A stretch of 64,000 bases of DNA from Terriglobia bacterium (GTDB taxonomy: Bacteria; Acidobacteriota; Terriglobia; JAIQFV01): assembly GCA_028716525.1 (NCBI GenBank), contig JAQUPQ010000001.1, forward strand, positions 1 to 64,000, given 5' to 3'. The translations under genes and the position numbers were made by a program. The first letter of the stretch is position 1, and each line of letters starts with the position of its first letter. Shown here piece after piece: positions 1 to 64,000 of the stretch. The notes below the pieces were generated by a model. That model had not been told where the DNA came from, made no database searches, and worked only from the letters and a program-made list of their open reading frames with translations.

Positions 1-71
1 TATTGAAGCCGCTTCCACCCTCTTTCTTTGGGTAATTGATACTGAAAATATGAAAGCGGTTATAAACAACA

Positions 72-353
72 GTGCCATATATGAGCTGTGGGGCTTTGTG
101 CGAGATATGCTTAATGTCGCTTTTATGGTCACTGATTCCGATTTTGCCGGTTCTTTTTGGGGCCAAGAGCATCATTCTTTCGGTGGTCTTATCTATAGCC
201 ATGATTGTCGTAGTTTCTGTCATTCTGGCGTTTTTGTCGGGAATGGCGCTCGCGAAACGCATCCTGATCAACATTATTATTGTAGCTTTGGCCGTCAGCG
301 TTGCTTATGCCGTGGGCACGTTGGCCCGACGAATTTTTGGAATTTCAGTATAA
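72..353 (+). CDS. Small membrane protein resembling the C-terminal part of VIT1/CCC1 transporters
   Basis: The 93-residue reading frame begins with GTG; an ATG lies three codons later. It is almost entirely hydrophobic, with three membrane-length segments and a basic end (LARRIFGISV). The order of a PILP turn, a long helix, a short polar loop and a final helix recalls the last third of VIT1/CCC1 iron/manganese transporters, which are normally over 200 residues. No N-terminal part is visible upstream because stop codons occur in all frames before it. It may be a truncated remnant, a frameshifted gene whose start lies outside the window, or a genuine small protein. No good ribosome binding site was seen. 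Confidence 0.4.
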   Translation: MPYMSCGALCEICLMSLLWSLIPILPVLFGAKSIILSVVLSIAMIVVVSVILAFLSGMALAKRILINIIIVALAVSVAYAVGTLARRIFGISV

Positions 354-357
354 GTTA

Positions 358-415
358 GGGACAGACACCCATTCTTCAATATTTCGAGAACGACAGAACG
401 ACAGGTGTCTGTCCC
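358..415. repeat. REP-like inverted repeat (GGGACAGACACC arms), copy 1
   Basis: GGGACAGACACC at 358-369 is matched by its exact reverse complement at 404-415, with a 34-base spacer. It fills part of the 409-base gap before the FG-GAP gene. The same arms occur again at 3472-3532 just after that gene. The shape resembles REP sequences mobilised by REP-associated tyrosine transposases, but no such transposase gene lies in the window. The rest of the gap shows nothing recognisable. Confidence 0.7.
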
Positions 416-762
416 ATGTTTCCCATACTCTGAGCCATCATTGCGTCCTCGGCATCTCTGCGGTGGATGGCTTACCGGAATCCGGAGCGCCCTTGTTTCC
501 AATCGTAAGCCAACATTCAAGAGCAACTTCCCCCAAAAATCTCTTGTTTTCACCATGATTCAGAGATAGGATTCGGTCGATATACTCCACAATTCATAAC
601 AGTTGGCTGGTGCCATTTATCCACGAAACTTCGAACCTGAGGAAGCTCTCCACTTGGTCAGTTCAGGGAGGGCCGGCATATTCAGTGTCGCGGGCTGACC
701 TGAGTCGGAACCCACAGGGACGGATCTTTCACGATTTTTCTTTGGATGGAGGAGAAGAAACC

Positions 763-3459
763 ATGGCCCCCAATGTCTCGTCGCATGTAACTCACAAGAT
801 TTGGAGAACTTCGGTTGCGGCGTTGTTGGTCGTTTGCAATTTGGCTGGAATTGCTCTTTGGGCATCGGGCAATGTTACATGCCCCGTGAACTTCAGTGCC
901 CCCTTGATCTTTCCCGCGGGATCGAGCCCCAATTCTATCGCCTTTACAACATTCGGCGGCCAGCCGATGTTCGGCACAACCGACAACGTTCACAACATTA
1001 TTTCCATGGTGCGTGGAACCATGCAGGCCGATGGTTCGTTTCAATGGGGCGCACCCATAATCGTGCCTACTGATAACTCGCCGCAACAGATGGTATTCGG
1101 GGATTTCCCCCGCATTGGAATGCCGGGTCCCGCTGTTGTCAATTTCAACTCAAACAATCTGATGATCTTTAGGGGTATATTGAACGGAGGAGTTCCCGCA
1201 TTCTCTGCTATCGGGACATATCCCACAGATTTCGATCCCATTGATCTTGCCATTGGAGACTTCAACGCGGATGGAAGCCCTGATTTGGTTGTTGTGAGCC
1301 ATGCTGCCAACGATCTTGACTTTTTCTTTGGAGGGGGTGATGGAACTTTTTCAGCAGGGACGCCTCTTCCCACCGGCACGAGTCCGGTGGGTGTGATAAC
1401 TGGGGATTTCACAAACCATGGCCTTTTCGATATCGCGACTTTGAACCAGGGTTCGTCTACAATTTCGGTTTTCCCAGCCCTTGTGTCTCCTGGAGGCACC
1501 TTCGGACCTCGTATCGACAACCCTGTGCTGCCTAATCCGATCTCCTTTGCAGTCGGAGATTTCCTTGGAAACGGCATTCCGGGTTTTGTGGTTACGAACG
1601 GTTCCCCGACAAACAATGTGCAAGTTTACGGAGGGGACGGCACCGGCCACTTCAGCCCAATCGGGTCCCCATTTACTGGCGGAGTCTATGTCGCTGTCGG
1701 CGATGTCAATGGAGATGGAATCCCAGACATCATTACGGGCGCCCCCAGTGGCACGATTTCAATTTTCCCGGGGATTGGCAACGGGACATTTGTGACGCCT
1801 CCCACCACCTTCACTTCGGGAAATGGTCTATCTGGGATCACGGTGGGAGATTTCAACGGCGACGGTCAGATGGACTTTGCAATCTCAAATTCCCAGAATA
1901 ATATGGTGAGCGTTTTTCTCAACAATCGGACCTGCTTCAACCCCATCGTCAAGCAGACCGTGCCCGTAGGCGGCACCTGGAGCCTTTATATGCAAAACAC
2001 GGCCGGTTCACAGATTAATGACGGGTGGTGCCTCAACTTCACTGAAAGTCCTCCCCCTCACAAAAAATCAACCGACGAATCGCTCGGCGAATTCCCCAAC
2101 CCTGCGCTATTAAACCAAAACCCCTATGGCCTGGCAGTCTTCAGTTTGACTCAAGGGGGAAACGTCGTCACCGAAGCCGGGGTTCCGGCTTCGCCACCCA
2201 CCACGGACGGCGAGATCTTCATCGATTTCCGATCGAATGTGGCATCGAAATCAAACACCCTGGCGACTGGGTTCGTCAACACCAACACCGGATTTGCCAT
2301 TGTCAACCGGGGAAACGCCGCGGCCCACATTTCTTTCATCCTGCGGGATGGCACTGGAACGCAAATTACAGGCACGGGACACGGCACCTTAGCGGTTAAC
2401 AACCACATCGCCAAGTTTATTAATCAGTTGAGCGACCTGGCTGCGGATTTCACTCTTCCAGCAAATTTTTCTACAACAGTGAAGTTTGCGACGCTCGAAA
2501 TTCAAAGCGACCAGCCTTTGTCCATTGTTGCTTTGCGTTCAACCATCAACCAGCGTGGAGAAACGTTGCTGACCACCACCCCGAGCGTCGATTTGACTTC
2601 AGCAGCGCCCTCCGGGACCGTGAATTTCCCGCAGCTTGCCGATGGAGGTGGATTCCACACCACGCTTTTCTTCGTTAATCGCTCCAGCAGCACCTTCAAC
2701 GGTACGGTCCAATTCACGAAAGATGACGGCACGCCGCTGACGGTCGTCAATGCCACCGACGGCCACCCACTCTCCTCGTTTCACGCCAGCCTCCCACCGG
2801 GAGGGTCGGGCGTCTTTCAAACGGATGGTTCCCCAGCCAACATCAATACCGGTTCAGTTCAGGTTATCCCCGACAACGGATCTCCGAGCTTAGTTGGCGC
2901 GGGCGTATTTAGCCTAGTTCAAGGAGGAATCCTAGTGACCGAGTCGGGCATTCCCAGTGCAGCACCTACTACGCACGCGCGCATTTATGTGGATGAATCA
3001 CGGGGACACGACACCGGCCTCGCGATGTCGAATCCGAATGGTGCGTCAGTCAACGTTATCCTCAAGACTTTTCAACTCGACGGCATCACACCGGTCGGTA
3101 AAAGCAATGGGCCCGTGAACATCAGCGCGGGTGGCCATAAAGCGGCGTTCGTGGGTCAGTTCATTTCTGGAATTCCCGTGGGGTTTACCGGGGTTCTAGA
3201 TATCTCATCACCTACTCCCATTGCCGCAGTGACCTTGCGATCACTCACCAACAAGCGCGGCGAGGTCCTGCTCACCACTTTTCCTATCGCCGACTATAAC
3301 GCTTCCGCGCCCTTTCCCGTTGTGTTTCCACAAATTGCAGTGGGAGGCGGCTTCCAAACACAGTTCATCACGCTTAGTGGAGGTGCTGCTGACGCGGTGA
3401 CATTAAGTTTCTTTGGAGACGACGGCTCATCCCTAGCCATTGGAAAGTCGCAGCGATAA
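763..3459 (+). CDS. Exported FG-GAP/VCBS repeat protein with C-terminal tandem module
   Basis: The start was set at the ATG at 763, preceded by GGAGGAG at 748-754, rather than the upstream in-frame start at 610. This gives 898 residues opening with a basic stretch and a hydrophobic helix (about residues 15-35), so the protein is probably exported or membrane anchored. Residues 160-370 carry about five FG-GAP-like units of the type GDFNGDGxxD, which bind calcium and build beta-propeller blades in integrin-like proteins. From nucleotide 2124 to the end lies a ~445-residue module made of two related halves. It is shared with the S53 peptidase at 8226-12338 and the protein at 13075-16746. The gene is bracketed by two copies of a REP-like repeat. 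Its role is unknown; a surface or extracellular adhesion or binding function is inferred. Confidence 0.85.
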   Translation: MAPNVSSHVTHKIWRTSVAALLVVCNLAGIALWASGNVTCPVNFSAPLIFPAGSSPNSIAFTTFGGQPMFGTTDNVHNIISMVRGTMQADGSFQWGAPIIVPTDNSPQQMVFGDFPRIGMPGPAVVNFNSNNLMIFRGILNGGVPAFSAIGTYPTDFDPIDLAIGDFNADGSPDLVVVSHAANDLDFFFGGGDGTFSAGTPLPTGTSPVGVITGDFTNHGLFDIATLNQGSSTISVFPALVSPGGTFGPRIDNPVLPNPISFAVGDFLGNGIPGFVVTNGSPTNNVQVYGGDGTGHFSPIGSPFTGGVYVAVGDVNGDGIPDIITGAPSGTISIFPGIGNGTFVTPPTTFTSGNGLSGITVGDFNGDGQMDFAISNSQNNMVSVFLNNRTCFNPIVKQTVPVGGTWSLYMQNTAGSQINDGWCLNFTESPPPHKKSTDESLGEFPNPALLNQNPYGLAVFSLTQGGNVVTEAGVPASPPTTDGEIFIDFRSNVASKSNTLATGFVNTNTGFAIVNRGNAAAHISFILRDGTGTQITGTGHGTLAVNNHIAKFINQLSDLAADFTLPANFSTTVKFATLEIQSDQPLSIVALRSTINQRGETLLTTTPSVDLTSAAPSGTVNFPQLADGGGFHTTLFFVNRSSSTFNGTVQFTKDDGTPLTVVNATDGHPLSSFHASLPPGGSGVFQTDGSPANINTGSVQVIPDNGSPSLVGAGVFSLVQGGILVTESGIPSAAPTTHARIYVDESRGHDTGLAMSNPNGASVNVILKTFQLDGITPVGKSNGPVNISAGGHKAAFVGQFISGIPVGFTGVLDISSPTPIAAVTLRSLTNKRGEVLLTTFPIADYNASAPFPVVFPQIAVGGGFQTQFITLSGGAADAVTLSFFGDDGSSLAIGKSQR

Positions 3460-3471
3460 GTATGCAAGGAC

Positions 3472-3532
3472 GGGGACAGACACCAAACTTTGGGGCATCT
3501 TCTGAAATAAAGAGCATCAGGTGTCTGTCCCC
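3472..3532. repeat. REP-like inverted repeat (GGGGACAGACACC arms), copy 2
   Basis: GGGGACAGACACC at 3472-3484 pairs exactly with GGTGTCTGTCCCC at 3520-3532, with a 35-base spacer. It begins 12 bases after the stop codon of the FG-GAP gene. It may act as a transcription terminator there, but the identical arms at 358-415 point to a repeat family. Confidence 0.75.
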
Positions 3533-3569
3533 ACTCTCCGAGAGGACGAAGCATCCCGGCTACCGAAAC

Positions 3570-4763
3570 TCACTGTAATTTTCTGAATCTATAAAATTCC
3601 TTGTAATCGGAAAAAACGTGGTGCGCGTATGCAGAAGAGTAATCCAAAAGTTTCCCCTGCCATTCGGACTGATTCGCAAATGCCATGAGCTCGTCGGCAG
3701 TTGAGGAACCTTGTCGGCCGCTGCTGCGCAACTGCCCCCAAGCAGCGAGCTCCCCCATGGTCGCCACCAGTTTCTCAAGCCGCTTCAACTTGCCGTTCCA
3801 ATTTCGGAGATTGACTTTGTCCTGAAGCGGTTGAAGTTCGTGCAGGATGTAGGACCTCCCATGCATTTCGACAGGCGAAAGCAAAGCGGGGCTGGTTCCC
3901 TGAACACGTTGTTGGATGGAAACCACGCGGTCGGCTTCATGACGCCACTTCGGTTGTCGAAGTTTGAGCCGCGACTCGATTGAAGAAGGAGCGGCTTCCT
4001 TCAAATCCAAAAGAAAATTGTGATCCGGTGATCCCTTCCCCCGCACAAGAACCGCAAAGCGATAAAGTCCGAGGCTTCCAGTCCCGGCAATGCGATGCGC
4101 CACGTCAATCACGTTGAAGAAGGCCGGATCCGCTTGTCTCGCCGCCCATTTCTTGATCAACTGCTCGACCCGGGCGCGTTCTTCTCCAGAGACCGCAAAG
4201 AACTTCTTGCCGTCGAGAAAAATCTGACGGTGCTTCCCCTTCAATTTCGTGCGCTTATCCAGAAAGTTCTTTCGTTTCCTCTTTTGAAGAGCATCGAGCA
4301 GTTCTCTGACCATTCCCTCCGCCGTTCCAATTTCGACCGTCCGGGCCTTTCCAAACTGGAGCGCTTTCACGTAGGCCTCAAGCGCCACTTTCTGAAGATC
4401 CCGCCCCTCGGATTCCCTCAACGTCAATGTTTCAGCGGCCACGAGAATGCTCGTCAAAAATCGGGCCAGCTCCCAAGTGCAAGGCGCCAGAACCGCCTCG
4501 TCAAAATCATTGAGGTCGAAATAGACGAGGCGGTTGTCGCCCTTGTAGCTGCCAAAATTCTCCAAGTGCAAATCGCCGCTGATCCAAGCGGCCGGCGCAT
4601 GGTCGAGCGAAGTGCCTTTGGGCCAATCCTCATAAAAAATATGACATGTGCCTCGATAAAATCCGAAGCTACTGGCCCGCATATGTTGATACTTGATCTT
4701 CAGAAGGTCGGGGTCTCTCGTGGCATTGAATTCCTGAATTCTCTCGACGATGTCTTTGCGCAT
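3570..4763 (-). CDS. DUF2252 family protein
   Basis: The start was placed at the ATG at 4763, which opens MRKDIVERIQEFN; the frame stays open upstream but that extension looks non-coding. The protein is 397 residues, close to the family norm of about 400-450. Family hallmarks are visible: a KYxxM...FGFYRGT segment near residues 25-40, GDLHLENFGSY near 66-76 and DLNDFDEA near 86-93. The second resembles the Brenner-type catalytic loop of aminoglycoside phosphotransferase-like kinases, so a phosphotransferase fold is plausible, but the substrate is unknown. No signal peptide was seen, so it is probably cytoplasmic. It stands alone, 302 bases downstream of the M14 peptidase gene on the same strand. 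Confidence 0.85.
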   Translation of the reverse strand: MRKDIVERIQEFNATRDPDLLKIKYQHMRASSFGFYRGTCHIFYEDWPKGTSLDHAPAAWISGDLHLENFGSYKGDNRLVYFDLNDFDEAVLAPCTWELARFLTSILVAAETLTLRESEGRDLQKVALEAYVKALQFGKARTVEIGTAEGMVRELLDALQKRKRKNFLDKRTKLKGKHRQIFLDGKKFFAVSGEERARVEQLIKKWAARQADPAFFNVIDVAHRIAGTGSLGLYRFAVLVRGKGSPDHNFLLDLKEAAPSSIESRLKLRQPKWRHEADRVVSIQQRVQGTSPALLSPVEMHGRSYILHELQPLQDKVNLRNWNGKLKRLEKLVATMGELAAWGQLRSSGRQGSSTADELMAFANQSEWQGKLLDYSSAYAHHVFSDYKEFYRFRKLQ

Positions 4764-4943
4764 GTCTGAAAGTATAACCGTAAAGGACGGCCTCGTTAAA
4801 ATGAGCGGCGGCGAGATCGGTTCGATTGATCGGCCTCCAGGCCTTATGCATTCGTGGCATTGACAATTCACCGCAGAGTCGCCGAGATCGCAAAGCATGT
4901 GCAGAGACTTCTGTGGCTCTTCGGGGGATCAAAATCAATATCA

Positions 4944-4974
4944 CCGGGATTCGATACAAAACATCGAATCCCGG
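4944..4974. repeat. Perfect 12-bp stem hairpin in a 302-base gap
   Basis: CCGGGATTCGAT at 4944-4955 and ATCGAATCCCGG at 4963-4974 are exact reverse complements around a 7-base loop. There is no T-run on either side, so a rho-independent terminator is doubtful. The trailing bases CCCGGCTACC recur at 3555, near the neighbouring REP copy, suggesting a dispersed repeat. The remainder of 4764-5065 holds nothing recognisable. Confidence 0.6.
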
Positions 4975-5065
4975 CTACCCGCTTCTCCTGACACTCGGTA
5001 CCCGACACTCATCCTCAGAACAAATTATCCGGTGAGTGAATCAAGCCTACGAACAAACGCTCCTG

Positions 5066-7933
5066 CTACTTAGCTGCTACCGTTGTGTCCTGCGCGCTGC
5101 CATAAAACAATCCGTTGAACAAGAACTTGAATGTCTCATGAGGTTGGCCCCGGTACGTCACTTCCGGTCCCAACACAATGACCTTTCCGGCGCCAATCGA
5201 TGACTCCGCTATGGCCACGCCGCCATCCAGGTAAGATTGTCCCCACGCCCATCCGCTATCCAGCGTCTCCGAACCGGAATACCAAGCCACCAAAGACGGT
5301 TTCACCTTTTCATCGGGAATAATACGGAACACCGGACTGCTGTCGAAATCCACATCGGCCGTCGACGGCATTCCATAAGCCAGGGGATTCGTGTTGTCGA
5401 TCGTGACTCGCACCAACGATCCGGGAATATAGAATTTCTCCCGAGCCAGCGGACGCTCTTTTCCTTCGGCATCTCGCTCCGTCAAGTAGTTCCCTACCGG
5501 GACGCCCAGAAGCTTGGCGAGCGATGTGGAACTTCCCACGGTGAGGACTGTTCCGCCCGCCTCCACGAATTTCTTCAGCTGAGGAACGGTTTTGTCGGGG
5601 GTGATGCGTCCCAGCCAACTCCGATATTCAGCGGGAATGTTTTCCGGGTTGATGGCGCCGCCGAATCCTCCCCCACCGCCGCGGCCGCTGGGAGTAATGC
5701 CTCGAAATGCACCATCGGTGAATACCAACACATCAAATCGATCTTTCAAATTTCCCGCATCCAGGCTTTGCGGGTAAACCACTTCGTAGGGAAATTCGAA
5801 TTGCTCGAACAACCAGCGCAACCAGCCGGACGGCATGAGGCCGCCGTATTGATCATACAAGCCGATACGCACGGGTTGAATCTTCCAAGCTCCGCCCGGG
5901 GGCATCGAAGCGGCGGCGTGAACGGGAACACCCAGCTCTTTGGCGCCCTGCTCCAGGATGGTGAGCGCCGTCGACGAAGCCGGGGTCCAGATCATGCCGG
6001 CGCCCAGGTCCTGTCCATTTTCCATCAAATCGCGTTTCAACCAGTACACGTCGCAGTGATTCTTCAGGAGCCGATTGACGACGATAAAAGAATTATTGAT
6101 GCGATGACTGATGAAATATCCCCCGGTAGTGGTGGTACCGAAAACCTTGCCCGGAGCCATGGGCTGCACGCCATCGAGCTTCGCGAAGGGTCCATCGAAA
6201 CCGTCGAGCACGCGGTCGAACCGGACTCCCATCTGATACGCCAATGTCCACCCGGCGTTGTCGTAAGGAGGAATGGGCGGACCACCGGGATAACGAAAAT
6301 CGTTGGGATGATCCTGGGGTTCAAACATGTCGAGGATAAACGGCCGCGCGGCCTGAGCGGTCTTCACGATATAAGAACCCGCCGGATAATTTTTCCCGGC
6401 CACGGTGAAATCAGAATTCGCTCTCCATACCGTGATGCCGTTCTTAAGCAAGGCATTGACAAACTTGGTGGCCGTCGGAAAATCATCTTGACTCGAAGAA
6501 ATGATGTAGCCGCGCGGATCCCGTAGCTTGGGGTCGTGCAAGATCTTGGCATAGAGATCGGCAGGAATCGTTTGTGCCCGAAAGGCGGCGGCCATCGCTG
6601 CGGGAACATCGCCGCCCGATTCTGCGGCTCCACCGCCGCGTTGTCCCGGAGCCGGTGTTTCTTTGGCCGCTGCTTTCAGCGCTTCGATTCGTTTGGGCGT
6701 GACGGTCCAGGAATCTTCGCTGCCGCGCTGAATGGAATTTTTGCCCATCTGATAAATATCGTAGAGAAGTGTCTCGCGGTTCCGGGAAGCGTAATCGAGC
6801 ACGGCGCGGTTCTGTTCAATCTCATAATCGATGGATTGACGATAATGCCATTCCTGCGGAGCAATCGGGAGCGGCCAATCACCTTGCGGCAATTGCTTGT
6901 CGGCCACCAGGGGAATGCGCAGGGGCGTGGGATTGCCGATGATCTCGGTGAGGATGCCGATCATGTTGTGAAAATAAACCGTCGTGCGCAGCCCGCCATC
7001 CCACCAGGTCGAATAGCTTGATCCCGAGCGCATGGCCGATCCGCCCTTGCCTTCCGCCACCAGCCGACTGTGCATCGCCGTCCCGACCGCTTCAATGCCC
7101 AGCGGTACGAGCGGATCAAAATGATAATTGAAGGGATCACGAAAAGGCGGAATGAAGACCACGGCGCCCGCCGGGCCTGTCTGATGATGGTTGTACATGA
7201 TTTGCGGAAACCATTCGATAAACAATTGGCGATTCATGTTGGCGGTCTCCGGCATGTTCGACATATAAGAATCGCGGTTGTCATCGTGTCCGACGTATTT
7301 GTGGTACAGGCGCGGCAAACCGGCCATCGAACGTTTGCTGGGATCCTTCTCGCGCATATACCAGTTGGCGACCAGCTCCTGGCCGTCCGGGTTTGCCAGC
7401 ACACACAATAAAATATCGTCCTCCAGGAAACGCAGGGTCTCGGCATCAGTTCGGGTGACCATCTGATAAACCATCTCCATCAACTGTTGCGAACCGACGG
7501 TCTCCGTGGCGTGCAGACCTCCATCGATCCAGACCACGGCTTTGCCTTCGCGAGCCAGTGCATGGGCTTGATCGTCGGTCAATCCTTCCGCCAACGCCAA
7601 GCGGCGCGCAATTTCCTTGTAGCGATCGAGTTTCCTCAGATTGGCCGGAGAGGTGATGATGGCCATGTATTGACGCCGGCCTTCAGCCGTCGGCCCGATA
7701 TCCACAAGCTTCATGCGATCGGATTCCTGAGCGAGTTTCTTCCAATACACTTCCAGCTGGGAATAGGTCGCCATATGGTAGTCATCGCCAATGTTGAATC
7801 CCAGGGCTTCCTGGGGCGCCGTTATTTTCGGTGCAATGGTTTTGGCGGGGGTTTTGGCGGTCAACGGTCCAACCGACGCCAGAACAAGCAAACTCACCAA
7901 AAGCAAACAGCAGAAAATCTTTCTTGAATTCAT
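5066..7933 (-). CDS. Exported M14-family zinc carboxypeptidase
   Basis: A 955-residue protein with a signal peptide (basic MNSRK, hydrophobic core to about residue 22, cleavage near LTA-KT). GGGGAGG precedes the ATG. The carboxypeptidase A-like domain covers roughly residues 50-400. His141 and Glu144 in GLHATET form the HxxE zinc pair, NPDG follows near 181, and His249/His250 in MYNHHQTGP supplies the third ligand. Residues 690-950 look like a class I glutamine-amidotransferase/ThuA-like alpha/beta domain without an obvious catalytic triad. Such large M14 proteins are frequent in Acidobacteriota secretomes; peptide or cell-wall peptide hydrolysis outside the cytoplasm is inferred. It lies downstream of the S53 peptidase on the same strand, 292 bases away, and is probably transcribed separately. 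Confidence 0.9.
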   Translation of the reverse strand: MNSRKIFCCLLLVSLLVLASVGPLTAKTPAKTIAPKITAPQEALGFNIGDDYHMATYSQLEVYWKKLAQESDRMKLVDIGPTAEGRRQYMAIITSPANLRKLDRYKEIARRLALAEGLTDDQAHALAREGKAVVWIDGGLHATETVGSQQLMEMVYQMVTRTDAETLRFLEDDILLCVLANPDGQELVANWYMREKDPSKRSMAGLPRLYHKYVGHDDNRDSYMSNMPETANMNRQLFIEWFPQIMYNHHQTGPAGAVVFIPPFRDPFNYHFDPLVPLGIEAVGTAMHSRLVAEGKGGSAMRSGSSYSTWWDGGLRTTVYFHNMIGILTEIIGNPTPLRIPLVADKQLPQGDWPLPIAPQEWHYRQSIDYEIEQNRAVLDYASRNRETLLYDIYQMGKNSIQRGSEDSWTVTPKRIEALKAAAKETPAPGQRGGGAAESGGDVPAAMAAAFRAQTIPADLYAKILHDPKLRDPRGYIISSSQDDFPTATKFVNALLKNGITVWRANSDFTVAGKNYPAGSYIVKTAQAARPFILDMFEPQDHPNDFRYPGGPPIPPYDNAGWTLAYQMGVRFDRVLDGFDGPFAKLDGVQPMAPGKVFGTTTTGGYFISHRINNSFIVVNRLLKNHCDVYWLKRDLMENGQDLGAGMIWTPASSTALTILEQGAKELGVPVHAAASMPPGGAWKIQPVRIGLYDQYGGLMPSGWLRWLFEQFEFPYEVVYPQSLDAGNLKDRFDVLVFTDGAFRGITPSGRGGGGGFGGAINPENIPAEYRSWLGRITPDKTVPQLKKFVEAGGTVLTVGSSTSLAKLLGVPVGNYLTERDAEGKERPLAREKFYIPGSLVRVTIDNTNPLAYGMPSTADVDFDSSPVFRIIPDEKVKPSLVAWYSGSETLDSGWAWGQSYLDGGVAIAESSIGAGKVIVLGPEVTYRGQPHETFKFLFNGLFYGSAQDTTVAAK

Positions 7934-8157
7934 CAGATGCCTCCCCTTGCAGATGGCCTGCGGTAAATATTGAGGTCTTCTTCAGACTTGAAGAGCACCA
8001 AAACGATTCCGAATCTTGGGCCGGATGTGAAAAACAGATTGCCCGCCACCGAGGTGCTGGAATGGGTCAGGAACTTCGACTGATTGGTCTGGCATCAGGA
8101 CAATGCCAGTGGTCTTGCGGGCAACATGACTTGCCGCTTTTTGACAGACGGAAATTA

Positions 8158-8186
8158 CACCTCTTCCGTTACTTTGGGAAGAGGTG
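8158..8186. terminator. Possible terminator hairpin between the S53 and M14 genes
   Basis: CACCTCTTCC at 8158-8167 pairs with GGAAGAGGTG at 8177-8186 around a 9-base loop. It lies about 40 bases past the stop of the minus-strand S53 gene. There is no downstream T-run, so the assignment is tentative. Confidence 0.4.
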
Positions 8187-8225
8187 AATCAAATTGAGAT
8201 GAGGTCCGCGGCGTGACAGTCGATC

Positions 8226-11200
8226 TTACCGCCCGCTCTTCAACGCAATGGGTGCACCGCTATTATCCAAATAATTCACGGTCACACCTGATGTTCCGCT
8301 ATTTGAAGTGCTCAGCAGGATGATTTCTGACTGGAACCCGCCGCTGTCCACAATTTGTGGAAACACCAGCGGCGCGACCGGCGTTTGATTGAAATCCGCT
8401 ATCGGGAACGTCGTCAACAACGTTTCTCCGCGGCCGTTCGTCAACGATCTCAACGTCAACGCCGCAAAGGGTTGAGCCGAACTGATATCCAATACACCCG
8501 TAAAGCCCGGCGGAAGCGCTGAGATGAACTGCTCTACAAACTTGGCGGCGTGCCCGTTAGCCGGGAGCGGAACCGGCCCGTTGCTCGTCCCGGCCGCCGT
8601 CACTCCATCGCTTTGAGTTGCAGCCAGCGTCACTGTGATCGGCGATCCCGAGGGATTTGCCATCGCCAAGCCCGTATCGTGTCCTCCCGAGGTGTCCACA
8701 AAAATATGCGCATGCGTCGTCGGGGTAGCCGACGGCACTCCCGACTGCGTCACCAAAATCCCGTTCTGAGTCAGGCTGAACACTCCTGCTCCGACCGGCC
8801 CTTGCATCCCCGCATTCGGAATCGCCTGTACTGAGCCGGCATTGATGTTCGCAGGCGAGCCATCCGTTTGAAAAACGAACACTCCTCCAGGTGGAACGCT
8901 GTAGGGAAACGTCGAATTTGAACCCCCGCCTACTTGCGTCACCACAACCGGCGTGCCACCATCCAGATAAAAGAACAAATTGCCGGTTTCAGTAGAAGAG
9001 GTCGTGTTGAGCAGTATAAGCAACGTCGAGAAGCCCCCACCATCGGCAAACTGGGGAAAGTTCAGCGGTGTGCTGCCGGCCGTCTGGGTCATATCCACGA
9101 TGGGCGTGCTCGTCAGCAAGGCCTCGCCGCGTTGATTGGTGGTTTGGCGCAAAGCCAGAATCGACAAGGGTTGGTCACTCGTTATATCCAGGGACCCGAA
9201 TAGTGTGACCGTTGAAAAATTTCCAGGCAGACTGAACCCCGGCGCAAAATTGCCCAGCTGATCGATGAAAATAGCCGTATGCGCGCCCGCCGCAAGCGTG
9301 CCTGTTCCTGACGCGCCCGAAATAGCCGCGCCCGTGCGATCGCTTAAGGTGAAGGTGATGTGGGCTGTCCCGGCGCCGCGATTGACGAGTGCCATGCCGG
9401 TGTCGATAGCGATGCTGCCGGCGTCCAACTCACCGCTCTTGGCGGCCACATTGGTCCGAAAGTCGATAAAAATGCGCCCATGAACTGTGGGCGGAGAGGC
9501 TGGTACACCCACCTCAGTCACCACAATGCCGCTGGGCGAATAACTAAATACAGCAGTCCCGAAGGGTGTGCTTCCGCTGCCGACACTGGCGGTGGCATAT
9601 CCCACCTGCAATTGGGAATTAGCCATGTGTGTCAAGCTTGTCACCGCGCCCAGCGAGGGGACATTCATTTGAAAAGTGCTGGAAGTCTGGACCTGGCTTT
9701 GGGCGACGGCCCGGATCATAAAATTCGCATTCAACAATGTCGGCGGTGGCGATGCATTAGCCTGCTGATACGGTCCTGTGAATGAAACACCATTGTTGGT
9801 CGAAACAAACCCCGCCTGTTGCCACACTCCGTTCTCATTCACTGCGGCAATGATCCCGTTGTATGTACTCGGTTGCTGGAAGCCCACGTACCAGTCACCG
9901 CTCTGGATGGTGGGCGCAGGACCCGTTATTGTATATTCCATAAATCCGTTGGAACCCGGAACCGTCACGGTTTGATTCACGAGAAGGGTGGGCGTTGGAC
10001 TGGGAGGAGTGCCTGTGCCCGCCGGATCGTTAAACGCGATGATTCGCATCGATTGTCCCGCCGGATCATGGTTCGAATCCCACAACGCCGAATAAATCCG
10101 AATCTTCGTCAGCGTGGACGGATAATGACTGGGCCGCAAACGATTCACCACGAGGGCTCCATTGATGGTGTGCGAGGGAAAATTCACCGTGTCACCATTG
10201 TTGAAGGCGTCGTCGAGTAAGCCGTTATCGCCCAGCAATTCCTCAATCTTGGTGGAACTTGAAGGCGTAATCACGGTTGCTGAAAGCGTAAAGGCCGCTG
10301 CTGCATTGTTATCGCAATTGGAGGTTGCGATGTAATAAGTCCCCGCCGACAAAGGAATCGTCGAATTGGGACCGACATACACGGTCTCATGAGGAGTGCT
10401 CCCTTCCGATCGGAAATCAGAAATGAACGGATTATTGAAACCGGTGTTGACGACCGGCTGTCCCTTGCGCACATAAAGATCAACGTCTCCGTTCAGTGGC
10501 CCATTCAAAGTCACAATTAACTGCAACGCGCCCGCGGGAACGGTGATGGTGTACTGCGTCGAGTTCAATCCACAGGCGGCCGGGGAAGGTGAGGGAGGCA
10601 TGGAACTCGAAACGGTGGGATTGCTGTCCATCGTCACGACAGTGGGAGGCGCGGGTTGGGCGCTGAAATTTCTTACAAACGTGTCTCCATTCATGGAACC
10701 CCATCCGGTAGCCAAATCGAATCCCGACCCTGCCGAAAAGCCGGCCACCGTCGGAGTGGTATTGTTCCCGGTCGTCACATCATGAAACACTTGAAGTCCG
10801 CCCGATTGTTGCGCCGTTCCCAACTGATACAACCGCGGATTGGCCCATCCCACGCCACCGGAAGACCCAAACTGATTGACCAACGCGAACACCCCGGCCC
10901 ACATCGGCGTGCTCAAGCTGGTTCCGCCGTAAGTATGATTGTCGATGCGTCCATTCAAAACGATGAGGGCGCCCGGACCAATGGGATCCGCCACCGCGCC
11001 GATGTCGGGTACATCACGCTGCCCGTCGGCAGGAACGCCGGGGCCCGTCTGGTATGCCGGTTTGGCAATGTACCGGGACTTGCCACCTCCCGAAGCCGCG
11101 AAACTGGATCCCGTCTGACCGTTGTTCCAAACCGTTTCTCCCAAGTATTGAGTCACGTTCCCGGAGGAGTCGAAGTTCACATTCAGGGTTGTGCCTCCGA

Positions 11201-12338
11201 CACACACCACGAAAGCGGAGGAACAGAAGAGATTGATATCCGGGCCGGTGCTTACTTGGCCTGTTCCCAATGCTTGTTGAGCCCCGTCGTCGCCGGAGGC
11301 CACAAACACGGTTTGTCCTTGAGCCGAGGCCTGCATGAAAAAGCTGTCGAGAAATTGCAAAAAATTCGCCGCCTGACTCGCCGGCAGGTCGGTCTCTCCA
11401 TCTCCAAAGCTGACGGAAATCACTCGTGTCGTGAACAGTTGATTCACGATGTAATCCAGGGAAGTTTGAATATCCCCATCGCCCGTGATGACCACCTGAA
11501 TGGTCGCACCTTTGGCGATTCCTCCTGCCCATTCGGTGTCGAGCAGGGCCTCCTGTTCCCCACCTGCGGTGTCGATTCCCGGGTTGCCGTTGACAAAGAT
11601 TTTTTGAGGATCATTGGGAGGAAGTCCAAACAAGCTGCGGAACTGCTGCACGTCGCTGATATTGAAATCCGAAGTTTCTACAATCGCAATGCTCTGTCCC
11701 GTGCCATCGATACCGCCGCTTTCGAGCGTCGTCAGATTGTAAGCCACCTGCGCATCCGCAGGAGCCATGAAGTCGTTTCCTCCAAACTGATACAGGTGAT
11801 GAACTTTAGGAAAGTTATCCAGGCCGTAGATGCCCTGGGCGTGCGCCTGAAACTCCAACGGAATTTGAGGAGAAACGTCGTTGGAATAGTAGGTTTTGCC
11901 CTGGAATTCATACAACCCCATGTTGACGCCAAAAGCGCGGTTCACTTGGGCGGCGCTTCCCTCAAAATAAATCCTCAGCCGATTGCCGGGTTGCGATGTC
12001 ACTGTGAAACCCTGGCTTTGAAGCCAGGTGACGGCCTGCTGATATTCATCCTCGGAGACTCCAAAGCGAGCGCCGAATTCTTGACGCGTCAACCAATGGT
12101 GATATAGGGAAGAGCCGGACGCTTGTTGCTCTGCCAGCAACTGCTCCAATCCCGCGCGATTCTGGAGTTGAAACGCAAATCGCATCGAGCGCAGGTGCAA
12201 ATCCGGACCGGCAGGCCCTTTGAATTGACTGCGTTCGACAAAGCGTTTCGCCAAGGGGTGCTGGGCGTGGACGGAAGCCGGAAGAAGAACCGTTATGATT
12301 GCCAAAACCACATACTTGAGTTGCCAATATCTGTTCAT
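8226..12338 (-). CDS. S53 (sedolisin/kumamolisin-type) peptidase with C-terminal tandem module
   Basis: The start was placed at the ATG at 12338, giving MNRYWQLK plus a hydrophobic core and VHA-QHP signal cleavage; CAGGATG precedes it. The protein is 1370 residues. A pro-kumamolisin activation domain spans about 27-190, and the sedolisin catalytic domain about 195-575. The catalytic Glu and Asp lie in GGEQEALLDTEW near residues 261-265, and Ser near 472 lies in GGTSLSTPMWAG. Next come a PPC-like beta domain (about 615-710, DVDLYVRKG...SAGTYYI), an uncharacterised beta-rich domain (about 725-880) and the ~455-residue tandem module shared with the two FG-GAP proteins. Sedolisins are acid-active endopeptidases that mature by autocleavage, so extracellular protein breakdown is inferred. 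The next gene upstream is divergent. Confidence 0.93.
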   Translation of the reverse strand: MNRYWQLKYVVLAIITVLLPASVHAQHPLAKRFVERSQFKGPAGPDLHLRSMRFAFQLQNRAGLEQLLAEQQASGSSLYHHWLTRQEFGARFGVSEDEYQQAVTWLQSQGFTVTSQPGNRLRIYFEGSAAQVNRAFGVNMGLYEFQGKTYYSNDVSPQIPLEFQAHAQGIYGLDNFPKVHHLYQFGGNDFMAPADAQVAYNLTTLESGGIDGTGQSIAIVETSDFNISDVQQFRSLFGLPPNDPQKIFVNGNPGIDTAGGEQEALLDTEWAGGIAKGATIQVVITGDGDIQTSLDYIVNQLFTTRVISVSFGDGETDLPASQAANFLQFLDSFFMQASAQGQTVFVASGDDGAQQALGTGQVSTGPDINLFCSSAFVVCVGGTTLNVNFDSSGNVTQYLGETVWNNGQTGSSFAASGGGKSRYIAKPAYQTGPGVPADGQRDVPDIGAVADPIGPGALIVLNGRIDNHTYGGTSLSTPMWAGVFALVNQFGSSGGVGWANPRLYQLGTAQQSGGLQVFHDVTTGNNTTPTVAGFSAGSGFDLATGWGSMNGDTFVRNFSAQPAPPTVVTMDSNPTVSSSMPPSPSPAACGLNSTQYTITVPAGALQLIVTLNGPLNGDVDLYVRKGQPVVNTGFNNPFISDFRSEGSTPHETVYVGPNSTIPLSAGTYYIATSNCDNNAAAAFTLSATVITPSSSTKIEELLGDNGLLDDAFNNGDTVNFPSHTINGALVVNRLRPSHYPSTLTKIRIYSALWDSNHDPAGQSMRIIAFNDPAGTGTPPSPTPTLLVNQTVTVPGSNGFMEYTITGPAPTIQSGDWYVGFQQPSTYNGIIAAVNENGVWQQAGFVSTNNGVSFTGPYQQANASPPPTLLNANFMIRAVAQSQVQTSSTFQMNVPSLGAVTSLTHMANSQLQVGYATASVGSGSTPFGTAVFSYSPSGIVVTEVGVPASPPTVHGRIFIDFRTNVAAKSGELDAGSIAIDTGMALVNRGAGTAHITFTLSDRTGAAISGASGTGTLAAGAHTAIFIDQLGNFAPGFSLPGNFSTVTLFGSLDITSDQPLSILALRQTTNQRGEALLTSTPIVDMTQTAGSTPLNFPQFADGGGFSTLLILLNTTSSTETGNLFFYLDGGTPVVVTQVGGGSNSTFPYSVPPGGVFVFQTDGSPANINAGSVQAIPNAGMQGPVGAGVFSLTQNGILVTQSGVPSATPTTHAHIFVDTSGGHDTGLAMANPSGSPITVTLAATQSDGVTAAGTSNGPVPLPANGHAAKFVEQFISALPPGFTGVLDISSAQPFAALTLRSLTNGRGETLLTTFPIADFNQTPVAPLVFPQIVDSGGFQSEIILLSTSNSGTSGVTVNYLDNSGAPIALKSGR

Positions 12339-13074
12339 AGAGATCATCCTGGGCCTGGTTACGGCGCTCTTTTGAAGCCTGGGCGTTGGGGGACAAGCCA
12401 GCAAACCAATCCGCAATCCAATCAATCCAACTTCGGGCTAATCTTAGGTTAACCAACTGGTTTATTCAACTGATTCAAGATGCATTCGATGCACCTCCTC
12501 CAATGACGGTTGGACCGGCGAATCCGTTTCAACAAAAACATTTGCTTTGAAAGAGTTCTGAGGCTCATCCGAAGACAACGCCCTACGCGACTGCTGCATC
12601 TCACCTGCGAAGTCTTGAGTCGGCCTTCCGTCCGGGGCCGTCGTTTGACGCTCTGAAAAACCGTGACCAACCGCTCGATGAACCGAGTGGGCATGGCAAA
12701 AGCCGGATTTACTTTCGCAAATAACGTCAGAATATCGGATCGCAATGACCTCTCCAAATTTTAAGCGATGGAATCTCGTGGTCGGTCTGTGATAAATTGC
12801 CGCAGTAAGACAGGGCGCCTACCACCCATTCTGGCGCGAAGTGAATCGCTGCGGCGGACTGATTCGAGGCATTGCGATCGATGCCCTCACGCAATTTTTT
12901 AGTGCAGGTGCCTCGCACTGTCATGAACCGCTTTTCAGAGACAAAACGAATGGTGAGTTGGCGGAAAAGGGATTTTCAAACGTCATTGACAAATCGCTGT
13001 TCATAGCGTATCAACGCTGGCCTGAAACAAGTCCCTGTCACAAGCTGAGGACCCGGGTTCGAAGGAGCTTTTTG
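12339..13074. other. Divergent intergenic region, 736 bases
   Basis: This stretch separates the S53 gene (minus) from the large FG-GAP gene (plus), so both promoters should lie here. Short frames are open on both strands (for example 12449-12757 minus), but none has a convincing ribosome binding site or recognisable protein. I found no strong sigma-70 promoter or long hairpin. Confidence 0.5.
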
Positions 13075-16000
13075 ATGAAATCTCATCCACGGCAATCTTC
13101 TCTAACGCAAGGCGTTTGCATAGTTCGCCATACCCTTCTCTTCCTATGCAGTTTGGTAATCCTAGGAACTCCAGCGGACATCCGGGCGAATGGCCCGGCC
13201 AATGTATTTGGCGTTTTGCTCCCGGCTCAATATGGGGTGGGGCTGCACCCCGCTGATGTGGCCGTAGGAGATTTTGACGGCAACGGCATTGCCGACCTCG
13301 TGGTAGCCAACAAAGATGCAGGCAGCGTTTCGATTCTTCTGGGACGAGGAGACGGGACTTTTCGCACTGCCGTCAATTATAGTGCCGGCCCCAATCCCAT
13401 TGCGGTCGCCGTGGGAGATTTCAATGGAGACGGCAAACCCGACCTGGCGGTGGCCCTCTTGGGAACTTCCTCCGTTTCTGTTTTGCTTGGGAAAGGCGAC
13501 GGGACATTCCAAGCGGCTGTGACTTACGCTACGCAGTCCCCGGCTGCTTCGGTCGCGGTGGGGGATTTCAACGGTGACGGTAAATTGGACCTTGCCGTGG
13601 CGAACATCGGGTCCGGATCGATTTCAATCCTCCTTGGAAATGGCGACGGGACATTTCAAGCGGCCGTCAATTACACCGTCGGCGCCAATCCAATCTTTGT
13701 AGCGGTGGCGGATTTAAACAACGACCACAAGCAGGATCTGATTGTGGCCAATGGCGGCGCGGGTTCCATTTCGGTTTTGGTCGGAAATGGAGACGGAACT
13801 TTTGCTGCGGCTGTCAACTATACGGTGGGCTCTCAACCCACGGCCATTGCGGTAGCGGATTTTGACGGTGATGGCAAACTGGATGTGGCTGTCGTCAACC
13901 TTTTGAGCAATAACGTTTCAGTTCTCTTGGGAAATGGTGACGCCACTCTCAAAACACCAACCAGCTTTCTGGTTCAATCGGATCCCAGCTCCATCGCAGC
14001 CCGGGAAGTAACCGGCGACGGCCACATTGACTTGATTGTAACCAACCTTTCTTCAGGAACGGTTTCTATTCTTGCCGGTGATGGAAAGGGAGCATTTTCA
14101 AACGCCGGGAATTTTGTTGTCCCGAGCGGCCCCACGGCTGTGGCCCTGGGCGATTTCAACGGCGATCATCTCACCGACTTGGCTGTGGTCTGCACTGACA
14201 CTTCGACCGTGGCTGTTTTGTTGGGACTTCCCAGCGGAAGGTTCGTGGCCCCCATGAACTTTTCAGCCGGCGCCGGGCCGAGCGCCTTGGCCAGCGTGAC
14301 TTCTGCCGACATTAATGGCGACGGCATACCCGATTTGGTGGTCTTCTCCCCAGAATCCGTCAGTGCCCCCGCCTCCGGCATCACCACTTTGATCGGGAAC
14401 GGCGACGGAACATTTAAGACAGCCGTCTCTGCGGTTTTAGGAGGAACTCCCATCAGTGTTGTGGCCGCCGATTTCAACGGCGACGGTAAAGCGGACCTGG
14501 CGGTCATCCTGACCCAGGCTTCCAATGTCGCTGTACTCACTGGAAATGGCGATGGGACCTTCACCGTAGCCGCCACCTACGCCACACCGTCACGCGCCTC
14601 CGTCGTTTCGCTGGGAGATTTTAACGGCGATGGCAAATTGGACCTCGCTGTGATGACAACTTCCGGAATTTCCGTCTTCCTTGGAAATGGAGACGGGACT
14701 TTTCAAACCGGAATCAATAGCAGCGTTCCATTTCAAGGCGTCCCGACGGCTCCCCTGGTGGTGGCGGATTTAAACCACGACGGCATTCCGGACATCCTAT
14801 TTATTGATCCGGTCGCGTATGCCACTTCGGTTCTACTGGGCAACGGCGATGGGACGTTCCGATTTGTCGGCCGCTTTAGAACCGGAATAGCGCCGGCCGC
14901 CATCGCGGTGGGCGATGTGAACGGGGATGGAAAACCGGACCTGATTGTAGCCAATCAGTCGTTCTCGGGCAGTTACTCGATCTTTTTCGGAAACGGCGAC
15001 GGGACCTTCCAAAACCCCGTGACCCACCAACTTCACGCCTTCCCCGATTCGATTGCTTCCGTGGCGATTGGCGATTTTGATCACGATGGAAAACAGGACA
15101 TCGCATTGGCGGACTCGGTTTACAACCAGGTGGCCATCCTTCATGGAAATGGCGACGGGACCTTCCAGCCCCCCATCGAACTGGATTCCGGAGATTTTCC
15201 CAATTCTTTCCTGGTGGCGGATTTGAACGGCGACGGGAAAGCCGACCTGGCCGTGGGCATGGCGGGCGGAGTGACCATCTTCGTCAATCCGACTTCTTCA
15301 GCCAGCGCCTCGAGTTCTTTTGCCGTCCCGGTGGGAGGAGCTCTGATTTCTCCTCCGACCATCTCAAGCCCCACCGTTGAAACCGGATACGCGCGCGTGG
15401 TCGTGAATTCCGGCACCACTCCTTACGGAACTGCGGTGTTTGATTTGAATCAGAATGGAGTCACCGTGAGCGAAACGGCCGTGCCGGCTTCTCCTCCCAC
15501 AACCGCTGCACGGGTGTTTATTGAGTACCGCAACTTCCAATCCAAATCCGGCCACTCGCCTCTTTCATCAACGGTGTCGGTCAATACCGGCATTGCCGTG
15601 GTCAACACCGGAAACGGAACGGCGCATCTGACGGGCCGCCTTTTCGATACTTCGGGAAGACTTCTTGCGGAAGGCCATGGGTCCGTTCCAATGAATGGCC
15701 ACGTCACACTCTTCATCAACGAAATCAATCAGCTGTTTCCTGATTTTGCTTTGCCTTCGAGTTTCCCCGCAGTGATTCAATTCGGGTCGCTTCAAATTGA
15801 CAGCGACCAAGGCTTCTCCATCACGGCCTTGCGATCGACCCTCAATCAACGCGGCGAAACCGTGATTTCGACGACCCCCATTGCCGACCCTAATGGAACG
15901 CTTTCGAACAGTCCGGTCTACTTCCCGCGACTGGTAGACGGAAGCGGATGGAAGAGTTCTTTCTTCCTCATGAATACATCCACCTCGAGCACTGAAACGG

Positions 16001-16746
16001 GGAACCTTCGGATTCTCGGTCATGACGGCTTGGCTCTAACCGTCCATCTTCAAAACATCGGCACGGGTTCTTCATTTCCCTATTCCATCCCGCCCGGCGG
16101 AGTCCTGGTGCTTCAAACCGACGGATCACCCACAGGGATTGCCGACGGCTGGCTCCAAGTTGTTCCCGACCCTGCAAGTAATGCCCCGGCCGGTGGCGGC
16201 ATTTTCAATTTCACGCAAGGCGGCGTCCTGGTAACAGAAGCGGGTGTTCCTTCTGTTCTGCCAACCACACACGCCAGAATTTATGTAGATAAGACCGGCG
16301 GCCATGACACCGGATTTGCTGTTGCTAATCCCGGTCCGGGCTCGCTAAACATTTCCGTCAGCGCCCTTCAAACGGATGGCGTTACTTCAGCCGGGAACGG
16401 GCCTGGCTCGATTACTCTGAACGCCAATGGCGAAACAGCGGCCTTTGCCGGACAGGTGATTTCCGGGCTGCCGGGCGGCTTTACGGGAGTTCTGGATGTT
16501 TCTTCATCCACTCCGTTTATTCCGCTCACTCTGCGCACACTCGTCAATTCGAGAAGCGAACTTCTGATTTCATCCATGCCGGTGGCCGACTTCAATCGAC
16601 CGGCTCCGTCGCCCATCGTCTTTCCACAAATCGCCACGGGCGGCGGATTTACCACGGAGTTCATCTTCCTGAGCGCTGGAAGCGCCGCCAACACCACCCT
16701 CAACTACTTTGGAAGCGACGGTTTGCCTCTCGCTATTGCAAAGTGA
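13075..16746 (+). CDS. Exported 14-repeat FG-GAP/VCBS protein with C-terminal tandem module
   Basis: The start was set at the ATG at 13075 because AAGGAG lies 7 bases upstream and a signal peptide follows (hydrophobic TLLFLCSLVILGTPA, then a polar region). The protein is 1223 residues. Residues about 55-730 hold 14 successive units of the pattern VAVGDFNGDGKPDLAVA...VSVLLGNGDGTF, each about 45-55 residues. Units 6 and 7 are the most degenerate. Fourteen units would fit two seven-bladed propellers, each blade with a calcium-binding DxNGDG loop. From nucleotide 15388 to the end lies the ~450-residue tandem module shared with the proteins at 763-3459 and 8226-12338. An extracellular structural, adhesive or carbohydrate-binding role is inferred; no catalytic motif was seen. 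Confidence 0.9.
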   Translation: MKSHPRQSSLTQGVCIVRHTLLFLCSLVILGTPADIRANGPANVFGVLLPAQYGVGLHPADVAVGDFDGNGIADLVVANKDAGSVSILLGRGDGTFRTAVNYSAGPNPIAVAVGDFNGDGKPDLAVALLGTSSVSVLLGKGDGTFQAAVTYATQSPAASVAVGDFNGDGKLDLAVANIGSGSISILLGNGDGTFQAAVNYTVGANPIFVAVADLNNDHKQDLIVANGGAGSISVLVGNGDGTFAAAVNYTVGSQPTAIAVADFDGDGKLDVAVVNLLSNNVSVLLGNGDATLKTPTSFLVQSDPSSIAAREVTGDGHIDLIVTNLSSGTVSILAGDGKGAFSNAGNFVVPSGPTAVALGDFNGDHLTDLAVVCTDTSTVAVLLGLPSGRFVAPMNFSAGAGPSALASVTSADINGDGIPDLVVFSPESVSAPASGITTLIGNGDGTFKTAVSAVLGGTPISVVAADFNGDGKADLAVILTQASNVAVLTGNGDGTFTVAATYATPSRASVVSLGDFNGDGKLDLAVMTTSGISVFLGNGDGTFQTGINSSVPFQGVPTAPLVVADLNHDGIPDILFIDPVAYATSVLLGNGDGTFRFVGRFRTGIAPAAIAVGDVNGDGKPDLIVANQSFSGSYSIFFGNGDGTFQNPVTHQLHAFPDSIASVAIGDFDHDGKQDIALADSVYNQVAILHGNGDGTFQPPIELDSGDFPNSFLVADLNGDGKADLAVGMAGGVTIFVNPTSSASASSSFAVPVGGALISPPTISSPTVETGYARVVVNSGTTPYGTAVFDLNQNGVTVSETAVPASPPTTAARVFIEYRNFQSKSGHSPLSSTVSVNTGIAVVNTGNGTAHLTGRLFDTSGRLLAEGHGSVPMNGHVTLFINEINQLFPDFALPSSFPAVIQFGSLQIDSDQGFSITALRSTLNQRGETVISTTPIADPNGTLSNSPVYFPRLVDGSGWKSSFFLMNTSTSSTETGNLRILGHDGLALTVHLQNIGTGSSFPYSIPPGGVLVLQTDGSPTGIADGWLQVVPDPASNAPAGGGIFNFTQGGVLVTEAGVPSVLPTTHARIYVDKTGGHDTGFAVANPGPGSLNISVSALQTDGVTSAGNGPGSITLNANGETAAFAGQVISGLPGGFTGVLDVSSSTPFIPLTLRTLVNSRSELLISSMPVADFNRPAPSPIVFPQIATGGGFTTEFIFLSAGSAANTTLNYFGSDGLPLAIAK

Positions 16747-16794
16747 TTGCCTTGGTGAAGTCCGGGTTACTCCGACGATTATTGACGAGGACAA

Positions 16795-16889
16795 AATATA
16801 GTGACAGACAGCAACCCTTTTCGACGCGCCATGGCTTGGGTAGCCGCGGTGCGGTTTCTGCACCGCGGGACTCGAGGTGTCACTATATT
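16795..16889. repeat. Nested inverted repeat, MITE- or REP-like
   Basis: AATATAGTGACA at 16795-16806 pairs exactly with TGTCACTATATT at 16878-16889. Inside it, CCGCGGTGC at 16844-16852 pairs with GCACCGCGG at 16860-16868 around a 7-base loop. TCTGTCAC immediately follows the right arm and repeats the complement of GTGACAGA from the left arm. It encodes nothing. It lies 48 bases after the FG-GAP gene, in a 538-base gap that otherwise holds only the promoter described next. Confidence 0.65.
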
Positions 16890-17068
16890 CTGTCACCCTC
16901 TGTGGTAGAAAAGGCCACAAGCACAGATCGTAAGCATAAGGCCTGCTTGGAAAGAGGCGCGCAAGGTTGGACAATTCCCGCTTTTAGATTATTTCAGTAG
17001 AGTACAAAGTAACTTAGCTTAGCTTCCACCCTTCCAAGAGTAACCACCTTCCCTTGAAATAAATATTC

Positions 17069-17096
17069 TTGCAAAGGCTAAGAAAACACGTATAAT
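17069..17096 (+). promoter_or_regulatory. Sigma-70-type promoter
   Basis: TTGCAA at 17069-17074 and a perfect TATAAT at 17091-17096 are separated by 16 bases. It faces the gene starting at 17285 and implies a leader of about 180 bases. In the leader, a short dyad (ACCAGT...ACTGGT) encloses an AGGAGG sequence. Confidence 0.6.
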
Positions 17097-17284
17097 GCCT
17101 ACCCGTTACCAGTTTTTAGGAGGCTGGAGACTGGTGATTATCCCCTACTCTCGGATGTGCACACCTGCGGAAGACATGAGACCTGACCTGGTTCAATCAC
17201 TCTAGACTTGGAATGGTATTGATACGGGAATAGCCCCGCACAGCCGTGGCCATCGAATACTCTGAAAGATGCAAGGAGGCGCGC

Positions 17285-18148
17285 ATGAAATCACATGGGT
17301 CGAGGCTTCTTGTTTGGAAGGCAGTTGGAGTGGTTTTAATTGCCACCCTAACAGCACCTGCATTTGCCAAGGGACCCAAGGTCGATTCTCAAGACCTCAT
17401 CACAAAACACCTGCAATCCATCGGGGCGCCGCAGGCGCTGGTGGCAGAGACGAATTGCATTGCCGAAGGGACCGGCGAACTGCGCATTTTGACCGGCGGT
17501 TCCGGTTATCTGAAAGGGCCACTCGATCTGGTCTCAGCCGGTGACCAGACCTTGTACGTCCTGAAGTTCAGCATGCCTTACTACTCGGCGGAAGAATTCG
17601 GATTTAATGGAAAATCAGCGGAAATTGGTTACATTCAACCCGGCCAGAGGAGTACGCTGGGGACCTTTCTCTTTGCTCACAAAGAATTGATCTCGGAGGG
17701 TCTCCTGGGTGGTGTGCTTTCCACCGCCTGGCCGTTAAGACACTTGGACCAACGCCACGCTTCCCTGCACGTGCGGGATCTAAAGAAAGTAGGCAACAGG
17801 GAACTCTACGAAGTGCGCTATCAGACCAAGCGCAACAGCGACTTGACGATCTCGCTCTACTTCGACCCTCAAACTTTTCGTCATGTCATGTCGGTCTACA
17901 CTCTGGAAATCTCCGCAGGAATCGTTTCCGGCATTCCGGATGCTTCCGCTTTTCTGAGGGAGCGTCAATATCGAATCGAAGAGGACTTTGATAACTTCCA
18001 GCAGTTCGGGGATCTGACATTGCCCACCCACTGGCGACTGCAGTTCAGCACCGATGCTCAGGTCACCCAGATCACCCAATGGGACATGAACTTCAACAAA
18101 CTTTCTTTCAATCAGAATCTGAGTCCGGACGTCTTCACCATGAAGTGA
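17285..18148 (+). CDS. Exported protein of unknown function
   Basis: The start at 17285 (MKSHGSRLLVWK) has AAGGAGG at 17273-17279 and opens a signal peptide ending near PAFA-KGP. The 287-residue protein is soluble-looking after that, with alternating beta-type segments (TLYVLKFSMPYY, ELYEVRYQT, LTISLYFDPQTFRHV, LTLPTHWRLQF). This pattern recalls LolA/LppX-like or outer-membrane lipoprotein-sorting-like folds seen in many acidobacterial secreted proteins, but I cannot assign a family. It is monocistronic, with its own promoter upstream and a convergent gene 34 bases downstream. Confidence 0.75.
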   Translation: MKSHGSRLLVWKAVGVVLIATLTAPAFAKGPKVDSQDLITKHLQSIGAPQALVAETNCIAEGTGELRILTGGSGYLKGPLDLVSAGDQTLYVLKFSMPYYSAEEFGFNGKSAEIGYIQPGQRSTLGTFLFAHKELISEGLLGGVLSTAWPLRHLDQRHASLHVRDLKKVGNRELYEVRYQTKRNSDLTISLYFDPQTFRHVMSVYTLEISAGIVSGIPDASAFLRERQYRIEEDFDNFQQFGDLTLPTHWRLQFSTDAQVTQITQWDMNFNKLSFNQNLSPDVFTMK

Positions 18149-18182
18149 GTTTCATTTCAATTGATGAGCGAGGCTGTTCCCT

Positions 18183-18791
18183 CTACATCTTTCCGCCACG
18201 GAGCATTTCGTCATACTTCGCGATTTGTTGCTCGCTGAGGGCTGCTCGCATTGCCATGTGCGCCTGCAAATGGGTCCTTCGAAGCTTTCCCTGCAAATCC
18301 GAGATTTGCGTGGTCAGCAGACGCAGTTGTTCCGGATCGATGGAATGAGCCGCAAACGCGGAATCGAGCTTTTCTTCGAGCGTCAGAATCTGTGATCCCA
18401 AAGCGACTGCCTGAGCGTGCATTTCATCGAACAAATGTTGAGCCTCTTTGCGTTGGCTGGGCGAAAGATTCAAGTCATCGGCCAGATCGAGTACATGACG
18501 CGGGCCCGGATAGTGATTCAGTTCCGCGGCTTTCGCCAGTCCCATTCCTTCCCCGCTTCGATATCCTTGAATCTGTTCCCCGGTCAGGGTCTTGATGGAC
18601 CCCGGCGCCCCCTTTCCTGAATTCTCCATGGACATATTCATGCCGGAATGTTGTTCATGCATAGGACAGTTGGCCATGGCAGGATCACCCTGCGCGACCT
18701 TGGAATCATGTTGATGTTGTCCGAATGCGGGCGCAACGAGTATCAACACACCTGCCAGAAGTCCGGTGACCATTACTTTTCTGTTCGACAC
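18183..18791 (-). CDS. Spy/CpxP (LTXXQ)-like periplasmic protein
   Basis: A 202-residue protein starting with GTG, with AAGGAG about 10 bases upstream; an ATG six codons later is an alternative. A signal peptide ends near AFG-QHQH. The early mature part is rich in His and Met (HQHDSK, MHEQHSGMNMSMEN), suggesting metal binding. From about residue 100, DLNLSPSQRKEAQHLFDEM and LSEQQIAKYDEML are the helical, LTxxQ-like elements of Spy/CpxP proteins. These act as periplasmic chaperones or stress sensors, often linked to copper or other metals. A metal-stress role here is inferred only from the His/Met-rich segment. Confidence 0.7.
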   Translation of the reverse strand: MSNRKVMVTGLLAGVLILVAPAFGQHQHDSKVAQGDPAMANCPMHEQHSGMNMSMENSGKGAPGSIKTLTGEQIQGYRSGEGMGLAKAAELNHYPGPRHVLDLADDLNLSPSQRKEAQHLFDEMHAQAVALGSQILTLEEKLDSAFAAHSIDPEQLRLLTTQISDLQGKLRRTHLQAHMAMRAALSEQQIAKYDEMLRGGKM

Positions 18792-18925
18792 GGTTTGTCT
18801 GCTCCTTTTTGAATTTTCGTTTCATCTGAAACATCCGATCCTTGAAATGGTGATGAGAATTCAATTTTGAATGTCAGGGATTTTATGGGTGGCATGAAGC
18901 ACCGTCCCGGGCCAAAGCAAATAAC

Positions 18926-19525
18926 TTATTTTCGGCGAAGTCCGGTGCGAATTTCACTCGCCATTCGCACCAAGTGCGGCCAGTGAGCAATCCAAATGAT
19001 AACTGCCAGCGCTATAAAGCCCACCACCACGGGTGTGTCGTACGTTCTCCATCGGGCTACCAGAGGAGAGATTGCCATGGCGATCAAAACACCGGCGTTG
19101 TATTGGCGGGTAATTAAAGCCAGCACGAGGGCCACCAGACCTACGACCAAGGTTAGTCGATAATCAAATACCAGACCGGCGCCCAAGGCCGTTGCAAGTC
19201 CGCGGCCACCGTGAAAATGCAACTGCACCGGCCAGATATGTCCCAAGACGACCACGAGTAGAATCCCTACCAAGACCCTTGGAGATTCTCTCATCCAAAC
19301 GCCAATTCCCATGGCGACAGCGCCTTTGATTGTGTCTCCAAGGAATGTCAACACAAAACCTTTTTTCCCCAGTATTCGGCTGGCGTTCAGTGCGCCGGTG
19401 CTGGCGCTTCCCAGGGTCCGGAGGTCGCGTCCCGCCAGGAGTCGCACGACGTAATAGCCGGTTGAAATGCAGCCGAGACCGTACGCCACAACCAGCAGAA
19501 GAACAATTTTGATAAAGTCAGGCAT
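18926..19525 (-). CDS. plsY: PlsY-family glycerol-3-phosphate acyltransferase
   Basis: A 199-residue inner-membrane protein with at least five hydrophobic helices, the size of PlsY. PlsY transfers an acyl group from acyl-phosphate to glycerol-3-phosphate in the first step of phospholipid synthesis. Motif 1 appears as GSASTGALNASR (usual GSGNxGATN) and motif 2 as GHIWPVQLHFHGGRGLATALG-type sequence (usual GHxxPxFxxFxGGKGVAT). The family Lys is replaced by Arg, and both motifs deviate. It may therefore be a divergent second PlsY rather than the housekeeping copy. It lies downstream of the prolyl oligopeptidase gene with a 123-base gap. Confidence 0.82.
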   Translation of the reverse strand: MPDFIKIVLLLVVAYGLGCISTGYYVVRLLAGRDLRTLGSASTGALNASRILGKKGFVLTFLGDTIKGAVAMGIGVWMRESPRVLVGILLVVVLGHIWPVQLHFHGGRGLATALGAGLVFDYRLTLVVGLVALVLALITRQYNAGVLIAMAISPLVARWRTYDTPVVVGFIALAVIIWIAHWPHLVRMASEIRTGLRRK

Positions 19526-19648
19526 TGGAACGAGAATCGCGCCGTCGACTGCGTTAACGAGGATAGGTTGGAAGAAGCCTCAAACGAGTGTCGCGGGAGC
19601 GGAAAAGGCCCTGCTCCCGCGATCAAGTCATTCACCTAACGAAGAGCT

Positions 19649-21793
19649 TCAATACTTCGGCGTGATGCCGAGATTGTAAAAAACAAACGAGTAAATATCC
19701 GCCGTCTGCTCGATCGTTTTCGTGGTATTACTGGCGCCGTGTCCCGATCTCGTATCGATGCGAATCAAGATGGGATTTTCACTCGTATTCTTCGCCTGCA
19801 GCGTGGCGGCATACTTGAAGGAGTGTGCCGGAACCACCCGATCGTCGTGATCCGCCGTCGTAATCAACGTGGCCGGGTATTTCGCGCCATCGCCAATATT
19901 CTGAAGGGGAGAATACTTATAGATCGCCTTAAATTCTTCCGGATTGTCGCTTGATCCATAATCGGCAATCCAGTTCCACCCGATCGTGAACTTCTGAAAG
20001 CGCAGCATATCCATGACGCCGACCTGCGGAACCGCCACTTTGAATAAATCCGGTCGTTGGTTCAACACCGCACCGACCAGCAATCCCCCATTCGAAGCGC
20101 CGTTCATGGCCAGATGCTCCACCGAAGTGTATTTGTTCGTGATGAGATATTCCGCTGCGGCGATGAAATCATCGAACACATTCTGTTTTTCCAGCTTCAT
20201 GCCGGCGTGATGCCATTTCTCGCCGTATTCTCCGCCCCCGCGCATGTTGGCGGAAGCGTACACAAAACCCTGCTCCAGCAAAGCCAGGCGCAAGGAATTG
20301 AAGTTTGGCGATGTCGTGATATTGAATCCCCCGTATCCATACAGCAATGCCGGATTCCTGCCGTTCAGCTGCAGCCCTTTCTTGTAAACCAGGAACATGG
20401 GAACCTGGGTTCCGTCTTTGCTTCGATAAAACACTTGCTTGACTTCGTAGTCGGTAGGCTTGAAACCGGGGATTTCCGGGGCCCGAAACACGCTGGATTT
20501 TTGAGTCGCGATGTCGTAGCGGTAAATGGTCGGCGGAAAATTAAAGGACGAAAAGGTGTAGAACACCATGGTGTCATCCTTGCGGCCACCAAATCCACCG
20601 GCTGATCCCAAACCCGGAAACTTGATTTCATTTTCCAACTTGCCGTCGCGGCTGTAAACATAGGCGCGAGTTGTGACATCCTTGAGATACGTAACGAACA
20701 GTTTTCCGCCAACCGAAGACACGCCCTCCAAAGGTTCCGGCTTTTCAGAGATCACGTCTTTCCAATTCTGTTCGGCCGGATTGGCCGGGTCAAACAAGAA
20801 CACCCGCCCATTGGGCGCTTTGTGAGTCGTTTCAACCAAAAGCTTGCCGTTGACATCATCGACAACATGATACCGGTCGTTGCTGATCTCCGCCACGATG
20901 GGAGTAAAATCCTTCTGCCCCTTGGAAAGATCTCGATAGAACAGCGCGTTGCCGTCCTTACCTTTTCCTCTTTCGGAAACACTCAGAATCAGGAACCGTT
21001 GATCTTCCGACGTTTGAGCATTGTTGAAGCGCTGGGGATTGGCAGGATCCTGGTAGATTAACTGGTCCTCGGCTTGAGTCGTGCCGATCTTGTGGTAATA
21101 GACCCTTTGATTTTCATTCTTGAAGGTCAGCTCCTTGCCCTTCTCAGGTGCGTCATATCGACTGTAGTAAAAGCCTTCGCCCTGCCATGCCACGCCGGAG
21201 GACTTGATCCACTTCAAATCATCCGCCAGCGGTTTCTTGGTGGCTACTTCCATGACGTGGTACTCCTGCCAATCCGAGCCGCCGCTGGAAAGCCCATAGG
21301 CCGCATACTTGGCGTCTTTGGAAACGCTGAATGCCCCCAACCGCACGGTCCCGTCCTTGGAAAGAGCGTTGGGGTCAATGAACACCTCGGGCGTTCCCGT
21401 CAGACCTTTCTGAATGTAGAGCACACTTTGATTTTGAAGACCGTCATTCTTGGAAAAGAAATAATACTCGCCGCGCCGCGACGGGGCGGTGTACTTGGGA
21501 TAGTTATAGAGTTTTTCCAAACGATCCTTGACCTCGGCTCGATAAGGAATCTTCTCCAGGTAACCGAAGGTAACCTTGTTCTCCTGCTGTACCCACTCAG
21601 CCGTTTCAGCCGAATTCTCATCCTCCAACCAACGGTAAGGATCAGCCACTTTCACGCCGAAATAGGTGTCGACATGATCAACTTTCTTCGCCACAGGATA
21701 ATGAAGTTTTTCGGCGACGGCAGGCAGAGCGCACAAAGCCAAGCCGATCACGCCAACCACAAGCCATCTCAAGCGAAAAGTGCGATTTTTCAT
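19649..21793 (-). CDS. Exported prolyl oligopeptidase (S9A)
   Basis: A 714-residue serine peptidase with a signal peptide (MKNRTFRLRW, hydrophobic core, AVA-EKL) and GGAGGAAT before the ATG. The N-terminal portion (about 70-430) is the seven-bladed propeller that limits access to small peptides. The C-terminal alpha/beta hydrolase holds GASNGGLLVG with the nucleophile Ser near 566, Asp in DHDDRVVPAH near 650, and His in RSGHGASN near 688. It cleaves after proline in short peptides, and export suggests periplasmic or outer-surface peptide scavenging. Length and motif order match the family. The three GTCCCC-type palindromes at 21878-21931 lie just upstream. Confidence 0.95.
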   Translation of the reverse strand: MKNRTFRLRWLVVGVIGLALCALPAVAEKLHYPVAKKVDHVDTYFGVKVADPYRWLEDENSAETAEWVQQENKVTFGYLEKIPYRAEVKDRLEKLYNYPKYTAPSRRGEYYFFSKNDGLQNQSVLYIQKGLTGTPEVFIDPNALSKDGTVRLGAFSVSKDAKYAAYGLSSGGSDWQEYHVMEVATKKPLADDLKWIKSSGVAWQGEGFYYSRYDAPEKGKELTFKNENQRVYYHKIGTTQAEDQLIYQDPANPQRFNNAQTSEDQRFLILSVSERGKGKDGNALFYRDLSKGQKDFTPIVAEISNDRYHVVDDVNGKLLVETTHKAPNGRVFLFDPANPAEQNWKDVISEKPEPLEGVSSVGGKLFVTYLKDVTTRAYVYSRDGKLENEIKFPGLGSAGGFGGRKDDTMVFYTFSSFNFPPTIYRYDIATQKSSVFRAPEIPGFKPTDYEVKQVFYRSKDGTQVPMFLVYKKGLQLNGRNPALLYGYGGFNITTSPNFNSLRLALLEQGFVYASANMRGGGEYGEKWHHAGMKLEKQNVFDDFIAAAEYLITNKYTSVEHLAMNGASNGGLLVGAVLNQRPDLFKVAVPQVGVMDMLRFQKFTIGWNWIADYGSSDNPEEFKAIYKYSPLQNIGDGAKYPATLITTADHDDRVVPAHSFKYAATLQAKNTSENPILIRIDTRSGHGASNTTKTIEQTADIYSFVFYNLGITPKY

Positions 21794-21877
21794 TTGTATT
21801 CCTCCAAAAGTTTTATGGATTCAAGAATTGAATGTGCGGGTCTGAAAACCAAAGCCGGGGGACTGCCCGCCTCTCCA

Positions 21878-21931
21878 GGGGCTGTCCCCGTTCTTGAAGG
21901 GACTGTCCCCGTGTCTCAGGGAGCTGTCCCC
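21878..21931. repeat. Three tandem GGGxCTGTCCCC near-palindromes
   Basis: GGGGCTGTCCCC (21878-21889), GGGACTGTCCCC (21899-21910) and GGGAGCTGTCCCC (21919-21931) recur with a 20-21-base period. A more degenerate unit lies around 21856. They occupy the 165-base gap between the VOC gene and the prolyl oligopeptidase gene. Confidence 0.65.
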
Positions 21932-21958
21932 ACTCTTTAGTGCTCGAGGCACCGGTTC

Positions 21959-22318
21959 CTATTTTGCAGTAGGCTGTAGAATTCCAAACATATTGCCTTC
22001 GGGGTCGGCGCAATAGGCGTGCGTTCCCACCCCCTGAATTTCATGAGGTCCGAAAACTTTCTTGCCGCCCGCGACCTCGATGCTGGCGATCATCTGCTCA
22101 AGCGATTCCACCTGAACTGTGTTGATGACGGCCTGTTGAAAATGGCGCTCCATGATCCCACCGTTAATCCCCGGTGTGTCATCAGGGCCTGTGGTCACCA
22201 ACCAATACGCCTGCGGGTCATTCCAAGTTGCAATCTTCCAGCCCAGGGTTTTTCGGTAAAACTCGGCCATCTTTTCCGGGTCGTTTGCCAGAATTTCAAA
22301 GTGAACAGGGCGCGCCAT
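21959..22318 (-). CDS. VOC (glyoxalase/bleomycin-resistance) family protein
   Basis: A 119-residue protein; the ATG at 22318 was chosen because GAGGTG lies 7 bases upstream, although GTG at 22327 is in frame. It shows the paired beta-alpha-beta-beta-beta modules of the vicinal-oxygen-chelate fold. PVHFEILANDPEKMAEFYRKT opens the first module and INTVQVESLEQMIASIEVAGGKKVF the second, and it ends with the family-typical YCADPEGNMFGILQ. A His near the start and a Glu-type residue near the end of each module could bind a metal, but the substrate cannot be read from sequence. Similar small cytoplasmic proteins are often annotated as lyases or dioxygenase-like. Confidence 0.85.
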   Translation of the reverse strand: MARPVHFEILANDPEKMAEFYRKTLGWKIATWNDPQAYWLVTTGPDDTPGINGGIMERHFQQAVINTVQVESLEQMIASIEVAGGKKVFGPHEIQGVGTHAYCADPEGNMFGILQPTAK

Positions 22319-22451
22319 GGGAATCACCTCGTGCGGAATTTGAATTCCGAGAGTATAAGGAGCAACCGGTCAGATCACAAGAGGAAACCCAAGTCGAACG
22401 GCGCTCTGTTAGCTTATCCACCCGCTTGGAATAAGGGCGGCGTTTTCATCT

Positions 22452-22479
22452 TTGAAGTCTGCTCTCCTGCCGATATAAT
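22452..22479 (+). promoter_or_regulatory. Possible sigma-70 promoter
   Basis: TTGAAG at 22452-22457 and TATAAT at 22474-22479 are 16 bases apart in the 457-base region between the VOC gene and the PBP4 gene. If used, it gives a leader of nearly 300 bases before the gene at 22776. Nothing else is recognisable in that gap. Confidence 0.4.
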
Positions 22480-22775
22480 CACCTCCTTGTGTGCAATGGA
22501 TTTGACGTTGGGGCTGGAGTTGCCTGAGGGCGAATCGTTTAAAATTCCGGCAGTGACTCATTTTGAATTCAACCTTAAAGGAGCGCTAAGAAAGCGCAAC
22601 GGATTTAGAATCTGCTCCGCCTGCTTCGCGAATCCTTTGCGCCCCTTGCGGTTAAGAAGCCCTTGGGATTACGCATGAAGTCGAAACTGAATCCCCAGTG
22701 AAATTCTTGAATCTTTAATGACTAAAGCTCACTCCATCGTTTCAGAATCCGCAATACCTGGATGCATCTAAAACT

Positions 22776-24368
22776 ATGAATCTGCAGCGCAAAACGAAGG
22801 ATCGGATCCTGACTTTCGGGCTTCTGGTTTCTATCCTTCTCCTCCTGTTCACCGGTCCACTCCACGCCCGCAAGAAAAGGCCCACGGCTCCTCCTTTGGA
22901 CCAGCAGGTGGAGCAAATACTCAAGTCATCGCCGATCGCCAACGGCTTTTTCGGCATTCAAGTTTATTCGCTGGATCGAAACCAAGTCGTTTTTGAAAAG
23001 GATGCCGATCATCTTTTCGTTCCCGCATCCAATACCAAACTTTACACGATCTCCACGGCGTTGGCCCGGCTTCCCCTGGATCATCGTTTTCACACCACTT
23101 TGGAAACCTCCGGCCGCATCGACAAGTTCGGACGGCTTCTCGGAGATTTGATTTTGGTGGGACGAGGTGATCCGAATCTTTCAAACCGCGTCCTTCCCTA
23201 CGATCCCAAAGCTACACGTACCGAATCGAAACTCCAAGCCATCGACACCTTGGCGAATCAGCTGGTCTCTAAAGGAGTGAAATCTATCAACGGCGACCTC
23301 GTCGGCGACGACTCCTTCTTCATCAATGAACCCGTCGGCGATAGTTGGGGCTGGGATGATCTGATGTGGTGGTTTGGCGCGCCGGTGAGCGCTCTCACTC
23401 TCAACGACAATGTCTTTTCTCTCGCCCTGGCCCCGGCTGAACGCGTGGGCGAGCCCGCGTTCATCATAGTCGATCCGTTTTATCACGGACTCAAGATTCA
23501 GAATGAGCTGATCACGACTCCCGCAGGAACGGAACGCCGGGTGCATCTCGAACGCTCGCCGGGTTCATCGCTTCTCCACGTTTGGGGAACTTTTCCTTTG
23601 GATGCCAAACCGCAACAGGAATCCTTGGCTGTCGAGGAACCGGCGCGTGTGGCGGCCGAGGCTTTGCGCCGTGCGCTGGAAGCCAAGGGTGTTGTCCTCT
23701 ATGGACGAGTTCGGGTCCTTCATCGTGAATTGTGGGACGTCGGCCCTACGATTGGCGCACCGCCTTTGAAAATTGCGCAGAGAACAGTGCTTGCTGAAAT
23801 CGTCTCTCATCCCCTGTCGGAAGATCTCAAAGTCATCGCCAAAGTCTCACAAAACCTCCACGCCGAAGTGTTGCTGCGTTTGATTGGCGCCCAGGTCAAA
23901 AATGAGGGATCGGTCCGTGCCGGGCTCGCGGCGGAGCATGAATTCTTGAATCAGGCGGGCGTGAACGACAACGATTACCAACTGAATGACGGATCGGGCA
24001 TGGACGGGCACAATCTGGTGGCGCCCCGGGCCACCGTGCAGCTGCTTCGTTATAACTGGGCGCAACCGTACCGCGACGCTTTTGTCGACCTTCTTCCCAT
24101 CGCCGGAACCGACGGAACCATTGCCTCTCGATTCAAGGAGACCGCCGCGGCCGGGAAAGTTTTTGCCAAAACCGGAACCTTGACGCACGCCAACGCCCTG
24201 TCGGGCTACGCCACATCTCCAAGCGGCGAACACTTTGCCTTTTCCATGATGACGAACAATCACGCCCAGGATTCCAAGTTGGCGACCGACACCATGGACA
24301 AAGTTCTGGAAACCATCTTGACCTATCCTCCAGCGGCGACCAAAATCAGGCGAACTTCACGTCGATGA
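22776..24368 (+). CDS. dacB: D-alanyl-D-alanine carboxypeptidase/endopeptidase, PBP4 type (S13)
   Basis: A 530-residue exported penicillin-binding protein with a hydrophobic signal segment (residues 11-30). The catalytic serine motif is PASNTKLYT with Ser85 and Lys88. The second box is in DGSGMDGHN near 405-414, and the third is KTGTL with Lys near 465. The insertion between the first two boxes is the usual class C arrangement. The enzyme trims or cleaves D-Ala-linked peptides of peptidoglycan in the periplasm. No strong ribosome binding site precedes the ATG. Its TGA overlaps the ATG of the deacetylase-like gene by four bases (ATGA), so the two are translationally coupled. Confidence 0.92.
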   Translation: MNLQRKTKDRILTFGLLVSILLLLFTGPLHARKKRPTAPPLDQQVEQILKSSPIANGFFGIQVYSLDRNQVVFEKDADHLFVPASNTKLYTISTALARLPLDHRFHTTLETSGRIDKFGRLLGDLILVGRGDPNLSNRVLPYDPKATRTESKLQAIDTLANQLVSKGVKSINGDLVGDDSFFINEPVGDSWGWDDLMWWFGAPVSALTLNDNVFSLALAPAERVGEPAFIIVDPFYHGLKIQNELITTPAGTERRVHLERSPGSSLLHVWGTFPLDAKPQQESLAVEEPARVAAEALRRALEAKGVVLYGRVRVLHRELWDVGPTIGAPPLKIAQRTVLAEIVSHPLSEDLKVIAKVSQNLHAEVLLRLIGAQVKNEGSVRAGLAAEHEFLNQAGVNDNDYQLNDGSGMDGHNLVAPRATVQLLRYNWAQPYRDAFVDLLPIAGTDGTIASRFKETAAAGKVFAKTGTLTHANALSGYATSPSGEHFAFSMMTNNHAQDSKLATDTMDKVLETILTYPPAATKIRRTSRR

Positions 24369-25264
24369 AGATTATTTATTCCGACGGCTACGATCTGAAC
24401 CTCGGCGACCACGTCTTCCCGACCGTGAAATACCGGAAGACCAAAGACCGCGTCCTGGCCGACCACGTGTGTACGCCGGAAGATGTGGTTGAGCCGGCGC
24501 CGGCCTCCGACGAAGACGTGGCCCTGGTTCACACCGCCGAATATATTCGCAAATTGAAAAAGGGGAAATTGAGCCGGGAAGAGATTCTCCGAATGGAAGT
24601 CCCTTACTCCAAGGAAGGGGTCGAGGCCGTATGGTTGAGCGCCGGAGGAACCATTGAAGCGTGTCACCGCGCTTTGAGTGACGGCGTCGCGGTCAACGTC
24701 GGCGGAGGTTTCCATCATGCCTTCCCGGAACACGGCGAAGGGTTTTGCATTTTGAACGACGTGGCCATCGGTATTCGGGCTTTACAAAAGCGCGAAGAAA
24801 TTCACACCGCCATGACCGTGGACTGCGACGTTCATCAGGGCAATGGCACGGCTGAAATTTTCCATGCCGACCCTACGGTATTTACACTCTCCATCCACCA
24901 GCTTCATAACTATCCACCCATCAAGCCGCCCTCCAACCTCGACATTAATTTGGAGGACGGCACCAAAGACACCGAATATCTCGATGAACTGGCTCATGGC
25001 ATGAACAAAGCCTTGAAGGAATTTCGGCCTGATTTGATCGTGTATCTCGCCGGAGCTGATCCCTATCAATATGATCAGCTGGGTGGACTGGCGCTGACCT
25101 TACACGGGCTGCAACAACGCGATGAACTGGTGTTCCGCACCGCCCGGGAACGCCAAATTCCCGTGGCGGTGACGCTGGCCGGGGGCTATGCTTATCGCGT
25201 CGACGATACCGTCACGATTCACGCCAATACCATTCAAATGGCCAAACAAATCTGTCAAAACTGA
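24365..25264 (+). CDS. Histone deacetylase-family (class II-like) zinc hydrolase
   Basis: A 299-residue cytoplasmic enzyme. Motifs of the arginase/deacetylase fold are clear. GGGFHHAFPEHGEGFCILND near 112-131 holds the paired catalytic histidines. DCDVHQGNGT near 157-166 carries the Asp and His zinc ligands, and AGADPYQYDQLGG near 227-239 the second Asp. LAGGYA near the end supplies the substrate-loop glycine pair. Bacterial members remove acetyl groups from acetylated polyamines, small amides or proteins. The ATGA overlap with the PBP4 gene indicates a shared transcript, but the metabolic link is unclear. Confidence 0.9.
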   Translation: MKIIYSDGYDLNLGDHVFPTVKYRKTKDRVLADHVCTPEDVVEPAPASDEDVALVHTAEYIRKLKKGKLSREEILRMEVPYSKEGVEAVWLSAGGTIEACHRALSDGVAVNVGGGFHHAFPEHGEGFCILNDVAIGIRALQKREEIHTAMTVDCDVHQGNGTAEIFHADPTVFTLSIHQLHNYPPIKPPSNLDINLEDGTKDTEYLDELAHGMNKALKEFRPDLIVYLAGADPYQYDQLGGLALTLHGLQQRDELVFRTARERQIPVAVTLAGGYAYRVDDTVTIHANTIQMAKQICQN

Positions 25265-25339
25265 AATCCGGCCGGGCCCTTGTGTTCTCGATCACCGTTT
25301 TGTTTTCGATTTGCGATATAATTTGCGGAGGAGTTGCTC

Positions 25340-25420
25340 ATGGGCTCCGCCGCGGCGGACACCCAAGAGCAGGAGAATCACCGGGTCGCTCCATTCGAGG
25401 CCCGGAGGGCCGGTCAGTAG
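25340..25420 (+). CDS. Possible 26-residue leader peptide
   Basis: ATG at 25340 follows GGAGGAG with a good spacing, and TATAAT lies at 25317-25322, although no convincing -35 box was found. The encoded peptide (MGSAAADTQEQENHR...) is hydrophilic and unlike anything I recognise. Two hairpins follow before the gene at 25544, so a leader or attenuation role is conceivable; chance is equally possible. Confidence 0.2.
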   Translation: MGSAAADTQEQENHRVAPFEARRAGQ

Positions 25421-25423
25421 TAG

Positions 25424-25505
25424 CCCCGTCCGCCGCTCCGCGTTTGCTGCGGAGCAAGGGCGGGGTACGGTGACGCGTAGGGCCACCCAGCCCGCCTTGG
25501 CGGGC
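25424..25505. repeat. Two consecutive GC-rich hairpins
   Basis: The first has an inner stem GCTCCGC/GCGGAGC (25435-25441 with 25449-25455) and an outer stem CCCCG/CGGGG (25424-25428 with 25461-25465). The second is GCCCGCC/GGCGGGC (25490-25496 with 25499-25505). They sit between the deacetylase-like gene and the gene at 25544, and could terminate the former or form part of a dispersed repeat. Confidence 0.45.
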
Positions 25506-25543
25506 GGCAGAACAGCATTTTCAAGACAGACGTGAGACGCCGT

Positions 25544-26368
25544 ATGAAAGCACGCTATTACATCGTGGGGCTGCTGCTGACGATTCTGGCGCTTCCCATT
25601 GCCGCGCAAGACTTGGGCGAAGTGGCCCGTAAAGAAAGAGCGCGTCAGGCCGCCATTCAGCAAAAGTCCAAGGTCTACACCAACTCCGACATCGCCACAA
25701 CCCGCCCCGCTGAGTCCGTTGTCACTCCAAAAGAGGCTGCGCCCACTGCCGGGGCGATTTTGGATCGTGAGGGTCATGACGAGCGTTATTGGAGCGAGAA
25801 GTTTTTGGCTGCCAAACAAAAATTATCGGATGCGCTGGCAACCAAGACTCGTCTGGAACAGGAAATCAAGGATTATTCCTATCGCCTTCTGAATCAGACC
25901 GATGTCTACGACCGCGAGCATCTTTACGGACCGCTCATCTACGAACACCAACAGGCTCTGGACAAAAACAAGAAAGACATCGCAGCCGCGCAGGCCGAAC
26001 TCGATGACTTGTACGTCCAGTTGCGCCAGGCCGGTGCGCCTGCCTCCTGGGCCGATTCACGGTTGGCCGAGCAACCTCCGGCTCCGGAGCAACCCACCCG
26101 CGAATACTACGCCGAACTGCTCAAACATCTGGACGCCAAATACGACGCCATGGCGCGTCCCTACCTGGAAGAGCGCTTCCGGCTGATTAATCGACGCGCT
26201 CCCGCCGCAGGGGAGCCGCTGGCCATCGACACCGGCAAGCTCGGCCTGGGCATTGATCCTTCCATTCCACAGCTCGATGCACAAATCAAAGAAGTTGAAG
26301 ATGCGCATCAAAAAGCGCGGGAAGAACTGCTTCTTCAGGCCCGACGCGCCGGATTCAATCTACAGTAA
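25544..26368 (+). CDS. Exported coiled-coil protein of unknown function
   Basis: The ATG at 25544 gives 274 residues (GTG at 25532 is in frame upstream). A signal peptide ends near IAAQ-DLG. The mature part is charged and helical, with heptad-rich stretches (ARKERARQAAIQQK, AKQKLSDALATKTRLEQEIKDY, KKDIAAAQAELDDLYVQLRQAG). A DUF4124-like or periplasmic coiled-coil adaptor shape is possible, but I cannot name a family. The short LGEVARKERARQ segment is common in acidobacterial exported proteins of unknown role. It precedes the DagK-like gene by 44 bases. Confidence 0.7.
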   Translation: MKARYYIVGLLLTILALPIAAQDLGEVARKERARQAAIQQKSKVYTNSDIATTRPAESVVTPKEAAPTAGAILDREGHDERYWSEKFLAAKQKLSDALATKTRLEQEIKDYSYRLLNQTDVYDREHLYGPLIYEHQQALDKNKKDIAAAQAELDDLYVQLRQAGAPASWADSRLAEQPPAPEQPTREYYAELLKHLDAKYDAMARPYLEERFRLINRRAPAAGEPLAIDTGKLGLGIDPSIPQLDAQIKEVEDAHQKAREELLLQARRAGFNLQ

Positions 26369-26412
26369 TAGCACTGTGACATTCTGATTTTCGATCCGTC
26401 TGGGAGGATTCC

Positions 26413-27309
26413 TTGTCAGATCGACGTATTGTCGTCGTAGTCAATCCGGCCTCGGGACACGGCGCGGCCAGAAAACATCTACCCACAATAGAGAAGGCCG
26501 TCCACGAATCCCTTCCCAACCACCCCGATGTCATCATCAGCCAAAGCGCCAAACACATTCAGGATTTGGCGGCCCAGGCCGTTAGAGATAAGGTCGACAT
26601 TTTCGCCATTTGCGGCGGCGACGGTTCGGCCCACTACGCCTTGCAACCCCTCGTCCACACTCCCACGGCCTTGGCCATTCTTCCTATCGGCAGCGGAAAT
26701 GACCTGGCGATGAATGCCGGCATTCCCTCCGACTTCACGGCAGCTTTACAGTTGTTGACACGGGGAGTGCCTCGCTCCATCGATGTGGCCAAGACCCAAT
26801 CGGGTTTCTACGGATGCATTGGAGGAATCGGTTTTGATTCCGAAGTCACCCGACGCGCCAATAATCGCAACGGATGGATTCGGGGAGCGGCGCTCTATCC
26901 CTTTGCGATTGTCACGACCCTTATTTCATTCCGACCCCGGGCGGCGCGCATCCGCTGGGACGGAGGACAATCGTTCGAGGAGCCCATCATGTTTGCCGTA
27001 TTTGCCAATGCCGCTTCATACGGACGGGGCATTCGAATCGCCCCCAAGGCCAAGCTCGACGATGGCTGGCTCGATGTGTGTATTGTCAAGGCCATGTCAA
27101 AAGCGGAGTTGATTCGTACCTATCCGAAAGCTTATAAGGGGACCCATGTCAACCATCCCAAGCTGGTGCAGTTCCGCGCCCAATCGATTTCCATCGAAGC
27201 CGATGAGCCGCTGGAACTGTACGGCGACGGGGAATTTATGGAATCAACGCCGGTTGAGATCCAAGTGGTTCCCAAAGCACTCCACGTGATCGTTCCACCA
27301 CATTCATGA
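26413..27309 (+). CDS. Diacylglycerol/sphingosine kinase-like lipid kinase (DagK/YegS family)
   Basis: A 298-residue kinase starting at TTG, chosen because GGGAGGATT lies at 26402-26410 and the family N-terminus RRIVVVVNPASGHGAA follows at once. The nucleotide-binding motif CGGDGSAHYALQPL is near residues 73-86, and LPIGSGNDLA near 95-104. The C-terminal beta domain ends with the usual ...DGEFMESTPVEIQVVPKALHVIVP. It phosphorylates a lipid alcohol such as diacylglycerol using ATP, at the membrane face. Position between an exported protein and a GNAT gene gives no clear pathway. Confidence 0.9.
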   Translation: MSDRRIVVVVNPASGHGAARKHLPTIEKAVHESLPNHPDVIISQSAKHIQDLAAQAVRDKVDIFAICGGDGSAHYALQPLVHTPTALAILPIGSGNDLAMNAGIPSDFTAALQLLTRGVPRSIDVAKTQSGFYGCIGGIGFDSEVTRRANNRNGWIRGAALYPFAIVTTLISFRPRAARIRWDGGQSFEEPIMFAVFANAASYGRGIRIAPKAKLDDGWLDVCIVKAMSKAELIRTYPKAYKGTHVNHPKLVQFRAQSISIEADEPLELYGDGEFMESTPVEIQVVPKALHVIVPPHS

Positions 27310-27336
27310 AAGTGATTCAGATCCTCATCCTCATTT

Positions 27337-27843
27337 ATGAGTGAGTTCACATATCAAATCCGCGCGGTTGAAAAACATGATTTGGAGACCGTGTACGCGA
27401 TCGACCATGCGTGCTTTCCACGAGGAGTGGCCTATGCCAAATCTTTGTTGAAGGATTTGTTGGGGTCGCCTCAAGCCTGTGGATATGTGGTTGAATCCCC
27501 GGCCCCATCCGTTCAAAAGGGCAAATCGGGAAAGCCGACTCCGTTCGGATTCATTCTCGCCATTCGTTATTCCCCGCGCGCCGCCAACATTGTGACTTTA
27601 GATATCCTGGAGCCCTACCGGCGGCGGGGCGTGGGAACTGAATTGATGAAAAGAGTCGAGGCGGATTTTAGGATCAAGCCCACCCAAGTGATCACGTTGG
27701 AGGTTTCAGTAAAGAACACCGCCGCACAGGCCTTCTACAGGAAATTGGGTTTTGAAATTCTCGAGAAGATCGACAACTATTATGAAAACGGCGAAGATGC
27801 TTTTGAAATGTTTAAGTCGCTGGAATTTCAACGGCGGGCTTGA
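27337..27843 (+). CDS. GNAT-family N-acetyltransferase (RimI-like)
   Basis: A 168-residue protein with the GNAT core. The acetyl-CoA pyrophosphate loop RRRGVGTELM lies near residues 96-105, the preceding strand AANIVTLDILEPYRR near 83-97, and LEVSVKNTAAQAFYRKLGFE near 122-141. This order and the AxxFYxKxGF signature resemble RimI-like protein N-terminal acetyltransferases. The target is unknown. No clear ribosome binding site precedes the ATG, and the gene follows the lipid kinase by 27 bases, so it may depend on that transcript. Its end overlaps the convergent M48 gene by 16 bases. Confidence 0.85.
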   Translation: MSEFTYQIRAVEKHDLETVYAIDHACFPRGVAYAKSLLKDLLGSPQACGYVVESPAPSVQKGKSGKPTPFGFILAIRYSPRAANIVTLDILEPYRRRGVGTELMKRVEADFRIKPTQVITLEVSVKNTAAQAFYRKLGFEILEKIDNYYENGEDAFEMFKSLEFQRRA

Positions 27844-28928
27844 GCCGCAGCAATGCGGCGCGCAATGGAAGGATGACTGTGGAAGACGAATTCGATAAAC
27901 CGGTTGGGCTGGTTCTCCGAGAGGTTCTTTTCCCCCAGTTTGCGCATGGAAGAAATAAAGGCATCAATCTTTGAAGTCTGGTCGAGGGCAAATCCGTCGG
28001 CCGACCGCTCCAAGCGGCGCGAATAGCCGTTCACCAGCGGCATCGCCAGAAGAGAGAAGAGGGTCGACACCAGGAGCAGAAAAGGAAGATTGGCCACGTC
28101 GGCCGCCGAGCGGAAACCCAGTGCACGGCTCCAGTGCTCGAGCGACCACCGGATCAAATAAAATACCGCCCAAGTCGACGCCGTTTGCAAACCGATTCCC
28201 TTCCACACGTCATGATGCACATGATGACCCAATTCATGCGCCAGAATGACCTCAATCTCGTCCTCGGAAAAATCTTTCAAGAGCGTATCCGCCAAAACAA
28301 TCCGCCGTGTCCGCCCCCAGCCCATGACGGCGGCATTGGCCTTGTTGCTTTTTTCGCTGAGCTTCCAGTTGTAGACTCCTCGGACCCTGGTTTTCAATCG
28401 ATCGCACAACGCCAGCAGACGCTGTTTCAAATTCTCGTTTTCCAACGGCTCAAACTTAAAAAACAGGGGAAAAATCAGAACGGGAGCCAGTTGTGCCAGC
28501 AGGACACCAAAGGCTGTGAAAGCGGCTGCGCACCACATCCACCAGGATTCCGGAGCCCGCCGCAGTGTGAAATACACCAACTCCGCCGCGGCCAATGCCA
28601 GCACACCGGACAGGATCAATCCTTTGACGTGATCCCAGACCCAACTCCAAAAGGTTTGGTTCGATAGATTGAATCGATGCTCCACCCAGTAACCGCTCAG
28701 AAACGACAGCGGCAAAGTCAGAATTTCACCGGCCATTCCAACAACAATCAAATACCCGAGCACAATCAGAAATGAATCGGCTGCTCGATCCTCCACTTGA
28801 GAACGAACCCAGATGGATAAATGGCCAAACAACAACACCAGCAGTAATACGGCACTGATGGAAAAATTCAGGATTCCAAGAATGCGGCGGAGGCGAGTGT
28901 ATCGTTTGATTTCTTGATCGGTCGGCAT
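27828..28928 (-). CDS. M48 (Ste24-like) membrane metallopeptidase
   Basis: A 366-residue integral membrane protein with about six hydrophobic segments. ILAHELGHHVHHD near residues 227-239 contains the HExxH zinc motif facing the cytoplasm, and ERSADGFAL near 310 supplies the third, Glu, ligand. NRF and HPS boxes close to the end are typical of Ste24/CAAX-protease-type M48A enzymes. Ste24 homologues degrade or trim membrane and prenylated proteins; bacterial members act in membrane protein quality control. It lies 33 bases downstream of the prenyltransferase gene in the ubiX-ubiA-M48 operon. Confidence 0.92.
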   Translation of the reverse strand: MPTDQEIKRYTRLRRILGILNFSISAVLLLVLLFGHLSIWVRSQVEDRAADSFLIVLGYLIVVGMAGEILTLPLSFLSGYWVEHRFNLSNQTFWSWVWDHVKGLILSGVLALAAAELVYFTLRRAPESWWMWCAAAFTAFGVLLAQLAPVLIFPLFFKFEPLENENLKQRLLALCDRLKTRVRGVYNWKLSEKSNKANAAVMGWGRTRRIVLADTLLKDFSEDEIEVILAHELGHHVHHDVWKGIGLQTASTWAVFYLIRWSLEHWSRALGFRSAADVANLPFLLLVSTLFSLLAMPLVNGYSRRLERSADGFALDQTSKIDAFISSMRKLGEKNLSENQPNRFIEFVFHSHPSIARRIAAAQARR

Positions 28929-28961
28929 ACGAAATTATGAAAGTGGGTCAGATTTGCTACC

Positions 28962-29831
28962 TCACCGTTTTAACCACCACAACACATCCGCGCTGACGGC
29001 GATCAGAAATAGAATTCCTATGAATCCGTTCACCGTGAAAAAAGCAGCGTTAACGCGCGACAGGTCGTTGGGCTTGACCAGGGCGTGTTCGTAAATAAGC
29101 AGGCCGGCAATGATTCCGATGCCGATGAGGGTGAACCAGCTTAGCTGGAATATCACCGCCAAGGCCACGAGCAATCCCACCATGACGAGGTGCAGCACGG
29201 ATGAGACGATCAATGCCGCCCGGATGCCGAATGATTTGGGAATGGAATGAAGGCTGGTGCTGCGGTCGTAATCGATATCCTGACAGGCATAAATAATGTC
29301 GAATCCGGCGGTCCACAGCGTGACGGCGGCGCAGAGGAGAAAGGGCCGCCAATCGACGCTTCCTCGCACCGCAATCCAGGCGCCCACCGGCGCCATGCCC
29401 AAACAGAACCCCAACACCAGGTGCGACCAGTCGGTAAATCGCTTGGTCCAAGAATAGGCCAGCAAAATCAGGAGCACAAAAGGAGAGAGGAGAAAAGCCA
29501 GCGAATTCAACCGCTCGGCCGCAAAAAGAAATACAGCCGAGGAAACAATCGTGAAAATCCACGCAAAACGAACGGTCAACCGCCCGGTTTGCAGCGGACG
29601 CATTCGAGTGCGGGGATTCGCGGCGTCGAAGGCGCGGTCGACAATGCGGTTGAAAGTCATGGCCGCGCTGCGCGCCGCCACCATGGCGACAATGATCCAT
29701 ACCAAAACCCGCCCCGAGGGGATTCCTTGGGCCGCCAACAGCGCCCCGATCAAGGCAAAAGGCAGGGCGAACACGGAGTGCTCGAAGCGAATCATGTCGA
29801 GTGTGGTTTTGAGATCTTTAAAGAAGGCCAT
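28962..29831 (-). CDS. ubiA: UbiA-family aromatic prenyltransferase
   Basis: The start was placed at the ATG at 29831 (MAFFKDLKTTLDMIRFEHSVFALPFA); the longer frame upstream overlaps ubiX. The 289-residue membrane protein has 8-9 helices. The first Asp-rich motif is NRIVDRAFDAANPRT and the second DIIYACQDIDYDRS. These bind magnesium and the prenyl diphosphate. The enzyme joins a polyprenyl tail to an aromatic acid in quinone synthesis. Pairing with ubiX 7 bases upstream fits either the ubiquinone-type or the futalosine-type (MqnP) menaquinone route. The latter is more likely in Acidobacteriota, which generally use menaquinone. Confidence 0.9.
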   Translation of the reverse strand: MAFFKDLKTTLDMIRFEHSVFALPFALIGALLAAQGIPSGRVLVWIIVAMVAARSAAMTFNRIVDRAFDAANPRTRMRPLQTGRLTVRFAWIFTIVSSAVFLFAAERLNSLAFLLSPFVLLILLAYSWTKRFTDWSHLVLGFCLGMAPVGAWIAVRGSVDWRPFLLCAAVTLWTAGFDIIYACQDIDYDRSTSLHSIPKSFGIRAALIVSSVLHLVMVGLLVALAVIFQLSWFTLIGIGIIAGLLIYEHALVKPNDLSRVNAAFFTVNGFIGILFLIAVSADVLWWLKR

Positions 29832-29838
29832 GGGGGAT

Positions 29839-30513
29839 TCAGTGCGATGACTTCCAATGATACGCCGCCGCTTGATGGAGCCCGATGTGCGCCAGAAGCC
29901 GGTAACAAAATTGATCCACCATCTCGCGAAGATTTTTGGGATGGTAATAAAACGCCGGCATGATGGGAAAGATCGTAGCTCCGGCATGCGCCAGGCGGGC
30001 CATGTTTTCCAGATGAATGGCGTGCAGCGGCGTCTCGCGGACCGCCAACACCAGCGGACGTCTCTCTTTCAACATGCAGTCGGCCGCCCGCTTGATGAGA
30101 TTGTCGATGACCCCGCCGGCCAACGCGCCCATCGTTCCCACGCTGCAGGGAATAATAATCATGGCATCCACGCGGTGAGAGCCGCTGGCAATAGAGGCGC
30201 CAATGTCGTCGTTGGAGTGCTCGACGATTTTTTTGGAACTGCGCCCCAGCAAGCCCGTGGACAGACGCGAGGACCCTGCCTGTTTCAATCCCAGTTCATC
30301 TCCAACCACATACCTCCCGCCATTCGAAATAACGAAGTTGAGGGTGTCAACTCGCCGATCCGCCTCCAAAATTTGAAGAGTCCGCTGGGCGAAAATCGAC
30401 CCGCTGGCCCCGGTGACTGCCACGGTAATTTCGAGCCCTGTGGTTGCCTGCCCCAAGGGCCGCGTAGAAGTTGATTCAGAATTGTCGGAGGAAGCTCGGT
30501 TTCTTTTCGCCAC
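29839..30513 (-). CDS. ubiX: UbiX-family flavin prenyltransferase
   Basis: A 224-residue protein; the GTG at 30513 is the first start, without a good ribosome binding site, so the true start could be the in-frame TTG about 20 codons on. From residue 28, ITVAVTGASGSIFAQRTL is the UbiX FMN-binding start, followed by CSVGTMGALAGGVIDNLIKRAAD and the signature VRETPLHAIHLENMARLAHAGATIFPIMPAFY. The enzyme prenylates FMN to make the cofactor of UbiD-type decarboxylases. About 25 extra N-terminal residues rich in Ser/Thr/Arg are unusual. No UbiD gene is in the window. Confidence 0.92.
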   Translation of the reverse strand: MAKRNRASSDNSESTSTRPLGQATTGLEITVAVTGASGSIFAQRTLQILEADRRVDTLNFVISNGGRYVVGDELGLKQAGSSRLSTGLLGRSSKKIVEHSNDDIGASIASGSHRVDAMIIIPCSVGTMGALAGGVIDNLIKRAADCMLKERRPLVLAVRETPLHAIHLENMARLAHAGATIFPIMPAFYYHPKNLREMVDQFCYRLLAHIGLHQAAAYHWKSSH

Positions 30514-30691
30514 GGAATCGTGAGTTTAATCACAAAAGGAAAACCGGTCAAAGTGTTTTTCCCAGAGGCTTTGGGGACAGGAAGTCTGGGAGCGATGCCG
30601 GGTTCGCCTCGACGGACAAAGGCAGCGGCCCTTGCCTCCTTCGCGAAATACCGCCCCGACTCAGGCAAAGCCTCCCTGTCTCACTAAACTT

Positions 30692-30711
30692 CCCTGCCCT
30701 AAAGAGCAGGG
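30692..30711. repeat. Hairpin with TAAAGA loop
   Basis: CCCTGC at 30692-30697 pairs with GCAGGG at 30706-30711, with loop CCTAAAGA. It lies in the 213-base gap between the beta-barrel-like gene and ubiX and resembles the hairpins at 31889, 49598 and 50597. Confidence 0.5.
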
Positions 30712-30726
30712 GCGGGCTCCCGTTCC

Positions 30727-31689
30727 TCAGAACGGAAAACGCAAGGTCAGAATCCAATTATGATTGTTGGTGTGGAATTGAGTCGTGGCGATTTGGTAAC
30801 CCAATCCTACCGCGAAATGAAGCTGTCGGTAGATTGAAAAACGGCCGAACACTATGCCGGGCGTAACAATCGATTGTTTCTTTCCGGTGTCCGGTCCGTC
30901 GATAAAGAATGTAGAATTGACTTCCACCTCCGGCCACAACACTTCCTTTAGATGATATTGGAATGCCGTGTTCCAGAGGACAGACCGGCCGAGGGTCTGA
31001 ATGTGGCCCGTCGGAAGCGCTGCACCAAGTGTGCTTTGAATGTCGAATTGTCCCCATCCCTTCCCCATCGCCACTGTGGGCGTAATCACAGGATTGGGTT
31101 GCCCTATACCGCTTTTGCCGGTTGGAACTGTCGTCCCCAGAAAGAAAGTCAGAATGTAACTTCCATTCTCCTCATCGCGAGAGAGAAGACGATATTTCAG
31201 GAGGAAGGAAAGATCCCCAAGCCCATCCGGCTTGTTGGATTGATTTCGCGCCAAGTAAGGCGGAGGGCTGACAATAATCTCCATTTTCTCGGCGGGAATC
31301 AGCTCCAGCCCTTTTGAGAAACCGTAATTCTCAACCCTCACTCCATTCGATGCCTGTTGCCAGGCAATGTCGTAGCGGAATTCCTGTTCCAGCCGTGGCG
31401 TCGTCACGGCCACCGGGGTCATCCAGTGGGGTTGTTCACCGCGTGCCTTTTCAGCCCGCTCCGCCCAACGGTCCAAAAACCGTTTGGATCTTGGTCCGGA
31501 TTTCTTTTCTCCATTTTGCTCTTTCGAAGCAGCGTCCTGCTGCAATCTTTTTGGGGACGATCCTTTCTGTACCTCGGGTCTCGCGGGTTCTTGCTGGGCC
31601 TTCATTGGGGAGGGTGACCCAATCAACGCAAAAAGAAAACAAGGAAGGATGAGGGTTTGGCGGCCGCCGACCTTCAGGAATCGGGACAT
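30727..31689 (-). CDS. Putative outer-membrane beta-barrel protein
   Basis: The ATG at 31689 gives 320 residues; a GTG three codons earlier is also in frame. A signal peptide ends near MKAQ-QEP. Residues 25-75 form a charged linker (KKSGPRSKRFLDRWAERAEKARG). The remainder is amphipathic beta-strand-like (LSFLLKYRLL, SYILTFFLGTTVPTG, FDIQSTLGAALPTG, LHFAVGLGYQIATTQFH), and the chain ends in LRFPF. A terminal aromatic residue is typical of outer-membrane proteins. The FFLGTTVPTG...PVITPTVAMGKGW pattern recalls the MetA-pathway/phenol-degradation-like porin family. The substrate is unknown. Confidence 0.7.
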   Translation of the reverse strand: MSRFLKVGGRQTLILPCFLFALIGSPSPMKAQQEPARPEVQKGSSPKRLQQDAASKEQNGEKKSGPRSKRFLDRWAERAEKARGEQPHWMTPVAVTTPRLEQEFRYDIAWQQASNGVRVENYGFSKGLELIPAEKMEIIVSPPPYLARNQSNKPDGLGDLSFLLKYRLLSRDEENGSYILTFFLGTTVPTGKSGIGQPNPVITPTVAMGKGWGQFDIQSTLGAALPTGHIQTLGRSVLWNTAFQYHLKEVLWPEVEVNSTFFIDGPDTGKKQSIVTPGIVFGRFSIYRQLHFAVGLGYQIATTQFHTNNHNWILTLRFPF

Positions 31690-31761
31690 CAGAATCACAA
31701 CCTCTTCGAGTTTCCTAAACTCCTAATTTGGCTCGAAGGCTTACCAGGTCCCGAGGGACCG

Positions 31762-31777
31762 GTCAAACTAATTTGAC
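31762..31777. promoter_or_regulatory. Operator-like dyad upstream of the beta-barrel gene
   Basis: GTCAAA at 31762-31767 is mirrored by TTTGAC at 31772-31777 around four bases. The symmetry and the distance to the start at 31689 suit a dimeric regulator site. No regulator gene is adjacent. Confidence 0.3.
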
Positions 31778-31888
31778 TAAAACCGCATATTTTCGTATCG
31801 ATTATTTACTGTAACAACCTAGATTCATCTATCGAAGAGAGCCCGTGCACACATCGGCCCCAACAGACGATCCTTCATCCCATTTTTC

Positions 31889-31910
31889 CCCGCCCTAAAG
31901 AACGAGCGGG
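31889..31910. repeat. Hairpin with TAAAGAAC loop
   Basis: CCCGC at 31889-31893 pairs with GCGGG at 31906-31910, and the loop contains CTAAAGAACGA. The stem is short, but the loop core matches the hairpins at 49598 and 50597. Confidence 0.4.
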
Positions 31911-32033
31911 ACTACCGGACCGATAGTTGCCAAACTCGACTTTATGGGTCATCAGGTTCATAATTACCGCAGGTCAAAAAGAGAACATAGACGGAGGCGT
32001 TCCTCGCTGGCTTGTTGCCGCAGGGAGGTTGTC

Positions 32034-32237
32034 ATGCAATATCTGGCTGTTCTCCCCGATCTCTCCACGCTGCCGGCTTTTTCCATTTCTCACACTTCCG
32101 CCATCCCAAATGAACGTGGCCAGAACCCTTTCGTGCCCGCTCAGGTGGATCCCTCGATCCAGCTATCTTTTGTGGAGGATGTGGAAAGGCTATTTGAATC
32201 GACGAATATAGGGGAAAACGCCTTTAACCGCGCGTAA
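32034..32237 (+). CDS. Possible 67-residue protein, unknown
   Basis: GGGAGG lies a few bases before the ATG at 32034. The peptide (MQYLAVLPDLSTLPAFSIS...) has no signal sequence or known motif. It sits in the long region before the UspA gene and may be a chance frame. Confidence 0.25.
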   Translation: MQYLAVLPDLSTLPAFSISHTSAIPNERGQNPFVPAQVDPSIQLSFVEDVERLFESTNIGENAFNRA

Positions 32238-32582
32238 CAATTTTTACTGCCAGCCGAACACCGGGGTCATCGCCTAGGCGACGCACTCCTCGTGCCTTCA
32301 ACCCCCCTGAAACGCTTCCGTCAATGTCGATCTGAAATCATGCCAGCAAGGCGGATTCAGATGCCCGAACAGGCTTACAGAAAGGGTCTGATGGATGAAG
32401 ATCTCTCCTTTTCGCTCAACAGGATTCGCATCTGGAGCCGCCGCCCGCGTCTTAACTCGAACTTCATGCTGTAATTTGGGTCAGAACGCGGCGAGAAAAT
32501 TTGTCAACAGTCCTGGCATGAGGCCTCTCGCCGGCGAACACCGTCCGGTGATCGAATTGCTGTTGATGGAAAGGAAAAGACG

Positions 32583-33539
32583 ATGTTCAAACGAATCCTC
32601 GCTCCAATGGATCGCTCCTCTTTGGCCGAGTGTGTGCTGCCGCACACCGTTGCCATAGCCCGCGCCTTTGAGTCCCATGTGACCCTCGTTCACGTGATGG
32701 ACAGTTCCAGCAGTGCGACCTGGCACCGCGCCCTGGACCCGCTGAATTGGCAAATCAAAAAGGCCGAAGCGGAGTTCTACCTGCGGGAATTGACTCTTCG
32801 ATTGCAAGAACTCGGCGTGCGCACGGACAAGCACATTTTGGAAGGACAGGCGGCGGAACAAGTTGTCGAGTTTTCCGGCGCCCACAATATTCAACTTGTT
32901 ATTGTCAGCAGCCACGGACAGAGCGGTCTGAGCGGGTGGAATGTAAGCAGTGTCGTCCAAAAAATTATCCTGCGCGTGCACACCTCCCTTTTGATCGTCC
33001 GTGCATATCGGCCGACCTCGACAGAGGCGACAGGCCTGCGCTACCGAAGAGTACTGATTCCCGTCGATGGGTCTCACCGAGCGGAATGTGTCTTGCCTGT
33101 GGCGCGCGCTTTAGCACACTCCCAGGAAACCGAGATCCTTCTGGCGCATGTCATTCAGCGACCGGCAATACCCCGCCGAACGCGCCCCACGCGCGAAGAT
33201 CTCGAACTGGTGGACCGGATTGTAGGGCGTAACCGGACCGAAACGATTCAATACCTGGATGAACTTCAATCTCAGCTCTCCGGAAAAGTCGAAACACGCA
33301 TACTCGTCAGCGACCAAGCTGCCGTGGCGCTGCATGAGCTGGCCGATCAAGAAAAAGTCGATCTCATTCTACTGAGCGCCCACGGCTGTTCGGCTTTGTC
33401 GCAGTGGCCCTTCGGCAGTGTGGTCAGCAGTTTCATTAACTATGGAACCACTCCGCTGCTGATCATACAGGATCTCCCTCCAAACAAGATTGAACCCACC
33501 CGGGCTGAAGTAGCGGCCAGAGAGCATGGAAGAAGATAG
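32583..33539 (+). CDS. Tandem universal stress protein (UspA)
   Basis: A 318-residue cytoplasmic protein with two Usp domains, about residues 1-145 and 152-300. Each opens with a FKRILAPMD/YRRVLIPVD strand and closes with an ATP-binding-type loop: SSHGQSGLSGWNVSSVVQKI in the first and SAHGCSALSQWPFGSVVSS in the second. These resemble G-2x-G-9x-G(S/T) with the first Gly kept. Usp domains bind ATP or dimerise and respond to envelope or nutrient stress. The stop codon lies 3 bases before the start of the cyclic glucan synthase, so the two genes share a transcript. AAAGGAAAAG precedes the ATG. Confidence 0.9.
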   Translation: MFKRILAPMDRSSLAECVLPHTVAIARAFESHVTLVHVMDSSSSATWHRALDPLNWQIKKAEAEFYLRELTLRLQELGVRTDKHILEGQAAEQVVEFSGAHNIQLVIVSSHGQSGLSGWNVSSVVQKIILRVHTSLLIVRAYRPTSTEATGLRYRRVLIPVDGSHRAECVLPVARALAHSQETEILLAHVIQRPAIPRRTRPTREDLELVDRIVGRNRTETIQYLDELQSQLSGKVETRILVSDQAAVALHELADQEKVDLILLSAHGCSALSQWPFGSVVSSFINYGTTPLLIIQDLPPNKIEPTRAEVAAREHGRR

Positions 33540-33542
33540 CGC

Positions 33543-36500
33543 ATGGCCAAGCAAGCGTCTCGCCAACAATCCGCCACAAACACCGTCGAGGTCCAAGAGG
33601 CTGCGACGGCCAAGAATCCCATGGAGATTCTGGCTCGAGAGCATGCTGAGGCGGGAGTGATTGCCGGCGAAGCCGTTCCCAAGCGTTCCTTCCTGATTCA
33701 TTTCAAAGAGCAAGAAGAGCTTGTGCGTCACGCGACCCATCGCTTCAGCGAAGATTCTGCCCGAGGGCCTCTCTCCTATGCAGCCGAGTGGATGCTGGAC
33801 AATTTTTACCTGGTGCAACAATCGTTCCGCCAAGTCCGTAATGACATGCCGCCCGACTTCTACGGCCAACTGCCCCTGCTCAGATCGAGTTCCCTGAAGG
33901 GACATCCGCGCATCCGGGCTGTGGCGCAGGAATTGGTTGTGATGGACGGCGCGCGTCTCGATATGGACCGTGTCAAGCACCTCATCGATCTCTATCAAGA
34001 CATCACGCCGCTTACTATGGGAGAGCTGTGGGCGCTCCCGGCCATGCTGCGCCTCAGTACCTTGGAATGCCTGGCTCAAACACTCAGCCGTATTACGGGT
34101 CTCCAAAGCGAAAACATATTCCCGGCCGCGACTCTGTTCCAACCGATGAAAGACGATGAAATCGTGGCCAATTGCATTACCAGTCTTCGAAGTCTGGCCA
34201 GTCAGGATTGGCAGTCCTTTTTTGAGAGCGTGAGCCGGGTCGAGCAAACATTGCGTAGCGATCCTGCAAAAGTCTATTCCAAAATGGATCGTGAAACGCG
34301 AGACCGTTATCGCAAAGTGATCGAGGAGTTGGCCCACGCTACCGGGGAAGACGAACAACAAGTGGCGCAGGAAGTTCTTGGGCTGGCCCGGGCAAACCGG
34401 TCAAGCGACAGGCCGCGCGTCACGCACGTCGGATACTTTCTGTTGGATTCAGGGCGGAAGCAACTCGAAGCCCGCCTGGGTTATCGCGCCTCATGGCGGG
34501 CGGGCTTGAACCGCTGCTTATTCGGCCATCCCACTCTGGCCTACCTGGGCAGCATCGGGTTGATCACTTTGATCCTCTTGTTCGAAGGCTTGACCTACGC
34601 AAGAAGTTTTGGCTTCTCTGTCCTGCAATGCCTGGGGGCCGCCATACTCTTGATCATCCCCGGATTGACTGTTTCCGTCAGTCTGGTGAATTGGATTATC
34701 AACCTGCTGGTCCCTCCCAGAGTTTTGCCGAAGATGGATTTTGGAGAAGGTATCCCCGGCGAGTGCAAGACCATGTTGGTTGTCCCGTCACTTTTGACCG
34801 GCGCTGACGAGGTGAAGTCATTGCTTCAGCAGTTGGAGCTGCACTTTTTGCGCAATCCAGATCCAAATATGTTCTTCGCCTTGCTCACCGATCTGCCCGA
34901 CGCTCCGCGGCGACGCCTGCCGGAACGCGACGACTTGATCGATCAAACCGCATCCGGAATTCGGGCCCTCAATGAGAAATATCCTCGGAAAACTCCCAAC
35001 CCCTTCTATCTCTTCCACCGTGATTCCAAATGGAACCCCCGCGAAGAGCGCTGGATGGGTTGGGAGCGCAAGCGGGGTAAGCTGCATCAGTTGAATCTCC
35101 TGTTGCGGGGAAGCGGCAAAGCAGCCTTCAGCGTCCAGGTTGGCGATCTGAATGTCTTGCGTGAGATCAAGTACGTCATCACATTGGATTCGGACACCAT
35201 CATCCCGCGCGAAGCGGCAAGCCGCCTTGTCGCGACCCTCGCCCATCCTCTGAATCACGCTGAGTTTGATCCTCAACGTGGCACGGTCAGCGCCGGCTAT
35301 ACGCTATTGCAACCCGCTATCGAAATCACTTCGACCAGTGCTTACCTCTCACGCTTTACACGCATCTTTGCGGGAGACGTCGGTTTGGATTTGTACACTC
35401 GGGCCGTCTCCGACGTGTATCAGGATTTGTTTGGGCATGGAATTTTCGTGGGCAAGGGAATCTATGATGTGGACGCATTCGAACGCAGCCTGGCAGACCG
35501 TATGCCGGAAAATGCCTTGCTGAGTCACGACCTCATTGAAGGAATACACGGCCGCGTAGGGCTCGTTACCGACATCGTTCTGTTCGAAGACTATCCCCCA
35601 CACTACTTTGTTTATCTTCGTCGGTCGCGGCGTTGGATCCGTGGGGATTGGCAATTATTGCCGTGGCTGTTTCCTAGAGTTCCCTCGGTGGAGAAAGGAA
35701 CCTTACCCAATAGCCTGTCTCTCATTGATCGCTGGAAGATCCTGGATAATCTCCGCCGTAGTCTGCTTTCGCCTGCCTTGTTTGCCTTATTCATCGCTGA
35801 CTGGCTATGGTTGCCGGGCTCGCCGGCGACCTGGACGCTAGCAGGCCTCCTGACACCCGCCATGCCAGTGCTGACCGGCCTATCCAGCGGGTTGTTTCAA
35901 GCTCGGCGAAGAAGGTCCTGGCAGAGTGCATTCCACCCCCTCCGCAACGGTTTAATGCGCTGGATTCTGGCTCTGGCTTTTGTTCCCTATGAGACGCTCA
36001 TAACCCTCACCGGGATCGCCACCACTTTGGTGAGGTTGTTTATCACTCGCAAACACTTGTTGCGATGGACAAGCTACGCGGATACGGTCCGGCTGTTTGC
36101 CGGCGAGATGACTTTTAAACAGATGTTCGCGGCGATTTCCTTGACCGCGGCTCTGGCCTGGCTGACCGCCCGGGCTGATCCGGTTTCGTTGTTCGCTGCC
36201 ACACCTCTGTTGATCGCGTGGGTGCTTTCGCCGGAGATCGCCTACTGGATCAGTCGTCCGCTCCCCCATGCCCCCGCTCCGCTCTCCATGGACGAGCGCC
36301 TGCGACTCCGCCGCTTGGCCCGACGCACTTGGCTCTTTTTCGAAGAGTTTGTTGGTCCTGAAGACCATTGGCTGCCCCCAGACCATTTCCAGGAATCGCC
36401 TCGCAGCAGAGTGACACACAGCACTTCACCCACGGACCTAGGAACGCTGCTGCTCTCCACTTTGGCCGCTTACGACCTGGGATACATTGGCCTGGCGGAT

Positions 36501-39500
36501 CTCAATTCTCGATTGCAGGCGACCTTTGATGGCATGGATAGGTTACAACGATATCAAGGGCACCTTTTGAATTGGTCTGATTCGCGGTCCCTTGAGCCAC
36601 TCGCGCCACGGTACGTTTCTACTGTGGATAGCGGCAACCTGGCGGCCTGCTTGCAAACCTTGAGTCAGGGTCTTCAAGACATTATTCGAAGACCTATCGC
36701 GCGTTGGCAGAGCTGGGAGGGTTTTCTCGATACCCTGGCGCTTCTGGACGAGCTTATGGAGGATTTGGCCGCGACCGGCCTGAAGTCCTCTGTGGCGTCC
36801 TGCCAAACTCGCTTGGCGCAGACGCGGCGACAAGTGCAGGCGGAGCGGGATCATCCTCATGCTTGGAGCTCATTGCTTCACAAGATAACTGAGGAATGCG
36901 GCACTGAGATGTCCCATCTGTTGGCTTCTCTCGTCGCCTCGAAGGCCGAAGTCATGAGCAGTGAGATGTTGCGACGGTTGAACCTCGCGGCCGACCGTGT
37001 GCGCAATCACTTGTACGGTATGGAGCGAGAGATCGGTCAATTGGTTCCCTGGCTGCCCCTGATGAGTCAACCGCCCCGGCTGTTTGCACTTCCTGACACA
37101 CCCCTCACCCTCCTCGGCGCATGGCAGACACTGGTCGCTGCCCTGCCGATCACATCGACGCTCGAGGAACTGGAGACGGTGTGCAGAACGGGTTTGGACC
37201 GCTTGGCTGAACTTCGGAGTCTTTTGTCAGCTCACTTTCCCGACTATTCCACCAGAAACGGAGCGGGGGACGACATTTCCTCTTTTCATGAAAAGCACAT
37301 TGGAGAGTTGCCTCCTTGGCAGGAAGCGGGAGAATGGTGCGAATCTCTGGCAAAACGGCTGGAGGTCACGCTCAACACTGCGGAAACTCTCATGATGGAC
37401 TTTCGAGACGCAGGGCGAAAGACAGAAGAATACTTCCACGCGATGGACTTCAGTTTTCTGTTCGACCCGCAACGGCAACTGTTTCACATTGGGTACAACG
37501 CCGAGACCGAAAGGCTCGATAACAATTATTATGATCTGCTGGCGTCAGAAGCGCAGATCTCGAGCCTCGTCACCATCGCCAAAAACGAGGTTCCCCGAAG
37601 TCACTGGTTGCACCTGGGTCGTCCTCTGACCCAGCTGGACGGTACGCGAGCGCTTCTCTCCTGGGGCGGAACAATGTTCGAGTACCTCATGCCCTTGCTC
37701 TTGGTGCGGAGTTACGAAGGGACATTATTGCAACATACGTGCCTGGCCGCCGTGGATCGCCAGATCGCTTACGGCCGTCAGAAAAAAGTCCCGTGGGGGA
37801 TTTCCGAGTCGGGCTACTTTGCATTTGACGCCGACCAGAACTATCAATATCGCACCTTTGGTGTCCCGGGGTTGGGATTCAAACGCAATCTGGACGAAGA
37901 CTTGGTGGTTGCTCCTTACGCTTCCTTGCTAGCCCTCAGCCTCCGTCCCCAGCAAGTCATGGAGAATCTCGCCCGTCTTGTTCAGTTGCAGATGTTGGGC
38001 ACATATGGATTATATGAGTCGATTGATTTTTCGGCTTCCCGGCTGGCCTTGGGACAGAACCATGCCGTCGTGCGCTCCTACATGTCGCATCATCAAGGAA
38101 TGATTCTTCTCTCTCTGGTCAACTACTTGCACGATAACGTGATGGTGCGACGCTTCCACGCTGATCCCCTGGTGCGAAGTGTGGAACTACTCCTCCAGGA
38201 AAAAGTGCCCTACGAGGCCCCGCTGGAATCTGTGCAACCGGAAGGTGGGCGCGCCACACAACGTGATCCGGCTCAACGTCAGATCATCGCTTCCCCTTGG
38301 AGTGTGCCGGTTCAATCCCCTGCCCCGCAGGTCCATTTCCTTTCTAATGGACGCTACGGCGTGATGATCACCAGCGCCGGCGCCGGCTATAGTTGCTGGC
38401 AAGGCATCGACCTGACGCGTTGGCGTGCCGATACGACGCAAGAGGATTGCGGAACCTGGATCTATCTTCAAGACACTGAGACCGGTGATCTGTGGTCTGC
38501 CGCCTTTCAACCCACGGGCGAACCATCTGAATCCCAGGACACGCAGTTCTATCCTCATATGGCAGAATTTCGCCGCGGCGATCATGGTATAGGTCTGACG
38601 ATGGAAATCACCGTCGCTCCAGAGGAAGACGTCGAGATACGTCGCATCTCCCTCACAAATCGCAGCGATCGTGCGCGGCGAATCGCCTTGACGAGCTATG
38701 ACGAAGTCATTCTGGCGCCTCAAGCGGCTGACTCGCGCCATCCCGCATTAAATAAGATGTTCATTGCCAGCGAGTACCTGCCGGAATCAAATGCCCTGCT
38801 CTTTCATCGCCGAGCGCAATCCACTGAGGAAGAGCCCGTCTATTTGGCTCATTTCGCGATTGTTTCGCCGGGACAAGAAATCACCGCTGCCTATGAAACC
38901 GATCGTGCTCGTTTCTTAGGTCGAGGTCAAACACTTCGCGCCCCGGCCGCCCTAAATTTAACCGACGGAAAATTATTCGGAACGACCGGCGCGACGCTCG
39001 ATCCAATCATGGCTTTAGGCCAGACCGTCGAGTTGCGACCGCATGGATCGGGGCAAGTGAGCTTCGTCACGTTGGTGGCCCGATCACATGCAAAGGCCCT
39101 GAAGCTGGCGCGCCGCTTTCAGGACCCCCGCGTGATCGTGCGCGCCTTCGAACAAGCCCGCTCGCGCGCCGAACTTGAACTGTATCAACTCAACCTGACA
39201 TCGGCCGACTTGGAGCAGATTCAAGAACTTTTGTCCGCCTTGATTTATCCACGCGCGGCACTACGCGCCGAAGCCACAATTCTTGCGGCCAATCGCAAAG
39301 GACAAGCCGATCTGTGGCCCTTCAGCATCTCCGGCGATAATCCCATCCTCCTGGTGCGCCTATACAAATCGGAAGATCTGGCTTTGGTGGAACGGGCCGT
39401 CCAGGCACACACCTACTGGCGCATTCGGCACATCTCTGTTGACTTGGTTCTTCTCAACGAACAAGGAACCAGCTACAGTCAAGAGCTGCGCGGACAGCTG

Positions 39501-42161
39501 CAACGCCTTCTGGTTCACCTGAACAGTGAGGATTGGTTGAATCGGCGCGGAGGGATCTTCATCCTCTACGCGGATCAATTAACGGAGAGCGACCGTGTGC
39601 TGCTCGAAACCTCCGCCCGGGCCGTGTTGGACGCAGCCAAAGGCCCACTAACCCGCCAATTGGAAGCGCTGCGGAAACAACCGCCCCGCCTGCCTCCTTT
39701 TGTCCCGGTCCATCTCGATTCGAAAGCCGAATCGACGCCGCAGTTGGCTCGTCCCCGCGATCTTCTATTTGATAACGGTTTCGGTGGTTTCAGCCCGGAC
39801 GGGCGAGAGTATGTCATTTACCTGCAGCCGCATCAGTGGACACCGGCTCCATGGATTAACGTCGTTGCAAATCCCGACTTCGGTTTTACGGTCTCCGAAG
39901 CCGGCAGTGGCTGCACCTGGCATGGCAACAGCAGTGAGCACCGCCTCACTCCCTGGTTCAACGATCCGGTTTCGGATTTGCCCGGGGAGGCGATTTACTT
40001 GCGCGACGAGGAAACGGCGGAAATTTGGTCGCCGACTCCTCGGCCGTGCCGTACACCAGACCCCTACCTGATTCGCCACGGCGCCGGTTATTCTTTCTTC
40101 GAGCACAACAGTCATGGACTCCTTCATCGTTTGCGTCTCTTTGTCGCACAGGACGCGCCCGTGAAGGTCATGCATCTGCGTTTGGAAAACACCTGGGCCC
40201 ATACCCGCCGGATCACTGCGACGCTCTATCTCGAATGGGTTTTAGGTTCGTCTCGTGAGGCAACCCAGCAGTACCTCGTCTCAGAATTTGACAGCGATCA
40301 CCAAGCGCTCTTGGTGCGAAATACCTATCAGAGAGAATTCCACACGCGCACGGCTTTTGCGGCAGCCAGCAAAAATCTTCACGGCTTGACCGCCGACCGG
40401 ACCGAGTTCTTGGGCCGCATGGGAGATGTGGGCCACCCCGCCGGCTTGGACCGCATTGGACTTTCAAGCGTTGTGGAGCCGGGTCTTGACCCCTGTGGGG
40501 TGCTGCAACTTCACTTGGATTTGAAACCCGGCGAGTCGGAAGAAATATTTTTCCTGATGGGCGAGGGGGAAAACCGGGAAGAGGCGTTGAAATTGATCGA
40601 GCAGTTTCAAAACGGGGACCACGTCGAGCTGGCATGGGATCAAGTTAATCAATTCTGGAATAACCTGTTAGGGCGCGTCCAAGTTCAAACACCCGATGTG
40701 CCCATGAATCTCTTGCTGAACCGCTGGCTGCTTTATCAAACACTCTCGTGTCGACTCTGGGGGCGAACGGCGTTTTACCAATCCAGTGGCGCCTTCGGTT
40801 TTCGCGATCAGTTGCAAGACGTCATGGCGTTGCTACACGCTGCACCCCATCTGGCGCGTGAACATGTTCTGGAATCCGCCCGGCAGCAATTTGAAGCCGG
40901 GGATGTGTTGCACTGGTGGCACCCGCCTTCGGGTCAGGGAGTTCGCACACGATGCTCCGACGACTTGTTATGGCTTCCTTACGTCACTGGCTACTATGTG
41001 GCTGCCACAGGTGACGAATCCATTCTCGACGAAAAGATTCCGTTCCGCCAAGGCTTGCCTCTGGAAACCGGTGAGGTGGAACGTTTCGACCGCTTCCCTC
41101 CTACCGTCGACTTGTACACGCTCTATGAACACTGCTGCCGTTCTATCGAAAAGGGCACAACCGCGGGAGCACACGGACTGCCGCTGATGGGTAACGGAGA
41201 CTGGAATGACGGCATGAACCGGGTGGGAATCCAAGGCCGGGGGGAAAGCGTCTGGTTGGGCTGGTTCCTCTGTGCCACCTTTAATGCCTTTGCCGAACAA
41301 TGCAGCCATCGAGGCGAATTGTCCCAAGCCAGAGCCTTTCGACAACGCGCACTTCAGTTGAGCGCGGCCATTGAAGCGAATGCATGGGACGGACAATGGT
41401 ATCGGCGTGCCTTTTATGATGATGGGACGCCGCTGGGATCCGCCTCGAATGAGGAGTGTCAGATTGACTCGATCGCGCAGTCGTGGGCCGTCTTATCCGC
41501 AATGGGCGACCTGGGCCGTGCTGCGAATGCAATTCAGTCGGCTGCCGAACGGCTTGAGCGCCCCGAACACCAACTCCTGCTGTTGCTGACCCCACCGTTT
41601 GACCAGACGAGCCGCGCTCCGGGTTACATCAAAGCCTACCCACCCGGCATTCGCGAAAACGGAGGGCAATACACCCACGCTGCTCTATGGCTGGTGTGGG
41701 CATTCGCCCAACTGGGGCTTGGCGATCGCGCTGAGTTATTGTTCCATTGGCTCAATCCCATCAACCACAGTGATACTTTTGAAAAAGCATCGAAGTATGG
41801 AGTTGAACCCTATGTCGTTGCCGCGGATGTCTACGGAGTGGCGCCGCATATCGGTCGCGGAGGCTGGACTTGGTACACTGGCGCCAGCAGCTGGATGTAT
41901 CGTGCCGGACTGGAAGCACTGTTAGGAATTCGCCGAAAGGCACAAACTTTGCAATTTAGTCCGTGTATCCCCACAACCTGGCCGGGTTATCAGGTCACAT
42001 ACCGCTTCGGTGAAACGACTTATCAGATCCATGTAGCCAATCCATCGCAGGTCAGCAGCGGCGTGATCAACGTGCTTTTGGATGGGAAAGATGTGGAAGG
42101 AAAACAGATTCCACTGGTAGATGATAGAGGTCAACACGAGGTGCAAGTTTTGATGGGCTGA
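33543..42161 (+). CDS. ndvB: Cyclic beta-1,2-glucan synthase-like protein (GT84-glucoamylase-GH94)
   Basis: A 2872-residue membrane enzyme, matching NdvB/ChvB length. After an N-terminal helical region, membrane segments lie near residues 325-390. A GT84 domain follows (about 400-720) with the DxD-type LDSDTIIP near 547 and RRSRRWIRGDWQLLPWL near 690, then more membrane helices to about 900. A glucoamylase-like domain lies near 1300-1540 (FSFLFDPQRQLFHIGYN, SYMSHHQGMILLSL). Two GH94-associated beta domains begin near 1595 and 2060, and a GH94 phosphorylase domain holds GNGDWNDGMNRVG near 2550. The glucosyltransferase elongates protein-bound beta-1,2-glucan and the phosphorylase domain controls length before cyclisation; product periplasmic glucan aids osmotic adaptation. 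Paired with UspA upstream; terminator at 42233. Confidence 0.93.
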   Translation: MAKQASRQQSATNTVEVQEAATAKNPMEILAREHAEAGVIAGEAVPKRSFLIHFKEQEELVRHATHRFSEDSARGPLSYAAEWMLDNFYLVQQSFRQVRNDMPPDFYGQLPLLRSSSLKGHPRIRAVAQELVVMDGARLDMDRVKHLIDLYQDITPLTMGELWALPAMLRLSTLECLAQTLSRITGLQSENIFPAATLFQPMKDDEIVANCITSLRSLASQDWQSFFESVSRVEQTLRSDPAKVYSKMDRETRDRYRKVIEELAHATGEDEQQVAQEVLGLARANRSSDRPRVTHVGYFLLDSGRKQLEARLGYRASWRAGLNRCLFGHPTLAYLGSIGLITLILLFEGLTYARSFGFSVLQCLGAAILLIIPGLTVSVSLVNWIINLLVPPRVLPKMDFGEGIPGECKTMLVVPSLLTGADEVKSLLQQLELHFLRNPDPNMFFALLTDLPDAPRRRLPERDDLIDQTASGIRALNEKYPRKTPNPFYLFHRDSKWNPREERWMGWERKRGKLHQLNLLLRGSGKAAFSVQVGDLNVLREIKYVITLDSDTIIPREAASRLVATLAHPLNHAEFDPQRGTVSAGYTLLQPAIEITSTSAYLSRFTRIFAGDVGLDLYTRAVSDVYQDLFGHGIFVGKGIYDVDAFERSLADRMPENALLSHDLIEGIHGRVGLVTDIVLFEDYPPHYFVYLRRSRRWIRGDWQLLPWLFPRVPSVEKGTLPNSLSLIDRWKILDNLRRSLLSPALFALFIADWLWLPGSPATWTLAGLLTPAMPVLTGLSSGLFQARRRRSWQSAFHPLRNGLMRWILALAFVPYETLITLTGIATTLVRLFITRKHLLRWTSYADTVRLFAGEMTFKQMFAAISLTAALAWLTARADPVSLFAATPLLIAWVLSPEIAYWISRPLPHAPAPLSMDERLRLRRLARRTWLFFEEFVGPEDHWLPPDHFQESPRSRVTHSTSPTDLGTLLLSTLAAYDLGYIGLADLNSRLQATFDGMDRLQRYQGHLLNWSDSRSLEPLAPRYVSTVDSGNLAACLQTLSQGLQDIIRRPIARWQSWEGFLDTLALLDELMEDLAATGLKSSVASCQTRLAQTRRQVQAERDHPHAWSSLLHKITEECGTEMSHLLASLVASKAEVMSSEMLRRLNLAADRVRNHLYGMEREIGQLVPWLPLMSQPPRLFALPDTPLTLLGAWQTLVAALPITSTLEELETVCRTGLDRLAELRSLLSAHFPDYSTRNGAGDDISSFHEKHIGELPPWQEAGEWCESLAKRLEVTLNTAETLMMDFRDAGRKTEEYFHAMDFSFLFDPQRQLFHIGYNAETERLDNNYYDLLASEAQISSLVTIAKNEVPRSHWLHLGRPLTQLDGTRALLSWGGTMFEYLMPLLLVRSYEGTLLQHTCLAAVDRQIAYGRQKKVPWGISESGYFAFDADQNYQYRTFGVPGLGFKRNLDEDLVVAPYASLLALSLRPQQVMENLARLVQLQMLGTYGLYESIDFSASRLALGQNHAVVRSYMSHHQGMILLSLVNYLHDNVMVRRFHADPLVRSVELLLQEKVPYEAPLESVQPEGGRATQRDPAQRQIIASPWSVPVQSPAPQVHFLSNGRYGVMITSAGAGYSCWQGIDLTRWRADTTQEDCGTWIYLQDTETGDLWSAAFQPTGEPSESQDTQFYPHMAEFRRGDHGIGLTMEITVAPEEDVEIRRISLTNRSDRARRIALTSYDEVILAPQAADSRHPALNKMFIASEYLPESNALLFHRRAQSTEEEPVYLAHFAIVSPGQEITAAYETDRARFLGRGQTLRAPAALNLTDGKLFGTTGATLDPIMALGQTVELRPHGSGQVSFVTLVARSHAKALKLARRFQDPRVIVRAFEQARSRAELELYQLNLTSADLEQIQELLSALIYPRAALRAEATILAANRKGQADLWPFSISGDNPILLVRLYKSEDLALVERAVQAHTYWRIRHISVDLVLLNEQGTSYSQELRGQLQRLLVHLNSEDWLNRRGGIFILYADQLTESDRVLLETSARAVLDAAKGPLTRQLEALRKQPPRLPPFVPVHLDSKAESTPQLARPRDLLFDNGFGGFSPDGREYVIYLQPHQWTPAPWINVVANPDFGFTVSEAGSGCTWHGNSSEHRLTPWFNDPVSDLPGEAIYLRDEETAEIWSPTPRPCRTPDPYLIRHGAGYSFFEHNSHGLLHRLRLFVAQDAPVKVMHLRLENTWAHTRRITATLYLEWVLGSSREATQQYLVSEFDSDHQALLVRNTYQREFHTRTAFAAASKNLHGLTADRTEFLGRMGDVGHPAGLDRIGLSSVVEPGLDPCGVLQLHLDLKPGESEEIFFLMGEGENREEALKLIEQFQNGDHVELAWDQVNQFWNNLLGRVQVQTPDVPMNLLLNRWLLYQTLSCRLWGRTAFYQSSGAFGFRDQLQDVMALLHAAPHLAREHVLESARQQFEAGDVLHWWHPPSGQGVRTRCSDDLLWLPYVTGYYVAATGDESILDEKIPFRQGLPLETGEVERFDRFPPTVDLYTLYEHCCRSIEKGTTAGAHGLPLMGNGDWNDGMNRVGIQGRGESVWLGWFLCATFNAFAEQCSHRGELSQARAFRQRALQLSAAIEANAWDGQWYRRAFYDDGTPLGSASNEECQIDSIAQSWAVLSAMGDLGRAANAIQSAAERLERPEHQLLLLLTPPFDQTSRAPGYIKAYPPGIRENGGQYTHAALWLVWAFAQLGLGDRAELLFHWLNPINHSDTFEKASKYGVEPYVVAADVYGVAPHIGRGGWTWYTGASSWMYRAGLEALLGIRRKAQTLQFSPCIPTTWPGYQVTYRFGETTYQIHVANPSQVSSGVINVLLDGKDVEGKQIPLVDDRGQHEVQVLMG

Positions 42162-42232
42162 TTTTTCACCTCAGTCAGGCATGATCGCCTCGGCGATGAC
42201 CGAGGGTCATGAAAATGGGACGGTTTGGAAAC

Positions 42233-42259
42233 CACCCCGATACATCGGGGTGCGCTTTT
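42233..42259 (+). terminator. Rho-independent terminator after the glucan synthase
   Basis: CACCCCGAT at 42233-42241 pairs with ATCGGGGTG at 42244-42252, followed by CGCTTTT. It lies 72 bases after the stop codon. A near-identical CCCCGAT/ATCGGGG stem recurs near 50810-50825. Confidence 0.65.
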
Positions 42260-42441
42260 ATTCGGAATCAGGAGAAAATCTACGATCCCTCACGGAGAAT
42301 CGCAGTTGGGCGCTGGATAGGAAAAGTAACTTCGTTACCAGCGCTTCAGGCGTTGTCAATACCAGTCTCTGACTGCTGAGCCATCCGCCAGGCGAGGTAT
42401 GGAATTACCGAAGCAGTAGCAAGCATTCTCCATAGAAATGT

Positions 42442-42467
42442 AATCCCCCAGCTCCTGCTGGGGGATT
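42442..42467. repeat. AATC-stem-GATTCAG hairpin
   Basis: AATCCCCCAGC at 42442-42452 pairs perfectly with GCTGGGGGATT at 42457-42467 around loop TCCT, followed by CAGA. It belongs with the hairpins at 46053, 46119 and 46191. Together with the terminator it is the only clear content of the 365-base gap 42162-42526, apart from a dyad GCGCTGG...CCAGCGC near 42310-42345. Confidence 0.65.
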
Positions 42468-42526
42468 CAGAAAGTAAATCAAATTGTACTAAGCAGTTCA
42501 GCGCTCCGAAGAGCAAGAAGAAACCA

Positions 42527-43213
42527 CTATTTCAATTCCACATCTATTAGCCGCACCGTGGTCTTGCCGTCATTGACGGCGGAGTGGGTCCCCGGGCCGG
42601 CAAACACGGCCGTGTCCCTCTTGAATGTCAACTCCTGTTTCTTTCCGTCTGAATTCGTCAGCTCTGCGCTGCCGTTGCTCAATGCAATCGTGATGTGATC
42701 AGGGTGCGTGTGTCGAGCCGTGGTCGAGCCCGCAGGAGTGGCGAATTGAAAGGTGGTCACGTAGGCGTTATCCAAAACCTGCTTAAACGGCGCCGGCAAG
42801 GAAATCTTTGCAGCCTTGGCCGGGTCAGGCGCCGGTTGCTTGAACTCGATCAAGATGGCATGAAAAGGCGTTTTGCCGATGTTTTCAGAGGTGTGAGTCG
42901 TGGCATCCGCGAAGTGGACGGCTCCACGCTTGTCGCCGGCTCCAATTTCGGCGCTCTTTCCATCCGGCGTGTCCTGTCGAATGACGGAAGGCGCCAAAAT
43001 GACGGCCAGGAGCGCGGGATGGGAATGCATGGCCGTTTTCTCCCCCGGCGCCAGTTTGCAATCCAGAATTCGGACGCGGTCATTTTCAGAAATGAGTTTG
43101 TATTCTTTGCCGGCGACTTGAACCGCATCTTGTCCCAGCATTGCGGAAACAAAAGTCAGCATCGTCACCAGGCACAACAGAGACAGCACAATCCGATACT
43201 TTCGGGAATTCAT
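42527..43213 (-). CDS. Exported bicupin protein
   Basis: The start was set at ATG 43213, which has AAAGGAGA upstream and opens a signal peptide (MNSRKYRIVLSLLCLV, cleavage near MLGQ-DA). The 228-residue protein has two cupin folds. The first has KLAPGEKTAMHSHPALLAVIL (metal-type HxH) and the second TARHTHPDHITIALSNGSAEL (HTH/HPD). The second ends with the typical FAGPGTHSAVNDG. Cupins bind a metal in a beta-barrel; the catalytic role is unknown, and no substrate motif stands out. It is divergent from the HExxH gene, with 264 bases between them. Confidence 0.85.
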   Translation of the reverse strand: MNSRKYRIVLSLLCLVTMLTFVSAMLGQDAVQVAGKEYKLISENDRVRILDCKLAPGEKTAMHSHPALLAVILAPSVIRQDTPDGKSAEIGAGDKRGAVHFADATTHTSENIGKTPFHAILIEFKQPAPDPAKAAKISLPAPFKQVLDNAYVTTFQFATPAGSTTARHTHPDHITIALSNGSAELTNSDGKKQELTFKRDTAVFAGPGTHSAVNDGKTTVRLIDVELK

Positions 43214-43477
43214 ACGCTCTCCTTTTGATGTTGGTTGATTGTTCGCGAAGTGTTTTAGAAAGAAGCTTCCCGCGTAAAATGTCGCAACCCGAAGCTCTCC
43301 TTCGGCGGCTTCGCAACTATTGATGTGTTTCGGAAACACCCCAGTATCGGTCCGTATGGAGCAAGCGTCAAGGAGAATGTTTTCACAATTGATTCATCAC
43401 AACCCGGGCGTTTAATTGAGAACAAGACATGCTATGATGACCCTGCCCACCGGCCCCGCTCCTGAAGGAAAACACTC

Positions 43478-44809
43478 ATGACTTCTTCCATTCGACGAGG
43501 TTTGGTTGCATTCACAATCTTGCTGGTGATGGTTTCATCGGGGCACCTGCAGGCTGCCGACTCGCCCATTGATCTTCAACTCGCGGCGCAATACTTCGAT
43601 GAAGCCCACACCCTGTGCACTCAGGACGGTGGCCATCTCTGGGGCATCTCACTTTGTGGACCGATGCTCTTTATCGAGGGGGCCACGCGGTACGTGGTCG
43701 CCAACGAAGCGGGCTCCGAGGGACTTTTGACGCCTCAAGGGAACGTTTTCACAGGAACCTGGCCGCGCCAAATGATGATTGCCAATACCGCGATCGACTG
43801 GTCAGGAAAACGTTGGACCATGGTGTTGTGGCCGTTGCCTCCGAATCGGGCGGTTCGTTATACCATCCTCATGCATGAGTCCTTTCATCGCATCCAGAAA
43901 CAATTGGGTCTGCCGCTGCGCGATCCACTCAATCCTCAAATGGACACCACGGAAGGCCGCATGTGGCTGCGCCTGGAATGGCGCGCTTTGGAAACCGCAC
44001 TACGGTCGACGGGTGAAGCCAAAAAAGATGCGCTCCGCGATGCCCTGCTCTTTCGAGCCTATCGCCGATTCATCTTTCCACCGGCGGCCGCGACCGAGCG
44101 CCCATTGGAAATGAGCGAGGGATTGGCGGAGTACACCGGAGTGGCGCTGAGCGGCCGCTCCAACCTGGCGGACCATGCCGCCGACACACTCAAGAATGCC
44201 GAGCAAGCCGATTCGTTGGCCCGCTCTTTTGCCTATGCCTCCGGCCCTGCATATGGAATCTTATTGGATCAATCCGGTAAATCCTGGCGAAACCATCTTC
44301 GCGCCGACGATGATTTTGGAACGCTGGTGGCCTCGACCTATTCACTGGAACCTCCCGTTGCAGTCAAAGAATCGGCTTTACTTCGGGCCAAGCTGTATGA
44401 CGGGCCGGCCATCCGAGAGGCTGAAAACCATCGCACCGAGGATAAAGAAAAGATCATCATTCAATGGCGACACAAGTTGGTCGAGGGACCGGTTTTGAAG
44501 ATCCCTCTGCAGAACATGAAAATGGAATTCAATCCCAACAAGATTGTGAGCTTAGGCGAACAAGGCACCGTCTACCCCACCATCCGCATTGTGGATCATT
44601 GGGGAATCTTGACTGTTTCTGACGGAGCGTTGATGAGCCCGCAGTTTGGTTCGATTACGGTGTCGGCGCCTTCTGACCCAGTCCGACGTCCCCTTACCGG
44701 CAGCGGCTGGCAATTGGAATTGAACCCCGGCTGGATTGTTGTGGCCGACAAACGCCCCGGAGATTTCACCGTCAAGCCCGTTTCCACAGACTCAACCAAA
44801 CCTCATTAG
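43478..44809 (+). CDS. Putative exported HExxH metallopeptidase, uncharacterised
   Basis: A 443-residue protein with a signal peptide (residues 1-26, LQA-ADS) and AAGGAAAA before the ATG. The motif ILMHESFHRIQ contains HExxH (His133, Glu134, His137), and EMSEGLAEYTG (Glu214, Glu218) follows about 75 residues later, as the third zinc ligand does in gluzincins. The C-terminal third is beta-rich with no known domain visible. I do not recognise a named family. Its neighbours, a bicupin and a DUF4380 protein, give no pathway. Peptidase activity is inferred from the motif only. Confidence 0.75.
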   Translation: MTSSIRRGLVAFTILLVMVSSGHLQAADSPIDLQLAAQYFDEAHTLCTQDGGHLWGISLCGPMLFIEGATRYVVANEAGSEGLLTPQGNVFTGTWPRQMMIANTAIDWSGKRWTMVLWPLPPNRAVRYTILMHESFHRIQKQLGLPLRDPLNPQMDTTEGRMWLRLEWRALETALRSTGEAKKDALRDALLFRAYRRFIFPPAAATERPLEMSEGLAEYTGVALSGRSNLADHAADTLKNAEQADSLARSFAYASGPAYGILLDQSGKSWRNHLRADDDFGTLVASTYSLEPPVAVKESALLRAKLYDGPAIREAENHRTEDKEKIIIQWRHKLVEGPVLKIPLQNMKMEFNPNKIVSLGEQGTVYPTIRIVDHWGILTVSDGALMSPQFGSITVSAPSDPVRRPLTGSGWQLELNPGWIVVADKRPGDFTVKPVSTDSTKPH

Positions 44810-44943
44810 AGAATCATTCCACAGGGTTGGAAGAGGCACTGCCATTCTAGGGTTTCTTTCTTGTCCGCTAAGAAAATAGAAAAGCGCGATCCCGATTGGT
44901 GAGATCGTCGTTACTCCAATTGAGATAGTTTTTTGGGAGGGTT

Positions 44944-45891
44944 ATGAGCACATCCAGCAACGTCAGGATCGAAAAAATCAATTACAAAGGATGGCCCGAC
45001 AGTTATCGCATTTCGAACGGTGTGGTCGAAGCCATCGTTACCGGCGATGTCGGACCGCGCATCATGCATTATGGCTTTGTGAGCGGCCAAAACTTCTTTA
45101 AGGAATTTACTGAACAGTTGGGAAAATCGGGAGAAGCCACGTGGCAAGCTCGGGGCGGCCATCGCCTGTGGATCGGCCCCGAAGATCGCATCAAAAGCTA
45201 TGCCCCCGACAACGATCCCATCCGAATCCTCGTGAAGGATCAAGTGCTGCAAGCAACCCAGCCGGTGGAACCGCTGACCGGTCTTGAAAAACAAATCACA
45301 GTCCGAATGTCGTCCTCAGGGACCGGCGTTGAAGTTCTTCATCAAATCCGGAATGCCGGCCAAGCGCCTTTCAAATTGGCGCCCTGGTGCTTGACCATGT
45401 TTGCCCCCGGCGGCGCGGGGATTCACGGGCTGCCTCCACGCGGGACCTATCCCGATGTCCTGGACGCCTCCGGACCGCTCATGCTATGGAGTTACACCAA
45501 TTTGACCGATCCCCGTTGGCGTTTTCTCCACAGATATCTGGTACTCCACCAAGACCCCAGGAACCCGGTGGCGCAGAAACTCGGCACCTTCAACCGCAAT
45601 GTTTGGGGGGCTTACTGGCTGAACGGAGAATTGTTCGTAAAACGAGCTCACGCGGATGGACCGATCCATTCCTACCCCGACTTCGGCTGCTCCTTTGAAA
45701 CCTTCACCAACGCTGATTTTCTGGAATTGGAAACCCTCGGCCCTTTGATTGAGCTCCAGCCCGGAGCTTCCGTAACCCATTCCGAGTCTTGGGCCGCTCA
45801 CAAAAATATTCATCTTACCGCGTGGAATGACGACGAATTCGATCGCGTGATCGGGCCTTTGGTGAAGCAGCAAACAACCTCTACGAAATGA
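44944..45891 (+). CDS. DUF4380 family protein
   Basis: A 315-residue protein with GGGAGGG directly before the ATG. It begins IEKINYKGWPDSYRISNGVVEAIVTGDVGPRIMHYGFVSG and contains GGHRLWIGPED, ITVRMSSSGTGVEVLHQIRN and a beta-sandwich pattern like galactose mutarotase-superfamily folds. DUF4380 proteins are usually linked to sugar-binding or epimerase-type folds, but the activity is not known. No signal peptide was seen. It sits between the HExxH protein and the GT39-like gene and may be part of an envelope carbohydrate theme. Confidence 0.8.
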   Translation: MSTSSNVRIEKINYKGWPDSYRISNGVVEAIVTGDVGPRIMHYGFVSGQNFFKEFTEQLGKSGEATWQARGGHRLWIGPEDRIKSYAPDNDPIRILVKDQVLQATQPVEPLTGLEKQITVRMSSSGTGVEVLHQIRNAGQAPFKLAPWCLTMFAPGGAGIHGLPPRGTYPDVLDASGPLMLWSYTNLTDPRWRFLHRYLVLHQDPRNPVAQKLGTFNRNVWGAYWLNGELFVKRAHADGPIHSYPDFGCSFETFTNADFLELETLGPLIELQPGASVTHSESWAAHKNIHLTAWNDDEFDRVIGPLVKQQTTSTK

Positions 45892-46052
45892 TTGGCGGCA
45901 CCCACAGAAGCGCTGTTTATGAGGTCTTTGACGTTAAGTGCCGTGCCTGCTGCGTTACAAGTGTAAGATGTTTTTCAAACCTCTTGATTGGCTTGTGTCG
46001 CCACGCATCTGAGGCACCGCTGAAAAACCGATCAACGAGATAATCCCGCCGA

Positions 46053-46067
46053 TCCGCCTTCGGCGGA
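46053..46067. repeat. Hairpin followed by AGATTCAAAT
   Basis: TCCGCC at 46053-46058 pairs with GGCGGA at 46062-46067 around TTC, then AGATTCAAAT follows at 46073. It is the first of three hairpins in the 354-base gap between the DUF4380 and GT39-like genes; nothing else is recognisable there. Confidence 0.5.
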
Positions 46068-46118
46068 GTGGTAGATTCAAATACAACCTACTACCGATTC
46101 GCCCCAACCATTGGAATC

Positions 46119-46138
46119 CCGCCAGCGGATGCTGGCGG
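46119..46138. repeat. Hairpin followed by GATTCAGATTCAA
   Basis: CCGCCAGC at 46119-46126 pairs perfectly with GCTGGCGG at 46131-46138 around the 4-base loop GGAT, then GATTCAGATTCAA at 46141. It has the same geometry as the hairpins at 42442 and 46191. Confidence 0.6.
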
Positions 46139-46190
46139 ATGATTCAGATTCAACCTTTTACCTCACGAGGATAGGATGTGCGTGAAATAT

Positions 46191-46210
46191 CCACCGACTC
46201 CGGTCGGTGG
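46191..46210. repeat. Hairpin followed by GATTCAGAT
   Basis: CCACCGAC at 46191-46198 pairs perfectly with GTCGGTGG at 46203-46210 around the 4-base loop TCCG, then GATTCAGAT. The stem sequence differs from its relatives while the 8-base stem, 4-base loop and flank are kept. Confidence 0.6.
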
Positions 46211-46245
46211 GATTCAGATCCACACCGGGCTCTTCCATCACCCGG

Positions 46246-47661
46246 CTATGCCTTCTGCAGCAATTCTCGCGGCCCTTTTGCCGCCAAGAAGCACGCAAAA
46301 AGTACCATCGGCCAGAGCTGCACATACAACCGCTCCAAGGAAGCCTCCAGGTTCCACGCCAGATCGTGTGGCGTAATGATGTAAATAAAAAAATATCCCA
46401 ACAGCATTAGAAAATAAGTCAGCCAAGCCGTCAGTGTCCCCGCGCGTAAAGACTTAGGAATGCGAGTTCGAACCAAAATCAAGTAAATGGCAAGCAATGG
46501 AAGACTGACAAATCCTCTGGAAAATCTCACCGTCTCCAAAAGAAATTCCTTCAAAATCAGCGCGTAACGAGTAATGTCGGAAGCTCGGGCTGTCAGCATG
46601 TGCAATTGCAACGGTCCGATCAAGTCGTTGGCGGGCGCCCACCGGGTCCGAAAGTAGAAAACCAGTAAAAGACACGGAGACATTCCTATCAACAAGAATC
46701 CAATCTCACGGATCGTCGGCCACCAACCGGAATAAATCTTCTTGGAAATGAACCGGGCAATCAAAATGGCCAAGGCGAAAAGCAGCCCCTCGTTTTTTGT
46801 CCAGGCAGCGCATCCGACAAACAGACCTGTCAAAATGAGCAGACCCCTTGGGGGTTTCGCCGATTGATCATAAAGGCAAATCAAAACAAGTGGGACCAGG
46901 AGAAAGTAGCTCAGCGGCAAATCCGCCATCTGGGAACCCCCAATCCTCACAAACAGCGGCGTGCCCAGCAGGAGCATTCCCGCCAGATAACCCTCCTCAC
47001 GGCCTTTCAGTAATGCAAGACCGCTGACCAACAGCCCCACCGTTGAAAGCAGAAAGAGGCATGCAATCAATGCCGAAACCAAAGATGGATCTCTTCCCAG
47101 ATAAGTCCAAACCCTGGCCACGGTGGCGGGCAACAGGAGCGGGTAATCGGGATGCGTCCAAGACAAGTCGCGCGTTAAGTAGGCCGCCCAGTTCGCCCCT
47201 CCGCGAAAGAGAAATCGAGCGTGTAGATTCCATATGGGGACGGCATCGGCCTCACCCTGGGGGTGGCGCAGCGTGGCGCTGACGAGATAGACAATTGTCC
47301 CCGTGAGCATCAGAAAGAAAACTGCTGAAAGTATTCTTCGAAGCCCGGAGGGAGCATCATTAATGCCGTTCTCAAGGGCAGGTTCCGTCGCAGAGAGTTT
47401 TGACCTGCGTATCTTTAGGATCGCTGCGGCCACCACACAAGCGGCCACGGCCCAATCCATCAGGACTAAAACGCGCGGCGAAAGAGAAAACAATCGCCAA
47501 AGAAAGTAAACAACTGACGTAATTCCAAAACCGCTTCCCACCGTCATCAACAGGAGAAGGACCCACGGCATCAGTTGCTTCCGCGGGAATTCCGTCAACA
47601 ACAAAACCAATCCCAACCCGCCTAGGAATGCCGGAAGAAGGGCTGCAGTTATCGCCAACAT
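46246..47661 (-). CDS. GT39-like integral membrane glycosyltransferase
   Basis: A 471-residue protein with about 11 hydrophobic helices. A first periplasmic loop (residues 125-170) contains GEADAVPIWNLHARFLFRGG and SWTHPDYPLLLPATVARVW. Acidic residues in that loop serve as the catalytic site in dolichyl/undecaprenyl-phosphate-sugar transferases such as PMT, ArnT and related GT39 members. It should transfer a sugar from a lipid carrier to an envelope acceptor. The upstream membrane-anchored gene overlaps its start by 13 bases, which suggests coupled translation. The acceptor cannot be inferred. Confidence 0.8.
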   Translation of the reverse strand: MLAITAALLPAFLGGLGLVLLLTEFPRKQLMPWVLLLLMTVGSGFGITSVVYFLWRLFSLSPRVLVLMDWAVAACVVAAAILKIRRSKLSATEPALENGINDAPSGLRRILSAVFFLMLTGTIVYLVSATLRHPQGEADAVPIWNLHARFLFRGGANWAAYLTRDLSWTHPDYPLLLPATVARVWTYLGRDPSLVSALIACLFLLSTVGLLVSGLALLKGREEGYLAGMLLLGTPLFVRIGGSQMADLPLSYFLLVPLVLICLYDQSAKPPRGLLILTGLFVGCAAWTKNEGLLFALAILIARFISKKIYSGWWPTIREIGFLLIGMSPCLLLVFYFRTRWAPANDLIGPLQLHMLTARASDITRYALILKEFLLETVRFSRGFVSLPLLAIYLILVRTRIPKSLRAGTLTAWLTYFLMLLGYFFIYIITPHDLAWNLEASLERLYVQLWPMVLFACFLAAKGPRELLQKA

Positions 47662-48062
47662 TGTGGATCCTGATTGCGAAACAAGAAAAATTGTTGTTTC
47701 AGTGTGCGCGTGAGAATCAAATTATGTTGATCGGCAAAGTGTTGAGCGTTTGAAGCACTGGGGAATCTGCCGACCAAAGAACAGGGCATCGTTGAGGAAA
47801 GAACCGCCGTGGGCGCCAAGGCATACTGGGTGAACTGATAATCGTAGCCGGGTTCGCTGACATAACCCATCACACGATGCGCCGGCTTCATGTCTTCTAT
47901 TCCGGCCAGGCTGGTTTCAAAGGCAGTGACCTCGTCGGGTTCCGGATGAATCCACTTCAACCAGACATCGTGTTCCAAAAGGCGCGCCATCGAAAGTAAA
48001 GAAGCCACACATACAATGAGCACGGCTGCAAAAAAACGCATTCGCAATTCAGAGGAAGTCAT
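47649..48062 (-). CDS. Membrane-anchored protein of unknown function
   Basis: A 137-residue protein with one N-terminal membrane helix (about residues 9-27) and a soluble domain facing the periplasm. Features are HPEPDEVTAFETSLAGIEDM, GYVSEPGYDYQFTQYALAP and SNAQHFADQHNLILTRTLKQQFFLFR. It overlaps the start of the GT39-like gene by 13 bases, so it is probably co-translated with it. The arrangement suggests a partner of that transferase. No family is recognised. Confidence 0.6.
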   Translation of the reverse strand: MTSSELRMRFFAAVLIVCVASLLSMARLLEHDVWLKWIHPEPDEVTAFETSLAGIEDMKPAHRVMGYVSEPGYDYQFTQYALAPTAVLSSTMPCSLVGRFPSASNAQHFADQHNLILTRTLKQQFFLFRNQDPQCWR

Positions 48063-48256
48063 CGTTTAACTCTCGGAGTACGACCTACCGGTCATCAGGA
48101 AAGCAGGTTCAACCCGGAGATTATAACAACTTGCTGGAAATAGTCATTTCGTGAAGATATTGGGGTCGGGCTCGTCTATAATCTTTTTCAAGGTCAGATA
48201 ATCCTTGGAAAACGGTGGGCCCGCAGTTTGATATCTGCATCGGGGAGCCGAAAAAA

Positions 48257-49555
48257 ATGAGAGTTCTCATCAAATCGATCTGTGGCAGCGTTTTGGCGGC
48301 AACCATTGTGCTTCTTGCCGGGTGTCGTCAAACACCCCAGACGAACATCGATCCTTTGCTATGGAATGAGATCCAGCACATTCGGGCGATCGATGATCAT
48401 GCCCATCCGGTGCGATGGGTTCAGAGCGGACTGCCCGACCGGGAGTTTGACGCCCTGCCCGTCGACAACATGGAGCCCTCCTCCGATCCCCTCATCCTGC
48501 GGCCCAATGCGCCGCAGGTCGTGGAGGCGATCAAGGAACTTTACGGCTCCGCCGATCACAAGACGGCGCTGATGAAAGAGAAAGGCGACGCCTACCCCGC
48601 TTGGGTGTTGGACCAAATGGGGGTCGACATCATGCTGGCAAATCGCGTGGCTATGGGTCCGAGCATCCAGCCGCCACGCTTTCGCTGGGTGCCTTATGCC
48701 GATGCGCTGATTTTTCCGCTGGACAATTCCCCACTGGCTTCAGTGAACTCCGATCGCAAGTCTTTTTTTGCTTTAGAGGACATTCTGCGGCAGCGCTACG
48801 TAAGCGATTCCGGATTGAAGACGCTGCCGGCGACGTTGTCTCAATACCTCAGCCAAATCGTGACGCCTACACTGGAGCGTCAGAAGCAAGGTGGCGCCCT
48901 CGCTGAGAAGTTCGAGGCCGCCTACTTGCGATCTCTTCAATTCGATGCCGTGGATCAGTCCGTGGCCGAGCAAGTTTATGCCCGGTACATGGGCAAGAAG
49001 CCTCCTACGGACAGCGATTACAAATCTCTTCAGGATTTTCTGTTCCGCTACATTGCCGCTGAATGTGGAAGATTGGGAATGGCGGTGCATATCCATACCA
49101 TGGCGGGAGCCGGCAGCTACTTCAATGTGGCCGGAGCCAGCCCCCTGATGCTGGAATCGGTTCTGGACGATCCCAAATTGCGGCACACCCGTTTCGTCAT
49201 GATCCACGGCGGTTGGCCGTTCACCCGCGAAATCACAGCGCTTCTGCAAAAACCCAACGCCTACCTGGATTTCTCGGCGCAGGACCTGGTGTTGTCACCC
49301 GCGACCCTGGCCTTGACGATTCGTCAGTGGCTTGAATGGGTGCCGGAAAAAATATTGTTCGGCACTGATGCTTATCCGTTCTCAGATCAAATGGGTTGGG
49401 AAGAATCCGGTTGGATCGCCTCAAACACGGGACGGCGCGCACTGGCCATCGCGCTCACAGCCATGATGCGTGATGGAGAAATTTCACGTGACCGCGCTGC
49501 AGAGCTGGCCCGCATGGTGCTTCGTGATAACGCCCGGCAGATCTATGGACTGTAA
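48257..49555 (+). CDS. Amidohydrolase-family lipoprotein
   Basis: The start is the ATG at 48257, with GGGGAG about nine bases upstream. The protein is 432 residues with a lipobox (LLAGC), so it is probably an outer-membrane- or periplasm-attached lipoprotein. RAIDDHAHP near residue 50 gives the HxH metal pair, AVHIHTMAGAG the next His, MIHGGWPF another, and FGTDAYPF the Asp. This is the (beta/alpha)8 amidohydrolase pattern, close to amidohydrolase_2 members, where a metal-bound water attacks C-N, C-O or C-C bonds. The substrate is unknown. A decayed copy of part of this gene lies at 51631-51789. Confidence 0.85.
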   Translation: MRVLIKSICGSVLAATIVLLAGCRQTPQTNIDPLLWNEIQHIRAIDDHAHPVRWVQSGLPDREFDALPVDNMEPSSDPLILRPNAPQVVEAIKELYGSADHKTALMKEKGDAYPAWVLDQMGVDIMLANRVAMGPSIQPPRFRWVPYADALIFPLDNSPLASVNSDRKSFFALEDILRQRYVSDSGLKTLPATLSQYLSQIVTPTLERQKQGGALAEKFEAAYLRSLQFDAVDQSVAEQVYARYMGKKPPTDSDYKSLQDFLFRYIAAECGRLGMAVHIHTMAGAGSYFNVAGASPLMLESVLDDPKLRHTRFVMIHGGWPFTREITALLQKPNAYLDFSAQDLVLSPATLALTIRQWLEWVPEKILFGTDAYPFSDQMGWEESGWIASNTGRRALAIALTAMMRDGEISRDRAAELARMVLRDNARQIYGL

Positions 49556-49597
49556 CGCCCGCTTCTCCGCTGTCGCGGCATACACACGAAAAGGGTT

Positions 49598-49635
49598 CGG
49601 GTAGCGCCGGCGTAAAGAACCAACGGCGCTACCCG
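49598..49635 (+). terminator. 12-bp-stem hairpin after the amidohydrolase gene
   Basis: CGGGTAGCGCCG at 49598-49609 pairs perfectly with CGGCGCTACCCG at 49624-49635. The loop contains TAAAGAACC. It lies between convergent genes and may terminate either, although no T-run is present. The TAAAGAAC core links it to a hairpin family. Confidence 0.5.
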
Positions 49636-49708
49636 ACGGGGGCGAATGAAAAAAGAGAAGAACACAAGAAAGCTCCCACGCCACCCCGGCTTCAGCCGGA
49701 CGACTTCC

Positions 49709-50047
49709 TTACAGCAGTTTGATCGACTTCACCTGAAGAACGTCTCCCTGAACCTCTCCAGTGACATCTACGCGAAGATGATCTTTCTTCTGCGAGGTCT
49801 TGATGGCTTGGGAGATCTGAGCATTCCCTTCCTTGTCAAATTTCAAGAAATGATGGTCCGCCGTCCAAATGCCGAAACCGCTCTTTTCACACATGAGCAT
49901 ACATTCCCGTGTGTGCGCATCAGGATTGGCTGCCACCTTCTGCGAACAATTCACATCCACGACCGATACATTCTTGTAGGTGTTGCTCGCCGCCAACACC
50001 GGAAGCGTCAAACCTGCCATAAGCAAAAACAAAGCTAATTTCCTCAC
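49709..50047 (-). CDS. Small exported protein of unknown function
   Basis: A 112-residue protein starting at GTG with GGGAGG six bases upstream. A signal peptide (MRKLALFLLMAGLTLPVLA) is followed by VDVNCSQKVAANPDAHTRECMLMCEKSGFGIW. The three cysteines suggest disulfide formation or metal binding. The rest is beta-rich (HHFLKFDKEGNAQI, LRVDVTGEVQGDVLQVKSIKLL). Similar short acidobacterial exported proteins exist, but no function is known to me. It follows the DoxX gene by 55 bases on the same strand and is probably co-transcribed with it. Confidence 0.75.
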   Translation of the reverse strand: MRKLALFLLMAGLTLPVLAASNTYKNVSVVDVNCSQKVAANPDAHTRECMLMCEKSGFGIWTADHHFLKFDKEGNAQISQAIKTSQKKDHLRVDVTGEVQGDVLQVKSIKLL

Positions 50048-50102
50048 TTGTTCCTCCCTTGTTTTCGAGTTGAAGTTCTCTCCCGTTTAAATCATCTGGG
50101 GC

Positions 50103-50510
50103 CTAGGGTGCAGGCACGGCAGAAGCAGAATCTGCTCGAACCGCGCTGAGTTGCGCCAGAGTGAATGCCCCGACGGCCAATCCGACGTCCCGCAGTGCCA
50201 CATCAAGAAACATACCCATGGTGATCAAGTTGAGCGCAATGGACAGCAGCCACAGCATGACGATGTAAGCTCCCACCTTGGTCCACCGGCTCAAAACGAT
50301 CAAGCCGGCAATGATCTCCACAGGACCTACGATATGCATAAAGGTCGTTGGACTGACGGGGATAACGCGCGTGGCCAGCGGATTGAGGTACATCCTCCAA
50401 TCGGTCAGTTTGTCAAAATACTTGTCCAAACCGACCAGGATGGGGACGACCCCGTAAACAATCCGCAGTACCCACCAAGTACCATTAAGTCGAGCATCAA
50501 AATCTTTCAT
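50103..50510 (-). CDS. DoxX-family membrane protein
   Basis: A 135-residue protein with four hydrophobic helices and GGAGG upstream of the ATG. RIVYGVVPILVGLDKYFDKL, HIVGPVEIIAGLIVLSRWTKVGAYIVMLWLL and DVALRDVGLAVGAFTLAQL match the DoxX-like four-helix pattern. DoxX proteins are linked to thiosulfate:quinone oxidation or thiol/redox homeostasis in different species. Function cannot be fixed here. It is divergent from an ECF sigma factor gene across a 404-base, hairpin-rich region. Confidence 0.85.
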   Translation of the reverse strand: MKDFDARLNGTWWVLRIVYGVVPILVGLDKYFDKLTDWRMYLNPLATRVIPVSPTTFMHIVGPVEIIAGLIVLSRWTKVGAYIVMLWLLSIALNLITMGMFLDVALRDVGLAVGAFTLAQLSAVRADSASAVPAP

Positions 50511-50596
50511 ATTCGACCTCCATAGGAATAGAGTAATGAAGCGGCGTTTGGTTACTCATTATTCGCAAATCTCTGGTTCGAAAATAGCTTTGGTGG

Positions 50597-50620
50597 CGCC
50601 GGCAGTTCTTTATGCCGGCG
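50597..50620. repeat. Hairpin with TAAAGAAC loop
   Basis: CGCCGGCA at 50597-50604 pairs perfectly with TGCCGGCG at 50613-50620. Read on the other strand, the loop is TAAAGAAC. On that strand the hairpin matches the inner part of the one at 49598-49635 in about 20 of 24 positions. Confidence 0.6.
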
Positions 50621-50651
50621 AATATCTGTCGGCCGGATAACGCTTTGGTAG

Positions 50652-50682
50652 CCACGATCAACCGTCTTTTGGTTGATCGTGG
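50652..50682. repeat. Perfect 12-bp-stem hairpin
   Basis: CCACGATCAACC at 50652-50663 and GGTTGATCGTGG at 50671-50682 are exact reverse complements around GTCTTTT. It lies between the TAAAGAAC hairpin and the 144-base inverted-repeat element. Confidence 0.6.
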
Positions 50683-50696
50683 ACTCTTGTGCAGGG

Positions 50697-50840
50697 TAAG
50701 GGAAAACCCCACGATCCCCCGCGGGGGACTGGGCTATTGAAGGGGTCCCTTGCAGGGACCAGAAAACTGTCGCTGCAGGTGCCTGAGCTCACGTTCATGC
50801 CCTTGCGTGCCCCGATCCATCGGGGTGGGGCTTTCCCTTA
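50697..50840. mobile_element. MITE-like element with 16-base terminal inverted repeats
   Basis: TAAGGGAAAACCCCAC at 50697-50712 matches the reverse complement of GTGGGGCTTTCCCTTA at 50825-50840 in 15 of 16 bases. The 144-base interval encodes no protein and contains internal palindromes: CCCCCGCGGGGG near 50716, GGTCCC...GGGACC near 50744 and CCCCGAT/ATCGGGG near 50810. No clear target-site duplication was seen. It could instead be a folded transcript upstream of the sigma factor gene, which starts 75 bases later. Confidence 0.5.
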
Positions 50841-50914
50841 AGACGCCTTATTGAAGATTGCTGTAGAATTTTGTAACCTTTCAATGAGCAAACACTCTAT
50901 AGGATTGGAAGGCG

Positions 50915-51601
50915 ATGAGCAGCACACCGCAAACGAAAAGAACATCCATGGACTCCTGGCCTGACGAGCAGGTCGTCGCAGAGGTGCGCGCCGGAAATAC
51001 CGCCCTTTATGAAATCCTCATGCGGCGTTACAACCAGCGCCTCTATCGCGTAGTGCGTTCCATCCTGCACGACGATAGTGAGACCGAAGAAATTCTGCAG
51101 GATGCCTATGTCAACGCCTACATCCATCTCGAGCAGTTTGAGGGTCGCGCCTCGTTTGCCACGTGGTTGACGCGGATTGCCGTACACGCCGCTTTGGCGT
51201 GCGTCCGGAGGCGGAATCGCAGTGCTTCTTTGGATGAGATGGACTTGGAAGGAGAACCCCACATGAATTTGCCAGACACCTCGCCGGGTCCCGAGCAAAC
51301 CACCTCCAGCGCCGAGCTGCGGGAACTATTGGAGAAGGCCGTCATGGCGCTGCCCGAGGCCTATCGGACCGTTCTGATGCTGCGTGACATTGAAGAACTC
51401 AGCACCTCAGAAACAGCCGCAGCCTTGGATCTGACGGAGGAAAATGTGAAAGTGCGGCTTCATCGCGGTCGGGCGCTCATGCGTCGAGATCTGTTTGCCC
51501 GGGTCGGAGCCACGGCCAAGGAAGCATTCCCATTCATGGGAATCCGATGTGATCGCGTAGTCGCTGGGGTATTTGAGAAGTTGAAGAACCTTCCCCAATA
51601 A
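50915..51601 (+). CDS. ECF-type RNA polymerase sigma factor
   Basis: A 228-residue protein with GGAAGG before the ATG. Sigma region 2 (about 25-95) contains the conserved ALYEILMRRYNQRLYRVVRSIL and DDSETEEILQDAYVNAY. Region 4 (about 140-192) contains LPEAYRTVLMLRDIEELSTSETAAAL and VKVRLHRGRALMRRDL. The tail ...RCDRVVAGVFEKL recurs in related ECF sigma factors. No anti-sigma gene lies next to it; the DoxX/secreted-protein pair is divergent and could be its target. The preceding 404-base region is hairpin-rich. Confidence 0.93.
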   Translation: MSSTPQTKRTSMDSWPDEQVVAEVRAGNTALYEILMRRYNQRLYRVVRSILHDDSETEEILQDAYVNAYIHLEQFEGRASFATWLTRIAVHAALACVRRRNRSASLDEMDLEGEPHMNLPDTSPGPEQTTSSAELRELLEKAVMALPEAYRTVLMLRDIEELSTSETAAALDLTEENVKVRLHRGRALMRRDLFARVGATAKEAFPFMGIRCDRVVAGVFEKLKNLPQ

Positions 51602-51630
51602 TCTTCATCACCTCTGCTTCAAATTCTTTC

Positions 51631-51789
51631 AATTCCCACCTGGCCGCAGCCAACTCCGACCGCAAGTTCTCTTTTGCTTCAGAGGGTATTAGGCGACAAC
51701 GCTATTTGAGCGGTTCCGGGTTAAAGGCACTGCCTCGGACGTTACCTCAGTGCCTCAGCCAAATCGTGACGCCGACGCTGGAGCGTTAA
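51631..51789 (+). pseudogene. Decayed fragment of an amidohydrolase gene
   Basis: Read in one frame, this stretch gives N-S-H-L-A-A-A-N-S-D-R-K, then a segment ending LSQIVTPTLER and a TAA stop. It aligns co-linearly with the amidohydrolase at 48257-49555 (there near 48723-48885: NSPLASVNSDRK ... LSQIVTPTLER). It lacks start and flanking domains. It is a remnant of a paralogue or a partial duplication. The rest of 51602-52042 is non-coding apart from a short CCCGC/GCGGG hairpin near 51862 and a long leader before the RRM gene. Confidence 0.75.
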
Positions 51790-52042
51790 AGACAGGGGGA
51801 CGCATGGCTGCAAGGGCAAACCGTCTCTTCACGAGCTTTGAGGAAGGTGTGATACAATAGACCCGCATCAAGCGGGAGTGATTACAGCCTGACAGACAGA
51901 GATTTTTGAACACTCGTCCCTGGTTGTCTGCCCGCCCAAGTTATCCAGATTAAAGAACCGGTCCTGTCCGTTCGAATATGCATGTGGGCAGAATTTTGAG
52001 GCGAGACCCGGGCAGCCGAGGCATCGCCCTCCAGGAGAAGTG

Positions 52043-52393
52043 ATGGAAAATAAACTCTATGTCGGAAACCTTTCGTACTCTGTTTCAGAAGCAGACTTAC
52101 AGAATTTGTTTGCTCAAGCCGGTACCGTGAGTTCGGTGACGGTGGTGACGGATCGTGATACGGGGCGATCCAAAGGCTTTGCGTTCGTTGAGATGTCCAC
52201 GCAAGAGGAGGCTCAGAAAGCCATCACCATGTTCAACGGAACCGCTCTTCAGGATCGCGCCATCGCAGTCAACATGGCGCGTCCGCGGGAAGAGCGTGGT
52301 GGTGGGGGCGGGGGCCGGGGGCGAGGCGGGTACGGAGGCGGACGCGGCGGACGCGGCGGCGGGCACTCCGGCGGACGCGGACAGAGATGGTAA
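52043..52393 (+). CDS. RRM RNA-binding protein with Gly/Arg-rich tail
   Basis: A 116-residue protein; ATG at 52043 was preferred over GTG at 52040 because AGGAGA lies just upstream. Residues 3-83 form one RNA recognition motif with RNP2 KLYVGNL and RNP1 KGFAFVEM. The tail from about 85 is a run of GGRGRGGYGG-type repeats resembling eukaryotic RGG boxes. Bacterial relatives are often cold-induced and act on RNA structure, and the unusually long leader before the gene fits that. A weak hairpin CTTCGG/CCGAAG follows at 52405-52421. Confidence 0.92.
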   Translation: MENKLYVGNLSYSVSEADLQNLFAQAGTVSSVTVVTDRDTGRSKGFAFVEMSTQEEAQKAITMFNGTALQDRAIAVNMARPREERGGGGGGRGRGGYGGGRGGRGGGHSGGRGQRW

Positions 52394-52530
52394 GCCGCCA
52401 TTAACTTCGGAGTGACCGAAGATAAATTGTAATTTATTCCAGGGTTCAACCCTCGCTTCTTGAGGAAAGGTCACATTCGGTTCTTGATTCCCCGTGGAGT
52501 GCGCTTGGCTGTCCCGCCTCCACGGCGGCG

Positions 52531-53751
52531 TCAGGAAAGAGTCATTCCTCCAGTTTCCACCCCTGAACGATTTGACTTCTCGACATCAAATCCCGCCGCG
52601 GCTTCCGCCAACTTGAGAATATTCTCCGGAGGCGCATGCGGCGGCACGGAACAGGCGGTGCTTAAGATATATCCGCCGCCTGGCGCACCTATTTCAAGAC
52701 ACCGCTGTGCTTCGCAGATCACCCCTTCCGGCGTTCCCTTGAGCATGATATTGACAGGATCAAGGTTTCCCTTGATGAACAAACAATCCCCGATTCGTTT
52801 TTTGGCATCGGCCAAATCCACATTTCCCAATGGCGGCGGATCCAGCGTGTCAATTCCCTGAGTTCCCGTCGCTCCCATTAATTCCAACCGATCTGCAATG
52901 CGTCCACACGTATGGGTGTAGATGGGCACATCGGACTTCTCGTGAATCCCATCAATCACCGCCTTTTCAAACGGCAGAACAAATTCAGAATACTGCTGCG
53001 GGGAGATGAAACCTCCACCCGCAAAGGCCGAGGAGATAAGAATAGCGTCGACACCACAAGCGGCCTGAAGTCGCCCCCATTCAATCGTTCCGCGAGTCAA
53101 CGCTTTGAGACAGGCCTTGAATTTCAGGGGGTCGTCTAAAAGCGCCATCAATCCGTTGGCGTAATCCAAGAGTTCTAATAGCTGCGTAAAAGGAGAAAAA
53201 ATTTCGCTGTGGACAGAAACAACGTGGTCGGTGGCCCTAAGTACATATCGAATGGTATCGCACTGCCACGGAGGGAAAAAGGATGTGCCGGGCGCTGGGT
53301 CATCAGAAAATCCCCAGCAATAGGGATAGGAGGTTCCGCTGAGATCGTGAGGCTCGATATAAAACAAAGAATCCGGATCAATCTCCTCAAAAGCGACAAA
53401 GAACCGGCTCTTATCGGGTCGAAGTACATGCGGATTGTCGTCCCGAGGGCATTCCGTGATCCAGCCGTTTTTCCAGTGAATGGTCTGTCCATCGGCTCCG
53501 GTTTCGATGTGCTGAATATAAGACCGCCATTGCGGATCGCGCCCCGGGAGATTGATTAAGATGCCATCGAATCGATACCGGCGTTGCAGAGCCACCAAGG
53601 CTTCACCAAAACTCTCGGTGGAATGCCAGATATCCAGCGGAGCGCTTTGGCAATTCAAAAAGTAATGTCCTAAGGCCAACTGGCACATCACCGGAACCCG
53701 ATCCACCGCTTCATGACGCATGGCCCGTGCAACCCGTTCACGACTGTTCAT
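52531..53751 (-). CDS. URO-D-family corrinoid methyltransferase-like protein
   Basis: A 406-residue protein of the uroporphyrinogen decarboxylase superfamily. The zinc motif of methylcobamide methyltransferases is present: His280-x-Cys282 in YTHTCGR and Cys367 in STACSVP. DPPPLGNVDLADAKKRIG and KGNLDPVNIM are also family typical. Members such as MtaA and CmuA pass methyl groups between a corrinoid protein and coenzyme M or tetrahydrofolate. It lies 39 bases downstream of the corrinoid-binding protein gene, so it should act with it. The methyl donor and the partner methyltransferase are not in the window. Confidence 0.87.
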   Translation of the reverse strand: MNSRERVARAMRHEAVDRVPVMCQLALGHYFLNCQSAPLDIWHSTESFGEALVALQRRYRFDGILINLPGRDPQWRSYIQHIETGADGQTIHWKNGWITECPRDDNPHVLRPDKSRFFVAFEEIDPDSLFYIEPHDLSGTSYPYCWGFSDDPAPGTSFFPPWQCDTIRYVLRATDHVVSVHSEIFSPFTQLLELLDYANGLMALLDDPLKFKACLKALTRGTIEWGRLQAACGVDAILISSAFAGGGFISPQQYSEFVLPFEKAVIDGIHEKSDVPIYTHTCGRIADRLELMGATGTQGIDTLDPPPLGNVDLADAKKRIGDCLFIKGNLDPVNIMLKGTPEGVICEAQRCLEIGAPGGGYILSTACSVPPHAPPENILKLAEAAAGFDVEKSNRSGVETGGMTLS

Positions 53752-53790
53752 AAGTTCATCTCGAAATGAACGCTGGTTTAATTACCGGCT

Positions 53791-54438
53791 TCAATGATTT
53801 TTCAATGATTGTACAAGCTCGCGTGCTTTAGCCGTACCTTCCATGGCATCGCGACCATAGGCGTCAGCGCCGATATCCCGGGCGAATTGGGCCGTCACGG
53901 GAGCGCCGCCGATCAGCACTTTGGCTCCCTCCAATAATCCCTGCTTCCGCAGTGTCGCGATATTGGTCTCCATCTGGGTCATGGTGGTGGTCAACATGGC
54001 CGACATGGCGACGATCTGAGGCCGATGAGTTTGAATCGACTCCATAAATTTTTCCATCGAAGCACCTGTGCCCAAATCCACCACTTCAAACCCGGAGGCT
54101 TGGAGCAGAAGGCTCACAAGATTCTTCCCAATATCGTGAATATCGCCTTTGACCGTACCGATGACGCATTTTCCCGTGGAGGATGTTGTCGTTGACCCAC
54201 GCAGGAGGGGCTCCAAATGTCTCATGCCGGCTTTCATGGCGCGTGCACAGGTTAAAACTTCCGGAAGGAAGATCTCGCAATTTTTGAACTGGATGCCCAC
54301 CACATCCATTCCAGCCAGTAATCCCTGTTGAAGGATGTCATTCGCCGAGTATCCCGCCTCCAAGGCCTGGCGTGTCAGGATCTCAACACGCTCCGCATGA
54401 CCAATAATGAGAAATTCGGCAATTTCCTGGAGTTCCAT
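53791..54438 (-). CDS. Cobalamin (corrinoid)-binding protein, MtaC/MtbC-like
   Basis: A 215-residue protein. A helical cap (residues 1-85) precedes a Rossmann-like domain with KGDIHDIGKNL, in which Asp99-x-His101-x-x-Gly104 forms the DxHxxG motif that coordinates cobalt by its His. GLEGAKVLIGGAPVT and AYGRDAMEGTAKA complete the fold. It shuttles a methyl group on cobalamin between a substrate-specific methyltransferase and a second one. The downstream URO-D-like gene is the likely second partner. No substrate-specific methyltransferase such as MttB is nearby. Confidence 0.92.
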   Translation of the reverse strand: MELQEIAEFLIIGHAERVEILTRQALEAGYSANDILQQGLLAGMDVVGIQFKNCEIFLPEVLTCARAMKAGMRHLEPLLRGSTTTSSTGKCVIGTVKGDIHDIGKNLVSLLLQASGFEVVDLGTGASMEKFMESIQTHRPQIVAMSAMLTTTMTQMETNIATLRKQGLLEGAKVLIGGAPVTAQFARDIGADAYGRDAMEGTAKARELVQSLKNH

Positions 54439-54631
54439 GAGGTCGCGGCAGGCAAGACGGGAGTAAATTTAACTCTTAAAGGAAGGGCTCTTTGAAAAGG
54501 CAGTAAATCGTCCAGCCTCCCAAGGCATTATCCGTTAGAGCGGCGGAGGAGGCAATTGCATTCAGTCCTGGACATTGAGGTCTGAAAACAATTAAGAGGA
54601 GCCGTGCGATATGGAATTCTTATATTTACAC

Positions 54632-54660
54632 ATCTCATGGGATATGACATCCTGTGAGAT
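54632..54660. promoter_or_regulatory. Palindromic operator candidate before the PIN/RHH genes
   Basis: ATCTCA at 54632-54637 pairs with TGAGAT at 54655-54660 and an inner GGAT/ATCC pair agrees, giving an imperfect 29-base dyad. A second dyad ATATGA...TCATAT overlaps its right side and the start at 54666. This is the usual place for toxin-antitoxin autoregulation. Confidence 0.5.
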
Positions 54661-54665
54661 ATCAT

Positions 54666-55094
54666 ATGATCCGACGGGTGGTGTTGGACACATCGGTAAT
54701 TGTCGCAGCCTTGCGCAGCCGCTTCGGAGCCGGAAACGCTGTTCTTCGCCTGGTGGCCACTCGGCGCATAAGGTTGTTGGCAACTCCGCCGCTTTTCTTG
54801 GAATACGAAGACGCGCTGAAACGGCCGGAGCAGAGGATCGCACACGGGTTGTCAGTTGAACAGGTGGACCAACTGCTTTCCGAACTCGCCGCTCTGATTG
54901 AACCTGTCGAAGTTCATTTTCAATGGCGACCCCAGGTTCGAGACCCGAATGACGAGATGATGTTGGAAGCAGCAATCAATGGTCAGGCGGATGCGCTAGT
55001 CACTGACAATGTGGCTGATTTTTCGGCAGCGTGTCAGCGATTTCAAGTTGAGGTGATCCGCCCGGCTGATCTGTTGAGAAAGGTTAGACGATGA
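54666..55094 (+). CDS. PIN-domain toxin
   Basis: A 142-residue protein (ATG at 54666; GTG at 54654 is an alternative). The PIN nuclease acidic residues are visible: Asp8 in VVLDTSVIV, Glu46 in FLEYEDAL, Asp93 and Asp96 in VRDPNDEMML, and Asp114 in LVTDNVADFS. It matches the COG1569-like PIN toxin type, which cleaves RNA using magnesium. It overlaps the antitoxin-like gene by four bases (ATGA). The toxin gene comes first, the reverse of the common order. Confidence 0.88.
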   Translation: MIRRVVLDTSVIVAALRSRFGAGNAVLRLVATRRIRLLATPPLFLEYEDALKRPEQRIAHGLSVEQVDQLLSELAALIEPVEVHFQWRPQVRDPNDEMMLEAAINGQADALVTDNVADFSAACQRFQVEVIRPADLLRKVRR

Positions 55095-55339
55095 GTAAAG
55101 GAACATATCCCTTGAAGTTGCCTTTGTCGATCAAGAGGGCCGCGGAACGGCTTGCAAAAGAGGATCAGGTTTCACTGAACCAATGGATCGCAGCCGCTGT
55201 CGCAGAGAAGGTCGGGGTGGTTGAAACTGCAGCTGAGTTCTTCAAGCAGCGAGCCGGTAGTGCCACGGGCAAAGGGCTGATGAAGTTTCTTAAGAACGCT
55301 CCCAAGACGTCCCCTGAACCCGGAGACGAGCCCCGATGA
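55091..55339 (+). CDS. Ribbon-helix-helix antitoxin-like protein
   Basis: An 82-residue protein. [40 protein letters not shown] is the Arc/MetJ-type ribbon-helix-helix pattern, close to HicB-type antitoxins. The C-terminal half is flexible and polar and is the likely toxin-binding arm. Its start overlaps the PIN stop. It probably binds the dyad at 54632-54660 as a dimer; that is inferred, not shown. Confidence 0.82.
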
Positions 55340-55418
55340 ATCAAAGAGAGACGGAGAAGCGCCTTCCGAAAATGGGTTTTACACCTACAGTAAGAAATTT
55401 TGCGGCCCGCCAAACATC

Positions 55419-55871
55419 ATGAGAGCTGTTCTGCAGCGTGTTTCACAAGCCAGAGTTCAAGTGGACGGCCGCATCGTGGGGCAGATCGGCTGCGGGCTGC
55501 TGGTGTATTTGGGCGTGATGAAAGGCGACATTGAAGAAGACGCCCTCAGATTGGTGCGAAAGATTCCCGACCTGCGCGTCTTCGAAGATGAAAACGGAAA
55601 GATGAACCGCAGCCTCCTCGAAGTGGGCGGCGCCGTGTTGGTGGTTTCTCAATTCACCCTGGCTGCCGATTGTCGCAAGGGACGCCGGCCCTCCTTTGAT
55701 GCTGCCGCCGATCCTGAAACAGCCCGGACGCTCTATCAATTGTTTGTCGACCAGATGCGCGGGCGTCAGGTGCCCGTACAGACCGGCGAATTTCAGGCCA
55801 TGATGGATGTTTATTCCGTCAACGATGGGCCGGTCACGCTGTGGCTCGACAGTCGGATCGATCAAACTTAG
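55419..55871 (+). CDS. dtd: D-aminoacyl-tRNA deacylase
   Basis: A 150-residue protein of standard length. [35 protein letters not shown] and [11 protein letters not shown] contain the SQFTLxA box and the Gly-cisPro GPVT motif that define DTD. It frees D-amino acids wrongly attached to tRNA. Its stop overlaps the convergent reductase gene by four bases. No strong ribosome binding site was seen. Confidence 0.96.
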
Positions 55872-56590
55872 TATCCGCTAAATTCTTCCGTTCGAATATC
55901 ATCGTCCTGAATCCCCATCCCCTGAAGCGTTTGGTGCATTGCCGAGACCATGGCCGGAGGGCCTACCACATAATAAATCGGAGAAAGCAAATCCTTGGCG
56001 GCGTTGGAAATCAAGGTGGAATCAATATATCCCCGGGCTCCTCCCCAAGGTCGCTCGGACTTGTCCATGGCGGTCATGGTTCCAAGAAATTTGATTTGGG
56101 GCGCCCGCGATGAAAGATTTTCGAGTTCCTCGAGAAATGCAGCGTCCTCTGGCCGGCGATTGGAATAGATCAGAACCAAGCGGTGCGGCAACGGCGCGTG
56201 GGCGACTTGCTGCAGCATGCTCCGAAACGGTGTGATCCCGATGCCACCGGCAATCATCACGCCGGCGCGTGACGTGTTGGAATGAAGAGTGAAGCTGCCA
56301 TAGGGACCCTCGATTTCAACTTCGCTCCCCACCGGCATGGAACGCAACACCCGTTTGAAAGCGGTATCACGCAGGCGAGTGGCCACCATAAGATCCTTTT
56401 CGAAGGGCGCGCTGGCCAGAGAAAGGGAGCGGGAAATTCCCTCGTCATCCTTTTCAGGAGGATTGATCAGGATGATATCGACGTATTGCCCGGGTTTGAA
56501 CTCGAAATTCGCCGGGCGCTCAAAATGAAAGGCCATGGTTTCATTGGCCACCACTTCCCGCTGCAACAACTTGGCACGAAAATTATTCAT
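55868..56590 (-). CDS. FAD-dependent NAD(P)H reductase, ferredoxin-reductase type
   Basis: A 240-residue soluble protein of the ferredoxin-NADP reductase superfamily. [15 protein letters not shown] and the flavin box RSLSLASAP lie in the N-terminal barrel, with VEGPYGSF-type EIEGPYGSF near residue 98. [12 protein letters not shown] and YVVGPPAMV form the NAD(P)H-binding half. No iron-sulfur cluster motif is seen, so it must pass electrons to a separate carrier or directly to an acceptor. The small cytochrome gene 150 bases upstream in the same direction could be such an acceptor, but a strong terminator lies between them. Confidence 0.88.
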
Positions 56591-56670
56591 CGCTCCTCCT
56601 CATCGGCCCGCGTATGGCCTGACTCTCAAAACGAGACACCCTCCCGCTTCTGCCAAGCCGATCACACAAA

Positions 56671-56704
56671 AAAAGAGGATGAAGTCGAAGCTTCATCCTC
56701 TTTT
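56671..56704. terminator. Bidirectional rho-independent terminator
   Basis: AAAAGAGGATGAAG at 56671-56684 pairs perfectly with CTTCATCCTCTTTT at 56691-56704 around TCGAAG. A-runs and T-runs flank the GC-containing stem, so it can work on both strands. It follows the small cytochrome gene on the minus strand. Confidence 0.85.
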
Positions 56705-56739
56705 CATTTGAACATTTTTTGCCGTGCAAAAAATCTATT

Positions 56740-56940
56740 TTACTTGCACTTGTCGAGCGTGTGGTTGTTCTTGGCGTAGCACTTGCCCATGTCATTCAAG
56801 TCCTTCGATCCGGCCTTCACATGACAGAACGTGCACGCTTTATTTCCTTCTTTCTTAGCGTACTCGGGCTTTGCAAAAGCGAACGAGGCCACAAAGATGA
56901 ATGATAATACAAATACCACCAGCAACTTCAGATAACGCAT
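56740..56940 (-). CDS. Very small c-type cytochrome-like protein
   Basis: A 66-residue protein with a signal peptide (MRYLKLLVVFVLSFIFV...AFA) and a mature part of about 43 residues. CTFCH (Cys36, Cys39, His40) is the haem-attachment motif. Later GKCYAKNNH and DKCK bring two more cysteines and a His. Usual monohaem cytochromes are 80 residues or more, so this is unusually short. Periplasmic electron transfer is inferred. Confidence 0.7.
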   Translation of the reverse strand: MRYLKLLVVFVLSFIFVASFAFAKPEYAKKEGNKACTFCHVKAGSKDLNDMGKCYAKNNHTLDKCK

Positions 56941-57045
56941 GAAATAAAACCTCCCTAGAATAAATTAAACTACATCCTGCAAAATCATTGCTACCCCTTC
57001 GCCACTTGTTCAGATGCAAGCATCGGGGCCGGGGTTGCGATTATT

Positions 57046-57912
57046 TTATTTTGACGGGCCTGCAGTGGGCACATCAAAAGCTTTAATATCCTTGGTTACA
57101 CCAAGGGTGATTCCACTCGAAGGGTCGAGGCGGGTCAGGCCTTTGATGGCGGCCAAATCCCATCGAAACCCGGCCGCCAAAACCTGCACCCCGAATCTCG
57201 CCTGCGACAAGCTTTCTGTCCCCAAGGGAGCGACTCCACCACGGGTGGATCTTCTTCCGTTGATTTCGCCGGCAAGAGTGATATGTTTGAACAGCGGATA
57301 AGTCCCCGCCACGCCATAGGTCAGCACGTCATTCTGCGTGAATAGCAGTGTCGGCGCGGTCAAAATTCCGATGCCCACGTTCGAGAAAGTATTGAGCTTC
57401 CCGAAGTGTTTGCCGATGAGGATTGTTCCGAACACATTGGTTGTGTTCAAGCCAATCCCGTTACTTTGATTGCTGTTCGGCATCTGGAATCCAAACCGAA
57501 ATCCAAAGGAGGGTCGATGTTTGCCTTCAGGCAGGATGCGTAACTTGGTGGCCAGCGTGAAGTCGCCAAAACCGGAAGTCGAGAGACCGTCGGCGCTCAA
57601 ATGCGGTGTCACAAACGAGGGCGACCTTCCGCTGACGGCCAGAAAGTTGTACGTCGTTCCCTCCAACTGAAACTCCGCGGTTTCCCCCAGGCCGATGTTG
57701 ATGCCGATGACTCCGACGCTGGTCAGATCTCCGCGCAATCCCGACAACGGAAAATGATCGCTCTGAAGGAAATCAATGCCGAATTCAAACAGGATATGGC
57801 CGGGTTGGATGAGATCGACATCCTGGGTGAGCAGCGGACGCTGCTGCGCCGCCAAGCCCGCAGGCCATAAAATGGCAGATACCACGAGGAATAATATCAA
57901 TCGCAGCTTCAT
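57046..57912 (-). CDS. Putative outer-membrane beta-barrel protein
   Basis: The ATG at 57912 was chosen because it opens a signal peptide (MKLRLILFLVVSAILWPAGLAAQQ); the frame extends upstream without coding character, and no Shine-Dalgarno match was found. The 288-residue protein is rich in alternating beta segments (ILFEFGIDFLQS, TAEFQLEGTTYNFLAV, FTLATKLRILPEG, PSFGFRFGFQMPN, NTFSNVGIGIL). The repeated FGxGFRFGF-type strands suggest a barrel, possibly a transporter or MetA-like porin. It ends in a polar tail rather than an aromatic. It lies 89 bases after rsmE and may be read through from the heat-shock operon or have its own promoter. Confidence 0.6.
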   Translation of the reverse strand: MKLRLILFLVVSAILWPAGLAAQQRPLLTQDVDLIQPGHILFEFGIDFLQSDHFPLSGLRGDLTSVGVIGINIGLGETAEFQLEGTTYNFLAVSGRSPSFVTPHLSADGLSTSGFGDFTLATKLRILPEGKHRPSFGFRFGFQMPNSNQSNGIGLNTTNVFGTILIGKHFGKLNTFSNVGIGILTAPTLLFTQNDVLTYGVAGTYPLFKHITLAGEINGRRSTRGGVAPLGTESLSQARFGVQVLAAGFRWDLAAIKGLTRLDPSSGITLGVTKDIKAFDVPTAGPSK

Positions 57913-58001
57913 GAGAGGAGCAACCGCGTGGGCCGGTCCCGCCGCCCACAACAACGCGGCATCATAACACAAGGATTTTTCAAAGTTCAAAAGAAAACGG
58001 T

Positions 58002-58772
58002 TCAACGGTCAAACTCATATTGGGCCAAACAGAGCGCCGCCAGGGCCGCGGTCTCGGCGCGCAGGGTCCGCTCCCCAAAGGAAACGGCATGGAGCCCATG
58101 TCCGGTGGCCCAGGCGACCTCCTCCTCACTCCACCCACCTTCGGGCCCGATCCATATACCAACAGTGGCGACCCCTTCCGATTTGGCGCCACCACTCCGT
58201 CCTGCCCGAATGTCCCGGCACACCTCTTTGAATGCCGGCGTGGCTGGTTTCTCACTGCACAGAATCTTGACTTCAGCCTCCACCGTGGATACGGATTGAT
58301 CGAAGCGGGAGGGCTTTTCAATTTCCGGAAGATGAACCCGCCGGCACTGTTTCATGGCTTCCACCATAATCTTGTCCCATCGTTCGTATCGGGCGGCCGA
58401 AATGTCGCGCCACTTGGCTTCAGTGTGGGCCGTTATAAGCGGAAGGATTCGTGTCACACCGAGCTCAACCGCTTTCTCCAAAATCCATTCAAAATTCTCA
58501 AACCGGATCAACGCCGGCAACAAAACGAAATGATTTCGCGGGGGCCTTGCCGAGAATGTTTGGTCCTGCATTCGACAGTGGATCTCTCCACGGGTGGGAA
58601 TCTCTTCAATCATGGCACGCGCCCAGCGGCCTTCCCCATCGACAAACTCGAAAACTTCCCCGGCCTGGGCTCGCAGCACATGTTTGAGATGATGAGCCTG
58701 ATCCTCCCGGACCACCACCTCCTCGGCCGACCAATCCGCAGCCGCCACAAATATTCTTCGATCCACGCTCAT
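58002..58772 (-). CDS. rsmE: 16S rRNA m3U1498 methyltransferase RsmE
   Basis: A 256-residue SPOUT methyltransferase. An N-terminal PUA-like part is followed by the trefoil-knot end with IGPEGGWSEEEVAWATG and SFGERTLRAETAALAAL, which bind S-adenosylmethionine. It methylates N3 of U1498 in the small subunit RNA. The ATG overlaps the prmA stop by four bases, so it is the last coupled gene of the hrcA operon. Confidence 0.94.
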   Translation of the reverse strand: MSVDRRIFVAAADWSAEEVVVREDQAHHLKHVLRAQAGEVFEFVDGEGRWARAMIEEIPTRGEIHCRMQDQTFSARPPRNHFVLLPALIRFENFEWILEKAVELGVTRILPLITAHTEAKWRDISAARYERWDKIMVEAMKQCRRVHLPEIEKPSRFDQSVSTVEAEVKILCSEKPATPAFKEVCRDIRAGRSGGAKSEGVATVGIWIGPEGGWSEEEVAWATGHGLHAVSFGERTLRAETAALAALCLAQYEFDR

Positions 58773-59626
58773 GCGGGTGCCTTTCGAGCCGTCACTGCCA
58801 ACCAGTCATTCAAGACGCGTGTTTCCACAATATGAAATCCCTGCTTCTCAAGTTGCGTCTGAAACAATCCGGATTGTTCGACGAGTATTCCGGAAGCAAT
58901 CAAGTAACCCCCGGGCTTAATCACCCTTCGGAACTCCGTCCACAGTGTCTCAAATAGGCTCAGCATCAGATTGGCCACGCAGAAATCGATGGAGTCGGAT
59001 CGCACCGCGTCCACAGAGCCCGTCCAGTGAGCCACTCGTGCGGCCACTTGATTCCTTACAAAATTTTGCGCGGCGGTTTGCGTGGCCGTGGCGTCCACAT
59101 CACAGGCCAGGATGCGCCGGGCGCCGCAGGCCGCCGCTGCAATCGCAAGTATTCCCGACCCCGTTCCGACATCCAGGAGCCTGGCCCCACTTAGATCGTG
59201 CTGTTCCAGTATGTTCAGACAGAGCTGCGTCGATTCGTGAGTTCCAGTCCCAAAGGCCATGCGCGGCTCAAGAAATATGGCCACCCGATCGCGAGGGCAA
59301 GGAACGTTTTCCTCGATGGGGATAATGAAGAATTTCTCCCCCACCCGAAAGGGCTGAAGGGAGTCTCTCCACGTCTTCAACCAGTCTTGATCCGGAATTA
59401 TTTCGGAGGACACTTCGAAGGAATCCGAGGGAAGCTGAGCTCGCAGGGTCGCCAGAAGATCGGGGTTGGGATGTCCTGAAAAAAGGGGAAAGTATGATTT
59501 CAGAGTAACGCGCGGGCCGTCAAAATTCCGGATCTCCACACCTTCCGAACCGGATTCAACAAGAAACTCGACCCATCGGTCCTCTTCCGCTTGGGGTATC
59601 GTCAAAGAAACCAGCAGCGACGGCAT
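58769..59626 (-). CDS. prmA: Ribosomal protein L11 methyltransferase PrmA
   Basis: A 285-residue protein. The N-terminal substrate domain is followed by the Rossmann methyltransferase with GTGTHESTQLCL, LLDVGTGSGILAIAAAACGA (motif I) and the NLMLS catalytic-type loop (NLM instead of NPP). It trimethylates L11 in the cytoplasm. It lies 18 bases after dnaJ and overlaps rsmE. Confidence 0.94.
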   Translation of the reverse strand: MPSLLVSLTIPQAEEDRWVEFLVESGSEGVEIRNFDGPRVTLKSYFPLFSGHPNPDLLATLRAQLPSDSFEVSSEIIPDQDWLKTWRDSLQPFRVGEKFFIIPIEENVPCPRDRVAIFLEPRMAFGTGTHESTQLCLNILEQHDLSGARLLDVGTGSGILAIAAAACGARRILACDVDATATQTAAQNFVRNQVAARVAHWTGSVDAVRSDSIDFCVANLMLSLFETLWTEFRRVIKPGGYLIASGILVEQSGLFQTQLEKQGFHIVETRVLNDWLAVTARKAPA

Positions 59627-59644
59627 AAACTCTACGCACCCGCT

Positions 59645-60775
59645 TTACCCGAAGATGTCCTTCACTTTTTCGAAGATCTTCTTCTCAGCCGGCTTGTTTT
59701 CAGCGGGAGAAATGTGAGCCAGCTGTTCGAACAGGCGGCGCTGTTCGCGGCTTAAGCGCGTCGGCGTCATGACGCCGACGGTCACGATCAGGTCTCCGCG
59801 TCCGCGTCCATTAAGAAAGGGAATGCCCTTCCCACGAATCCGAAAGGAGGTTCCGGACTGAGTCCCCTCGTGAATCTTCAAGGATTCCTCGGTGCCTTCC
59901 AGGGTGCGCACTTTGATTTCACCGCCCAAGGCGGCTTGAGCGAAAGTGACGGGAATCATGCAATGGAGATTGTGTCCGTCGCGTTCAAAGTAGGGATGAT
60001 CTTTGACCTGGACCACCACATACAAATCTCCTGTGGCGCCGCCGAAAGGGCCGGCCTCGCCCTCGCCGGTGATTCGCAACCGGGACCCGTTATCGACACC
60101 CGCTGGAATTTTTACTTCAAGTGTCTTTTCACTGCGGACGCGTCCATCCCCACGGCACTCACCGCAGGGATTCTTGATAATCTGTCCCGTGCCACGGCAA
60201 TGACTGCACGTGCGACTGACGGAAAAAAATCCTTGCTGATAGCGAACCTGGCCGTGTCCTTGGCACGTGGGGCAGAGGCTGGGCCCGGATCCTTTCTGCG
60301 CCCCCGATCCATTGCACTCCTTACAGGTTTCCAAACGCGGGATACGAATCTTGGTTTTGACACCGAAGGCCGCTTCCTCAAATGAAATCGGCAGGTCGTA
60401 CCGCAAGTCGGCGCCGCGCGTCTGACTGGAGCGGCGACGCCCTCCGCTCCCGAAGATATCGCCAAATCCGAAAAGATCTCCCAAAATATCGCTGAAGTCG
60501 GCAAACACAGTGGGATCAAACCCGCCAAAACCCCCGCCCGGTCCGCTGACGCCCTGATGGCCGAAACGATCGTATTGCAGGCGCTTGTTCGGGTCGCTCA
60601 AAACGCTGTAAGCCTCGGCCGCTTCTTTGAAATTTTCTTCGGCTTCCTTGTTCCCCGGATTTTTGTCGGGATGATAGCGCATGGCCATTTTGCGATAGGC
60701 GCTCTTGATGGTTTGATCGGATGCATCCCGTCCTACGCCCAGCACTTCGTAATAATCTCTTTTATGACCGGCCAC
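59645..60775 (-). CDS. dnaJ: Co-chaperone DnaJ
   Basis: The GTG at 60775 gives [14 protein letters not shown], the usual DnaJ opening, with GGAG about nine bases upstream; a TTG five codons earlier is also open. The protein is 376 residues. The J domain holds HPD in RYHPDKNPG, and a Gly/Phe-rich linker follows. Four zinc-binding CxxCxGxG repeats are present ([32 protein letters not shown]), then the C-terminal substrate domain. It stimulates DnaK ATP hydrolysis and holds unfolded clients. Confidence 0.95.
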
Positions 60776-60836
60776 TCTGAGGTTCTCCAATTCAATTCAA
60801 AATCGGAACGGAGGCAAACCGAGCTGCTCCATTCCG

Positions 60837-62759
60837 CTAATCCGGTTTTCCGAGATGGGACTTCAAGAATTTCCGCGCAATTTCCTCCCCCTCTTTTTCG
60901 GGCCGGACCCCGTCCTCTTTGCCTTTCTTTCCCGCCACTTTCTTTTCGGCCTTCTGACTCATGGACAATATGGCTTCTTGAATTCGTCCTGCCGCCTCTT
61001 GGACTTCCGCCAGAGAATGACGCAAACCGTCGGTTTGCCGAACTTCAATGGCGTGTCGGGCTGCTGAAATTCGGTCGTGGATTAACTGCTGATCTTCAGG
61101 ACTCAAAAAAATCTCGAACTCCTCCAAAGACCTTCGCGTGTTGTTCAGCAGGCCCTCCAGTTGACTGACGAGCTGAACTTCTTCGTGCCGTTTGCGATCC
61201 GAGGCCACGTTCCGATTGGCTTCTTCAATCATCCGGAGGATTTCGCGCTGGCTCAATCCGCTGGACGGCGTAATGCGGATGGCTTGCTCTTTTCCCGAAT
61301 TTTGATCTTTGGCCGCGACGTTCAACAAACCGTCGGCGTCGACCTCAAAAGTCACATCGATTTGGGGCAGGCCGCGCGGAGCCGGGGCGATGCCCACCAA
61401 ATCGAATTTTCCCAGGGATCGATTCTTGGCTGCAATTTCCCTCTCGCCTTGTAGTACGTGGATTTCCACGATGGATTGATTGTCGGCCACCGTGGTGAAG
61501 ATCATGGACTTCCTGGTCGGAATCGTGGTATTGCGGTCCAGAAATTTCGTAAAAAACCCGCCTTGTGTTTCGACGCCGAGGGACAGGGGGATGACATCCA
61601 GAAGCACGATGTCTTTGATCTGGCCCGAAAGAACACCGCCTTGAATGGCCGCTCCGATGGCGACCACCTCGTCGGGATTAATATCGAGCGAGGGTGCTTT
61701 CCCGAAAATCGACTCCACGCGTGAACGCACCAACGGCATTCGCGTTTGCCCCCCCACCAGAATGACATGATCGATCTGGTGCGGCTCGAGTCGGGCATCA
61801 CTCAAGGCTTTTTGGCAGGGTTCAACCGTGCGCTCCACCAACTGCAACGTCATCTTCTCAAACTCCGCACGCGTCAAAAGCTTGTGAAAATGCTTGGGAC
61901 CCGAAGTGTCTGTGGAGATGAACGGCAGATTGATGTGCGTCTCGGAGGCGATTGAAAGTTCGCACTTGGCTTTCTCAGCCGCTTCCTTGACGCGTTGCAA
62001 GGCCAGACGGTCAGTCCGCAGGTTGACGGCGGTTTCACCCTGGAATTGAGCGACCATCCATTCCACAATGCACTGGTCGAAATCTTCGCCTCCCAAGAAG
62101 CTGTCTCCGCAAGTCGAGAGAACCTCAAACACGCCATCATTCAACTCCAGGATGGAAACATCGAAGGTTCCGCCGCCCAGGTCAAAGACCGCGATTCTTT
62201 CTGCGGGCTTCTTGCCCAGCCCGTAGGCCAGCGCGGCCGCCGTGGGTTCGTTGATGATGCGAACCACATGGAGTCCGGCAATCTGCCCGGCATCTTTGGT
62301 CGCCTGTCTCTGGACTTCGTCAAAATACGCCGGCACAGTGACAATGGCATCGAGTGATGATGTTCCCAAATATTCTTCGGCCGCGGCACACAATTTCTGC
62401 AGCACAAAGGCAGAAATTTCGGGCGGACTGTACACCCGGTTTCTCACCCGTATGCGCACATCTCCGGAGGCGGCGGCGGTCAATTCGAACGGAAGGAGAG
62501 GACGGGCCTGCTGTACTTCCGGGGAATCGAATTTGCGCCCGATCAACCGTTTAACGGCGTAGACGGTGTCCTTATAATTCGTGATGGCCTGGCGACGGGC
62601 AATCTGTCCCACCCATCGTTCGCCCTTTTCACTGAAGGCCACGACTGAGGGTGTCGTCCGGCCGCCCTCCTGGTTGGGGATGACTTGGACGGCGCCCCCT
62701 TCCAGAACGGCCATACAGGAATTAGTGGTTCCCAGATCGATACCCACGATCCGATTCAT
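60837..62759 (-). CDS. dnaK: Chaperone DnaK (Hsp70)
   Basis: A 640-residue Hsp70. [15 protein letters not shown] is the phosphate-1 signature; [16 protein letters not shown] and [17 protein letters not shown] are the other nucleotide-domain signatures. [16 protein letters not shown] is the linker (IPLSLG instead of the usual TPLSLG), with the substrate domain after it. The C-terminal helical lid ends in a basic [13 protein letters not shown] rather than an acidic EEVD- or EEV-type tail. It lies 27 bases after grpE and 61 before dnaJ. Confidence 0.96.
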
Positions 62760-62786
62760 CGGAATAAATCTCTCCCGGGTCCGCCG

Positions 62787-63509
62787 CTATTGGATGTTGA
62801 ATTCTTCAGACACATCATCGCCGGCATCCGGCTCTTTTCCCCGCACCGCAACCTTCACCATGGCCGCCCTCATCAACCTTCCATGAAACAAGTAGCCGCG
62901 TTGAAATTCCTCCACGACCGTGTGGTCCTCAACGTCGTCGCGCTCTTCGTGAGCCACGGCTTGGTGAAAATTCGGATCGAACTTATGGCCCAGACTTTCA
63001 ATCGGAGAGAGCCCCGTTTTCTTCAAACCTTCCAACAGCTTCTTGTAGACCAGCTCCATGCCGCGCTTGAAACCTTCGAGCGCTTCCGAGGATTCCACCT
63101 GCAGCGCCAGTTCGAATCCATCCAACACCGGCAGGAGGTCACGGACCATTTCAAAATTCGCGAACCGGGCAAACTCCTGGCGCTCCCGGTCGTTGCGTTT
63201 TCGAAAATTCTCGAACTCGGCTTGCTTGCGCAACAGACGATCCCGAAGATCGGCGTTTTCCTCGGTGAGTTTTTTGATCTGCCCCGCCTCCGGGGCAGCC
63301 CCGGATCCCTGATCCGTGGATGCGCCAGCCTGCGCATTCTGGTCAGTTCCTGCGTCCGGATTGCCTTTCACGTCATCTATGACCACGGAGATAAGATGTT
63401 CGTCACCTGCTGCGTTGGCTGACTTGGCGGAATTCGAGGTGGCCTTGGTGGGTACTGTTTGATCTGTGGATTCCTCATCCTTGGAGGGCTTCGGCTTGCC
63501 AAAACGCAT
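62787..63509 (-). CDS. grpE: Nucleotide exchange factor GrpE
   Basis: The ATG at 63509 (GTG at 63512 also possible) has AAGGAG about eleven bases upstream and gives 240 residues. The first 90 residues are disordered and charged, then a long coiled coil (LTEENADLRDRLLRKQAEFENFRKR) and the beta domain ending LMRAAMVKVAVRG. LLPVLDGFELALQ and GHKFDPNFHQAVAHEE are family typical. It releases ADP from DnaK. Confidence 0.94.
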   Translation of the reverse strand: MRFGKPKPSKDEESTDQTVPTKATSNSAKSANAAGDEHLISVVIDDVKGNPDAGTDQNAQAGASTDQGSGAAPEAGQIKKLTEENADLRDRLLRKQAEFENFRKRNDRERQEFARFANFEMVRDLLPVLDGFELALQVESSEALEGFKRGMELVYKKLLEGLKKTGLSPIESLGHKFDPNFHQAVAHEERDDVEDHTVVEEFQRGYLFHGRLMRAAMVKVAVRGKEPDAGDDVSEEFNIQ

Positions 63510-63625
63510 CACGGGTAAATACTCCTTCAGGGCCCTAAAAAAATTTACGCAATCATGGCCGATTGCGCATATCAACCCATATTATTTGAATGAAAGACCG
63601 GGTGCATTTCCCTATCCCGGCCGAG

Positions 63626-64000
63626 TCAATTCATGTTCAACATTTGGCTGACCATCTTGGCCGTGTACTCGACCAAGGCAATGGCGCGGTCGTACGGCAT
63701 GCGCTTAGGCCCGATAATACCCAACGCGCCGGCCACCTTGCCGTCGGACCAATACGGCGCCGTCACGACCGAGCACTGGGTCAGCTCCTGCTCCGGATTC
63801 TCCGACCCGATCATCACTCGAATTCCCAAATTCTGTCCGGACAGACACTGGTTCACCAACCGCAGAAGCTTGGACTTTTCTTCGAAGGCTTCCAACAACT
63901 CCTTGAGCTTCTCCACTTCAGGAAAGGTGGAGGCATTGGCGATTTTAGAAGCTCCGTCAATGAACACCTCTCCCTCTTCGGAGGCGGAGTCCAGCTCATG
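63626..64000 (-). CDS. hrcA: Heat-inducible repressor HrcA, C-terminal part (truncated by window edge)
   Basis: About 124 C-terminal codons are visible. GEVFIDGASKIANASTFPEVEKLKELLEAFEE, VMIGSENPEQELTQCSVVTAPY and GALGIIGPKRMPYDRAIALVEYTAKMVSQML match HrcA, which binds CIRCE operators upstream of heat-shock operons. The N-terminal DNA-binding part and any CIRCE site lie beyond the window. It precedes grpE by 116 bases and heads the operon. Confidence 0.93.
   Translation of the reverse strand, partial: HELDSASEEGEVFIDGASKIANASTFPEVEKLKELLEAFEEKSKLLRLVNQCLSGQNLGIRVMIGSENPEQELTQCSVVTAPYWSDGKVAGALGIIGPKRMPYDRAIALVEYTAKMVSQMLNMN

Follow-up and report, generated by a model that had tools for sequence, protein, structure and literature searches.

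Hairpin sites in the window

The window (the whole 64,000-nucleotide stretch analysed, from a contig of a Terriglobia bacterium) carries hairpins at 42442-42467, 46046-46066, 46119-46138 and 46191-46210, so that all four places pointed out by an earlier, sequence-only reading do hold such a structure. They lie in two gaps between convergent ORFs:

42162-42526: gap between the ORFs 33543-42161 (plus strand) and 42527-43339 (minus strand); holds s1
42441-42467, minus strand: s1, a solitary truncated relic with stem and loop, no tail
45892-46245: gap between the ORFs 44944-45891 (plus strand) and 46246-47661 (minus strand); holds the ++- cluster s2, s3, s4
46042-46097, plus strand: s2, degraded, its hairpin enlarged and distorted, its tail GATTCAAATACAACCTAC intact
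46115-46164, plus strand: s3, the best-kept element of the window, with AATC, an 8-bp stem, a GGAT loop and the tail ATGATTCAGATTCAACCT
46165-46214 (46214-46165 as read), minus strand: s4, convergent with s2 and s3

These sites were scored with a covariance model trained on 14 copies of the same genome, all of them outside the window, which were taken from BLAST after MAFFT had placed the stems wrongly in the first small alignments. Site s3 reaches 55.3 bits (E 1.5e-13 in its own genome), s4 37.3 bits on the minus strand vs 12.1 on the plus strand (E 1.1e-7, whole genome) and s2 27.5 bits. The stem of s1 is a perfect 11 bp (42442-42467), and its match is partial (42464-42441 on the minus strand, model positions 5-28), with 20.0 bits on the minus strand vs 10.7 on the plus strand and an E of 0.05 in the whole genome; s1 is a weak member of the repeat family and, taken alone, is still the doubtful one among the four sites.

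The strand assignments also change the description of the family, which had been proposed as a hairpin followed by GATTCAGAT as its constant part. The hairpins are real, but GATTCAGAT is not supported as a hallmark: the real tail, carried on the plus strand by s2 and s3 according to the same model, is GATTCARAT, and s1 and s4 belong to the minus strand, where what looks like the tail opens with the complement of the AATCC found ahead of the stem. The exact GGATTCAGA occurs 44 times in the genome vs 4 for the reversed pattern and, as judged by eye, follows a stem only at s1 and s4 of the window. Being this common on its own, it makes the bare GATTCAGAT at 27314, previously listed as a related site, probably background. 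An exact-motif search was discarded as a definition of the family, most GGATTCAGA being unconnected with hairpins, and relaxed criteria for a hairpin plus tail yielded about as many matches in contig C1 as in Markov controls (57-77 per replicate), so stem and tail alone cannot define the family, whereas the covariance model does. The frequency of GGATTCAGA without hairpins and the background-like relaxed scans could suggest four chance hairpins next to a common 9-mer, but the genome-wide E values of s3 and s4, obtained with a model from other copies, leave hardly any room for this idea, which is already refuted for s2, s3 and s4, s1 alone being doubtful.

Structure of the repeat family

The consensus consists of a 5' AATC, a covarying 8-bp stem, usually a GGAA loop and the tail ATGRTTCARWTNCARCCTAC. 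As the sequence-only reading had noticed, stem sequences vary while pairing is retained, with 96.4% of the stem cells paired in the 14 copies located elsewhere in the genome; in them, two-sided changes affect 4 of the 8 stem pairs, and the stem covariation score exceeds those of 500/500 shuffles and of every slid control. The further claim, that the structure is conserved and the sequence not copied, holds in its first half, the stem being structurally constrained, but not in its second, because these are dispersed repeats, copied with conserved flanks and loop. RNAalifold returns the 8-bp stem only, and a second small hairpin within the tail was dropped after no compensating changes were seen by eye in the alignment. 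Rfam gives no match at E<=1 for the window between 42000 and 46700, and nothing above the gathering score in five element loci.

A rival reading takes the hairpins for terminators of transcription, or for stabilisers of mRNA 3' ends, kept by selection where genes end. The convergent ORFs at both gaps would fit this, and 42467-42442 (minus strand) scored as terminator-like in a pattern scan; however, terminator-like sites between 40000 and 50000 number 13 vs 12.1 expected from shuffles, the conserved tail is not T-rich and the consensus tail lacks a T run. Terminators likewise do not account for the matches as a whole, which are limited to few genomes, form regular ~67-bp arrays and convergent pairs, and are tied to one transposase gene. 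Selection as terminators or stabilisers is therefore improbable, while a secondary RNA role of the hairpins is possible.

Copy number, spread and array geometry

The covariance search found a large excess of matches both in the genome and in its relatives. The own genome holds 26 copies at E<=1e-3 in 12 clusters (the 14 training copies included), and two relatives from its taxonomic family hold 57 copies (G001) and at least 150 (G002); a further 58 genomes of the class gave zero copies. The hairpins are old copies of a small, putatively mobile repeat that sits between genes of some soil Acidobacteriota. Their position is biased towards intergenic sequence, with 11 of 14 places in the own genome showing no overlapping ORF of at least 110 aa. 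In a survey of 396 genomes of the phylum, the elements are present in 5 and the fused gene described below in 5, both occurring together in 3.

Over the three genomes, 59 pairs of neighbouring copies are convergent vs 4 divergent, and same-strand copies follow each other head-to-tail with a spacing of 64-77 bp in 58/62 cases. Arrays of the types ++-, ++-- and +++-- appear both in the own genome and beside the fused gene. In G002, many pairs sit in a larger repeat of ~290 bp that has inverted repeats at its outer ends, and a different enzyme may therefore have transported them. Such a composite, common to 21 loci of G002, could be taken as the actual mobile unit: a MITE-like repeat, bounded by terminal inverted repeats, in which the hairpins would be passengers while an unrelated transposase moves the whole. 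This seems rather unlikely, since neither the arrays of the own genome nor those beside the fused gene consist of single ~125-bp pairs.

A fused two-domain Y1 gene in relatives

In relatives, the elements flank a gene for a fused two-domain Y1 protein, or its fragments, at 8 of 11 loci; for the remaining Y1_Tnp genes the figure is 1 of 41 loci. Elements stand on either side of the gene at 7 loci, and there the closest one upstream is in plus orientation and the closest one downstream in minus orientation relative to the gene. No elements were found at three fused-gene loci, one in Blastocatellia (L202, in G426) and two in G224. G128 has elements and lacks the fused gene. In the own genome no fused gene was detected, the matches being single-domain genes at E 1.6e-5 or weaker, so we infer the cause in this organism from its relatives. 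That genome does have 10 single-domain Y1_Tnp genes, several of them with 8-bp/4-nt hairpins of their own nearby, which would make these enzymes candidates for having mobilised the elements; we give this little credence, given that none of the 10 loci carries a match to the model and that the hairpins beside those genes differ in sequence from the family.

The fused protein has 273 aa and two Y1 (HUH) domains, recognised as two PF01797 (Pfam) stretches (107 bits). Among NCBIfam models, IS200 scores 121 bits and REP_Tyr_transpos 35 bits, under its cut-off of 80. N domains form one clade and C domains another (100/99). The C-domain sequence matches 2xm3/2xma (E about 7e-14) and its fold gives a Foldseek match of 4e-8, drawn from a low-confidence structure prediction (mean pLDDT 62.9) that served only for this purpose. 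The dN/dS of the two halves is 0.12-0.29. The gene is frameshifted in L201 and G310b; these frameshifts lie in different places, and inspection of the sequences revealed no obvious slippery sites.

The catalytic residues are lost in a complementary way. Among 10 fused proteins, the N domain has lost the second His in 10/10 and kept Tyr and Gln in 10/10, and the C domain has kept HxH in 10/10 and lost Tyr in 9/10 (replaced by Phe, in others by Val or Trp) and Gln in 10/10, which leaves the HUH and Tyr motifs split across the two domains in 9/10. The exception is L202, whose C domain retains HUH and Tyr, not Gln. In the 273-aa copy L199, encoded on JAIQFY010000019.1, the residues in question are Tyr118 and Gln122 in the N domain and His203 and His205 in the C domain. 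A control of 25 single-domain Y1 proteins shows HxH in 25/25, Tyr in 23 of the 24 readable and Gln/Asn in 24/24. This complementarity predicts one trans active site per chain.

Proposed mechanism

Putting this together, it is quite probable that the hairpins of the window are what is left of a REP-type repeat whose cognate enzyme is the fused two-domain Y1/HUH transposase of the relatives, absent from this assembly. With somewhat less assurance, we favour the view that this protein is a single-chain pseudo-dimer with exactly one trans active site, serving a distinct REP family of several Acidobacteriota lineages. The unit would be a non-autonomous element of about 50 bp, made of the hairpin and a conserved 3' tail, that spreads between genes and groups in head-to-tail and convergent arrays; the fused gene, bracketed by elements with their tails directed at it, would form a REPtron. 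The protein would recognise and bind the element hairpin on single-stranded DNA, and its putative active site would assemble in trans, the N domain supplying the nucleophilic Tyr and the metal-ligand Gln, and the C domain the HUH histidines. Cleavage and rejoining of the DNA at the element may then result in its being copied, paired and shuffled.

Such a reading would account for a repeat family with no Rfam match. An enzyme with one complete catalytic set per chain would also bear on how RAYTs copy REPs, since it lets one ask directly if REPs can be processed by one trans site alone, and which domain reads the hairpin.

Comparison with known systems

A two-domain RAYT with split motifs was not found among the titles and abstract openings listed by searches of an open-licence PMC library. 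Quentin et al. 2018 report having left out proteins of unexpected length, which they regarded as fusions or as errors of annotation (PMC6006769). REP/REPIN (BIME) elements and their RAYTs (TnpAREP), i.e., REPtrons, are alike in their short extragenic palindromes in many copies, their convergent pairs and arrays, and the flanking of a Y1/HUH gene, as described in PMC6006769 and PMC3733652. They differ in the REP tetranucleotide GTAG/GGAG (CnGA in class 3) at the 5' foot of the stem, which is missing here, with no GTAG there in the alignment; the family alignment has CTAC/GTAG ~17-20 nt from the stem on the 3' side, and, on the opposite strand, CTGA/TTGA at a distance of about 4-5 nt from the stem, which may or may not act as a foot. 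In RAYT/TnpAY1, HUH and Tyr stand in one core domain of ~113 aa, unlike the two-domain fusion with its complementary residue loss. TnpAY1 class 3, reported from Planctomycetes, Acidobacteria and Proteobacteria, shares with the fused protein the host phylum, the order Tyr then Gln and the flanking by atypical hairpins, whose copy number is high (stated as about 600 for Solibacter usitatus), but its proteins are listed at about 178 aa, against 273 aa and two Y1 domains (Quentin et al. 2018, PMC6006769).

The fused protein resembles the IS200/IS605 TnpA (IS608, ISDra2) in fold and C-domain sequence, and the change from Tyr to Phe in its C domain is that of the ISDra2 Y132F mutant structure 2xo6. 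While the E. coli TnpAREP appears to be monomeric, TnpA of IS608 forms a dimer whose active sites are built in trans, each with Tyr and Gln131 from one chain and His64/66 from the other (PMC6006769, PMC5934647), and this homodimer site is the model for the one proposed here (PMC5934647). The difference is that IS200/IS605 TnpA has two identical sites built from two chains, whereas the fused protein has one predicted site in one chain; if this is true, a single site per polypeptide would do in the fused enzyme the work that takes two in IS608-type enzymes.

The window hairpins as probable members of a REP-type family

The four hairpins noticed in the sequence-only reading are indeed present in the window, and are best read as orphaned, partly decayed members of a REP-type family (elements of about 50 bp, with a hairpin and a conserved 3' tail) that is accompanied, in the same best reading, by its fused, single-site Y1 enzyme. 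A covariance model trained on 14 copies, all outside the window, scored them as follows:

42441-42467, minus strand: element s1, partial match, 20.0 bits
46042-46097, plus strand: element s2, 27.5 bits
46115-46164, plus strand: element s3, 55.3 bits
46165-46214, minus strand: element s4, 37.4 bits

The constant 9-mer tail proposed as their hallmark did not hold: GATTCAGAT occurs five times in the window (0.76 expected), and GGATTCAGA has 44 copies genome-wide and adjoins a stem, by eye, only at s1 and s4, so that the 9-mer is not the signal. BLAST of 46010-46245 against its own genome (4.2 Mb, 104 contigs) gave further copies on contigs C16, C6, C73, C36 and C8, which have in common AATC, an 8-bp stem CC.CC..C, a mostly GGAA loop and the tail ATGRTTCARWTNCARCCTAC. 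The claim of a conserved structure was borne out in part, in that the stems are under a pairing constraint: across the 14 non-window copies, pairing is kept in 96.4% of cells, and two-sided changes number 18, a level that none of 500 shuffles attained (their mean, 6.2). The covariation score is 0.433, and slid versions give 0.000-0.065. In the RNAalifold prediction for the aligned copies, these 8 pairs form and the tail is unstructured.

Directly upstream of s1, a single ORF of 2872 aa occupies 33543-42161. A further palindromic repeat, starting with (TTTG)GTAGCCACGATC, is found at 50652-50682 and at three other loci (L038, L046, L047), and is closer to classical REPs because GTAG lies directly at its stem foot.

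Spread and arrangement of the elements

The covariance search that had been suggested for the genome and its relatives picked out 34 places with E<=10 in the own genome, and 26 at E<=1e-3 (14 of them the training copies). Of the 61 genomes covered, this one and 60 relatives, only three carry the element, all of one family, the other two being G001 (57 copies at E<=1e-3, 65 at E<=1, repeat search) and G002 (at least 151 at E<=1, repeat search). In a set of 396 phylum genomes, where up to 15 candidates were scored in each and the per-genome counts are lower bounds, there are five carriers (own, G128, G129, G310 and G389).

Among the copies listed for G002 (at least 150), G001 (57) and the own genome (26), neighbours within 350 bp form 44, 10 and 5 convergent pairs and 3, 1 and 0 divergent ones, respectively; same-strand spacing is 64-77 bp in 58 of 62 cases (the remaining four, 102, 130, 137 and 255 bp). 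The orientation of s2, s3 and s4 (++-) recurs in other clusters of the own genome. The position relative to genes, also raised by the sequence-only reading, shows an intergenic bias: the window gaps holding elements lie between convergent ORFs, and of 14 element sites considered across the own genome, 11 are free of any overlapping ORF of at least 110 aa.

At 21 G002 loci (L109, L111, L113 and others), element pairs are nested in a composite repeat of about 290 bp with outer inverted repeats of about 30 bp, GCGCATACGCGTCAACCTAAG and its reverse, and with variable outer ends, as if within yet another repeat.

A fused two-domain Y1 transposase

Y1_Tnp (PF01797) matches number 10 in the own genome, 19 in G001 and 36 in G002, and in the latter two some are the N and C domains of one 273-aa ORF surrounded by elements. 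NCBIfam names this protein simply IS200/IS605 family transposase, and literature searches within open-licence PMC turned up no description of a two-domain fused Y1 protein with split catalytic residues. Scanning GTDB contigs with the fused proteins gave four loci: the two G002 genes (Terriglobia bacterium SRVP_39, JAIQFY010000019.1), L201 (Acidobacteria gp4 AA21; 55% identity, frame broken) and L202 (Blastocatellia; 40% identity, its protein also being that of phylum genome G426). The phylum scan added G389, G310 (two), G129 (a fragment) and G224 (two, distant).

Elements and fused gene are associated. The model search placed elements near 8 of 11 fused-gene loci (G001, both G002, gp4, G389, both G310, G129), with none around L202 or the two G224 genes (L227, L229), and near 1 of 41 other Y1_Tnp loci (L151). 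Where elements lie on either side of the gene (seven loci), the nearest ones have their tails pointing at it. Among the 396 phylum genomes, elements occur in five, the fused gene (E<=1e-15) in five and both in three (G129, G310, G389), an overlap whose chance of about 1e-5 (hypergeometric arithmetic) overstates the significance, since G310 and G389 belong to one family. Elements but no detectable fused gene are found in the own genome and in G128; as both assemblies are fragmented, either true loss or an assembly gap may account for this. The elements are presumably cleaved and mobile.

In both G002 loci (L199, L200), the transposase stop codon TAG, at position 3820, lies within the downstream element. 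Two fused genes, L201 (320-1134) and L230/L228 in G310, each carry a -1 shift that breaks the N domain ahead of the Tyr helix; its place differs between them, and it may be decay, sequencing error or frameshifting alike. L227 and L229 encode highly diverged Y1 proteins, again with two domains, whose catalytic residues are split in the same way. In the own genome, single-domain Y1_Tnp genes (L048, L051, L052, L053) have hairpins of their own on their flanks, with an 8-bp stem of different sequence and a 4-nt loop; several REP systems thus coexist in it.

Catalytic residues and comparison with known transposases

According to PMC6006769, the metal is held by the histidines together with a residue some four positions past the Tyr. 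Ten fused proteins were surveyed, two of them read in two frames as the gene is broken. In all ten, the second HUH histidine of the N domain has been replaced, by Arg in seven, Gln in two and Leu in one, and the Tyr and the Gln four residues later are retained. The HxH of the C domain is intact in all ten and its Gln is lost in all ten; its nucleophile position is occupied by Phe in six, Val in two, Trp in one and Tyr in one (L202). Single-domain Y1 proteins of the same family of genomes (n=25) have HxH in 25 of 25, Tyr in 23 of 24 readable and Gln or Asn in 24 of 24.

Both halves are under purifying selection, with dN/dS of 0.20-0.29 (N) and 0.12-0.16 (C) in three pairwise comparisons. N and C domains form separate clades (support 100/99 each), so that a single origin of the fusion is possible among the sampled sequences; as the root is arbitrary, it may have come about by duplication or by the joining of two distinct genes.

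The AlphaFold2 model of the fused protein, from a five-row alignment (mean pLDDT 62.9, pTM 0.52), matches in Foldseek the TnpA of ISDra2 and IS608 (E 4e-8 and weaker) and the E. coli RAYT 4er8 (E 1.2e-3), and in sequence profiles the C domain matches the same TnpA structures. In IS608 TnpA, as described in PMC5934647, one chain supplies the Tyr helix and the other the HUH, and Gln131 sits on the swapped helix; given its residue losses, the fused protein therefore retains a single full set of catalytic residues, divided between its domains in just that way, and its predicted active site would be assembled in trans. It differs from ISDra2 in that the catalytic Tyr of the latter aligns, in sequence profiles, with a Phe of the C domain.
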